34,671 nucleotides of DNA from Nitrospinaceae bacterium (GCA_029261475.1 JAJDBG010000055.1:1-34671); one strand, 5' to 3'. Positions 1 through 34,671 are shown, counted from the stretch's first letter. Translations and numbers: made by a program. The notes: a model not told the origin generated them from the letters alone.

Positions 1-770
1 GTTTTTTCGCGCTCTAATAGCATGATGCGACCGGCTTCCAGTGCCAAAACAGAGGCTTTGCCCTGAATCATGCCTTCGAGGGTTTCTGGGCCAACACCGG
101 GGCTGTCGTAACGATAGTCTTGATGGCTTCGACTCACCTTCACCACCACTGCTTTTTGAACCAGCTTGCAACCTCTTTCTATGGCTCGATTGGTGCCCTC
201 AACAGCTTCGACGGCAACAACGACCCGGTCTTTTACAATGAGCGTTTGCCCAATTTCCATATCGGCGAGTTTTTGCGCAATGGGCAGACCGAACTGGATG
301 TCTTTCATCTCTTCTTCACTGGGCTGTCTTGAGGTGAGGGTAGCTTTGGCAGGAAAAATTTCGGGCATGTATTCCCTTTGATCGAGCAGTCGCAAGTTCT
401 CTTTATCCAATTCTTCAATCACAGCTTCCATCAATACCTTATCCTCGCGGCTTTTCAGGTTCTTGATGATTCTCAGACTTCGGAGATCAAACAATTGAGG
501 TCGGAAGATAACGCTTTTATCCACCTTGCCAAGAATAATCAGGTCGCGAACTTGTTCTTTCTTCAGGGTCTTAAATATCTTGTCCAGTTTTCCGACACCG
601 ATACAGTAGCTCTTTTCCACATAAGGTTCCAGATCAGCCTGGATTTTTGGGGTGAAGGCAATGGCGAGGATTTTGAGTCCGGCATTTTTCGCTTTTTGAG
701 CAAAATAAAGGGGAACTTCCCCGGCCCCGGCAATCAAGCCCGTCAGTTCTGGCACAGTGGTCGAACTCAT
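1..770 (-). CDS. lpxI: UDP-2,3-diacylglucosamine pyrophosphatase LpxI (partial, 3' end cut)
   Basis: LpxI hydrolyses UDP-2,3-diacylglucosamine to lipid X (2,3-diacylglucosamine-1-phosphate) in the cytoplasm, the step after LpxD in lipid A synthesis; it replaces LpxH in many non-enteric bacteria. About 256 residues are visible and the gene runs off the left edge, so it is nearly full length for a family of about 270-290. The N-terminus LTGLIAGAGEVPLYFAQKA and the C-terminal block GPETLEGMIQGKA...LALEAGRIMLLE are typical of the family (DUF1009). The start is the ATG at 770, because translation from the identical ATG at 811 stops after 14 codons. No clear ribosome binding site precedes 770, and the start region is a tandem duplication (see 757-823). 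It is the last visible gene of the bamA-to-lpxI run. Confidence 0.85.
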   Translation of the reverse strand, partial: MSSTTVPELTGLIAGAGEVPLYFAQKAKNAGLKILAIAFTPKIQADLEPYVEKSYCIGVGKLDKIFKTLKKEQVRDLIILGKVDKSVIFRPQLFDLRSLRIIKNLKSREDKVLMEAVIEELDKENLRLLDQREYMPEIFPAKATLTSRQPSEEEMKDIQFGLPIAQKLADMEIGQTLIVKDRVVVAVEAVEGTNRAIERGCKLVQKAVVVKVSRSHQDYRYDSPGVGPETLEGMIQGKASVLALEAGRIMLLEREK

Positions 771-823
771 AGTAACAAACGTTTCAAATAGGGAGCGGTG
801 GTCGAACTCATAACAACAAACGT
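757..823 (-). repeat. Imperfect 41-bp tandem duplication of the lpxI start region, creating a 14-codon leader ORF
   Basis: Positions 757-782 and 798-823 are 26-nt copies with two mismatches, offset by 41 bp. Each contains ATGAGTTCGACCAC on the minus strand. The upstream copy opens a reading frame at 811 reading MSSTTAPYLKRLLL, whose TGA stop (769-767) overlaps the lpxI ATG (770-768) as ATGA. That geometry would allow translational coupling from the leader to lpxI. The copies are seen directly; any regulatory role is inference. Confidence 0.8.
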
Positions 824-872
824 CCAATAACAGGGGGGATTTCGGGGGCTGTAGGATTCCCCGGGTTTGAGC

Positions 873-1841
873 TTATTTAGCCGAGCGGTTCTTGTTAAAA
901 TGCTCAAGAATTTCCAATGCAATTTCCAGAGAATACAATTCTTCTGCCACTCCCACTTGCCGTGGACTGCCGTTTTTCAAACAATCAATGAAATGCTGGA
1001 GTTCCAGTTTGAGTGGATTCTCCTTATGAACAAAAATTCGCTCAACTAAGGACTCTTGCTTATAACGCAAGCTTCCCTTGCTCACTTCATGCTCAGATGA
1101 AGATTTTCTATGCACGTAAATTTCCTGATCGGTGTAGTCCAGCTTGACGTAGGAATCTTTTTGCGTAACTGATAAGGTACGCTCTTTATTTTGGGAAGCC
1201 CTGCTTGCAAGAATATTGGCAATGCACCCGTTCTCGAACTCAATTTGCGCAGAGACGAGATCGTCTTTCTTGGTAAATACCGAAGTACCCACCACAGCCA
1301 TACGTTTGACTTTGGAACGAACGATATTCAATGCAATATCAATGTCGTGGATCATCAAATCGAGCACAACACCATCGTCTTTGATGCGATCGGTGAAGGG
1401 GCTCATTCGCTTGCATTCCAGAAAAATAGGGTCTGTAACGATTTTGGATAATTCCTGCACCGCGCCATTGAAACGCTCGACATGCCCTATATGCAACACA
1501 AGATTTTTTTTAATGGAAATATCAAATAATTCTTTAGCGTCTTTAAGGTTATTCGCGCAGGGTTTTTCCAAAAGAACATGGATACCAGCGTTGAGAAAAT
1601 CTCGTGCCACTTCAAAATGCATATGAGTAGGTACTGCCACGACCACAGCGTCAACCAGGTGGAATAACTCACGGTAATCGGAAAAATGCGGAACCCTGTA
1701 ACGCTCGGCCATATCCTTGACACGCTCTGGGTTAACATCAGAAATACCAGATACCTGCACACCAGACAATTCAGAAAGAACCCCTACATGGTATTCTCCC
1801 ATTCGGCCAACACCCACCACACCTACTTTTACATCATTCAT
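873..1841 (-). CDS. Gfo/Idh/MocA-family NAD(P)-dependent oxidoreductase next to lpxA
   Basis: 322 aa, the normal size for a Gfo/Idh/MocA sugar oxidoreductase. The Rossmann nucleotide-binding motif GVGRMG is at residues 10-15, followed by the LEKPCANN block (the EKP motif contributes to catalysis in the family) and the DLMIHDIDIA segment in the C-terminal substrate domain. The ATG at 1841 overlaps the lpxA stop by one base (TAATG), so the two are translationally coupled. In Acidithiobacillus ferrooxidans a member of this family (GnnA) beside lpxA oxidises UDP-GlcNAc on the way to UDP-GlcNAc3N, giving amide-linked lipid A acyl chains. A GnnA-like role is therefore plausible, but the partner aminotransferase GnnB is not visible. 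A different sugar substrate cannot be excluded. Confidence 0.8.
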   Translation of the reverse strand: MNDVKVGVVGVGRMGEYHVGVLSELSGVQVSGISDVNPERVKDMAERYRVPHFSDYRELFHLVDAVVVAVPTHMHFEVARDFLNAGIHVLLEKPCANNLKDAKELFDISIKKNLVLHIGHVERFNGAVQELSKIVTDPIFLECKRMSPFTDRIKDDGVVLDLMIHDIDIALNIVRSKVKRMAVVGTSVFTKKDDLVSAQIEFENGCIANILASRASQNKERTLSVTQKDSYVKLDYTDQEIYVHRKSSSEHEVSKGSLRYKQESLVERIFVHKENPLKLELQHFIDCLKNGSPRQVGVAEELYSLEIALEILEHFNKNRSAK

Positions 1842-2617
1842 TATTTGGTAATTCCCCGCTTGGAATGGTTGATAAAATCAATAAGATAGCTGATTTCTTC
1901 CCCAGAATCAATTTGAGCCTTCATTGCCTCGACGGCTTGGCCCGTATTCAAATCCTGCTGTTTCAGAATTTTCACGGCTTGTTTTAGAGCAGATCGCGTC
2001 TTTGGAGGGAATTGATTTCTTCGCAATCCAACAGAATTGATCCCCACCAGCCGTGGCGGCCTACCTTCCACCAATGAGAAAGGTAAAATATCCTGAGTGA
2101 TTGCAGTGACACCACCGATCATGGCAAACTTTCCAATTCGCACAAATTGATGGACACCAGTCAAACCAGAAACGAACGCTCCCTCGCCAATGACGATATG
2201 ACCCGACAGGCCAACCCCGTTGACAAGGATAACACGATCTTCCAGAACACAATCGTGAGCGACATGGGCATAAGCCATCAACATGCAATTGGCACCCAAA
2301 CGAGTAACACCGTTCTCTACACCAGAACGATTGACAGTCACATACTCTCGCAATACGCTTTTTTCCCCGATTTCTACTCTCGACGGAATATCGCGATCAA
2401 AACCCATGATTTGCGGATCGCCACCAATAGCCGCGCCATGGCTCACTTCACAGTGAGCCCCTAAAACTGTGCCTGAGTGGATGATAACACTGGTTCCAAT
2501 TTTTACATGGTCACCAACGACTGCGCCAGACTCGATCACACTGAACGGTCCGACAGCAACATCTGCCCCCAATTGGGCTGTGGAATGAATTTGAGCTGTG
2601 GGGTGAATGGAGTTCAT
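1841..2617 (-). CDS. lpxA: Acyl-ACP--UDP-N-acetylglucosamine O-acyltransferase LpxA
   Basis: First committed enzyme of lipid A synthesis; transfers a 3-hydroxyacyl chain from ACP to UDP-GlcNAc in the cytoplasm. 258 aa (E. coli 262). The N-terminal two thirds is a left-handed beta-helix of hexapeptide repeats. The catalytic His lies in AHVAHDC (His121, equivalent to E. coli His125), followed by GLTGVHQFVRIG and a helical C-terminus. Gly169 aligns with E. coli Gly173, the hydrocarbon-ruler residue that permits a C14 chain, so a long acyl donor is predicted (inference). It overlaps the downstream oxidoreductase by one base. A gap of about 190 bp separates it from fabZ; no gene is visible there. 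Confidence 0.95.
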   Translation of the reverse strand: MNSIHPTAQIHSTAQLGADVAVGPFSVIESGAVVGDHVKIGTSVIIHSGTVLGAHCEVSHGAAIGGDPQIMGFDRDIPSRVEIGEKSVLREYVTVNRSGVENGVTRLGANCMLMAYAHVAHDCVLEDRVILVNGVGLSGHIVIGEGAFVSGLTGVHQFVRIGKFAMIGGVTAITQDILPFSLVEGRPPRLVGINSVGLRRNQFPPKTRSALKQAVKILKQQDLNTGQAVEAMKAQIDSGEEISYLIDFINHSKRGITK

Positions 2618-2809
2618 CTAATTTTAAACATATCGACCATAACCTGTGAACGAACAGGCAATGCATCGCGCAGTGTTTTTTCTACTTTTTCACAAATACA
2701 AATATCATTTTGCACAACGAGGCTGGGCTGTGCGAAACCTGATAAAGGGGTATTTTCAATCAAAGCAAAAGAAAAATAATTGTTTCAAAATTCAACAATC
2801 GATCGATTC

Positions 2810-3241
2810 TCAGTCTTTACCCGCCATAGCTTGCAGTGTGCATTCTGCGGCGAGTTCTTCTCCAACAAAAGCCTTGGCCTGAAAGCGGAACAAAGTCCCG
2901 CGTTGTTTGATTTTTTCCAGCTCCATACGCAGTTGGTCACCAGGAACGACAGGACGACGAAACTTCGCACCATCGATTCCCGTGAAAAATACAGAACCCT
3001 GGCCTTCTTTTTTCAAACAACGTAAAGCAAGGATGCAACCCGTCTGCGCCATAGCTTCAATGATCAACACACCCGGCATCACGGGAAATTCCGGGAAATG
3101 ACCTTGAAAGAAGGGCTCATTCGCCGTCACGCTTTTTATAGCTACGATTCGTGTTTCCCAATCGCTCTCGATCACCCGATCCACCAACAACATAGGGTAG
3201 CGATGTGGAATGACTTTTTTTATTTCAACAAGATCCATCAT
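2810..3241 (-). CDS. fabZ: 3-hydroxyacyl-ACP dehydratase FabZ
   Basis: Dehydrates 3-hydroxyacyl-ACP in fatty acid synthesis and shares its substrate pool with LpxA, the usual reason for their linkage. From the ATG at 3241 the protein has 143 aa and opens MMDLVEIKKVIPHRYPMLLV. The catalytic pair is His48 in QGHFPEFPVMPG and Glu62 in IIEAMAQ. The frame is open further, to a GTG at 3268, but GGAG lies 9 nt before 3241 and the family normally begins just before the PHRYP motif, so I chose 3241. The gene lies about 50 bp downstream of the skp-like gene. lpxD, often found between skp and fabZ, is absent here. Confidence 0.95.
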   Translation of the reverse strand: MMDLVEIKKVIPHRYPMLLVDRVIESDWETRIVAIKSVTANEPFFQGHFPEFPVMPGVLIIEAMAQTGCILALRCLKKEGQGSVFFTGIDGAKFRRPVVPGDQLRMELEKIKQRGTLFRFQAKAFVGEELAAECTLQAMAGKD

Positions 3242-3292
3242 TTGCAAGTTCTCCAAAATCTGCAACACATATAAGTTCCCTTATAGAGAAAC

Positions 3293-3835
3293 TTATTTAG
3301 CACCATACATCTTATCGTAAACACGTACAGCGGCTGAAGTAATGTCTTTTCCATCATCAGAATAGAGAACAGCCTTCTTTTCGAGAATCATTGTGAAATT
3401 TTTCTCTTTGCCGACTTTCCTCAAAACCGTGACCATTTTTTTGATCAAGGCTTCTGTCATTTCTTTTTCTTTTGCGCTGAACTCTTCGCTCTTGTCTTTA
3501 ACATAACGCTGAAAATCGCGTCGTTCTGCTCGAAATTTTTCCTCTTTTTCCTTTTTCAGAGAAGGATCAAGCACCATGCTTTGCTTGTTAATGTCCTCAA
3601 GCATCTGAGCAATGCTTCTTTCCCTTGCAGATATAATCAGTTGCTCTTGCTCGAACTCTTTTTTGAATGCCTCAGACTTTTCCTTCCACTCCTTTGTTTC
3701 CGACAGGGCTTTTTGCAAATCTATAAACCCCGTCCTTCCCTCAGCAAACGCTGTGCCTGAAAATAAGGCGACCAGGAAAATGGATAAAATGAGGAGACTT
3801 GATTTTTTGAATACTCGAAATTGTCTTAGCAACAT
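3293..3835 (-). CDS. Skp/OmpH-family periplasmic chaperone
   Basis: Skp/OmpH proteins are periplasmic holdases that carry unfolded outer membrane proteins to the BAM complex. From the ATG at 3835 the protein has 180 aa: a basic start and hydrophobic signal peptide ending ...LFSGTAFA at about residue 31, then GRTGFIDLQKALSETKEW, the conserved N-terminal strand of the family. A long charged coiled coil follows (about residues 50-135), and a C-terminal strand pair. The frame extends upstream to 3898, but GAGAGG directly precedes 3835 and the signal peptide begins there. It lies downstream of bamA after a gap of about 250 bp, which may hold its own promoter. Confidence 0.9.
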   Translation of the reverse strand: MLLRQFRVFKKSSLLILSIFLVALFSGTAFAEGRTGFIDLQKALSETKEWKEKSEAFKKEFEQEQLIISARERSIAQMLEDINKQSMVLDPSLKKEKEEKFRAERRDFQRYVKDKSEEFSAKEKEMTEALIKKMVTVLRKVGKEKNFTMILEKKAVLYSDDGKDITSAAVRVYDKMYGAK

Positions 3836-3933
3836 GGTTCCTCTCAAAAATTTTCGATTTGAAGTGTCCTGGACGGCGAGAGTGACTACCGCAGGCATAA
3901 ATTATGTCGGTGAAATGGACAACCTGTATACCA

Positions 3934-3963
3934 TTCTATGTTATCAAAGGGGGGTACATCAAA
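3934..3963 (-). promoter_or_regulatory. Possible sigma70 promoter for the skp-fabZ-lpxA genes
   Basis: On the minus strand TTGATG (3963-3958) and TAGAAT (3939-3934) are 18 bp apart, about 100 bp before the skp-like start. The match is modest; its only support is the long bamA-skp gap. Confidence 0.3.
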
Positions 3964-4088
3964 GATTTTTTTAAATACCCTTGGAGGGAATTCAATCGTC
4001 TACAGGATCTCAAGCACTCGTTGGGCATTGAGCGTTCTAAATATTAACCAGGCAATCTTTAAAACCCCACAGGCATTTCCAACTGCTC

Positions 4089-6374
4089 TTAAAATGCACT
4101 TCCTGCAGAGAAGTGGAATTCTGCCGGTTTCTCGCCTTGTTTCTGATCCAGCTTGATTCCGTAAGCAAAACCCACAGGACCAAAAGGACTGATGAAACGT
4201 ACGCCCACACCAATACTGGAACGCAGTTTGCCAAAATCAATGGAACCAGCAGTGTTCTGAAGACTCGCTCCATCCCCAAAGACGTTGCCTTGATCATAAA
4301 ATAGAAATCCGCGAAATCCTTTTGTGAAAGGATACTGCAGTTCAAGATTGAGTAAAACCGATTGACTGCCGCCGATCGGGTTTCCAGAAGCATCTTTTGG
4401 CCCAACATCTCTAATGGTAAAACCACGCAAACTAGAGGGACCACCCATAAAATAGTTTTCGAAAATTGGCAAGTCATCGTCATTGTAACCATCAGCCCAA
4501 CTGGCTTCGGCGTGGATCGCTCCTACGAGCTTGCCTATCACTGGCCGATAGTAAGTCACTTCATAACCCGCCTTTAGAAAGTCGCTTCCCCCAAGCACAC
4601 TTCCTGCAAAATCAAATTTTAAAACATGCCTCCAACCGGTCGAAGGATTCAGGAAATCATCCCTTGAATCGTAAACATAAGACGGAGCAATTCTGCTGGT
4701 GGTCCGATTTTGATTCTTCAGAAAACTTGTCTCCAAAGCTGTGTCGACGCCACTGACTTTTACATTCTCAAGACCGTAACGAACGGCAATCGATTCGTAT
4801 TCGCTAATGTTTTTTCCGAATCGTATCCCCCCACCCCGGTTTCTGGACCTGAAACTGAAGAAGTCTGTATCTGTATTAAAAAGATCGATTCCCGCCAGAA
4901 TATTGGAGTCGAAAATACGCGGATCAGTAAACGAAAGATTGAAATCGCTTCTCAATGACGAGAGGTTCGTGCTAAAGACCATTTTCTGACCCCGACCCAA
5001 AAAGTTGTCCTGGGAAATTGAGGCGTTGAAAATAAGGTTCTCTGTAGAACTGAACCCGGCTCCTACGCTGATGGACCCCGTAGGTTGTTCTGCAACTGTA
5101 GCCGTTATATCAATGAGATCTTTTTCTTTACCACGGTGTGTGTCGACTTTAACATCTGCAAAATAACGTGTGTTGTTGAGTCTCTGCTTACTTCGTTTTA
5201 ATTTATCGCTGTCGAATAATTCGCCTTCTTTCAAGCGAAATTCACGTCGAATGACATTGTCTCGTGTACGCGTGTTTCCAATGAGTGATATTTCGCCAAC
5301 ATAAACTTTACGACCCTTGTCGATCTCAAAACTCAAGTCAACAGTGTTCGTTGTAGTATCTTCCTTAGCCAGGGGATTTACATCTGCGTAGGCATAGCCT
5401 TCTTTGGAATAAAGTTCTGAAACACTTAGAACATCTTCACGTATTTGCGACAAGTTATAAACATCTGAAGCTTTACTAACGATAGCCTTACGAATATCAG
5501 CTTCAGATATATTGTCGTTGCCCTTGATATCAATTTTTCCAATCTTGAACTGCGGACCTTCTTCAACAGGCACAACGATGTAAATGGCTTTGTCTTTTTG
5601 GTTGATATCTATGCGAGGCTCAAGAACGCGAACTTTGATATAGCCATGGTCCTGATAATAAGCCTCAATACGGAAGGTATCGAGCTTCAACAAATCTTTC
5701 TTGTAAATTCCCGACTCATCCAGCCAGGAATACCAGGATTCTTCGCTGGTCTCCATTTGCTTTCTAAGTTCTTTGTCCGTGAACCTTTTATTACCAACGA
5801 AACGGATTTTTTGGATCCCAACTTTGTCACCACGCTTAATATTTACCAGCAGATTAACTAGGTTGTCTTTGGTCGGCGTTGTATTGATAGTTATTTCGGC
5901 AAAGAAATACCCTTTTTCTCTATAGTATTCGGTGATCGTGGTAACGGTCTCGTTCAATAAATGCTGATGAAAGGTTTCCCCCTGTTTGAGAAAATCCTTG
6001 ATCTTTCTCCAAACCTCAACAGTATCAACCTGGCTGTCTCCTGCAATACGAATTTCCCCAATGGATAAAATTTCCTCCACCTTGAAAAGAACTTCTATGC
6101 CACCAGCTACGGGAAAAGTTTCCACTCGAACGTCTTTGAACTGCCCCAGACTATAAATCTCCTCAATATCCAGACGCACTCGTTGTTGTGAGATCGGCTC
6201 ACCCACTTTGGACTTGATGTAATAGTGGATGGTCGAGGATTCCACACGCTTGTTCCCAACGATCTTGATAGAACGAATGATATCACCACCATCCATCGCA
6301 TAAATCGCAGGGATGGGTTGGAATAGGAAAAGAAATAGGAGGAGAAAGTGTAGTTTTCTAAAAAATAGGGGCAT
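4089..6374 (-). CDS. bamA: Outer membrane protein assembly factor BamA
   Basis: Central subunit of the outer membrane beta-barrel assembly machine. 761 aa, close to the usual ~800. A signal peptide (residues 1 to about 26, ending AIYA) precedes five POTRA domains, each opening with a strand such as IRSIKIVGNKRV, IGEIRIAGDSQV, IQKIRFVGNKRF, IGKIDIKGNDNI and VGEISLIGNTRT. The beta-barrel follows from about residue 430 and includes the loop 6 motif SSLRGF. The protein ends in an aromatic residue (GSAF), as expected of a C-terminal beta-signal. No clear Shine-Dalgarno sequence precedes the ATG at 6374. The upstream gene, clpC, is separated by a terminator. Confidence 0.96.
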   Translation of the reverse strand: MPLFFRKLHFLLLFLFLFQPIPAIYAMDGGDIIRSIKIVGNKRVESSTIHYYIKSKVGEPISQQRVRLDIEEIYSLGQFKDVRVETFPVAGGIEVLFKVEEILSIGEIRIAGDSQVDTVEVWRKIKDFLKQGETFHQHLLNETVTTITEYYREKGYFFAEITINTTPTKDNLVNLLVNIKRGDKVGIQKIRFVGNKRFTDKELRKQMETSEESWYSWLDESGIYKKDLLKLDTFRIEAYYQDHGYIKVRVLEPRIDINQKDKAIYIVVPVEEGPQFKIGKIDIKGNDNISEADIRKAIVSKASDVYNLSQIREDVLSVSELYSKEGYAYADVNPLAKEDTTTNTVDLSFEIDKGRKVYVGEISLIGNTRTRDNVIRREFRLKEGELFDSDKLKRSKQRLNNTRYFADVKVDTHRGKEKDLIDITATVAEQPTGSISVGAGFSSTENLIFNASISQDNFLGRGQKMVFSTNLSSLRSDFNLSFTDPRIFDSNILAGIDLFNTDTDFFSFRSRNRGGGIRFGKNISEYESIAVRYGLENVKVSGVDTALETSFLKNQNRTTSRIAPSYVYDSRDDFLNPSTGWRHVLKFDFAGSVLGGSDFLKAGYEVTYYRPVIGKLVGAIHAEASWADGYNDDDLPIFENYFMGGPSSLRGFTIRDVGPKDASGNPIGGSQSVLLNLELQYPFTKGFRGFLFYDQGNVFGDGASLQNTAGSIDFGKLRSSIGVGVRFISPFGPVGFAYGIKLDQKQGEKPAEFHFSAGSAF

Positions 6375-6436
6375 TGAGTGAAACTATTTGTTATTAATTG
6401 AGTTATCGTACATTTTATAGCCTATTGAATTCAAGC

Positions 6437-6483
6437 AAAAAAAAAGCATCAGGCTTCTGAACCCTAACGGTTCAGGAGCCTGA
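6437..6483 (-). terminator. Rho-independent terminator after clpC
   Basis: Arms 6449-6463 and 6469-6483 pair at 14 of 15 positions around a 5-nt loop. On the minus strand the stem is followed by nine T residues (the A run at 6437-6445 on the plus strand). The position, 45 bp after the clpC stop and 54 bp before bamA, fits termination of clpC. Confidence 0.9.
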
Positions 6484-6527
6484 TACCTTTAAATATTTGA
6501 TTAAACGTCTTTTTTTTGAATTTTATA

Positions 6528-8954
6528 TCAAGCGTTTACAGTATCGCTCTTTTCAGTGAAAATAAGCTCATCTCCCTGCAGACTGGCCTCAATATGGCCT
6601 CCATCCTTAAAACGGCCTTTCAGCATTTCGTCAGAAAGGACATCTTCCAAGTACTTTTGCATGGCCCGTTTTAGAGGTCTCGCGCCAAAATTTTTGTCAT
6701 AACCTTTTTCAGCCAACCACTTTTTGGCACCATCGGTCATTTCCAAGGTGAGACCCTGTTGGATCAACTGCTCATTCAACAGTTGCAGGTTGATATCCAA
6801 AATCTCCACAATATGAGAGAGAGTCAGAGGACGGAACACAACCGTCTCGCTGATACGATTCAAAAACTCGGGATTGAAGGTTTTTCGCAGATCCTGCTTC
6901 AATTCCTTTTGCATCTTGTCGTAGTTCATCTCGTTGCTATCATTATGAAAGCCCAAAGAAGACCCCTTATCCAACATTCGTGAACTGATGTTGGAGGTCA
7001 AGATGATGACGGTATTCTTAAAGTCAATTATCCTGCCGTAGCTGTCTGTCAACCTTCCCTCATCCATGATTTGCAACAAAAGATGGAACACATCAGGGTT
7101 GGCTTTTTCAAGCTCGTCAAAAAGAATGACCGAATAAGGTTTTCTACGTACTTTTTCCGTCAACTGACCGCCTTCCTCATAACCGACGTAGCCGGGAGGG
7201 GCTCCTGTCAAACGGGAGACATTGAATTTTTCCATGTACTCGGACATATCGAGTCGAATCAAGGCATCCGCATTGCCAAACATAAAATCTGCCAATACAC
7301 GAGCCAATTCTGTTTTCCCGATCCCTGTGGGTCCAAGAAAAAGGAAGGTTCCAATCGGACGACGCATGTCTTTGAGGCCCGACCGCGACCGCCTGATAGC
7401 GCGGGCAATGACTTTGATAGCCTCGGACTGCCCAACAACTTTATTGGACAGTTCCTCTTCCATATTCATGAGGCGGATGCTTTCTTTTTCTTCAATACGC
7501 GACAGAGGTATCCCCGTCATGCTCGAAACAACTGCGGCGATGTCATCTTCTGTGATCGAAGGCTCTTCCTGATCTGTGCCCTCTTCCCACTCGGCACGCG
7601 CTTTTTCAAGTTTCTCGCGGAGTTCTTCTTCTTTGTCTCTAAGCTCTACGGCCTTCTCGAACTCCTGATTCTCTATGCGAATGGTTTTTTCACGCACCAA
7701 AGAATCCATATCCTTTTGAATCTCTCGCATCTCCGGCGACTGCGTCACCTTTCTAAGCCGCACACGCGATCCGGCTTCGTCGATCACGTCGATCGCTTTG
7801 TCAGGCAGGAATCGGTCGCTGATGTAACGATCAGAAAATCGAACCGCTGTGACAATCGCCTCATCCGTGATTTTCGCCTTATGATGCAATTCGTAAGGAA
7901 CTCTCAAGCCCTTTATAATTTCTACGGTCTCTTCCGCTGAAGGCGGGTTCACGACCACAGGCTGAAAACGACGCTCAAGAGCACCGTTTTTCTCGATGTA
8001 TTTGCGATATTCTTCCAACGTGGTCGCACCAATACATTGTATTTCACCGCGAGACAGAGCTGGCTTGAGCATATTTGAAGCATCTACCGAGCCTTCAGCC
8101 GCTCCAGCTCCTACTATCGTGTGCAATTCATCTATGAACAATATGATCTGCTGATTTTGCACGATTTCCTTCATGATGCCCTTCAATCGCGCTTCAAACT
8201 GACCCCGGTACTTGGTACCTGCAATGAGCGAACCTAAATCGAGCGAAACAACACGCTTGCCAAACAAAGTATCGGGCACTTCTTTTTCGATAACCATCTG
8301 CGCCAGACCTTCAACAATAGCCGTTTTGCCAACACCCGGCTCACCGATCAAAACAGGATTGTTTTTCGTTCGGCGACTGAGGATTTGAACCACTCGTTCT
8401 ATTTCTTTACTTCGCCCAATGATGGGATCGAGCTTACCTTCCAATGCCATTTTCGTTAAATCCCGGCTGAATTCATCCAAAGTCGGGGTTTTGCCAACTT
8501 CCTTGGCACCTTCGGTAGGTTCTTTAAACATTTCGACGATTTTTTCCTTCACATCATCGAAGAACAAACCAAAATTATTCAGAACTCTACAGGCAACGCC
8601 TTCTTTTTCCTTGAGCAATCCAAGCAAAAGATGCTCCGTACCTATGTAATTGTGGTTCAGTGATCTGGCCTCTTCGACAGCAAATTCCAAAACCTTTTTT
8701 GCTCGCGAAGTGAAGGGAATATCTCCAATGATCAAAGAATTGGAACTGCGAGGCAGATTTTTCTCCAATTCTTTTTTTAGTAACTCTACGTCCACTCCAG
8801 ATTTTTGAACGATAGCAACAGCAATGCCGCCGCCATCTTTTATCACGCCTTGTAATATATGCTCTGTCCCCAGATACTCATGCCGATAAAGTTCGGCTTC
8901 TTCTCTGGCGAGTATGATGACTTTTCGAGCTCGTTCCGTAAATCGCTTAAACAT
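6528..8954 (-). CDS. clpC: ATP-dependent Clp protease ATPase subunit ClpC
   Basis: Hsp100 AAA+ unfoldase that feeds substrates to ClpP. 808 aa, the standard ClpC length. In order: a double Clp-N repeat (about residues 5-145, starting FTERARKVI), AAA domain 1 with Walker A GEPGVGKT and Walker [10 protein letters not shown], a short coiled-coil middle region, AAA domain 2 with Walker A GPTGIGKT and Walker [10 protein letters not shown], and the D2-small domain ([17 protein letters not shown]). The short middle region separates ClpC from the disaggregase ClpB. AAGGA lies about 11 nt before the ATG. A promoter is proposed at 9101-9129. No ctsR, mcsA or mcsB neighbours are present, unlike in Firmicutes. 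Confidence 0.95.
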
Positions 8955-9100
8955 AACTGGATGTTCCTTGCAAAGAAGAAGATTATAATTCGGAATCGGG
9001 CCGACTTGGTCCGACTTAAAAGTACTATATACAAATGCAAAGGTAAACCTGCACCCTTCACATAATAACTTTCAATTGATCTTTGTCTGTATGAACTTCT

Positions 9101-9129
9101 ATTTTATGAGAATTTTTTGACCGTTACAA
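9101..9129 (-). promoter_or_regulatory. Putative sigma70 promoter of clpC
   Basis: TTGTAA (9129-9124) and TAAAAT (9106-9101) are spaced by exactly 17 bp on the minus strand, giving a leader of about 140 nt before clpC. No heat-shock operator (CIRCE or CtsR type) was recognised in 8955-9166. Confidence 0.45.
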
Positions 9130-9166
9130 CTTAAAATTACTTTAGATTCAATGAAGCTTCTGATTT

Positions 9167-9715
9167 TTATTGGCCAATGAGCTCTCGATCAAAAATTTTA
9201 CTCCCTTTCACAAACCATTTTGCGGAAACAAGAGTCTCCCCTTTCAAGAAAAAGAACATCCCTTTTTTAGGATAACGGGCGATCTTATCGTTGAATTCAC
9301 TAGGGACGCCATAAAGGCTTATCAGCTTGCTTATGTTGTCTCCGAGCTTGAGTCCTTTATCGAATGCCCCTTTGAATGTGGGCAAAGCCTCAATTTCCTC
9401 AACAACAGTTTTCCCCGTCAAACTGTGTATGATGACTCCCGCCTCTTTATATCTTACAAGTACGCTGTCCGTCTCGGGAGCGAGTCCTCGCACTACAATC
9501 AACGCTGTGGGGATGCCCATTAGATTGTAAGCCTTATCCAAGGGCATGCCAACGGCAAGATTTTTACCGATCACCAAACCGCCCTCTTTCGGTTTTTCAG
9601 CTTTTTCTTTCTTAGCTGGCTCAGCTGGAGGTGGTGCCTTTTCGTCCTCTGCAAACAGGGGAACAGCCATGCAAATAATCAAGCCTGCCGCCAAAACCAA
9701 TTTTCCGATATTCAA
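9167..9715 (-). CDS. Exported protein of unknown function with two similar modules
   Basis: I do not recognise the family. From a TTG at 9715 the protein has 182 aa, with a signal peptide (MNIGKLVLAAGLIICMAVPL ending LFA) followed by a Pro/Ala/Lys/Glu-rich linker. Two similar modules follow: NLAVGMPLDKAYNLMGIPT and, about 75 residues later, GLKLGDNISKLISLYGVPSE. This 'G.p/lg..i.k...l.G.P' pattern recurs in small periplasmic and BamE-like proteins. The frame is open up to an ATG at 9784, but AAGGAG lies 9 nt before the TTG and the signal peptide starts there, so TTG is preferred. It is the last gene of the run from the PilZ gene; a TATAAT at 9810-9805 may give it its own promoter. Confidence 0.7.
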   Translation of the reverse strand: MNIGKLVLAAGLIICMAVPLFAEDEKAPPPAEPAKKEKAEKPKEGGLVIGKNLAVGMPLDKAYNLMGIPTALIVVRGLAPETDSVLVRYKEAGVIIHSLTGKTVVEEIEALPTFKGAFDKGLKLGDNISKLISLYGVPSEFNDKIARYPKKGMFFFLKGETLVSAKWFVKGSKIFDRELIGQ

Positions 9716-9804
9716 GGGAAGTATCTCCTTGTAAAAATTTCTGTCTCTATAAAACAAGAGGGCAATGAGCTTGCACCTGCACAAGCCTTTATGTTCACCT
9801 AAAC

Positions 9805-9810
9805 ATTATA
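9805..9810 (-). promoter_or_regulatory. Possible -10 element for the gene at 9167-9715
   Basis: A perfect TATAAT on the minus strand about 90 bp before the TTG start. No convincing -35 element is at the right distance, so this is weak. Confidence 0.25.
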
Positions 9811-9837
9811 CCCCAATTATAAGGAAGTTTCTTGCTT

Positions 9838-11187
9838 CTAAGTCAAATCTTCTTCCAGCTCAGGTTCTAAGCCAAGATTTTTACGACGATCCCGCTTCTT
9901 CCTGGTTTTATCTTTTTGAAATTTTCTCCACTCGGCCTTGTTTTCTTTTTGAGGAATACTGCTTTCCATTTCATCCTCATCGTCCTCATCCCATATGCGA
10001 AACACTGGCCTCCCGGGTTTGGATGAGACTGCGGGAAGATGCTTTTTCGCTTCTTCATGATTCTTCCCGCTAGAACCCGACTCCATTTCGTACAGATCTT
10101 TGGCCTGCTTGGACGGTCTACGCTTGCACAATGCGTCTCCACGAATTTTGATTTCTTTGGCGTTGACCAAGCCTGCCTTTAGCTCTTGCGGTATTCCTGA
10201 AAAACCGCACAGTGCCCCCATCCAGGCACCTACGAGTGCTCCCGGTTTTTCTGCCGATCGACCGCGATTCAAAACCTGGGTCAGTGTCGGTTGAAAAGTG
10301 CCGTCTCCCTTGAGCACTGTCATCAAAGCCAGCGGGATCAATGTCAAAACGCTGGCTTGTGAAGGATGGTGTATCTCTTGCTTTGTCGATTCGCTGGCGT
10401 GATTGCACACCCATTGCAAGATCTCATCTTGCGGCTTGGACCAATTTTCCCAAACGCCCTTCAACATTTCAGTGAATGCCCCGCGTGTATGGGAATTCTG
10501 CTCTGCGTAAACGTCGGGAAATCCCTCTTCCAGAGTAAGCGATACTCTTTCGCTATGCTCGATCAACTCCTGAAAAAGTTCTTTCGCCTTATTGTCTGAT
10601 AAATCTCCAGGTCCCCATTGCAGGAAACGCAGGGTGATGAGCCCGACCGCCCCAAGGGCAGTGATTTCCCAAAGGTTCCGACTCATCATCAATCCGCTCT
10701 CAAACCACAATCGCTCCAGAGTCGTCGAAGCTTTTTTATAAAACAGCGCAGAAGGAATTCCCATCACCGCAAAATTGCAGGCTTGAGAGAAAATATCAGC
10801 TGGCAAAGGCTTTTCACGATCTCTAATGGATTCTACTGAACGAACAAAAATACCTTCGGGACGTCTGAAAACACCAAACTCGCCTTCGGGTCCGCCAAGG
10901 CTCAATGCCAGCAAACGGTCGGCGATGCCCTGCACGCCCGATTTTTTATCTTCCAGCAAACCATCGCAAACGGCGAGTGCCATCTGCGTTTGGGTTCCAT
11001 ATAGGCCGCGCATACGGTAACGCTTGACTCCCTTGCCTAAATGGGGTTTGACATCCAGATACTGATCGACCTGCTTGAAAAGTTGTTTGATCGTTTCCGG
11101 CTTCAGTCCTTTGACAGCAGAAGCCATCGCATCGCCAACAGCAAGCCCCGTCAAACAACCCGATATTTTGTCTTCCAATTGCGCCAT
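9838..11187 (-). CDS. ADP-ribosylglycohydrolase-fold protein, metal sites degenerate
   Basis: Resembles the DraG/ARH3 family, which removes ADP-ribose from proteins using two Mg ions. From the ATG at 11187 the protein has 449 aa and begins MAQLEDKISGCLTGLAVGDA, the family's first helix. The first metal motif, normally T-D-D-T before QMALA, reads G64-T65-Q66-T67. The second, normally G-D-x-D-T before a small-residue helix, reads N-R-G-R-S-A-E at 307-313 before GALVGAWMGALCG. The fold is thus retained while the metal-binding acids are lost, which suggests a non-catalytic or repurposed protein (inference). A highly charged Lys/Arg/Glu tail of about 120 residues follows the domain. The gene starts 10 bp after the metallo-hydrolase gene. 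The frame extends to 11301, but that would overlap the upstream gene. Confidence 0.75.
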   Translation of the reverse strand: MAQLEDKISGCLTGLAVGDAMASAVKGLKPETIKQLFKQVDQYLDVKPHLGKGVKRYRMRGLYGTQTQMALAVCDGLLEDKKSGVQGIADRLLALSLGGPEGEFGVFRRPEGIFVRSVESIRDREKPLPADIFSQACNFAVMGIPSALFYKKASTTLERLWFESGLMMSRNLWEITALGAVGLITLRFLQWGPGDLSDNKAKELFQELIEHSERVSLTLEEGFPDVYAEQNSHTRGAFTEMLKGVWENWSKPQDEILQWVCNHASESTKQEIHHPSQASVLTLIPLALMTVLKGDGTFQPTLTQVLNRGRSAEKPGALVGAWMGALCGFSGIPQELKAGLVNAKEIKIRGDALCKRRPSKQAKDLYEMESGSSGKNHEEAKKHLPAVSSKPGRPVFRIWDEDDEDEMESSIPQKENKAEWRKFQKDKTRKKRDRRKNLGLEPELEEDLT

Positions 11188-11197
11188 AGTTATTCGA

Positions 11198-11965
11198 TCA
11201 AACAGAAATGAAGGGTGTCGCCTGATCTTGCCGGGCAATGACCATCTCGGCAGGACAAGAACCCAAAGCCTGCCGGGCAGTGATTTCGGCAATATCGACA
11301 CAGTTATTGGTCTCGCTCAAATGCATCAAGACCGCCGCTTTCAATCGGGAATGCGCGACTTTGGCGAGCAGTTCACCGCAAACTTCATTCGATAAATGTC
11401 CCACCGGACTTTTGATTCTCTGCTTCAAAGGCCAGGTATAAGGCCCCGCCATCAACATATCCACATCATGATTGGCTTCGATCAACAAAGCGTCCGAACC
11501 ACTCAGATGGTCCACGACCGTAGAATTGATAGTCCCAAGGTCGGTCGCATGACCGATTTTTTTACCGCCGCAATGCACCGCAAAAGCAACAGACTCGCGC
11601 GCATCGTGCGGGGTCGCATAAGGTTCGATGAGAAGATCGCCAACGATTTGCGGCCGCCCCGCCTTCAACTGTTTCCATTTTGGCAATTTCCCCACACGCT
11701 CCTGAATTCCATTGAGCGTGCCTTCGGTAGAGTAAACCGTGGCCCCGGTTTTGCGCGCAAGCGGACCCAGCCCCTTCCAATGATCCGAATGTTCGTGAGT
11801 CACAAACACCGCATCGAGTGAAGAGAAATCCGCATCCACCTGAGCCATCCGCGTGGAAAGCTCGCGAAAGCTCAGCCCGGCATCTAATAAAATGCGGGTT
11901 TGAGATGATTCGATGTAAATCGCGTTGCCACCGCTACCGCTGGATAAAACGGAGAACCTTAAAAT
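11198..11965 (-). CDS. YycJ-type metallo-beta-lactamase-fold hydrolase, probable ATT start
   Basis: A metallo-beta-lactamase-fold hydrolase, most like the YycJ/WalJ subgroup of DNA-processing exonuclease-like enzymes: it begins RFSVLSSGSGGNAIYIES and carries the metal motif THEHSDHW, then HATDLGT, EANHD and a late VLMHLSETN block. The frame is open to a TTG at 11980, but no ribosome binding site precedes that codon. A perfect GGAGGT (11978-11973) lies 7 nt before an ATT at 11965, and starting there gives LRFSVLSSGS directly after the initiator, as in homologues. I therefore propose an ATT start (255 aa); TTG at 11980 (260 aa) is the alternative. It sits between the globin gene (gap about 60 bp) and the ADP-ribosylglycohydrolase-like gene (10 bp). 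Confidence 0.8.
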   Translation of the reverse strand: MLRFSVLSSGSGGNAIYIESSQTRILLDAGLSFRELSTRMAQVDADFSSLDAVFVTHEHSDHWKGLGPLARKTGATVYSTEGTLNGIQERVGKLPKWKQLKAGRPQIVGDLLIEPYATPHDARESVAFAVHCGGKKIGHATDLGTINSTVVDHLSGSDALLIEANHDVDMLMAGPYTWPLKQRIKSPVGHLSNEVCGELLAKVAHSRLKAAVLMHLSETNNCVDIAEITARQALGSCPAEMVIARQDQATPFISV

Positions 11966-12026
11966 GGGGGAAACCTCCAAAAACAGATTTTAGTGTGGAT
12001 TTATTTTTGTTGGAAAATTTGAACGA

Positions 12027-12458
12027 TCAAAATTTGGGGGGCTTGGGAAAATCTAGAATCTCATCCGTGAAAAAACGTTTTTCGCAGTCCTGCACACTGT
12101 TCTTGACCAAAGATTTCTTAAAAGCATAATCGATCTTGAGCCAACGCTCCGCAAGCTCCGGTTTGACACCACAGGCCTCAATGCTCATTTTCAAAATACG
12201 ATTGCGCTCCTCAAACATCTCGTCAGTGATATTCATATGCTTGTGCGCAGGCTTCGGCAACTTGCCAGAATACAACTTACCGCCTCCCATATTGGAAATC
12301 ATGAAATCCGTTTGCTGATTTTCAATGACCTTTTGATCCACATCAGCAAAAAAATGCTTCAGCCAGGCATGCTCATAAAGCTTGTCGTAAAACAGCTTAT
12401 GCACACGTTCCAGCATAGGCCGTCCGCCTACTTCTTCAAGTAAAGATTTTTCACTCAT
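12027..12458 (-). CDS. Truncated (2/2-fold) hemoglobin
   Basis: 143 aa haem protein of the bacterial truncated globin family. It opens LLEEVGGRPMLERVHKLFYD, with a B10-type Tyr at 24, then LKHFFADVDQKVIENQQTDF covering the E helix, with Gln at distal positions. GGGKLYSGK is the glycine motif, and AHKHMNIT supplies the proximal His (His72 by alignment with group I members). The order and glycine motifs best match group I (N-type), which dioxygenate NO or handle O2. The last 20 residues (ILDFPKPPKF) extend past the globin fold. It starts 9 bp after the PilZ gene stop, so the two are probably co-transcribed. Confidence 0.88.
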   Translation of the reverse strand: MSEKSLLEEVGGRPMLERVHKLFYDKLYEHAWLKHFFADVDQKVIENQQTDFMISNMGGGKLYSGKLPKPAHKHMNITDEMFEERNRILKMSIEACGVKPELAERWLKIDYAFKKSLVKNSVQDCEKRFFTDEILDFPKPPKF

Positions 12459-12467
12459 AGAGTTCTA

Positions 12468-12803
12468 TCAATTCGTTTTAGAGTTGCCACTATGAATCAC
12501 GCTCAAAATATCCATCAAATACTGATCGTCCGCGTCAGAAAATTTCACAGCAATCGCATACCTGCCATCGGGTCTTTGATCGCAACGCACCACCTCAGTC
12601 ATAAGCTCCGTCGGCTCGATATCTGGAGAACCGGGGAATTTGAGCTTGAAAATTGTCCCCGGCGACGTTGCGTTCTCAATGATAAAAGACGCACCCTCAA
12701 CCGTGAGGTCCTCCAACTCAGCAGACAAAGACCCACTGGAAACTTCTATAGTCGTCGTATCTGTAAAAGAAACTCGCGGAAATTTTCGTGATTCTGAACT
12801 CAT
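12468..12803 (-). CDS. PilZ-domain protein (predicted c-di-GMP receptor)
   Basis: From the ATG at 12803 the protein has 111 aa, a single PilZ domain. It carries the RxxxR motif (Arg6 and Arg10 in RKFPR) and the second c-di-GMP motif in the form D32-L-T34-V-E-G37 (consensus D/N-x-S-x-x-G, with Thr for Ser). GAGG about 7 nt upstream supports this start over an earlier ATG at 12845. No output domain is attached, so it probably acts by protein contact. It is the first gene of the run through the globin to the exported protein at 9167; pairing a c-di-GMP sensor with a gas-binding globin is suggestive but unproven. Confidence 0.85.
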   Translation of the reverse strand: MSSESRKFPRVSFTDTTTIEVSSGSLSAELEDLTVEGASFIIENATSPGTIFKLKFPGSPDIEPTELMTEVVRCDQRPDGRYAIAVKFSDADDQYLMDILSVIHSGNSKTN

Positions 12804-13205
12804 CGCAGACCTCAATTTTGCGAAGGAAAGGAACTCCTGCTCCAATACGCATCCAAGCCGCCTGATAATTGCCGATACAGCTTAGAAAACAATGCGCCAA
12901 GTATATCAAGAAATGAATCGAAGACGAAAAAAAACTCCACATTAAAGCTATTTTCAAAACCTTTGCACAAAGCCCCCTCGGCGCGGGTATACAAACGAGA
13001 GGAACCCAAGCAATCGTCTTCCTCAACCCAATCAATAATCTCTGCTCTATTGATTTTTTTGCAGTCACAAAAATGGAAAAAACACAGCTCTTTCTATGAT
13101 AGTATTCCCACGGTCTATGCCGATACAATCAGGCACTGGCCACGCCCCCTTCAGCCCATGCGGGGGGAAATCCTGATTATTAGAAACCACGCTTGAATAA
13201 ATATC
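12804..13205. other. Divergent intergenic region between the PilZ and decarboxylase genes
   Basis: About 400 bp with short open frames but none with a credible start or composition. It must hold the promoters of both divergent genes. TATGAT at 13095-13100 is a possible plus-strand -10 element without a good -35. No PEP mutase remnant was recognised, although that gene usually precedes the decarboxylase. Confidence 0.4.
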
Positions 13206-14330
13206 ATGATCGATAACAAAGATTTTCTGGATTCATTGTCTGCCCGCAACATCCGTTTTTTTGCAGGCGTTCCCGATTCCCTGCTGAAAGATTTCTGCGC
13301 GTATTTGACCGACCATGCGGAGCCAGAGGCTCATGTCATCACCGCCAACGAGGGGGCGGCTGTGGGACTTGGCATGGGACACCATTTTGCAACGGGCGGG
13401 ATTCCACTCGTTTACATGCAGAATTCGGGCTTGGGCAATGCGGTCAATCCTTTGTTGTCACTGGCCGATCCTGAGGTCTATGCAACACCCATGCTATTGC
13501 TAGTCGGCTGGCGCGGCGAACCGGGGGTCAAAGACGAGCCGCAACATGTCAAACAGGGAAGCGTCATGCTGGCGATGCTCGACGCGATGGACATCCCCCA
13601 CGCCATCGTCGGACCAGACGATGACTCGGCAGAACCCGCTCTCGATAAAGCCATCAAACATTTCAAAAATCGATCCGGACCTTTTGTGATAGCAGTACGT
13701 AAAGGGACTTTCCAAACTTACAAACTTGCAGACTCCACCTCAACCGAATATCCCATGACCCGTGAAGAAGCCATCGCCGAATTGCTGGAGCCGATGGCCG
13801 CCTCGGACGTGGTGGTCTCGACCACAGGCATGGCATCGCGCGAGTTATTTGAATTGCGTGTGAAACGGGGTGAAGGACACGAACGCGATTTTCTCACCGT
13901 CGGCGGCATGGGCCACGCATCGCAGATCGCACTCGGCATCGCGCAACAAGTAACAGACCGAAAAGTTTATTGCATCGACGGCGACGGAGCCGCGCTGATG
14001 CACCTGGGATCGCTTCCCATCATAGGCATCTCAGCCTGTGCGAATTTCAGGCATGTACTCATCAACAACGGCGCGCACGATTCCGTAGGCGGTCAACCCA
14101 CCGTCGGTTTTGACATTGATTATGGAAGCATCGCGCGATCTTCAAGATATAAAACTATTCTGCGAGCCGATACGAAAGAAGAACTGATCGCCCGGATGGA
14201 AGAATTCATAAGCACGCCCGGCCCTTCCCTGCTGGAGATTCGCGTCCGCAAAGGAGCGAGAAAAGATTTGGGCAGACCCACAAAAACCCCAGTAGAAAAC
14301 AAAACCGCACTCATGAAATTCCTTGCCTGA
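13206..14330 (+). CDS. aepY: Phosphonopyruvate decarboxylase (ThDP-dependent)
   Basis: Converts 3-phosphonopyruvate to phosphonoacetaldehyde and CO2, the step that pulls the unfavourable PEP mutase reaction forward in phosphonate synthesis. 374 aa, matching single-chain Ppd enzymes. The N-terminal pyrimidine domain has the activating Glu in ITANEGAAVGLGMG. The C-terminal pyrophosphate domain has the ThDP/Mg motif, from GDGAALMHLGSLP to INN, followed by NNGAHDSVGGQPT, a signature that separates Ppd from sulfopyruvate decarboxylase. No good ribosome binding site precedes the ATG. PEP mutase is missing nearby; a PhnW-type aminotransferase that would use its product lies at 21479-22609. Confidence 0.9.
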   Translation: MIDNKDFLDSLSARNIRFFAGVPDSLLKDFCAYLTDHAEPEAHVITANEGAAVGLGMGHHFATGGIPLVYMQNSGLGNAVNPLLSLADPEVYATPMLLLVGWRGEPGVKDEPQHVKQGSVMLAMLDAMDIPHAIVGPDDDSAEPALDKAIKHFKNRSGPFVIAVRKGTFQTYKLADSTSTEYPMTREEAIAELLEPMAASDVVVSTTGMASRELFELRVKRGEGHERDFLTVGGMGHASQIALGIAQQVTDRKVYCIDGDGAALMHLGSLPIIGISACANFRHVLINNGAHDSVGGQPTVGFDIDYGSIARSSRYKTILRADTKEELIARMEEFISTPGPSLLEIRVRKGARKDLGRPTKTPVENKTALMKFLA

Positions 14331-14417
14331 CGGAGAACACACAAATAAAACCTTCAAGCAAAACGATTAAAAATAGTAAATTTTCGCCCTAAACTTCAAT
14401 TTACTTTGGTGAAAAAA

Positions 14418-14957
14418 ATGAAATCAAAGACCTTTATTATAACTCTATTTCTTTTAGCGTTGGCAGGTAATGCCAGTGCCCAATGGTTTGAAAATGGAAA
14501 GCTTTCTTCTCTTAATTCATGGAGAAAAAATTGGGGGACGAATGGTGGCGCAGTTCTTTACCTGACCGATAAACCTAATGCACTTTTTAGAAATTGGGGA
14601 AAGCCTGGGGTTCGTCTGAGTGCCACTGAGATCGCCAAACGAGGCAAACCCATCGTAGGAGTTATTATTTTTGCGGGTTGCTCTAAAGATGATGAGGGCC
14701 ATTGTAATACATCGGTAAGTTTTCAAGTGTTTAAACCGGATGGATTGCCTTATGGGACGAAGGAGCATGGCGAGCTTTGGATTGGAAAGCCTGCTCCACA
14801 GCAAGGAACTGTACAACTTAGTATTGGAGCCATAGGAGTCAACATAGAACCCAACGATCCCAACGGAATTTATACAGTCCGAGCTCACCTTCATGATAAA
14901 ATTTCTAAAAATGAAGTTGAACTAATAAGAACATTTCAAGTATTTCCAGATAAATAA
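14418..14957 (+). CDS. Exported protein of unknown function
   Basis: Not recognised. From the ATG at 14418 the protein has 179 aa, with a clear signal peptide (MKSKTFIITLFLLALAGNAS, cleavage after SAQ or ASA). The mature part is likely beta-rich, with FQVFKPDGLPYG, an IGAIGVNIEPNDPNGIYTV segment and a C-terminal strand ending FQVFPDK. The 'P-x-G-x-Y-x-V-R-A' ending recalls immunoglobulin-like extracellular domains. Two Cys residues (in AGCSKDDEGHCNT) could form a disulfide. The frame also runs upstream to a TTG at 14406. Its base composition is lower in GC than its neighbours, suggesting transfer. Confidence 0.65.
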   Translation: MKSKTFIITLFLLALAGNASAQWFENGKLSSLNSWRKNWGTNGGAVLYLTDKPNALFRNWGKPGVRLSATEIAKRGKPIVGVIIFAGCSKDDEGHCNTSVSFQVFKPDGLPYGTKEHGELWIGKPAPQQGTVQLSIGAIGVNIEPNDPNGIYTVRAHLHDKISKNEVELIRTFQVFPDK

Positions 14958-15146
14958 AAATTCTTGAATTGCGTAGACATGTCGTTATTCGACCAATAGT
15001 GAGAAGTAAATATTATAAAGATTGATCTTCACATTTTAAGCAAATGCACACATTTGAATTACAGTTGATAAGCCTAAATAGACTAACACCGCTAATCAGT
15101 TCTAAATGCTTTAAGGAATTTCTTTAACGCTAAGAGAGGTTTTAAA

Positions 15147-15656
15147 ATGGGATTTTTTAGTGGCATGACTGATGCCTTATTTAAGGAAGGGCCAAACGGA
15201 GAAAACCTATTCTTCCCAAATGGCTGTATGGGTTCAGGATACGTTTTAAAAAATAATGCCCACAAGACCAAAATCCAATATTCAATGAAAAAATGGATCA
15301 TGGCTATGTTTGCCATAATTATTATTAACTCGGTTTTCGTGAAGTGGATTGCTTATCCATTAATTGCAATACATTTCATTTGGTATTTTTTTTGGATAAA
15401 GGAGGTCACTAAGGAATTGCCAAAATCATCAGTAACGCTAAAATATTCTGAGTCCTTATATCTTTCAGCGAAATCAACAAATCTTGTGTATTTAATTCTA
15501 CTCGAAATTTTAGCTTTAGGAGTTGTTACGGCGAGCATAGTAATTCTGCTTAAAGGAAAAGAAATTTTAATCCCACTTTTAATAATCGGTTTCTTCGGAG
15601 TGGGTGTGGTTACTTTTGGTTATCAGATCTATTTAAAGTGTCTTCGTAAAAAGTAA
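15147..15656 (+). CDS. Membrane protein of unknown function
   Basis: 169 aa with about four hydrophobic segments (roughly residues 48-63, 66-80, 113-134 and 140-160), in two hairpins separated by a polar stretch (ITKELPKSS-type loop, about residues 85-108). A soluble N-terminus (GFFSGMTDALFKEGPNGE) precedes them. AGAGAGG-like purines lie about 9 nt before the ATG at 15147. AT-rich like the gene at 14418, with which it may form an accessory pair. No family was recognised. Confidence 0.6.
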   Translation: MGFFSGMTDALFKEGPNGENLFFPNGCMGSGYVLKNNAHKTKIQYSMKKWIMAMFAIIIINSVFVKWIAYPLIAIHFIWYFFWIKEVTKELPKSSVTLKYSESLYLSAKSTNLVYLILLEILALGVVTASIVILLKGKEILIPLLIIGFFGVGVVTFGYQIYLKCLRKK

Positions 15657-15700
15657 AAGACTACTCATTTGTCCATCCCGTTAATGATTATGGGTAATTA

Positions 15701-15724
15701 GGGGTCAAATCTATGATTTATATT
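15701..15724 (+). repeat. Short dispersed repeat, copy A (GGGGTCAAATCT-type)
   Basis: Contains GGGGTCAAATCT followed by TGATTTAT one base later. An inverted second copy is at 21421-21445. This resembles the ends of elements mobilised by REP-associated tyrosine transposases, which often begin GGGGTCA, but no transposase is present. Confidence 0.45.
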
Positions 15725-15763
15725 AATTTTTTCTTCCTGTGCTTTGGTCTCTGCCATCATTTT

Positions 15764-16312
15764 TTAGTATTTCGTTGCTTCGAGATGACTCAGATCAAAT
15801 CCTTTTTCTTTTATTTTCATTTTTAGCTTCTTTAGGGTTTCTGGGTTCATTTCCGGGGAGCGGCTCAATATCCACAGGTACTGGCGTTTGGGTTCGCTGA
15901 CTATGACGTGTTGATAGTCTTTGTCGAGGTCTACGATCCAATAATTTCCTTTGAAGGGCCAGAAGAACTGAACTTTTAATTTTGCGTTGCTCTGTGTGTC
16001 TGCTATTTCTGCTGTGCCTATGGCTTCTTTGAGTTCGCCTTGTGGTCCGCCTGTCCTGCACTGGTTGATGACTCTGATGCGGCCGTCTTTCATCTTTTCG
16101 TAAAATGCGGTTGAGGCAAAACATCCTTCTTCAAACCAGTTGGGGTACAGGGCGATCTCGTACCACTTGCCGAGATAACGCTCCAGGTCGACGTAGGGCA
16201 CGGTCTGCAATTCGGGTGATTCTCTGCTGGGTATACTGGAGCAGGCATTGAGAAGAACAATCAGCGCGCAGGCGATTTGTAATTTCAATAAATTTTTGGC
16301 GTGATGGATCAT
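15764..16312 (-). CDS. blc: Lipocalin lipoprotein (Blc-like)
   Basis: Outer-membrane lipocalin thought to bind fatty acids or lysophospholipids. From the ATG at 16312 (GGGAGAG 6 nt upstream) the protein has 182 aa. The lipoprotein signal ends in LLNAC (Cys24), the lipocalin signature is VPYVDLERYLGKWYEIALYP, and later blocks are NYWIVDLDKDYQHVIVSEP and YLWILSRSPEM, all typical of Blc. The frame extends to 16594, but that would overlap the upstream membrane protein. It is the last gene of the MerR-led run; lipocalin genes also accompany LitR-type regulators in other bacteria. Confidence 0.92.
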   Translation of the reverse strand: MIHHAKNLLKLQIACALIVLLNACSSIPSRESPELQTVPYVDLERYLGKWYEIALYPNWFEEGCFASTAFYEKMKDGRIRVINQCRTGGPQGELKEAIGTAEIADTQSNAKLKVQFFWPFKGNYWIVDLDKDYQHVIVSEPKRQYLWILSRSPEMNPETLKKLKMKIKEKGFDLSHLEATKY

Positions 16313-16359
16313 GTTTTTCTCTCCCGTGATTTTAGCTACAAGTGTTCGATCTGATTTCA

Positions 16360-16791
16360 TTATCCGACGGGTGTCACCATGCGGATCAACACCCATCCGA
16401 CGATCAGCATTTGTGCGAGGTTGATGCCTACGCTCAATCTGTGCAAGAGATTGAAAGTTTTTCCTGCCTTTGCATCGCCTTGCAGTTGCTCGTCGCGATA
16501 ACGGTTGATGCGCGGGGTCAGCCACAACCAGGCCCATAGGAAAAGCACAAACACGCCGACAAGCTGCAATGCCTCTGGGTGATTCCACAAACAAAACGCC
16601 GCCGCGAGGGTCATGCCTGCCATGGCTTGACTGTATACGGGAAAGGCTGTTCGTATGAATGGACCGGATGTCTCGGGCGGTAATTTTGTGAATACCAGCG
16701 GGGTCATGATCGCCGCAAAAAAGAACATTCCCCCTATGACCAGGGCTAATAAAAAGATTCCGCTTGTATGAAGAATTTGAACTGTATCCAT
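16360..16791 (-). CDS. DUF4149/TMEM205-like four-helix membrane protein
   Basis: 143 aa with four transmembrane segments (about residues 8-30, 50-68, 73-92 and 118-138). The motif GGMFFFAAIMTPLVFTKLPP near the N-terminus is typical of DUF4149-like proteins ('G...F......P..F..L'). Function unknown. GAGG lies 5 nt before the ATG. It follows the epimerase-SRPBCC gene by 45 bp and precedes the lipocalin by 47 bp, so co-transcription is likely. Confidence 0.75.
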   Translation of the reverse strand: MDTVQILHTSGIFLLALVIGGMFFFAAIMTPLVFTKLPPETSGPFIRTAFPVYSQAMAGMTLAAAFCLWNHPEALQLVGVFVLFLWAWLWLTPRINRYRDEQLQGDAKAGKTFNLLHRLSVGINLAQMLIVGWVLIRMVTPVG

Positions 16792-16836
16792 GACGACCTC
16801 AAGTGTTTGGGTGGGTTGGGATACGCTATTGTTGCT

Positions 16837-18204
16837 CTAGGTATGGGCAAACAATGTATCGACGGCTTTGTGGCGATATTTGAATATTTTTTCCAGATCT
16901 TTTCTGATGAATCTTCCTGCGACCAGGTCCCCTGCACTGCCGAACGGGGCTTGATATAAAATGCGGTCCTTTATCAATGTTCCGCCATTTTTATTTTCAA
17001 ACTCGTGGGTGTGATGCCAGTGACCGTAGGGTCCTTTGATCTGGATGTCGGTGAATTTGCTATCAGGTTCCCAGCCTGTGATTTCCGATTGCCAGCGTAT
17101 GGGTATGCCGTGCAGGGAAAGGCTGTAATTGATTTTTGTGCCTTCCTGCATCGTTGGCGTTGACTGCCTGAGTACTTTGAATTTTAAAAATTCGGGTGTG
17201 AGTTTTTCCAGATTCTTAGCTTCTTTAAAAAACTCAAACGTTTTTTCTACGGATTGAGGGACCCATTGTTCGAGTGATACTTCGTGGTAGTTGTGTCCGC
17301 AAACCTCTTTCAAAGCCTCTTCAAGTTGTGAGTATTGAAACTTAAATTCGGTCTCTTCTATTTTTTTTGCGCTCACTCTCTGGCTGGCGAGCAACAGCTC
17401 GGAGAGTTCACCCAACCCGAGTTTCAAAACAAATTTTGGCACTGGGAAAAGAGTCGGACGCTTCAAAACTTTTCCCAAAGTTTTTGTGAATACTTTATTC
17501 CTGATCGCATTTGGACTGACGGCATTATAGATGCCTTCCATAGAAGCGTTTTCAATCGCATGGATCATCATATTGGCAAGATCGTTTATGTGAATCCAGC
17601 TCATCCACTGCGATCCGCTCCCAAGGTTTCCACCAAGTCCCATCTTGAATGGGGACAACATGTTTCCAAGGGCACCACCATCATGCCCCAGCACCATGCC
17701 CACCCGGCAGGCCACCGTTCTCACACCAAGGTCCCTGGCTTTGATGATTTCATTCTCCCAGCTTTGGCAAACGTCTGAAAGGAAGCCTTCGCCTTTGGCG
17801 GACGTTTCATCGAGGGACTCGTCGCCCCGGTCGCCATAAAATCCAATGGCTGAGGCCGATACAAAAACTTTGGGCTTTTCATCCATTGCCGACATGGCTT
17901 CCACCAGTCGTCTGACCGACAGGACTCTCGATTGAAGAATTTCCTGCTTACGAGTCTCCGACCAGCGACCCCCGGCAATGCCTTCTCCTGCCAGGTTGAT
18001 TACGGCATCCACTCCTTTTAGCGCGTTTGAAGAAAGAGCGGTGTCTTCGAGATTCCAGCTTTGGACATCGCAATGAAACGGCAATTTAAATCTTGCGGAT
18101 TCTGGATCGCGTGTCAGAACTGAAACTTCATGACCCTTTTGACTCAAAGTTTCTATCAGTACTTTTCCAACAAACCCCGTAGCACCTGTAACCATGACTT
18201 TCAT
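16837..18204 (-). CDS. TIGR01777-family epimerase fused to a SRPBCC domain
   Basis: 455 aa, two domains. Residues 1 to about 298 form an extended SDR/epimerase of the TIGR01777 (YfcH/SulA-like) type, with MVTGATGFVGKVLIETL, INLAGEGIAGGRW, FVSASAIGFYGDRGDE and the WIHINDLANMM block. Residues from about 305 to 455 form a SRPBCC (START-like) ligand-binding domain (HEVSLEQWVPQSVEKTFEFF, then GIPIRWQSEITGWEPD). Such fusions are known, but the substrate is not. AGAAGG sits 6 nt before the ATG. It lies downstream of the CbiX-like gene and is separated from it by a triplicated 58-bp repeat. Epimerases of this group also occur in LitR regulons (established association, not proof of role). Confidence 0.88.
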   Translation of the reverse strand: MKVMVTGATGFVGKVLIETLSQKGHEVSVLTRDPESARFKLPFHCDVQSWNLEDTALSSNALKGVDAVINLAGEGIAGGRWSETRKQEILQSRVLSVRRLVEAMSAMDEKPKVFVSASAIGFYGDRGDESLDETSAKGEGFLSDVCQSWENEIIKARDLGVRTVACRVGMVLGHDGGALGNMLSPFKMGLGGNLGSGSQWMSWIHINDLANMMIHAIENASMEGIYNAVSPNAIRNKVFTKTLGKVLKRPTLFPVPKFVLKLGLGELSELLLASQRVSAKKIEETEFKFQYSQLEEALKEVCGHNYHEVSLEQWVPQSVEKTFEFFKEAKNLEKLTPEFLKFKVLRQSTPTMQEGTKINYSLSLHGIPIRWQSEITGWEPDSKFTDIQIKGPYGHWHHTHEFENKNGGTLIKDRILYQAPFGSAGDLVAGRFIRKDLEKIFKYRHKAVDTLFAHT

Positions 18205-18267
18205 ACTGGCCTTCTTTCTGTGTATTCAAACAGCCTGTGTTTTAAAACGAGTGAATCCCTTGTCTTT

Positions 18268-18440
18268 TCAAAATTTCTAACTTGTATTGCTAACGGAAGT
18301 CACATGAAAAGTCTTATTGCCCGTGTCAAAATTTCTAATTCGCATTGCCGACGGGTGTCACATGAAAAGTCTTTTTGTCCGTGTCGAAATTTTCTAATTC
18401 GCATTGCCAACGGAGGTCACTTGAAAAGTCTTGATGTGAT
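18268..18440 (-). repeat. Three 58-bp tandem repeats covering the 3' end of the CbiX-like gene
   Basis: Copies start at 18268, 18326 and 18384 on the plus strand, each beginning TC(A/G)AAATTT(T)CTAA and containing TGAAAAGTCTT. The third copy includes the last ~15 codons and stop of the CbiX-like gene; the other two lie downstream. All three keep the reverse complement of the GNAN-stop codons in recognisable form, with several substitutions, so the duplication is not recent. Confidence 0.85.
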
Positions 18441-18927
18441 CTGTCAGGAACAAAGCGAACATATCCATATTGAATGGCCATGCGTATTGAATGTTTATGT
18501 CGCTGTATTTTGCACTCAAGGCTTTCAATTCTTCCGGGATTTCATTTTCAGAATGAGACCCCCCGCGAGTGATCATCGTCGTTACCAAAACAATTTCAGA
18601 AACATTTTCACGTGCCAATTCATCGACCGCATCTTCAATCGACGGATAGCAAAATTCGTTGTAGGCCGTTTTCAATGAATACCCGTTCAACATCGCTTGC
18701 ATATGAGAAGCCAGAGTTTCCAGACCCGTTTTATAAGGATCGTTTTCTGGAGTCCTCTCCCATTTCCTAATCGTTCTATCCAGTTCCACTTCCTCCTGGC
18801 TGATCGGACTGCCCGCTCTCACTCTTGTCTTATGGACTCGCATAAATTTTTCAACAATTTCAGAAGGAATATCACGAGGCAATCCGCCGTGACCTACGAG
18901 AATGACTGCTTTATTTGAAGATTCCAT
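18394..18927 (-). CDS. CbiX-like protein (sirohydrochlorin chelatase superfamily)
   Basis: 177 aa, one chelatase-like domain. AVILVGHGGLPRDIP with His13 and VLVTTMITRGGSHSENEIP with His125 match the two His-bearing motifs of CbiX/CbiK/SirB chelatases, which insert Co or Fe into sirohydrochlorin. A longer polar insertion (about residues 28-65) between the first strand and the next helix is unlike small CbiX, so activity or substrate may differ. It lies 44 bp after the MerR gene, and linkage of a tetrapyrrole chelatase-like protein with a B12-type regulator is notable. The C-terminus (QVTSVGNAN) lies in the repeat array. Confidence 0.8.
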   Translation of the reverse strand: MESSNKAVILVGHGGLPRDIPSEIVEKFMRVHKTRVRAGSPISQEEVELDRTIRKWERTPENDPYKTGLETLASHMQAMLNGYSLKTAYNEFCYPSIEDAVDELARENVSEIVLVTTMITRGGSHSENEIPEELKALSAKYSDINIQYAWPFNMDMFALFLTDHIKTFQVTSVGNAN

Positions 18928-18971
18928 GACATCTTGATTCCTTTAATTTATTTAGAAAAATTGACGATCTC

Positions 18972-19922
18972 TTAAACTTTTAAATCTTCCTCCTGGTCGA
19001 GGTCGATCAAGAAATCGTAATATTTATCGAAGTCAGTGAGATAAGAAACCTCAGGGATACCGCAAGGACTCCCTTTCCCACCCGTGACCATAAGGGTCTT
19101 TGGACTGACTTCGCTTCTTATCTTGAAAAGTAGGCTTTCAGCCGTTGCGGGGCTGAAGGTATGAGAGATACTCATCGCTATCACTTCCGGCTTGTAATTT
19201 TTTGCCGCATTGACAATGTCTTCGAGAGGATTGTCTCTGCCCAGATAAATCACCTTGAAACGAGTCACCGAGGTGACCACAGCGCACATGAGTATCCCCA
19301 GGCTGTAGGCCTCTCCCGGCAAGGTGGCGATCAAAACCGTTGGTCCCTGTTTTCTGATATTCATTTGCCGCCACTTTTCACTGAGAAAACTCACCATACA
19401 TTCAGAAGCAAAATGCTCGTGTGAAACCGTCAGCTCACCCGTTTCCCAGCCCCTGCCCAGCCTTTCCAGCAAAGGAGCGGCAAAATTAACAACGAAATTC
19501 AAAGCACCATGACGACCCCATTGTTCATGGAATCCGCTCAGGAGAGCATCGTCATCATAACTGTGAACCGACCTGACCCAGCTCTCGATCAGCATTTCCT
19601 GTGACATCAGCTCAGCTTGCCCGGCAGACTGCGTCTCCGATTTGGCTTCTATGAAAGGTTGCAAACCTATCATCCTTTGCAACTCTTCCATGCTGGCCCT
19701 CACCACTTTGCTGGCCCGGTACCCAGACTCAAGAGCACTCGCAATGGCTCTCAGTCGAGGCACTTCTTCTCTGGGATACCTTCTATGACCCGAGGGGAGC
19801 CGCTGAGAACATGGAGATCCGTAACGTTTTTCCCACACTCTGAGCGTATGAACCCCCACCCCTGTCATGCTGGCCAGCTCGCCAATAGAGAGAAAATCTT
19901 TCATGTCAGTCACATCAGTCAT
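18972..19922 (-). CDS. MerR-family regulator with cobalamin-binding-like C-terminus (CarH/LitR type)
   Basis: From the ATG at 19922 (GGGAAG 8 nt upstream) the protein has 316 aa. Residues 10-80 are a MerR winged helix (LSIGELASMTGVGVHTLRVW followed by EKRYG). Residues 105-190 form the helical B12-capping bundle with the CarH/LitR Wx9EH motif intact (Trp159, Glu169, His170). Residues 193-316 are a Rossmann-like B12 domain. The lower cobalt ligand motif E/DxHxxG reads EAYSLG (204-209): Tyr206 replaces His. The residue after the Trp, His132 in Thermus CarH, is Glu160. Light-dependent adenosylcobalamin regulation is known for CarH; whether this protein binds cobalamin is doubtful. A TGTCTA box lies in its presumed promoter. 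Confidence 0.88.
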   Translation of the reverse strand: MTDVTDMKDFLSIGELASMTGVGVHTLRVWEKRYGSPCSQRLPSGHRRYPREEVPRLRAIASALESGYRASKVVRASMEELQRMIGLQPFIEAKSETQSAGQAELMSQEMLIESWVRSVHSYDDDALLSGFHEQWGRHGALNFVVNFAAPLLERLGRGWETGELTVSHEHFASECMVSFLSEKWRQMNIRKQGPTVLIATLPGEAYSLGILMCAVVTSVTRFKVIYLGRDNPLEDIVNAAKNYKPEVIAMSISHTFSPATAESLLFKIRSEVSPKTLMVTGGKGSPCGIPEVSYLTDFDKYYDFLIDLDQEEDLKV

Positions 19923-20046
19923 TAGCTTGTCTTCCCTTTGAAAATTTTCATACTTACAATGGATGCTTCCCTTGGAGTCTTTACTCACATTCCCAGTCAT
20001 GCCTATATTGATTCTATACTTTGATATTACCACCGCTTTAAGAACT

Positions 20047-20075
20047 AATCTAGATTTTATCTTAATATTTGTCTA
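20047..20075 (-). promoter_or_regulatory. Putative promoter of the MerR gene with an embedded TGTCTA box
   Basis: On the minus strand TAGACA (20075-20070) and TAGATT (20052-20047) are 17 bp apart. The -35-like hexamer is itself the TGTCTA box (TTTGTCTAG at 20068-20076 on plus), and a perfect palindrome AATCTAGATT overlaps the -10. This would suit autoregulation. Inference from spacing and motif. Confidence 0.45.
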
Positions 20076-20109
20076 GGTTTTTGAAGAACCTTGACTCGAA
20101 ACTCAATCT

Positions 20110-20238
20110 TCAACCCGGTCCCAAAGTGATCTCTGGTCTTAGCTCCCCGCTCATGCCCCGGTGTGCCCCGGTATAAACCGGGGCGACCACTGCCAGGCTG
20201 ATTCCGAAAAATGCAGGTTGTAAAATCTTCTTAAGCAT
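20110..20238 (-). CDS. Small ORF with a signal-peptide-like start (possible truncated gene)
   Basis: 42 codons from the ATG at 20238: MLKKILQPAFFGISLAVVAP reads like a signal peptide, followed by a short Gly-rich tail. AAGAG lies upstream. The tail spans a GC hairpin (20165-20184). It may be the remnant of an exported protein gene or a tiny secreted peptide between the His-rich gene and merR. Without homologues it stays doubtful. Confidence 0.35.
   Translation of the reverse strand: MLKKILQPAFFGISLAVVAPVYTGAHRGMSGELRPEITLGPG
20165..20184. repeat. Perfect 8-bp GC hairpin
   Basis: GCCCCGGT (20165-20172) and ACCGGGGC (20177-20184) flank an ATAA loop; a further GCCCCGGTG copy precedes it at 20155-20163. 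It has no T tract on either strand, so it is not a standard terminator. It could stabilise or attenuate the transcript from the His-rich gene towards merR. Confidence 0.5.
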
Positions 20239-20275
20239 ATCAGTACTCTTTAGAGTCACGAGTTGATTGGATGGT

Positions 20276-20971
20276 CTACATATTCTCGTGGCCATGAGGA
20301 GCCAAAGCTACATTTTGCGTATCCACATTCTCGATGACCTTGATGCCCGAAGAAGTCTTCTCGATCAAAAAAGGATGACCAGAAATTGTGGTTTGAAACT
20401 TGTTGCCAGGCTTGAAACCATACTCCCTCAAAAGGGACTGCTCGAATGCGTTGAGACCGACCAAGACATTCTTTTCATTTTTAAGAATTCCATTAACGAT
20501 CTTTGCTTGTGTTTTGAGACCAAAGGTCCACTCATAAGGAAGATGCCCATGATCATGCCCTGCATGAGATTTGTGATTCATGGAAATCTTAGCAGGCATT
20601 TGAACCTTCTTAATAGGAACCGTATCCGTGTAAGACACCTTTCCAAATCGGCTGGCATCAACAATCTTCATTCCCGCAGATGTTCGTTCCACCAGAAAGT
20701 TGATTCCATACATCTCCGTATTGAACTTATTGCCAACGCGAATGTCGTAATGCGCCAGTTTTTTTTGCTCAAAAGCTTTCAAACCGATCAAAGCAGTTGG
20801 ATCAACCGAGTTTATCTTCTTATCAATTTTGGCTTGAAGATTATCAGACAATGCCCATTTGTATGAAACCGTGGAATGATCGTGGTCCGAATGAGCCATA
20901 GCGACGCTCGAAGTTAAAGAGATTGTTGCTGTGATTGCGATTGCGTTTAAGATGCTTGTTTTTGTTTTCAT
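20276..20971 (-). CDS. His-rich exported protein with two tandem repeat domains
   Basis: 231 aa, family not recognised. The signal peptide is cleaved after AMA (about residue 26). Two ~69-residue repeats follow, at about 37-105 and 146-214. Shared positions include Y-x-W at the start, LIGLKAFEQ versus LVGLNAFEQ, VGNKFNT versus PGNKFQT, and FLVERTSAGMKIVD versus FLIEKTSSGIKVIE. His clusters flank the repeats: 27/30/32, then 133/136/139/141/143, then 226/228, as in HSDHDH and HAGHDHGH. Such clusters often bind Zn, Ni, Cu or Co, so a periplasmic metal-binding or sensing role is inferred. AAAGGGG precedes the ATG. Its upstream region carries a cluster of TGTCTA boxes. Confidence 0.8.
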   Translation of the reverse strand: MKTKTSILNAIAITATISLTSSVAMAHSDHDHSTVSYKWALSDNLQAKIDKKINSVDPTALIGLKAFEQKKLAHYDIRVGNKFNTEMYGINFLVERTSAGMKIVDASRFGKVSYTDTVPIKKVQMPAKISMNHKSHAGHDHGHLPYEWTFGLKTQAKIVNGILKNEKNVLVGLNAFEQSLLREYGFKPGNKFQTTISGHPFLIEKTSSGIKVIENVDTQNVALAPHGHENM

Positions 20972-21035
20972 GGTCAGTCCCCTTTTTATACAATTCTTAT
21001 TTGTTTGTCTAAGTTATTAATTAATCTATTTACAT

Positions 21036-21064
21036 AATTTAGACAATAAACTAGTTTTTGTCAA
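21036..21064 (-). promoter_or_regulatory. Putative promoter of the His-rich gene
   Basis: Consensus TTGACA (21064-21059) and TAAATT (21041-21036) are 17 bp apart on the minus strand, about 65 bp before the ATG. An inverted TGTCTA box overlaps the -10 and others lie just up- and downstream, an arrangement expected for repression. Confidence 0.5.
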
Positions 21065-21420
21065 CATAATATTTAAAAAATACTAACTATTTGTCTAGTT
21101 ATAAGCCTAAACTATATAAAATAAAGGATAAAAAATTCCTAAAAAACTGCTTGAATGGGTAAATTGGGAAGGTATTTTTGGGGGATGGGGGTAAATTTCT
21201 AGGTTTCTGTCTAGTAAATTTCGTATATAGTCCCAGGCGGACTCTGTCTAAGTATAGTAATCTATAATAGTATATAGATATGAAGGCTTTTTCTGGTTTT
21301 GGGGAAATCCCTATATATTCAGCGCATGACGGCCTTCAGTCAGGATCAAGCTTTGCAACTAACTTCTGCCCTCTGAATTGACTTCTCATGCAAGGCACCC
21401 CAACTTTACCCAAATTTTAA

Positions 21421-21445
21421 ATATAATAAATCAAGATTTGACCCC
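21421..21445 (-). repeat. Short dispersed repeat, copy B (GGGGTCAAATCT-type)
   Basis: On the minus strand GGGGTCAAATCT is followed directly by TGATTTAT; copy A is at 15701-15724 in the opposite orientation. See that entry for interpretation. Confidence 0.45.
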
Positions 21446-21478
21446 AAATAGCGACCCTCTGGCTTATGGGGGAGATCG

Positions 21479-22609
21479 TTAGCGATACAGTTGTTGGTCG
21501 ATGCCCATTTCTTCGAGAGTCGTTTTCAAGGCATCCACAAATTCGACCATGTCCTGTTTCCTTAAATCACCTATCACAGCGAGCCGAAAGGTTTTTGTAT
21601 TCGCTATTTTTCCAGGGTAGATGGTGAAGCCTTTTGCGTACAATCGATCGTGCAATGTATCAAAATCGAAATCGGGATGCGTGGGTTCTCTAACGGAGAG
21701 GAGTATCTTTGACTCGTACTCGGGCTTAAGAAGAAACTGGAAACCGAGGTCGGAAAGTCCTTTATATAATGTTTCCCAATTTTCGCTGTAGCGGGCGCGG
21801 CGCTTTTCGGCACCTTCTTCAAAGTATTCTTTGACCGCTTGTTGCAATGCATAAACGATTTGAACAGGCGCAGTGAAAGTCATCTGCCCGGTACGTTTCA
21901 TGTATGCGTATTGCTCGCAAAGATCGAGGTAATACGATCTGGATGGAAATTTCGCGGCACTTTCCAGTGCTGAAATTTTTGCGATCACAAAACTGATTCC
22001 TGCCATGCCCTGAATACACTTATTGGAAGTCGAAAGCATATAATCAATGTTCAGCTTTTCGATTTCCATGGGAATCGCGGCGTAGCTGGATATCGCATCC
22101 ACGATGAAGGTCTTGCCGAAACGTCGCGCGATCTCCCCTATTTCCTTCACAGGGTTCAACAATCCGGTTGTGGTCTCGTGATGCACCATAGCGATGCAGT
22201 CGATGGCATTGTTCTCGTCAGAGCTGAGTTTTTTTTCGAGAACCTCCAGAGAGGGGGGCGCATCCCAATCAAAATTCAACTCCTCGACTTCGATCCCGTA
22301 AGCCTTGGCGATGGACACCAGCCTTGTCCCATAGGCTCCGTTGTTGACGATCAATATTTTCTTGCCCGGTGGAACAACCGAGTTGATGCAAGCATCCATG
22401 ACGGCGGTTCCCGATCCCGCAAACATCACGCAATCGTAGTCCTTGCCTTGATGGACAACTTTCACGAGATCCCTGCGCAAACTTTCCATGACTTCTTGAA
22501 ATTCTTTTTCGCGAGGGCAAATATCTTCCACAACCAAAGCATCCTTAACGCCTTGCGAGGTCGTTCCCGGACCGGGATTCAATAAAATTTTTCGGGGAGT
22601 GATTTTCAT
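21479..22609 (-). CDS. 2-aminoethylphosphonate aminotransferase (PhnW-type)
   Basis: PLP enzyme, 376 aa, fold type I class V. The N-terminus ILLNPGPGTTSQGVKDAL with VVEDICPREKEF matches aminotransferases of phosphonate biosynthesis gene sets. AGSGTAVMDACI and NNGAYGTR follow, then the PLP Asp171 (VDAISSY) and Schiff-base Lys197 in STSNKCIQG. PhnW interconverts 2-aminoethylphosphonate plus pyruvate and phosphonoacetaldehyde plus alanine. With a phosphonopyruvate decarboxylase at 13206 making the aldehyde, the biosynthetic direction is more likely (inference). It lies about 90 bp after the radical SAM gene on the same strand. An alanine-glyoxylate or related aminotransferase is the alternative. 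Confidence 0.85.
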   Translation of the reverse strand: MKITPRKILLNPGPGTTSQGVKDALVVEDICPREKEFQEVMESLRRDLVKVVHQGKDYDCVMFAGSGTAVMDACINSVVPPGKKILIVNNGAYGTRLVSIAKAYGIEVEELNFDWDAPPSLEVLEKKLSSDENNAIDCIAMVHHETTTGLLNPVKEIGEIARRFGKTFIVDAISSYAAIPMEIEKLNIDYMLSTSNKCIQGMAGISFVIAKISALESAAKFPSRSYYLDLCEQYAYMKRTGQMTFTAPVQIVYALQQAVKEYFEEGAEKRRARYSENWETLYKGLSDLGFQFLLKPEYESKILLSVREPTHPDFDFDTLHDRLYAKGFTIYPGKIANTKTFRLAVIGDLRKQDMVEFVDALKTTLEEMGIDQQLYR

Positions 22610-22700
22610 CTTCGGTATATTTTTCTAATTGGAACTTGTTTGCGCTTTCGCAAGCTTTGCTACAAAAGAAATACTCATTCTCCTGTAAGCATGTTGCTCA

Positions 22701-24668
22701 CTAGCGTCCTTTTCTTAATGGAGCCATGCCGGGGTGGTCGGTCTCAATATCGGGGATCAAATTTTTTCTTAAAATTTTTCTGAGAGAGAGGTAAGCACTC
22801 GTCGAGATATCCTTCTTCATTTTGCTCAGACCCAATCTCCACAATAAGTATTCTTTTGTCATACTCCATGCGATCTTGCCCGGGTATTTTCTGAAAGTGT
22901 TGGCGATGATAAATAAAATCAGAATGTGACGGGTATTCCAAAAAAACTGAGGGTAAAACATGGCGATGTGTCCCACCTTCGCGCGTTGTTTTATCAGAGA
23001 AAATATCGATGGCAATTGTTTGTCGATGATTTCGATGCGAACCGCTTTTTCGTTCACCGTGTCTGTAGGGCCTGTGCTAGACATTTCAGGCGTTGTTTTG
23101 CGGTTACGATTTTTATCCTTGATACGTGCAGGGTCGGCAAAATAGCCGGAATCTTTTGCCTTCTCTTCCTCCGGTGATGTCGTTATATGCTTGAGTCTTT
23201 GAGCATTCAGGAGGTTGTTCAAATAGGCTTCTTTCCCCCACTTTTTTATGCAGGCGTGCTGAGCCGCAATCTGAATATCAAATCTCCATTTTTCCAGCAA
23301 GATCATGGGATAGTCTGTAAAATTCATCCGGGTTTCCCCGTCTCGCGAATCGCGGTCAGAAATCCTGAGAAGATATTGTTCCTCTTCGTCCAAAGATGAA
23401 CCAATTTTCTTATTGCGCCGTCCGACTTCGTAAAGTGGAGTACCCGGCAAAGCCTGAGCAAAGTTGATGCTCAGGTCATTGGGATCGATATCGGGAGAAA
23501 GCTCTGCAAAATAAGCGGCGAAATCGCAGGATTCCTGAATCGTTTCGGGACTTTCCCCGGGACTGCCAATCACTAACTGAATCGTCGTCGGGATTTTATG
23601 CTTGGCAAGCCAGCGCAAAGTATTTCGATTTTGTTCGACCGTTGTTACTTTTTCCATGACATCGAGCATACGCTGGCTTCCGCTTTCCATCCCGCAAAGA
23701 ATAGAAACACAACCGGCATCTTTCATCTGGACAATCAGTTCTTCATCCAGGGTACTCACGCGCATACCACCGACCCGCCAGATCAAATCCCTTTTTTTCA
23801 TTTCGCGCATGAAATCTATCAGCCAGCGTCGGTCGGAGCCAAAATTTTCATCGCCCAGATCGAGGAATCCCACATTGTGCTTCTCGATCAAATAATCAAT
23901 CCGCTCCATAAGTACAGGAATAGGAATCACACGATATCCCTTATCCCAGCGGTGACAAAAAGTACAGCGGGCAACGCAACCTTTACTGGACACAATACAA
24001 AAAACAGTCTTATCATTTCGATGAGGCTCTAAACTGCGCGGATCGTGAGCAAAAACTTCTTTGCTCAACTCAGAATTTTCTTGTGATGGAATATATAATT
24101 CCATCTCTCCAGAAGCCTCCAGTTCGCTCCAGTCGATTTCATAAACCTCGCTTTTTGGAACCGCTTCCGCATAAGGCGTTATCTGAAGTTCATTTTTGGT
24201 ATCGAGAAATGCCAGACCTTTGACATTAAGATAGTCCTCTATGCCTTCTGCTGTCTTCCAGCAATTCACAAAATCGACTGCTGTTTTTTCACCTTCACCG
24301 GTACAGATAAAATCAACTCCGGTTTTTTTTAGAATGATTTCAGCAGAAGCTCCAAGATTACCGCCCATCAATATTGTCAGCCCTGGAAGCTCTCTTTTGA
24401 TATCCAGCGACAATCGCTTTGTGTATTCGTAAGCGGTCGAGACAACAGCACTGATGCCCAGAATATCCGGATTTTCTTTTTTAATATGCTCCAGTGCCTC
24501 AGAATAATCTGGTCTGAACAAATCAATGTTGTAAAACTCGACGTCGGCGACGTCGGCTTTTTTCAAGGCAGTCGCAACCGATAAACTCCCTATGGGAGGA
24601 AAAAATGTGGGCACCGGTCGCAGTGGGGTGGTGATTATAAGAATTTTAGGGCGGACACTCTTGTTCAT
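22701..24668 (-). CDS. B12-binding-domain radical SAM protein
   Basis: 655 aa from the ATG at 24668 (a TTG lies just before it). Residues 8 to about 140 form a cobalamin-binding-type Rossmann domain (ILIITTPLRPVPTFFPPIGS, LGISAVVSTAYEYT, ILMGGNLGAS, FICTGEGE). A radical SAM barrel follows with the cluster motif CxxxCxxC (Cys231, 235 and 238 in KGCVARCTFCHRW), GFLDLGDENF and CGMESGSQRMLD. Many such proteins are methyltransferases or catalyse C-C or P-C changes on lipids, phosphonates or other natural products. The C-terminal ~150 residues are basic and hydrophobic and may associate with the membrane. Substrate unknown; the PhnW neighbour hints at phosphonates, the ABC exporter upstream at a lipid or glycan. 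Confidence 0.88.
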   Translation of the reverse strand: MNKSVRPKILIITTPLRPVPTFFPPIGSLSVATALKKADVADVEFYNIDLFRPDYSEALEHIKKENPDILGISAVVSTAYEYTKRLSLDIKRELPGLTILMGGNLGASAEIILKKTGVDFICTGEGEKTAVDFVNCWKTAEGIEDYLNVKGLAFLDTKNELQITPYAEAVPKSEVYEIDWSELEASGEMELYIPSQENSELSKEVFAHDPRSLEPHRNDKTVFCIVSSKGCVARCTFCHRWDKGYRVIPIPVLMERIDYLIEKHNVGFLDLGDENFGSDRRWLIDFMREMKKRDLIWRVGGMRVSTLDEELIVQMKDAGCVSILCGMESGSQRMLDVMEKVTTVEQNRNTLRWLAKHKIPTTIQLVIGSPGESPETIQESCDFAAYFAELSPDIDPNDLSINFAQALPGTPLYEVGRRNKKIGSSLDEEEQYLLRISDRDSRDGETRMNFTDYPMILLEKWRFDIQIAAQHACIKKWGKEAYLNNLLNAQRLKHITTSPEEEKAKDSGYFADPARIKDKNRNRKTTPEMSSTGPTDTVNEKAVRIEIIDKQLPSIFSLIKQRAKVGHIAMFYPQFFWNTRHILILFIIANTFRKYPGKIAWSMTKEYLLWRLGLSKMKKDISTSAYLSLRKILRKNLIPDIETDHPGMAPLRKGR

Positions 24669-24762
24669 CAAAAATTATCGAGAAAATATTTTAATAAGTA
24701 ACTACCGTAACAATTTTTCAGAGGAATTTATTTTACCACTTTTTAGACTCAACCGACATTTA

Positions 24763-26547
24763 TTACAGTGCTTGATGTTCGCATAACTGGAAGTAGACAC
24801 CACGTTTTTCACGCAATTCCTTGTGGGTTCCCTGTTCAACAATCTTGCCATTTTCAATCACATAAATATGATCGGCTTTCACAACGGTAGAGAGTCGGTG
24901 CGCGATGGCAATCATAGTGTGCTGTCCTTGTAGTTCTTCTATCGCCATCTGAATATTTTTTTCAGACACAGGGTCCAGAGAACTGGTGGCTTCGTCGAAA
25001 ATCAAAACGGGCGGATCTCTATACAATGCACGGGCGATCGCCAGCCTCTGCTTTTGCCCACCGGATAATTTGACACCTCGCTCGCCGACCTGAGTATCAA
25101 AACCTTCTGGCATTTTTTGTATGAATTCCCAAGCATGCGCCATTTTAGCAGATTCCAGAATACGGGCAGAATCGCGTTCGTTTTCTTCCAGTCCAAAGCT
25201 GATATTCTCTGCAATGGTTCCAGTAAAAAGGAAATTGTCCTGGCTGATGACTCCCATTTGCCGCAACCATGAAGAGGACTCCCGGGTTTTTAAATCGACC
25301 CCATCGACCAACACCTTCCCTTTTTCGGGAGTATAAAATCCCAAAAGCAGATCGATGAGTGTGGATTTTCCACTGCCCGAAGAACCGACGATTGCATAAA
25401 ATCGGTTGGCTTCAAATCGTAAAGAAATATCTTCCAAAACAGGTTCTCCCTCATTGTAAGAAAAAGAAACCGAATCGAAGACTATGTCTTTTTTCACGGG
25501 AGCCAGTTTTTCTACATGCTGTGTATTGGGTGTCACTTTGAGAAGAGACGCAATGATCTCTATAGCGGGAATTGCCGCATAAACTTGCATGAATTGACTG
25601 CTCGCACCGGCAATCAAAGGCAACATCCTATAGAAGGCACCCCCAAAAACAGCCAGTAGCGGCATGAACGTCAATACATCTGCCTCCGTTTCTAAAGACC
25701 AATAAACAGCGATCAGAACTGCCAGCACCGCAAATGTTTCCAAAAAAGGTCTTGGCAAATAGGAGAAAGTCATATTGTGTATCGTGTGCTTGCGATATTC
25801 TTCCCAAATGGCTATCAAGCGATGCGAAAAAAACTTTTCAGCGCAAAATGTCTTGACCTGTCGCACTCCAGAAAGAGCCTCGGCTGAAACGGCATAACTC
25901 TTTTTATGCATTTCTGCAATGCGATCACCCGCCTTGTAAATTCGCCCTCGGGACAGCGAAAAGGTAATATAGTAAACGGGGATGATGAACAGAGTGATCA
26001 ACAAAACTGCCTTAAAAGCAAAAGCCAGCATCATCAGGTACAAAATAATGATCAAAGTGATTCCACTCAAAAACAACAAGAGTTGCCAAAGGGCTGTCGC
26101 CGCCTTTTCCGTCTGAACCAGTTGACGTTGTACAAGATCGCCCGCCTGCTTTTCGGTAAAAAAGCGGTAAGGCTGGCTCAGATAGAATGAAAAAATACTT
26201 TCCATCCATGAACAATGCAATCGAGTCGTTATTGAAATCGATATGTATTGTGTCAAAATCAAAAAAGCATTTTTCGCAAGGAAGAGTAAGCCCGCTCCAA
26301 TGAGGACAAAGGGAATAAAATTTTTCCCGCCCACATAATCTTCCAGAAAAGGAAACCATGAAAAAAAGGCTTTGGAGTATACCTCCAGTTGCCCCTTGTC
26401 CAATAGCATATCCATTACGGGATAAAGAGAAGCGATGCCAAAAGACTCAATGACAGCACTGATCAATATGAGCACGTACAATAACGCAAGCTGACGCTTT
26501 CGTTTTCGAGCCAATACCCAGATAGAATTGAACTTGGAAAGTATCAA
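24763..26547 (-). CDS. ABC exporter, fused membrane and ATPase domains (MsbA-like)
   Basis: 594 aa. A six-helix type IV exporter domain fills residues 1 to about 335. The ATPase follows, with Walker A GSSGSGKST, Q-loop VISQDNFLFTGTI, signature LSGGQKQRLAIARAL, Walker B VLIFDEATSSLD and switch IAHRLST. Close relatives flip lipids, lipid-linked glycans or peptides. It is the first gene of a same-strand run with the radical SAM and PhnW-type genes (gap about 95 bp), so its cargo may be what they modify. The start is uncertain: the only canonical-type choice near the N-terminus is the TTG at 26547, without a clear ribosome binding site. Confidence 0.9.
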   Translation of the reverse strand: MILSKFNSIWVLARKRKRQLALLYVLILISAVIESFGIASLYPVMDMLLDKGQLEVYSKAFFSWFPFLEDYVGGKNFIPFVLIGAGLLFLAKNAFLILTQYISISITTRLHCSWMESIFSFYLSQPYRFFTEKQAGDLVQRQLVQTEKAATALWQLLLFLSGITLIIILYLMMLAFAFKAVLLITLFIIPVYYITFSLSRGRIYKAGDRIAEMHKKSYAVSAEALSGVRQVKTFCAEKFFSHRLIAIWEEYRKHTIHNMTFSYLPRPFLETFAVLAVLIAVYWSLETEADVLTFMPLLAVFGGAFYRMLPLIAGASSQFMQVYAAIPAIEIIASLLKVTPNTQHVEKLAPVKKDIVFDSVSFSYNEGEPVLEDISLRFEANRFYAIVGSSGSGKSTLIDLLLGFYTPEKGKVLVDGVDLKTRESSSWLRQMGVISQDNFLFTGTIAENISFGLEENERDSARILESAKMAHAWEFIQKMPEGFDTQVGERGVKLSGGQKQRLAIARALYRDPPVLIFDEATSSLDPVSEKNIQMAIEELQGQHTMIAIAHRLSTVVKADHIYVIENGKIVEQGTHKELREKRGVYFQLCEHQAL

Positions 26548-26875
26548 GCTGTTTATGGATTTGATGGGTTAATTGCAGTTGGATCCATTATTCCTGAACG
26601 AGCAGACCTCATTCTCGACCCATGAGTTTTATTGAATGGGAATCAATATTAGGCGCATTGAAAAAAGCGGAGAAATTCCAAAAAAATTACCTTTTTCAAC
26701 AGTCCCATTTTAGATCGAGAAAACGAGTGGACTCAGGAGAGCTCCAAGATAAACGCTCACTCTACATCAGGGTCAATGTAGCGCAACAAAAGATAAATGT
26801 CTACCAACTCTCACAAGCTGAAAACCCAACAGGAAGGGGCAACAGGAGAATGAATCGGGAGCGATAGCAAATGGG
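26548..26875. other. Intergenic region without a supported gene
   Basis: About 330 bp. An 81-codon plus-strand frame (26622-26867) has no ribosome binding site, an unconvincing composition and no recognised motif, so it is not called. The region should hold the ABC exporter promoter, but no clear hexamers were seen. Confidence 0.4.
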
Positions 26876-27202
26876 CTATAAGAAAGAACTCCAGAACTTC
26901 CAATGCAGACCACTGATGATTTCAGAAAAGCTTCCCATCAGCAGGCTCAATAAAAGGTATTGATAAGCGTAATTGCGGTTGATGCGCATGCGCACGAGAT
27001 CAATGATAAAACCCACCGCCATGACACCAAAAAACAAAACTCTCTGCGCTTTGATGAGAATTTCTTCCCGCTCTGGAAAGGGAGTTCCGCTTTCGCTAAA
27101 CATACGAGCATCGATAAACCCTGCCGTATAAAGTGCCAACAGCAAAAAAGCCCATATGCACTGGATCTGGATTACCGCCTCTGAGAGGTCTTCGCCTTTC
27201 AT
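26876..27202 (-). CDS. Small membrane protein of unknown function
   Basis: 108 aa with about three hydrophobic segments (residues 12-29, 53-69 and 79-95) and short polar loops, one of which reads ESGTPFPEREEILIKAQ. AGGGG about 9 nt before the ATG supports translation. It lies upstream of the ABC exporter on the same strand, but 330 bp away. No family was recognised. Confidence 0.5.
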   Translation of the reverse strand: MKGEDLSEAVIQIQCIWAFLLLALYTAGFIDARMFSESGTPFPEREEILIKAQRVLFFGVMAVGFIIDLVRMRINRNYAYQYLLLSLLMGSFSEIISGLHWKFWSSFL

Positions 27203-27288
27203 TTCAAACGGCCCCTTGATTCATTTTGAAAACAGGTATGAAAAATTTTGAGAACCACCTTTGTTTTTCATACAAGCTCGGCAGGTTT

Positions 27289-27615
27289 TTAAATTTTGAC
27301 GAACAGTCCGTCTTCCTCTACATACACTCTATAAGATGGAGTCACATTGCTGTGATTGAATTTGCAGATACCTTTTTTGATACTCCACTGGCAATTGTCT
27401 TTATGGCAAGCGACGTATTTGTTGCCAACGACCACCCCATCGCCAAGACTGCCTTCACACAATTTACACTGATTGGTTAAGGCGTAAAACTTTCCATCCA
27501 TTTGAAACAGTGCCAACTCGTATATAAATTCTGTATAGGAATGCTTGAACTCTATCTTCTTTCCAGTGCCTTCCGCAGGTGCATCCGCCAAATCTAATAT
27601 TTTTTCATATGACAT
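27289..27615 (-). CDS. Rieske-like protein with Cys residues in place of the His ligands
   Basis: 108 aa, the size of a Rieske-type ferredoxin. YELALFQMDGKFYALTNQC, EGSLGDGVVVGNKYVAC and a later WSIKKG align with the Rieske pattern 'C-x-H-x-x-x-S-L-x-x-G...C-x-x-H-G-W-x-F-x-x-x-x-G'. Instead of CxH/CxxH this protein has C50-x2-C53 and C70-H71-x3-C75, with a further Cys at 84. It should therefore bind a four-Cys cluster or a mononuclear metal, or none. The ATG follows the upstream gene's stop by 6 bp and its AAAGGA overlaps that stop region, so the two are coupled. Confidence 0.75.
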   Translation of the reverse strand: MSYEKILDLADAPAEGTGKKIEFKHSYTEFIYELALFQMDGKFYALTNQCKLCEGSLGDGVVVGNKYVACHKDNCQWSIKKGICKFNHSNVTPSYRVYVEEDGLFVKI

Positions 27616-27621
27616 ATACGA

Positions 27622-27894
27622 TCAATCCTTTGGCAAGTAGGGTCCGAAACGGTCGCGATAATACTTTTCCAGATCCCAGCGAAATTTCCCCTTATGATGC
27701 GGTAATTGTTCCGCAATTTCATGGTCCAGCTTTACATAGTCTTCCGACTTTTGAGCGACCTCTGGCGCACGTTGGACTTTGGGATCAATATAAGAGTCGC
27801 CCATAGCCGAGCCGCCCACTATAAGATTTTGACCCGCTTTGATCCATCGGCCTAACGCCAGGCGTTCCTCATCGCTTCCTGGTTCGATCTGCAT
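27622..27894 (-). CDS. Conserved-looking small protein of unknown function
   Basis: 90 aa, soluble, no Cys. Residues 1-40 include DEERLALGRWIKAGQNLIVG; the C-terminus is charged and aromatic (WDLEKYYRDRFGPYLPKD). AGAGGA about 9 nt before the ATG. It is the first gene of a two-gene unit with the Rieske-like protein, so it may be a partner of that redox protein (inference). Not recognised. Confidence 0.6.
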   Translation of the reverse strand: MQIEPGSDEERLALGRWIKAGQNLIVGGSAMGDSYIDPKVQRAPEVAQKSEDYVKLDHEIAEQLPHHKGKFRWDLEKYYRDRFGPYLPKD

Positions 27895-28009
27895 TCTTGA
27901 TTTTCCTCTTCTGATTATTTTAGCCCTGACTCCAACTTTGCTTAAAAAATTCTTTCCTGATTCGGAGATAATGGGGCGATTGATTCATTGATGATCTTGC
28001 AATTTTTGA

Positions 28010-28039
28010 TTGGAATAAGGTAGCATACACGACTATACA
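28010..28039 (+). promoter_or_regulatory. Possible promoter of the TPR gene
   Basis: TTGGAA (28010-28015) and TATACA (28034-28039) with an 18-bp spacer, about 45 bp before the start. Moderate match only. Confidence 0.35.
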
Positions 28040-28085
28040 ATTTCAATTTACGTCTTTAACTGTTTAATGGAGGTAACATCTCGCC

Positions 28086-28622
28086 ATGTCCGACGAGAAA
28101 ATTTCTGAAAAAACTGCCGAGCAGTGGTACGAAGAAGGACTGCAAGCTGGAAGAATAGGTGATAACCGTACATCCATGGAAGCCTACAAAAAAGCTGTGG
28201 AGCTGGACCCCGATCACTTTCGGGCACAATTCAACCTGGGCATTCGCTACGGGAAAATCCCGATGAACGTTCAGGCCGCAAAATGTTTCAAAGAAGCAAC
28301 CCGAATCAAACCAGAAGATGCCATGTCGCACTACAGCCTGGCAGTGGTCAGCAACCTCATTGGTGAAACCGATAACTCGCTTCACCATTATGCAGAAGCT
28401 CTCCGTATCAACCCAAAATTTGGCAAGGCGCATAGCAATCTCGCCATGGTCCACTACTCTTTGAAAAGAGGCGTGGAAACCGTTCATCATCTCCTCAAGG
28501 CCGCCGAAATTTTCGATGGCCTCGGCGACGAGCGCATGCGTGACAACGCCCGAGACTTGATCCAGGAATGCTACAGGGAATTCAAGCTCACCGAAGAGGA
28601 TTGCAAAACACTTCCATCATAA
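28086..28622 (+). CDS. Tetratricopeptide repeat protein
   Basis: 178 aa made of about four TPR units (roughly residues 12-45, 46-79, 80-113 and 114-147), as in AYKKAVELDPDHFRAQFNLG, CFKEATRIKPEDAMSHYSLA and HYAEALRINPKFGKAHSNLA. There is no signal peptide or membrane segment, so it is cytoplasmic, probably a protein-protein scaffold. GGAGG precedes the ATG by 12 nt. The flavoprotein gene follows by 12 bp, suggesting co-transcription. Confidence 0.85.
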   Translation: MSDEKISEKTAEQWYEEGLQAGRIGDNRTSMEAYKKAVELDPDHFRAQFNLGIRYGKIPMNVQAAKCFKEATRIKPEDAMSHYSLAVVSNLIGETDNSLHHYAEALRINPKFGKAHSNLAMVHYSLKRGVETVHHLLKAAEIFDGLGDERMRDNARDLIQECYREFKLTEEDCKTLPS

Positions 28623-28634
28623 TAAGCATCATAT

Positions 28635-30023
28635 ATGAAATCTGTTGAATACGATATCCTCATCATCGGTGGCGGCTCCGCAGGCTATGCCTGCGCGAGT
28701 TTTGCCCAATCAGCTGGAGCTGAAGTCGCTATTGTTGATGCCGGGCCGCTTGGTGGACTGTGCATTTTGCGTGGGTGTATGCCTACCAAAGCCATCCTGC
28801 GTTCCTCCGACGTCATCTCACTTCTACAGAGAAGCCAGGAGTTCGGTCTGCTACCCGTCGATCCCAAGGCCAACCTATCCGCCATCATCGACCGGAAAAA
28901 TAGCCTGATTCAAGAATTCGCCGAATACCGTATCGAACAACTCAAAGACAAACGTTTCAACCTTTACCAGGAACGCGCCTCTTTCATATCACCGACCGAA
29001 TTACAAGTCGGCACAGATATCCTCAAAGCCCGTAAAGGATTTGTCATCGCCACCGGATCGCAAGTCGCCGATTTCCCGATACCGGGATTAAAATCAGCCG
29101 GATTCATCACCAGCGACGAAGCCCTCGAATTGCGCGAAATTCCCAAATCGATGATCGTCCTCGGCGGCGGACCCGTCGCACTCGAACTCGCACAATTTTA
29201 TTGCCGGATCGGCGTAGACGTATCCCTCATCCAACGCAGTTCCCACATCATGTCCTCTGGCGACGAAGACCTCGCGCGACCCGTAGAAGAACGCCTCCGC
29301 GAAGAAGGCATGAAGGTTTTCACAGGAACTTCCATATCAAATGTAGAAAGTCGCGGCGAAGAAAAAATCGTCCACTTTTCTCATGAAGGAAAAGAGAAAC
29401 AAGTTTCCGCCACCGTCATCCTGCAAGCCCTCGGCAGACAACCGAATATCGACGAACTCGGACTCGACCTCGCAGGCGTGGAAACCGACGGAAGAAAAAT
29501 CATCGTCGATGAAGAAATGCGCACCAGCCAGAAGAACATCTTCGCCGTAGGCGACGTGAACGGCAGACACGAGATCGTCCACATCGCCATCCAGCAAGGC
29601 GAAATCGCCGGACACAACCTCGTCCACAGCGACAAAAAAGCAAAGAAAAGCGACGACCGACTCAAAGCCAGCGTTGTTTTCACCGATCCCGCCGTCTCAG
29701 GCGTGGGCCTCAGTGAAAAAGAGTGCCAGCAGAAAAACATCCCCTACCTCGCCGCCTCATACCCCTTTGCCGATCACGGCAAATCCATGTGCCTCGGCGA
29801 AATCCACGGACACGTGAAAATATTATGCGATCCCAAGAGCGGCGAGATCATCGGAGCCCATATCGTCGGACCCGAAGCCGGAGAACTCATCCACGAACTG
29901 ATCGCCGTCATGTATTTTAGAGGAACCGTAAAAGACCTCGCAGAAATGCCCCACTACCACCCCACCCTCGCCGAAATCCTGACCTACCCCGCCGAAGAAC
30001 TCGCAGATCAAATCAAAGAATAA
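28635..30023 (+). CDS. Pyridine nucleotide-disulfide oxidoreductase, dihydrolipoamide dehydrogenase-like
   Basis: 462 aa flavoprotein. FAD motif GGGSAG at residues 12-17, redox-active disulfide C43-ILRG-C48 in the Lpd/glutathione reductase spacing, NAD(P) motif IVLGGGPVALELAQF, second FAD motif IFAVGDVNG, and the catalytic dyad His442 and Glu447 in HYHPTLAEI. It lacks the C-terminal Cys pair of mercuric reductase. Lipoamide is the usual substrate, but no 2-oxoacid dehydrogenase subunits are nearby, so another disulfide substrate is possible. The 3' half is noticeably richer in GC-ending codons than the rest of the window. Confidence 0.88.
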   Translation: MKSVEYDILIIGGGSAGYACASFAQSAGAEVAIVDAGPLGGLCILRGCMPTKAILRSSDVISLLQRSQEFGLLPVDPKANLSAIIDRKNSLIQEFAEYRIEQLKDKRFNLYQERASFISPTELQVGTDILKARKGFVIATGSQVADFPIPGLKSAGFITSDEALELREIPKSMIVLGGGPVALELAQFYCRIGVDVSLIQRSSHIMSSGDEDLARPVEERLREEGMKVFTGTSISNVESRGEEKIVHFSHEGKEKQVSATVILQALGRQPNIDELGLDLAGVETDGRKIIVDEEMRTSQKNIFAVGDVNGRHEIVHIAIQQGEIAGHNLVHSDKKAKKSDDRLKASVVFTDPAVSGVGLSEKECQQKNIPYLAASYPFADHGKSMCLGEIHGHVKILCDPKSGEIIGAHIVGPEAGELIHELIAVMYFRGTVKDLAEMPHYHPTLAEILTYPAEELADQIKE

Positions 30024-30085
30024 AAATCTTTTCCGTCACTATAGAAATAGTATAGCCCCCAATCGTCATTCAGCCCTGCGGTCTG

Positions 30086-30135
30086 GAAATGTACAGAGGG
30101 GCCATTAACGGATGTGCCATGCACACCTCTACATT
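30086..30135. repeat. Imperfect inverted repeat after the flavoprotein gene
   Basis: AAATGTA-CA-GAGG (about 30087-30099) pairs with CCTCTACATTT (30126-30136 region) apart from a two-base bulge. A second small hairpin, TGTGC-CAT-GCACA, sits in the loop. It may end or stabilise the upstream transcript; there is no long T tract. No gene is visible in 30024-30304. Confidence 0.35.
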
Positions 30136-30304
30136 TTGCGAACCCCTGAAAACGGTGTGACAATCAATTTTGTTTTCATCTATTCCAAATTTTTCAATAC
30201 TTCAACTTTATTTTCGTTTTAAGACATAATTTTGGCTTGACTATATTTTATAATTGGGGTAGAAACCTGATTAAATACAATTTAAAAAAAATCTAGGAGG
30301 GGAA

Positions 30305-31615
30305 ATGCGGATTGCTTTGGTGATATCTCTCACCTTAATCAGCTTTACTGTCACTGGTTGCATCAATGGATTTGATCGATTAAACGTAGTAATAGATCCC
30401 GATCCTATGGAGATTCCTGTAGACGAAACAGGCGTAAGCGCGGTGGATGAGTTTCGTGGATCTGTAGAACAGGATTCAGGCTTGCGAAATAATTATGGAG
30501 TAGCTACTTTTTTCGATACGATGAAGAAAGCTGCTGCAGCCCCTGAAGACCATGACTTAGTAAAATATTATATGCAAGCTGGCATCGCTCTGTCCGATCA
30601 ACTATGTAATATTTGGTTTAAAAAACTTGGTCAGGCGCAGGCAAAAGTAGAAGCTGATCGCAATATTATAAGTAACTTGGGAGCCCTAACATCAACCGTA
30701 TTGGGCCTAGCGGATGTAAATTCCGCCATTGTAGGTGGTGTCGCAGGTGGAATCGGATTTTCAGAAAATATTTTTACGTCCGAAATGGCATATTTTATCG
30801 TTGCGCCAGATGTAAGTGAAGTTCAAAACGCGATTGATCTGGAAAGAGCGACACGAGTTATTGCATTCGAAAAAGCTTGGGAAAACGGCGGTTTCAATTT
30901 TTACGAAGCTAAAAGGGAGCTTATTCGTTACGATAATTCATGTTCACATTTAGCAGTAAAACGATTTGTTAAAACTTCTGTATCGAACACAGCAAGTGGA
31001 CTAGAAAATAAATTAGCTAGTAATGGTGACACACCAGAAGAAGCTCTCGCAAAGGCTGAGGTTGAAAAGTTTCGCGCAAAAAAGAATTATGACGTAATGT
31101 TAGCAAAAAAAACTGAGGCTCCTACTAAGATTCCAGATGAAAATTTGAAAAAAAGAAACAAACTCTCGGAAGTCGCTGGACAATTGACTGTGTTGCTGGG
31201 GACAGAAATAATACCAAACCAAATTGTTCCACTTTACGTCATGACATTTAAACACAAAGTTGCTAAAGAGGATGAATACAGAAAAGTTCAATTGACATTA
31301 AATGACCTATTAAACCAATTGATAAAGACAAATAAACTTACAGAAAGAAAAGAAAACAAAAATAAAGAAAACAAAAATGAAGTAATCTATTGGTGGGAAG
31401 ACAAAGTTTACAGAAAATTAAAAGAAATCTTTTTTGATATCAATACTAAAAGCTTGCTTGAAGAGGAAGCAATACCTTATTTAAAAGAACCTAAAGAAAC
31501 TAAAGAACCTAAAGAAACTAAAGAACCTAAAGAAACTAAAGAACCTAAAGAAACTAAAGAAACTAAAGAAACTAAAGAAACTAAAGAAACTAAAGAAACT
31601 AAAGAAACAGAATAG
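30305..31615 (+). CDS. Lipoprotein of unknown function with a C-terminal KET/KEP repeat
   Basis: 436 aa, not recognised. The signal ends in the lipobox VTGC (Cys19). A mostly helical body follows, with a small Gly/Ala/Val-rich segment at about 128-155 (TSTVLGLADVNSAIVGGVAG) that could insert in or lie against a membrane. Charged helical regions lead to a C-terminus of 14 Lys-Glu-Thr/Pro triplets. The start has a strong AGGAGGGG. The gene is AT-rich compared with the core genes and seems part of an accessory patch with the next gene. The tail may span the periplasm or peptidoglycan (inference). Confidence 0.75.
   Translation: MRIALVISLTLISFTVTGCINGFDRLNVVIDPDPMEIPVDETGVSAVDEFRGSVEQDSGLRNNYGVATFFDTMKKAAAAPEDHDLVKYYMQAGIALSDQLCNIWFKKLGQAQAKVEADRNIISNLGALTSTVLGLADVNSAIVGGVAGGIGFSENIFTSEMAYFIVAPDVSEVQNAIDLERATRVIAFEKAWENGGFNFYEAKRELIRYDNSCSHLAVKRFVKTSVSNTASGLENKLASNGDTPEEALAKAEVEKFRAKKNYDVMLAKKTEAPTKIPDENLKKRNKLSEVAGQLTVLLGTEIIPNQIVPLYVMTFKHKVAKEDEYRKVQLTLNDLLNQLIKTNKLTERKENKNKENKNEVIYWWEDKVYRKLKEIFFDINTKSLLEEEAIPYLKEPKETKEPKETKEPKETKEPKETKETKETKETKETKETKETE
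31484..31609 (+). repeat. 14-unit 9-bp tandem repeat in the lipoprotein gene
   Basis: Units are AAAGAACCT or AAAGAAACT (the last is AAAGAAACA). The first eight alternate Pro and Thr versions, then six Thr versions follow. Because the unit is 9 bp, changes in copy number would vary the tail length without shifting the frame. Confidence 0.95.
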
Positions 31616-31664
31616 TTAAATATACAAAAATAGTAGTATTATACTTATAAAGGATTGATTATAA

Positions 31665-32042
31665 ATGAAAAAATCAATTTTTCTTTCACTTTTTTTAATA
31701 AGTTTCACACCGACAATAGCGATAGGTCAAAATAATAATACTCCTCCTGGAATGGAAAGCTTGGAAAGAAAAATTGATGAGATCAATACAAAATTAGACG
31801 TTTTGCTTCGTCATTATAATATTCTTCCTGCTCCTGCACCTGCTCCTGCTCCTGCACCTGCTCTTGCTCCTGGAGCAATAATAAGAATGCAAAATAAGCC
31901 CACAGAGGATGAAATAAGAAAGGCAACAACGGAACTAAATGATCGGTATAATAAGTCTACTCAACCACCAGAAACAGGCCTGAAAAAAAATCCAAATAGT
32001 AAAATAATTACTGGACCAAATTTGAGAAATTTACCTCGGTAA
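31665..32042 (+). CDS. Exported protein with a coiled coil and Pro-Ala repeat
   Basis: 125 aa. Signal peptide MKKSIFLSLFLISFTPTIAI (cleavage about residue 21), a short amphipathic helix (MESLERKIDEINTKLDVLLR) likely to form a coiled coil, a (Pro-Ala)n stretch encoded by two copies of an 18-bp repeat (31827-31862), and a polar basic tail. AAAGGA lies about 10 nt upstream. It follows the lipoprotein gene by about 50 bp and shares its AT-rich character, so the two may act together at the cell surface. Not recognised. Confidence 0.65.
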   Translation: MKKSIFLSLFLISFTPTIAIGQNNNTPPGMESLERKIDEINTKLDVLLRHYNILPAPAPAPAPAPALAPGAIIRMQNKPTEDEIRKATTELNDRYNKSTQPPETGLKKNPNSKIITGPNLRNLPR

Positions 32043-32575
32043 TGACAAAAATGAACTTAAAGATTGAAGCTTAGGCATGAATTTGACGACTTCATTCAAG
32101 AATGTGGCCTCTGGCATGTATGGAAACGCAACGGAAGTAATCCTCGATGACCTGCGCTACATAAAAGAGCATCAAAAAGGAGGAAATTTGGACAATATCA
32201 GTGCCATTAGCTGTTGGGGAAAATCAGATTAAAAATGGGAAAACGATAACTTATAGTTCGAGTTTTACTCGACCGCATGAAAAAAGAGACCATACAAAAC
32301 TCTCAAAAAAGCAAACCCATCAAAGATAAAATCAAGCCCCGAGCCTGATCTTAATCAAAAGCTCTCCGAAAAAAGCTGAAGACGATATCCACCATATCCT
32401 CAATTATACTTTCGAAACATACGGCGAACAACCCTCCCTCTAATGGCAAAAAAACATTTTGCTGTCCTTCCCTGTTTACATCCATCAATACAGGTACACC
32501 TTAATACGCTAACCAGAAATTTGTACAAACTGTTTCGGCCGCATTGGATTGTAAATTTACAAACTCAGCCAAGGT
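32043..32575. pseudogene. Degenerate coding remnants
   Basis: 533 bp with short protein-like fragments in different plus-strand frames and no intact gene. HEFDDFIQECGLWHVWKRNG is encoded at about 32075-32135; an overlapping 51-codon frame runs 32077-32232; AEDDIHHILNYTFETYGEQP ends at a TAA near 32443. The fragments read like protein but stops and shifts separate them, as in a decayed gene or two. The family was not recognised. Confidence 0.35.
32520..32562. repeat. Two perfect palindromes downstream of the antitoxin gene
   Basis: TTTGTACAAA (32520-32529) and TTGTAAATTTACAA (32549-32562). Both are AT-rich and resemble operator dyads, but lie after the antitoxin stop, not before the toxin. 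The second could also be part of a weak terminator. Confidence 0.4.
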
Positions 32576-32869
32576 CTATACCAGCGTTATTTGGAGTTCC
32601 CGACCCACGGCACGTGCGGCTTTGGACATAGTGGCCAAGGTAATGTTTGCAACATTCGGATCAAGCAGTCGGTCCAGTTGCCGTCTACTGGTTTGCATCC
32701 GTTCAGCCATCGCCGTTTTTGAAATTTGCTTCTCTTCCATTGCCTTTCGAACTTGATCTGCAAGGATTTCTTTGAGGGCCCTGTATTCACAATCCTTCAA
32801 TATCCCTTCTTCTTCCAAAAAATCATCAAAGGATGAACCTATATGAGAGTTTTCTGTTTTCTTTTTCAT
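32576..32869 (-). CDS. HigA-like antitoxin, XRE-family HTH
   Basis: 97 aa. After a charged N-terminus, residues about 45-90 hold a Cro/C1-type helix-turn-helix (KTAMAERMQTSRRQLDRLLD) followed by NITLATMSKAARAVGRELQI, typical of antitoxins paired with Gp49/HigB-like toxins. A strong AAGGAGGT lies 7 nt before the ATG. The ATG overlaps the stop of the toxin's ancestral frame as ATGA. The order toxin then antitoxin is the higBA arrangement. HigA proteins neutralise the toxin and repress their own promoter. Confidence 0.88.
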   Translation of the reverse strand: MKKKTENSHIGSSFDDFLEEEGILKDCEYRALKEILADQVRKAMEEKQISKTAMAERMQTSRRQLDRLLDPNVANITLATMSKAARAVGRELQITLV

Positions 32870-33239
32870 TGCTCTACCTCCTTCTTCCGCTGAACTGCCA
32901 TTTCCAGATCTGTTTTTGGGGTCTTTTGAGATTTCTTAACAATACTATGGAGCAACACCATTTCACTTTTCCAAATAAAAAAATCACTCTCGCAATGCGT
33001 TTGTCTGATAGATTGCTCCGTACTTCATACAGCCCTTTTCCTAAAGGCTTGCTATAGGGCATTCCAATCGGCCAGCCAAACTCTAATTTCTGAATATCCT
33101 TGCCAACGGTTTTCCGGTCTTCAATATTTAGCTTTAGCAACCAATCCTTAACCGGTTCTTTGCCAGTCGAGGTTTTGTAAAACTTGGCAAATATTTTCTT
33201 CTTTGACGGAAGCATAACCAATCGTACCATATATGACAC
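32866..33239 (-). pseudogene. HigB/RelE-family (Gp49-like) toxin, frameshifted
   Basis: Ribosome-dependent mRNA interferase family. The first ~85 codons (FAKFYKTSTGKEPVKDWLLK ... KPLGKGLYEVRSNLSDKRIA) are intact and family-like from a GTG at 33239 or ATG at 33230. The reading frame then shifts at a homopolymer (seven T on the minus strand, 33-plus coordinates 32977-32983). Unshifted, it ends at 32874 after a nonsense-like tail. In the next frame, MVLLHSIVKKSQKTP and TDLEMAVQRKKEVEQ, the conserved C-terminus, ends in a TGA overlapping the antitoxin ATG. One extra T restores the full protein of about 124 aa. Either an inactivating deletion, a sequencing error or slippage expression. Confidence 0.8.
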
Positions 33240-33372
33240 AAATTAACAAATATTCAAACTTCCAGAACTTAAGTGGTTTGGTAATTTCATTCATTTTTTA
33301 GCTCTCCATTGAATGGGTCTGATATTTTATTGCAAAAATCGTCTTATTCTATGAAATTGTGGGGGTTTCCCC

Positions 33373-33401
33373 TTGACAGATACACCGCTCGGTGGAATAA
33401 T
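33373..33401 (+). promoter_or_regulatory. Near-consensus sigma70 promoter of rpmH
   Basis: TTGACA (33373-33378), a 17-bp spacer, AATAAT (33396-33401). Transcription would begin near 33408, leaving a leader of about 100 nt before rpmH that includes a direct repeat TTCTAATAAA. Such a strong promoter fits a ribosomal protein operon. Confidence 0.8.
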
Positions 33402-33508
33402 CGCAAAACCCTTCTAATAAATTCTAATAAATTTATGATTCGGCAATTCTGGATTGATTTTATTGCTATTAGGGAAAGCATTCGTTACTCATACAAAGGA
33501 TAATAATT

Positions 33509-33643
33509 ATGAAACGCACTTATCAGCCTAAAAACCTCCGTCGCAAGCGGGCTCATGGTTTTCGCAAACGTCGAATGACGGTAGGCGGCAGGAAAGTATT
33601 GGCTAACCGCAGACGCAAGGGAAGAAAGCGGCTGACTGTTTAA
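33509..33643 (+). CDS. rpmH: 50S ribosomal protein L34
   Basis: 44 aa, standard length. It begins [20 protein letters not shown] and continues into the basic [20 protein letters not shown] block, the typical L34 sequence. AAAGGA lies upstream. It heads the conserved rpmH-rnpA-yidD-yidC cluster. dnaA, often just before rpmH, is not present; the toxin-antitoxin pair is there instead. Confidence 0.97.
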
Positions 33644-33647
33644 GGGT

Positions 33648-33983
33648 ATGGAAGATCTTTCCTACCCAAAGTCTGCGCGCCTGCGTAAGCGGGAAGAATT
33701 TCAGCGTGTATTGAACGGGGGTAGGAAAAAGCGGGTAGAGAATATCTGCACTTTATTTTTCCTACCCAATTCTTTGGGCAGGAAACGTTTGGGGATCATT
33801 GCTTCCCGAAAGGTCGGAAACGCTGTTGTCAGGAATTGCGCCAAGAGGAAACTCCGGGACATTTTCAGACGCTTCAGGAATCGGGAAGGTCTCGCCTACG
33901 ATATGGTGATCATTTGCGGTAAGCATCTCGCGCCGCTCCCCCTTTCCACTATTGAAGAAAAAATATTAAAAGCTCTTCCTTAG
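33648..33983 (+). CDS. rnpA: Ribonuclease P protein component
   Basis: Protein subunit of RNase P, which matures tRNA 5' ends with the RnpB RNA. 111 aa. Opens with SARLRKREEFQRVLNGGRKK and has the RNR-type signature VVRNCAKRKLRDIFRRFRNR. It starts 4 bp after the rpmH stop, in the conserved order, so translation is probably coupled. Confidence 0.95.
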   Translation: MEDLSYPKSARLRKREEFQRVLNGGRKKRVENICTLFFLPNSLGRKRLGIIASRKVGNAVVRNCAKRKLRDIFRRFRNREGLAYDMVIICGKHLAPLPLSTIEEKILKALP

Positions 33984-34090
33984 GGCCAGCCACTGTTTTG
34001 TCGGGCTTGCCAACTCTTCGGGAGATTAACGTTATAATAAGGTGTTACCTTTCCAACCACCTAAGGGCGGAGGAAAGGGTACGAACTGTG

Positions 34091-34306
34091 ATGGTTAAAA
34101 AATTTCTGCTTGGCCTCATTCGACTTTATCAAAAGATCGTTTCCCCTTTTTTAACTCCCGGTTGCCGCTTCCACCCCAGCTGTTCGGAATATGCGGCACA
34201 AGCCTTGGTTTCTCGCGGTCTCTTCCACGCTCTTTACTTAATCGCCCTTCGTTTGTTGAAGTGCCATCCTTATCATGAAGGCGGTTTCGATCCGCTCAAA
34301 CCTTAA
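34091..34306 (+). CDS. yidD: Membrane protein insertion efficiency factor YidD
   Basis: 71 aa from the ATG at 34091. LIRLYQKIVSPFLTPGCRFH with PSCSEYAAQAL and CHPYHEGGFDPL are the family hallmarks. A small peripheral inner-membrane protein that helps YidC insert proteins. The frame extends up to 33998, but GGAGGAAAGGG precedes 34091 and homologues begin there. It sits between rnpA and yidC as usual. Confidence 0.93.
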   Translation: MVKKFLLGLIRLYQKIVSPFLTPGCRFHPSCSEYAAQALVSRGLFHALYLIALRLLKCHPYHEGGFDPLKP

Positions 34307-34317
34307 CGGAGATCCTT

Positions 34318-34671
34318 TTGGAAAACCGCATTCTTGTAGCTTTTGTCTTGTCACTGGTCGTTTTTATTGGCTGGGGTGCTTTCATTTCCTCGATGCAACC
34401 GCCACCAAAACCTGTTGACGAGCTGGCTGAAAATCCACAAAGTCCATCCAATCAGGGTCTGAATAAGGCTCCATCGACGAGTGCCTCATCATCAAGCGCA
34501 ACGTCATCAAATATGGGTAACTCTCCTATCATTCCGGCACATGACGGAAATGAGGAGACGATTAAAATTTCCACAGGACTGGCGACTTTCACTTTATCCA
34601 ACAAGGGCGGGACGATTAAAAATATCATCATCTCTAAGTACAGGGGGGATGATGGTGAGGTGGTCGATCTG
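34318..34671 (+). CDS. yidC: Membrane protein insertase YidC (partial, 5' part only)
   Basis: Inner-membrane insertase of the YidC/Oxa1 family. 118 codons are visible before the right edge. A TTG start at 34318 has GGAG 8 nt upstream and gives MENRILVAFVLSLVVFIGWG, the first transmembrane segment. A Ser/Pro-rich linker (about residues 30-75) leads into the periplasmic P1 domain (TIKISTGLATFTLSNKGGTI). No upstream ATG is available in frame, so TTG is the likely start. Confidence 0.93.
   Translation, partial: MENRILVAFVLSLVVFIGWGAFISSMQPPPKPVDELAENPQSPSNQGLNKAPSTSASSSSATSSNMGNSPIIPAHDGNEETIKISTGLATFTLSNKGGTIKNIIISKYRGDDGEVVDL

Follow-up and report, generated by a model that had tools for sequence, protein, structure and literature searches.

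Six genes, all on the minus strand, occupy positions 15764-20971 of the window, by which we mean the whole 34,671-base Nitrospinaceae contig that was analysed; its source genome is 87% complete. Profile searches with Pfam and NCBIfam bear out the six-gene set that the initial annotation had described here, and all six are real genes:

20276..20971, minus strand: HIS, a secreted protein with two copies of a domain of about 80 residues, without a Pfam or NCBIfam match
18972..19922, minus strand: MerR-HTH regulator of LitR/CarH lineage, with four-helix-bundle and Rossmann cobalamin-binding domains
18394..18927, minus strand: CbiX-like small chelatase with an extra N-terminal segment and invariant H13 and H125
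16837..18204, minus strand: TIGR01777 (YfcH/ThyD-like) NAD(P)-binding domain fused to an SRPBCC-like domain (Pfam, NCBIfam)
16360..16791, minus strand: DUF4149 membrane protein (Pfam)
15764..16312, minus strand: Blc-type outer-membrane lipocalin (Pfam, NCBIfam)

Among the Pfam matches, the lipocalin gene is recognised by PF08212 at 4.5e-52, the DUF4149 gene at 5.6e-12 and the chelatase gene by CbiX at 6e-14; the epimerase gene is of the TIGR01777 type with a DUF1731 domain (TIGR01777 at 4e-106 in NCBIfam), and the SRPBCC/Polyketide_cyc match in the tail of its product is weak and sub-threshold. The MerR domain and both B12-binding domains of the regulator, including PF02310, are matched as well. 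For the regulator the ATG at 19922 is preferable as a start to the GTG at 20033, and for the lipocalin the ATG at 16312 is preferable. From HIS to lipocalin, the intergenic gaps measure 353 (HIS-MerR), 44, 189, 45 and 47 bp. Relatives carry a small secreted gene between HIS and MerR; the signal for a remnant of that gene in the 353-bp gap of the window is marginal, and we make no claim for it. A profile scan detected no LOV protein among the window ORFs around the operon, and an Rfam scan of the window returned zero matches, and hence no recognisable cobalamin riboswitch.

HIS starts with a signal-peptide-like segment; the rest is a single domain present twice, with a histidine motif at the head of each copy, SDHDHS (SxHDHS) in copy one and HAGHDHGH (HxGHDH) in copy two. 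The protein had been annotated as His-rich and duplicated; the duplication is true (local score 175 vs a shuffle maximum of 43), whereas "His-rich" is generous for 12 histidines in 231 residues. Most of these fall within the two motifs, and H136, H139 and H141 of the second are invariant across 32 homologues. No Pfam or NCBIfam family scored above its cut-off, and the AlphaFold model, of moderate quality (pLDDT 75.6), gave no significant fold match in the PDB. A profile search recovered 37 HIS genes in 27 of 101 genomes, all 27 within the order (Nitrospinota), and HIS is absent from the nine Nitrospira genomes searched; it is an order-specific secreted family. In 33 of the 37 cases the gene lies directly upstream of the MerR-B12 regulator gene. 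Downstream of one unlinked copy (L176) come a small secreted gene and a lipocalin gene; downstream of another (L177), far from MerR, comes a TIGR01777 gene.

The wider cluster is conserved in a graded fashion. Roughly one in three of 100 relatives has a homologue of the regulator, and clustering of the genes fetched from 40 regulator loci revealed a HIS-MerR-chelatase core, with TIGR01777, DUF4149 and lipocalin genes often downstream. Within the family the linkage is kept, and elsewhere in the order other families show it in looser form, with cluster order and membership differing between genera. Among 64 order-level genomes, HIS and MerR are both present in 25, MerR alone in 7, HIS alone in 2 and neither in 30 (Fisher p 4e-9, uncorrected for kinship). 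The initial annotation had proposed that a new gene set forms a regulon derived from LitR/CarH and had staked the proposal beforehand on conservation of the linkage in relatives; the linkage found across the order, together with the family membership of the regulator, supports it. We found no description of this conserved gene set in the literature searched. Neither B12 synthesis genes nor metal transporter or efflux genes were recognised among the recurrent neighbours.

The region upstream of HIS contains a putative promoter with an array of short repeated sites:

21006..21097, minus strand: putative HIS promoter/operator, in keeping with TGTCTA enrichment upstream of HIS genes
21092-21097, as read on the minus strand: TAGACA
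21059-21064, as read on the minus strand: -35 element TTGACA
21040-21045, as read on the minus strand: TGTCTA, running into the putative -10
21036-21041, as read on the minus strand: putative -10 element TAAATT
21006-21011, as read on the minus strand: TAGACA
21208-21213 and 21245-21250: two more TGTCTA half-sites, upstream of the HIS promoter
20069..20079, plus strand: half-site TTGTCTAGGTT, between HIS and the regulator gene

At most HIS loci, a spacer of 12-13 bases separates TTGACA from a downstream TGTCTA or near match that runs into the likely -10, and more TGTCTA/TGTATA half-sites flank the promoter in both directions. Within 150 bp, 30 HIS promoters hold 51 copies of TGTCTA, compared with a mean of 2.7 and a maximum of 8 in dinucleotide shuffles; the density per 150 bp is 1.70, vs 0.046 in 521 control upstream regions, and at least two copies are present in 17/30 HIS promoters vs 2/521 controls. 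Based on the position of the sites and the analogous arrangement in LitR/CarH systems (PMC9758184, PMC9304148), we infer that the MerR regulator binds TGTCTA, which would make the array its operator. L177, the unlinked HIS copy far from MerR, is preceded by the same array, which fits action in trans.

How far does the regulon extend? In the window's own genome, TTGACA-N13-TGTCTA occurs only at the HIS promoter and at one site before a response regulator, the latter probably by chance, and no wider regulon was found there with this pattern. The genome's unlinked gene for RudS (a tRNA s4U desulfidase) is preceded by two TGTATA-type sites and no TGTCTA; no convincing TGTCTA was seen before the photolyase genes of relatives, and Nitrospira cluster promoters lack enrichment. 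As the operator was found neither at this RudS gene nor in Nitrospira, the regulon demonstrated for this genome does not extend beyond the operon. The exact palindrome TAGACA-N13-TGTCTA, considered as a genome-wide operator, had 0 matches in 47 genomes and was too strict.

Sequence and modelled fold point to a regulator of the CarH lineage. The protein matches the NCBIfam CarH model at 1.8e-33, below the equivalog cutoff, and its AlphaFold model (pLDDT 86.6), in which the Rossmann fold is modelled, has Thermus thermophilus CarH as its best fold match (5c8e, E 6e-16). With class I CarH/LitR proteins such as T. thermophilus CarH it has in common the MerR HTH, the four-helix bundle and the Rossmann cobalamin domain, and the Wx9EH motif and an operator array overlapping the promoter are likewise found in the window system. 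The signature of light-responsive cobalamin domains consists of GxxW, EH, GxxH and GxxxP (PMC11796333). It is complete in 31 of 40 family members, and the window regulator has three of the four elements: GxxW and EH are kept (G156, W159, E169, H170), as is GxxxP (G228, P232), but the lower axial cobalt-ligand His of D/ExHxxG (GxxH), present in class I, is replaced by Tyr:

19305..19307, minus strand: codon TAC of Tyr206, at the position of the cobalt-ligating His177 of CarH

Further differences from class I are a Glu after the Trp, where T. thermophilus CarH has the His that serves as light-state ligand, the absence of carotenoid genes from the cluster, and the TGTCTA array itself, the sites reported for LitR being of the TGTACA type (PMC9758184).

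The cobalt-ligand position is His in 33 of the 40 members, Tyr in 6 (the window and five close relatives) and Gln in 1. The six Tyr sequences constitute one clade (support 100/99) nested among His-bearing proteins, which looks like a single loss of the cobalt ligand from a B12-type ancestor. The replacement makes a changed cue possible in the window clade, whose regulator might hold cobalamin base-on, rely on another cofactor or ligand, or need a partner.

Judged by sequence, the chelatase shares the core fold of CbiX/SirB/CfbA enzymes, and its invariant H13 and H125 are both active-site histidines of the CbiX domain. It differs in its extra N-terminal segment and a YNEFCxP motif, and it scores far below the NCBIfam cut-offs (40.6 vs 120 bits). 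The HIS alignment was too poorly conserved to serve as a query for named genomes, and the chelatase was used instead. In a scan of 84,980 species, 242 places were confirmed; of the best 80 of the 242, which were named, every one carries a Nitrospinota or Nitrospirota label apart from one "Chloroflexi" and two "Nitrosospira" records, all three probably mislabelled. An even sample of the Nitrospira phylum contained the subfamily in 25 of 118 genomes.

The company kept by the chelatase and by HIS in relatives is largely photoprotective. Within 6.5 kb of 77 chelatase loci, RudS is present in 43, TIGR01777 in 34, and photolyase and LitR-type MerR in 22 each. In Nitrospira, the chelatase gene adjoins those for photolyase, RudS, TIGR01777, DUF4149 and sometimes LitR; in four Nitrospira-type loci the genes run RudS-LitR-chelatase, and the LitR there still has the cobalt His. 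Photolyase lies directly upstream of HIS-HIS-MerR in one Nitrospinota relative (L069), and at two loci (L051, L067) a desaturase, an amine-oxidase-type FAD protein, DUF1365 and a cyclopropane-fatty-acid (CFA) synthase are encoded downstream of MerR. Light operons often include RudS (PMC11417400), and the divergent placement of RudS from HIS at four loci (L034, L038, L040, L044) and the chelatase following RudS in Nitrospira resemble photolyase-RudS light operons. The window's genome differs: its RudS gene is unlinked to the operon, and photolyase was found neither in this genome, at 87% completeness, nor in its two congeners (97%).

A parallel also exists with class II LitR of Pseudomonas, which controls light genes by repression (PMC9758184) and whose regulon (PplR/PmlR) includes phrB, ufaM, an SDR and an FAD oxidoreductase. 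Here, too, a LitR-lineage MerR lies near lipid-modifying genes, and in relatives, photolyase, RudS, CFA-like, amine-oxidase-type and SDR genes extend the likeness. Class II LitR, however, retains only the four-helix bundle, whereas the window regulator has a Rossmann B12 domain (PF02310 and the model), and neither the HIS family nor the CbiX-like subfamily is among the Pseudomonas genes named in PMC9758184. In Vibrio cholerae, a blue-light response is mediated by a MerR protein encoded beside phr (PMC5241685).

Taken together, we consider it probable that the locus is a LitR/CarH-type photo-oxidative-stress operon of marine nitrite oxidisers in the phylum Nitrospinota. Support for the light reading comes from the conserved neighbourhood, the HIS-MerR linkage, the TGTCTA array, the photolyase, RudS and CFA-synthase partners and the prevalence of the full light signature; it is weakened by the missing photolyase in this genome and its congeners, the Tyr at the cobalt ligand, the lack of TGTCTA enrichment in Nitrospira promoters, and the failure to find the array before the RudS gene of this genome. 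We infer light control along the following lines. The MerR-B12 regulator would bind the TGTCTA half-sites overlapping the promoter of its own transcription unit, comprising HIS-MerR-chelatase with TIGR01777-SRPBCC, DUF4149 and lipocalin downstream, and would repress it in the dark. Light would lift repression, in most family members directly via adenosylcobalamin. In a nitrite oxidiser rich in haem, the products may then protect envelope lipids and the tetrapyrrole pool: the lipocalin would carry or repair membrane lipids, the chelatase would metallate or handle free tetrapyrroles that otherwise sensitise the cell, and HIS may bind metal or haem-type ligands in the periplasm. Strong photoinhibition of nitrite oxidation has been described (PMC9797979). 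An envelope or lipid stress system had been suggested for the locus; envelope and lipid protection by the lipocalin, DUF4149 and SRPBCC proteins is plausible, and it is the metal or porphyrin drive attached to that suggestion that found no support.

What else could the operon respond to? If HIS and the chelatase reported metal or porphyrin stress, as the initial annotation had it, the conserved HxGHDH motif and the very presence of a chelatase would fit, and the Tyr at the cobalt-ligand position would leave room for a new ligand. Yet the C-terminal domain of the MerR protein is of the CarH type rather than that of a metal-binding MerR, the recurrent neighbours include no recognised metal transporter or efflux gene, and the partners in relatives are photolyase, RudS, CFA synthase with DUF1365 and, in Nitrospira, LitR, with 31/40 regulators bearing the full light signature. 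This company favours a light or photo-oxidative regulon over a metal/porphyrin cue, which we regard as quite improbable. A cobamide- or tetrapyrrole-status system is similarly unlikely. There, the regulator would sense B12 rather than light, and the CbiX-like protein, as a cobalt chelatase or a tetrapyrrole chelatase of another kind, would serve salvage in nitrite oxidisers auxotrophic for B12. The B12-binding domains, the retained catalytic histidines of the chelatase and the B12 auxotrophy of Nitrospira marina and several marine Nitrospinae (PMC8115632) speak for it; the travelling of the chelatase subfamily with photolyase and RudS in Nitrospira, the lack of recognised B12 synthesis genes among recurrent neighbours and of a recognisable riboswitch in the window, and the lost cobalt ligand of the window clade speak against it. 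That the genes are chance neighbours under independent regulation, as the 353- and 189-bp gaps and the variation in order and membership between genera might suggest, is contradicted by the conserved linkage, the co-occurrence and the array-enrichment statistics, and we give it very little credence.

A different question is whether the window-clade regulator has become independent of B12, like Myxococcus CarA or Pseudomonas class II LitR, with relief coming instead from a partner protein or from oxidative damage. This is a variant, for the window clade, of the photo-oxidative-stress operon that we favour, and the confidence placed in the two overlaps. We regard it as a serious possibility, if somewhat short of an even chance. 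The Tyr206 clade has full support and retains the DNA-binding half, the operator array and the gene order; among CarH paralogues, CarA is known to work without B12 (PMC9304148), and a LOV partner mediates the action of class II LitR (PMC9758184). Against it, the adenosyl-side and corrin contacts (GxxW, EH and GxxxP) have been preserved, which is what continued cobalamin binding would lead one to expect. More doubtful, and advanced only tentatively, is a compound proposition: that this Tyr-for-His clade of CarH descent, with the rest of its pocket, its operator array and its operon kept, senses light or another cue via a new cofactor arrangement, and that it also controls a photoprotection module of nitrite oxidisers with a new periplasmic family and a chelatase subfamily common to Nitrospira.

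To our knowledge, little has been described of how nitrite oxidisers perceive light and withstand it. The light response of these organisms becomes directly testable with this candidate regulon, which is conserved and brings together a defined operator, a new family of secreted proteins and a chelatase common to Nitrospinota and Nitrospira. The exchange of His for Tyr that nature has made in a pocket of the CarH type would, in addition, show how B12 photoreceptors can alter their cofactor use.

The regulator operon of the window, which encodes the secreted, duplicated His-motif protein HIS, the LitR/CarH-lineage regulator MerR, a CbiX-like chelatase, a TIGR01777-SRPBCC protein, a DUF4149 protein and a lipocalin, is accompanied by the following features:

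13206-14330 and 21479-22609, phosphonopyruvate decarboxylase and 2-aminoethylphosphonate aminotransferase genes, on either side of the operon
18268-18432, tandem repeat of period 58, 2.8 copies, 85% matches
20110-20295, short open reading frame with a signal-peptide-like start, between HIS and MerR

Homologues of the same phosphonate genes likewise flank the operon in a congener (L033). Judging from this gene clustering, the operon may lie inside a phosphonate synthesis region in the window's genus. Within the operon, the tandem repeat takes in the chelatase gene's 3' end together with the spacer that precedes the TIGR01777 gene.

Small proteins recur at the operon loci of relatives. A small secreted family, for which no Pfam match was found, is encoded 3' of the chelatase at 17 loci of the order (e.g., L048:5725-6231). 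The window's short reading frame lies between HIS and MerR, at a position held in relatives by a small secreted gene, to which its similarity is only marginal. Near the MerR gene, L040 (7755-8072) and 11 other loci encode a protein of ~100 residues that has a CxxC zinc motif of DUF2256-like type (sub-threshold match). HIS also occurs without linkage to MerR, followed at L176 by genes for a small secreted protein and a lipocalin, and at L177 carrying an array of TGTCTA half-sites, with a TIGR01777 gene downstream.

PAS-domain-like proteins, encoded divergently from and adjoining HIS–MerR at L072 (11483-12604) and L051 (11581-12096), are possible sensory partners. In five genomes (G046, G048, G014, G051 and G057), the gene of the tRNA s4U desulfidase RudS has within 2 kb of it a second LitR-type MerR gene, which is more distant. 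This arrangement suggests that some Nitrospinota have two LitR circuits in parallel.
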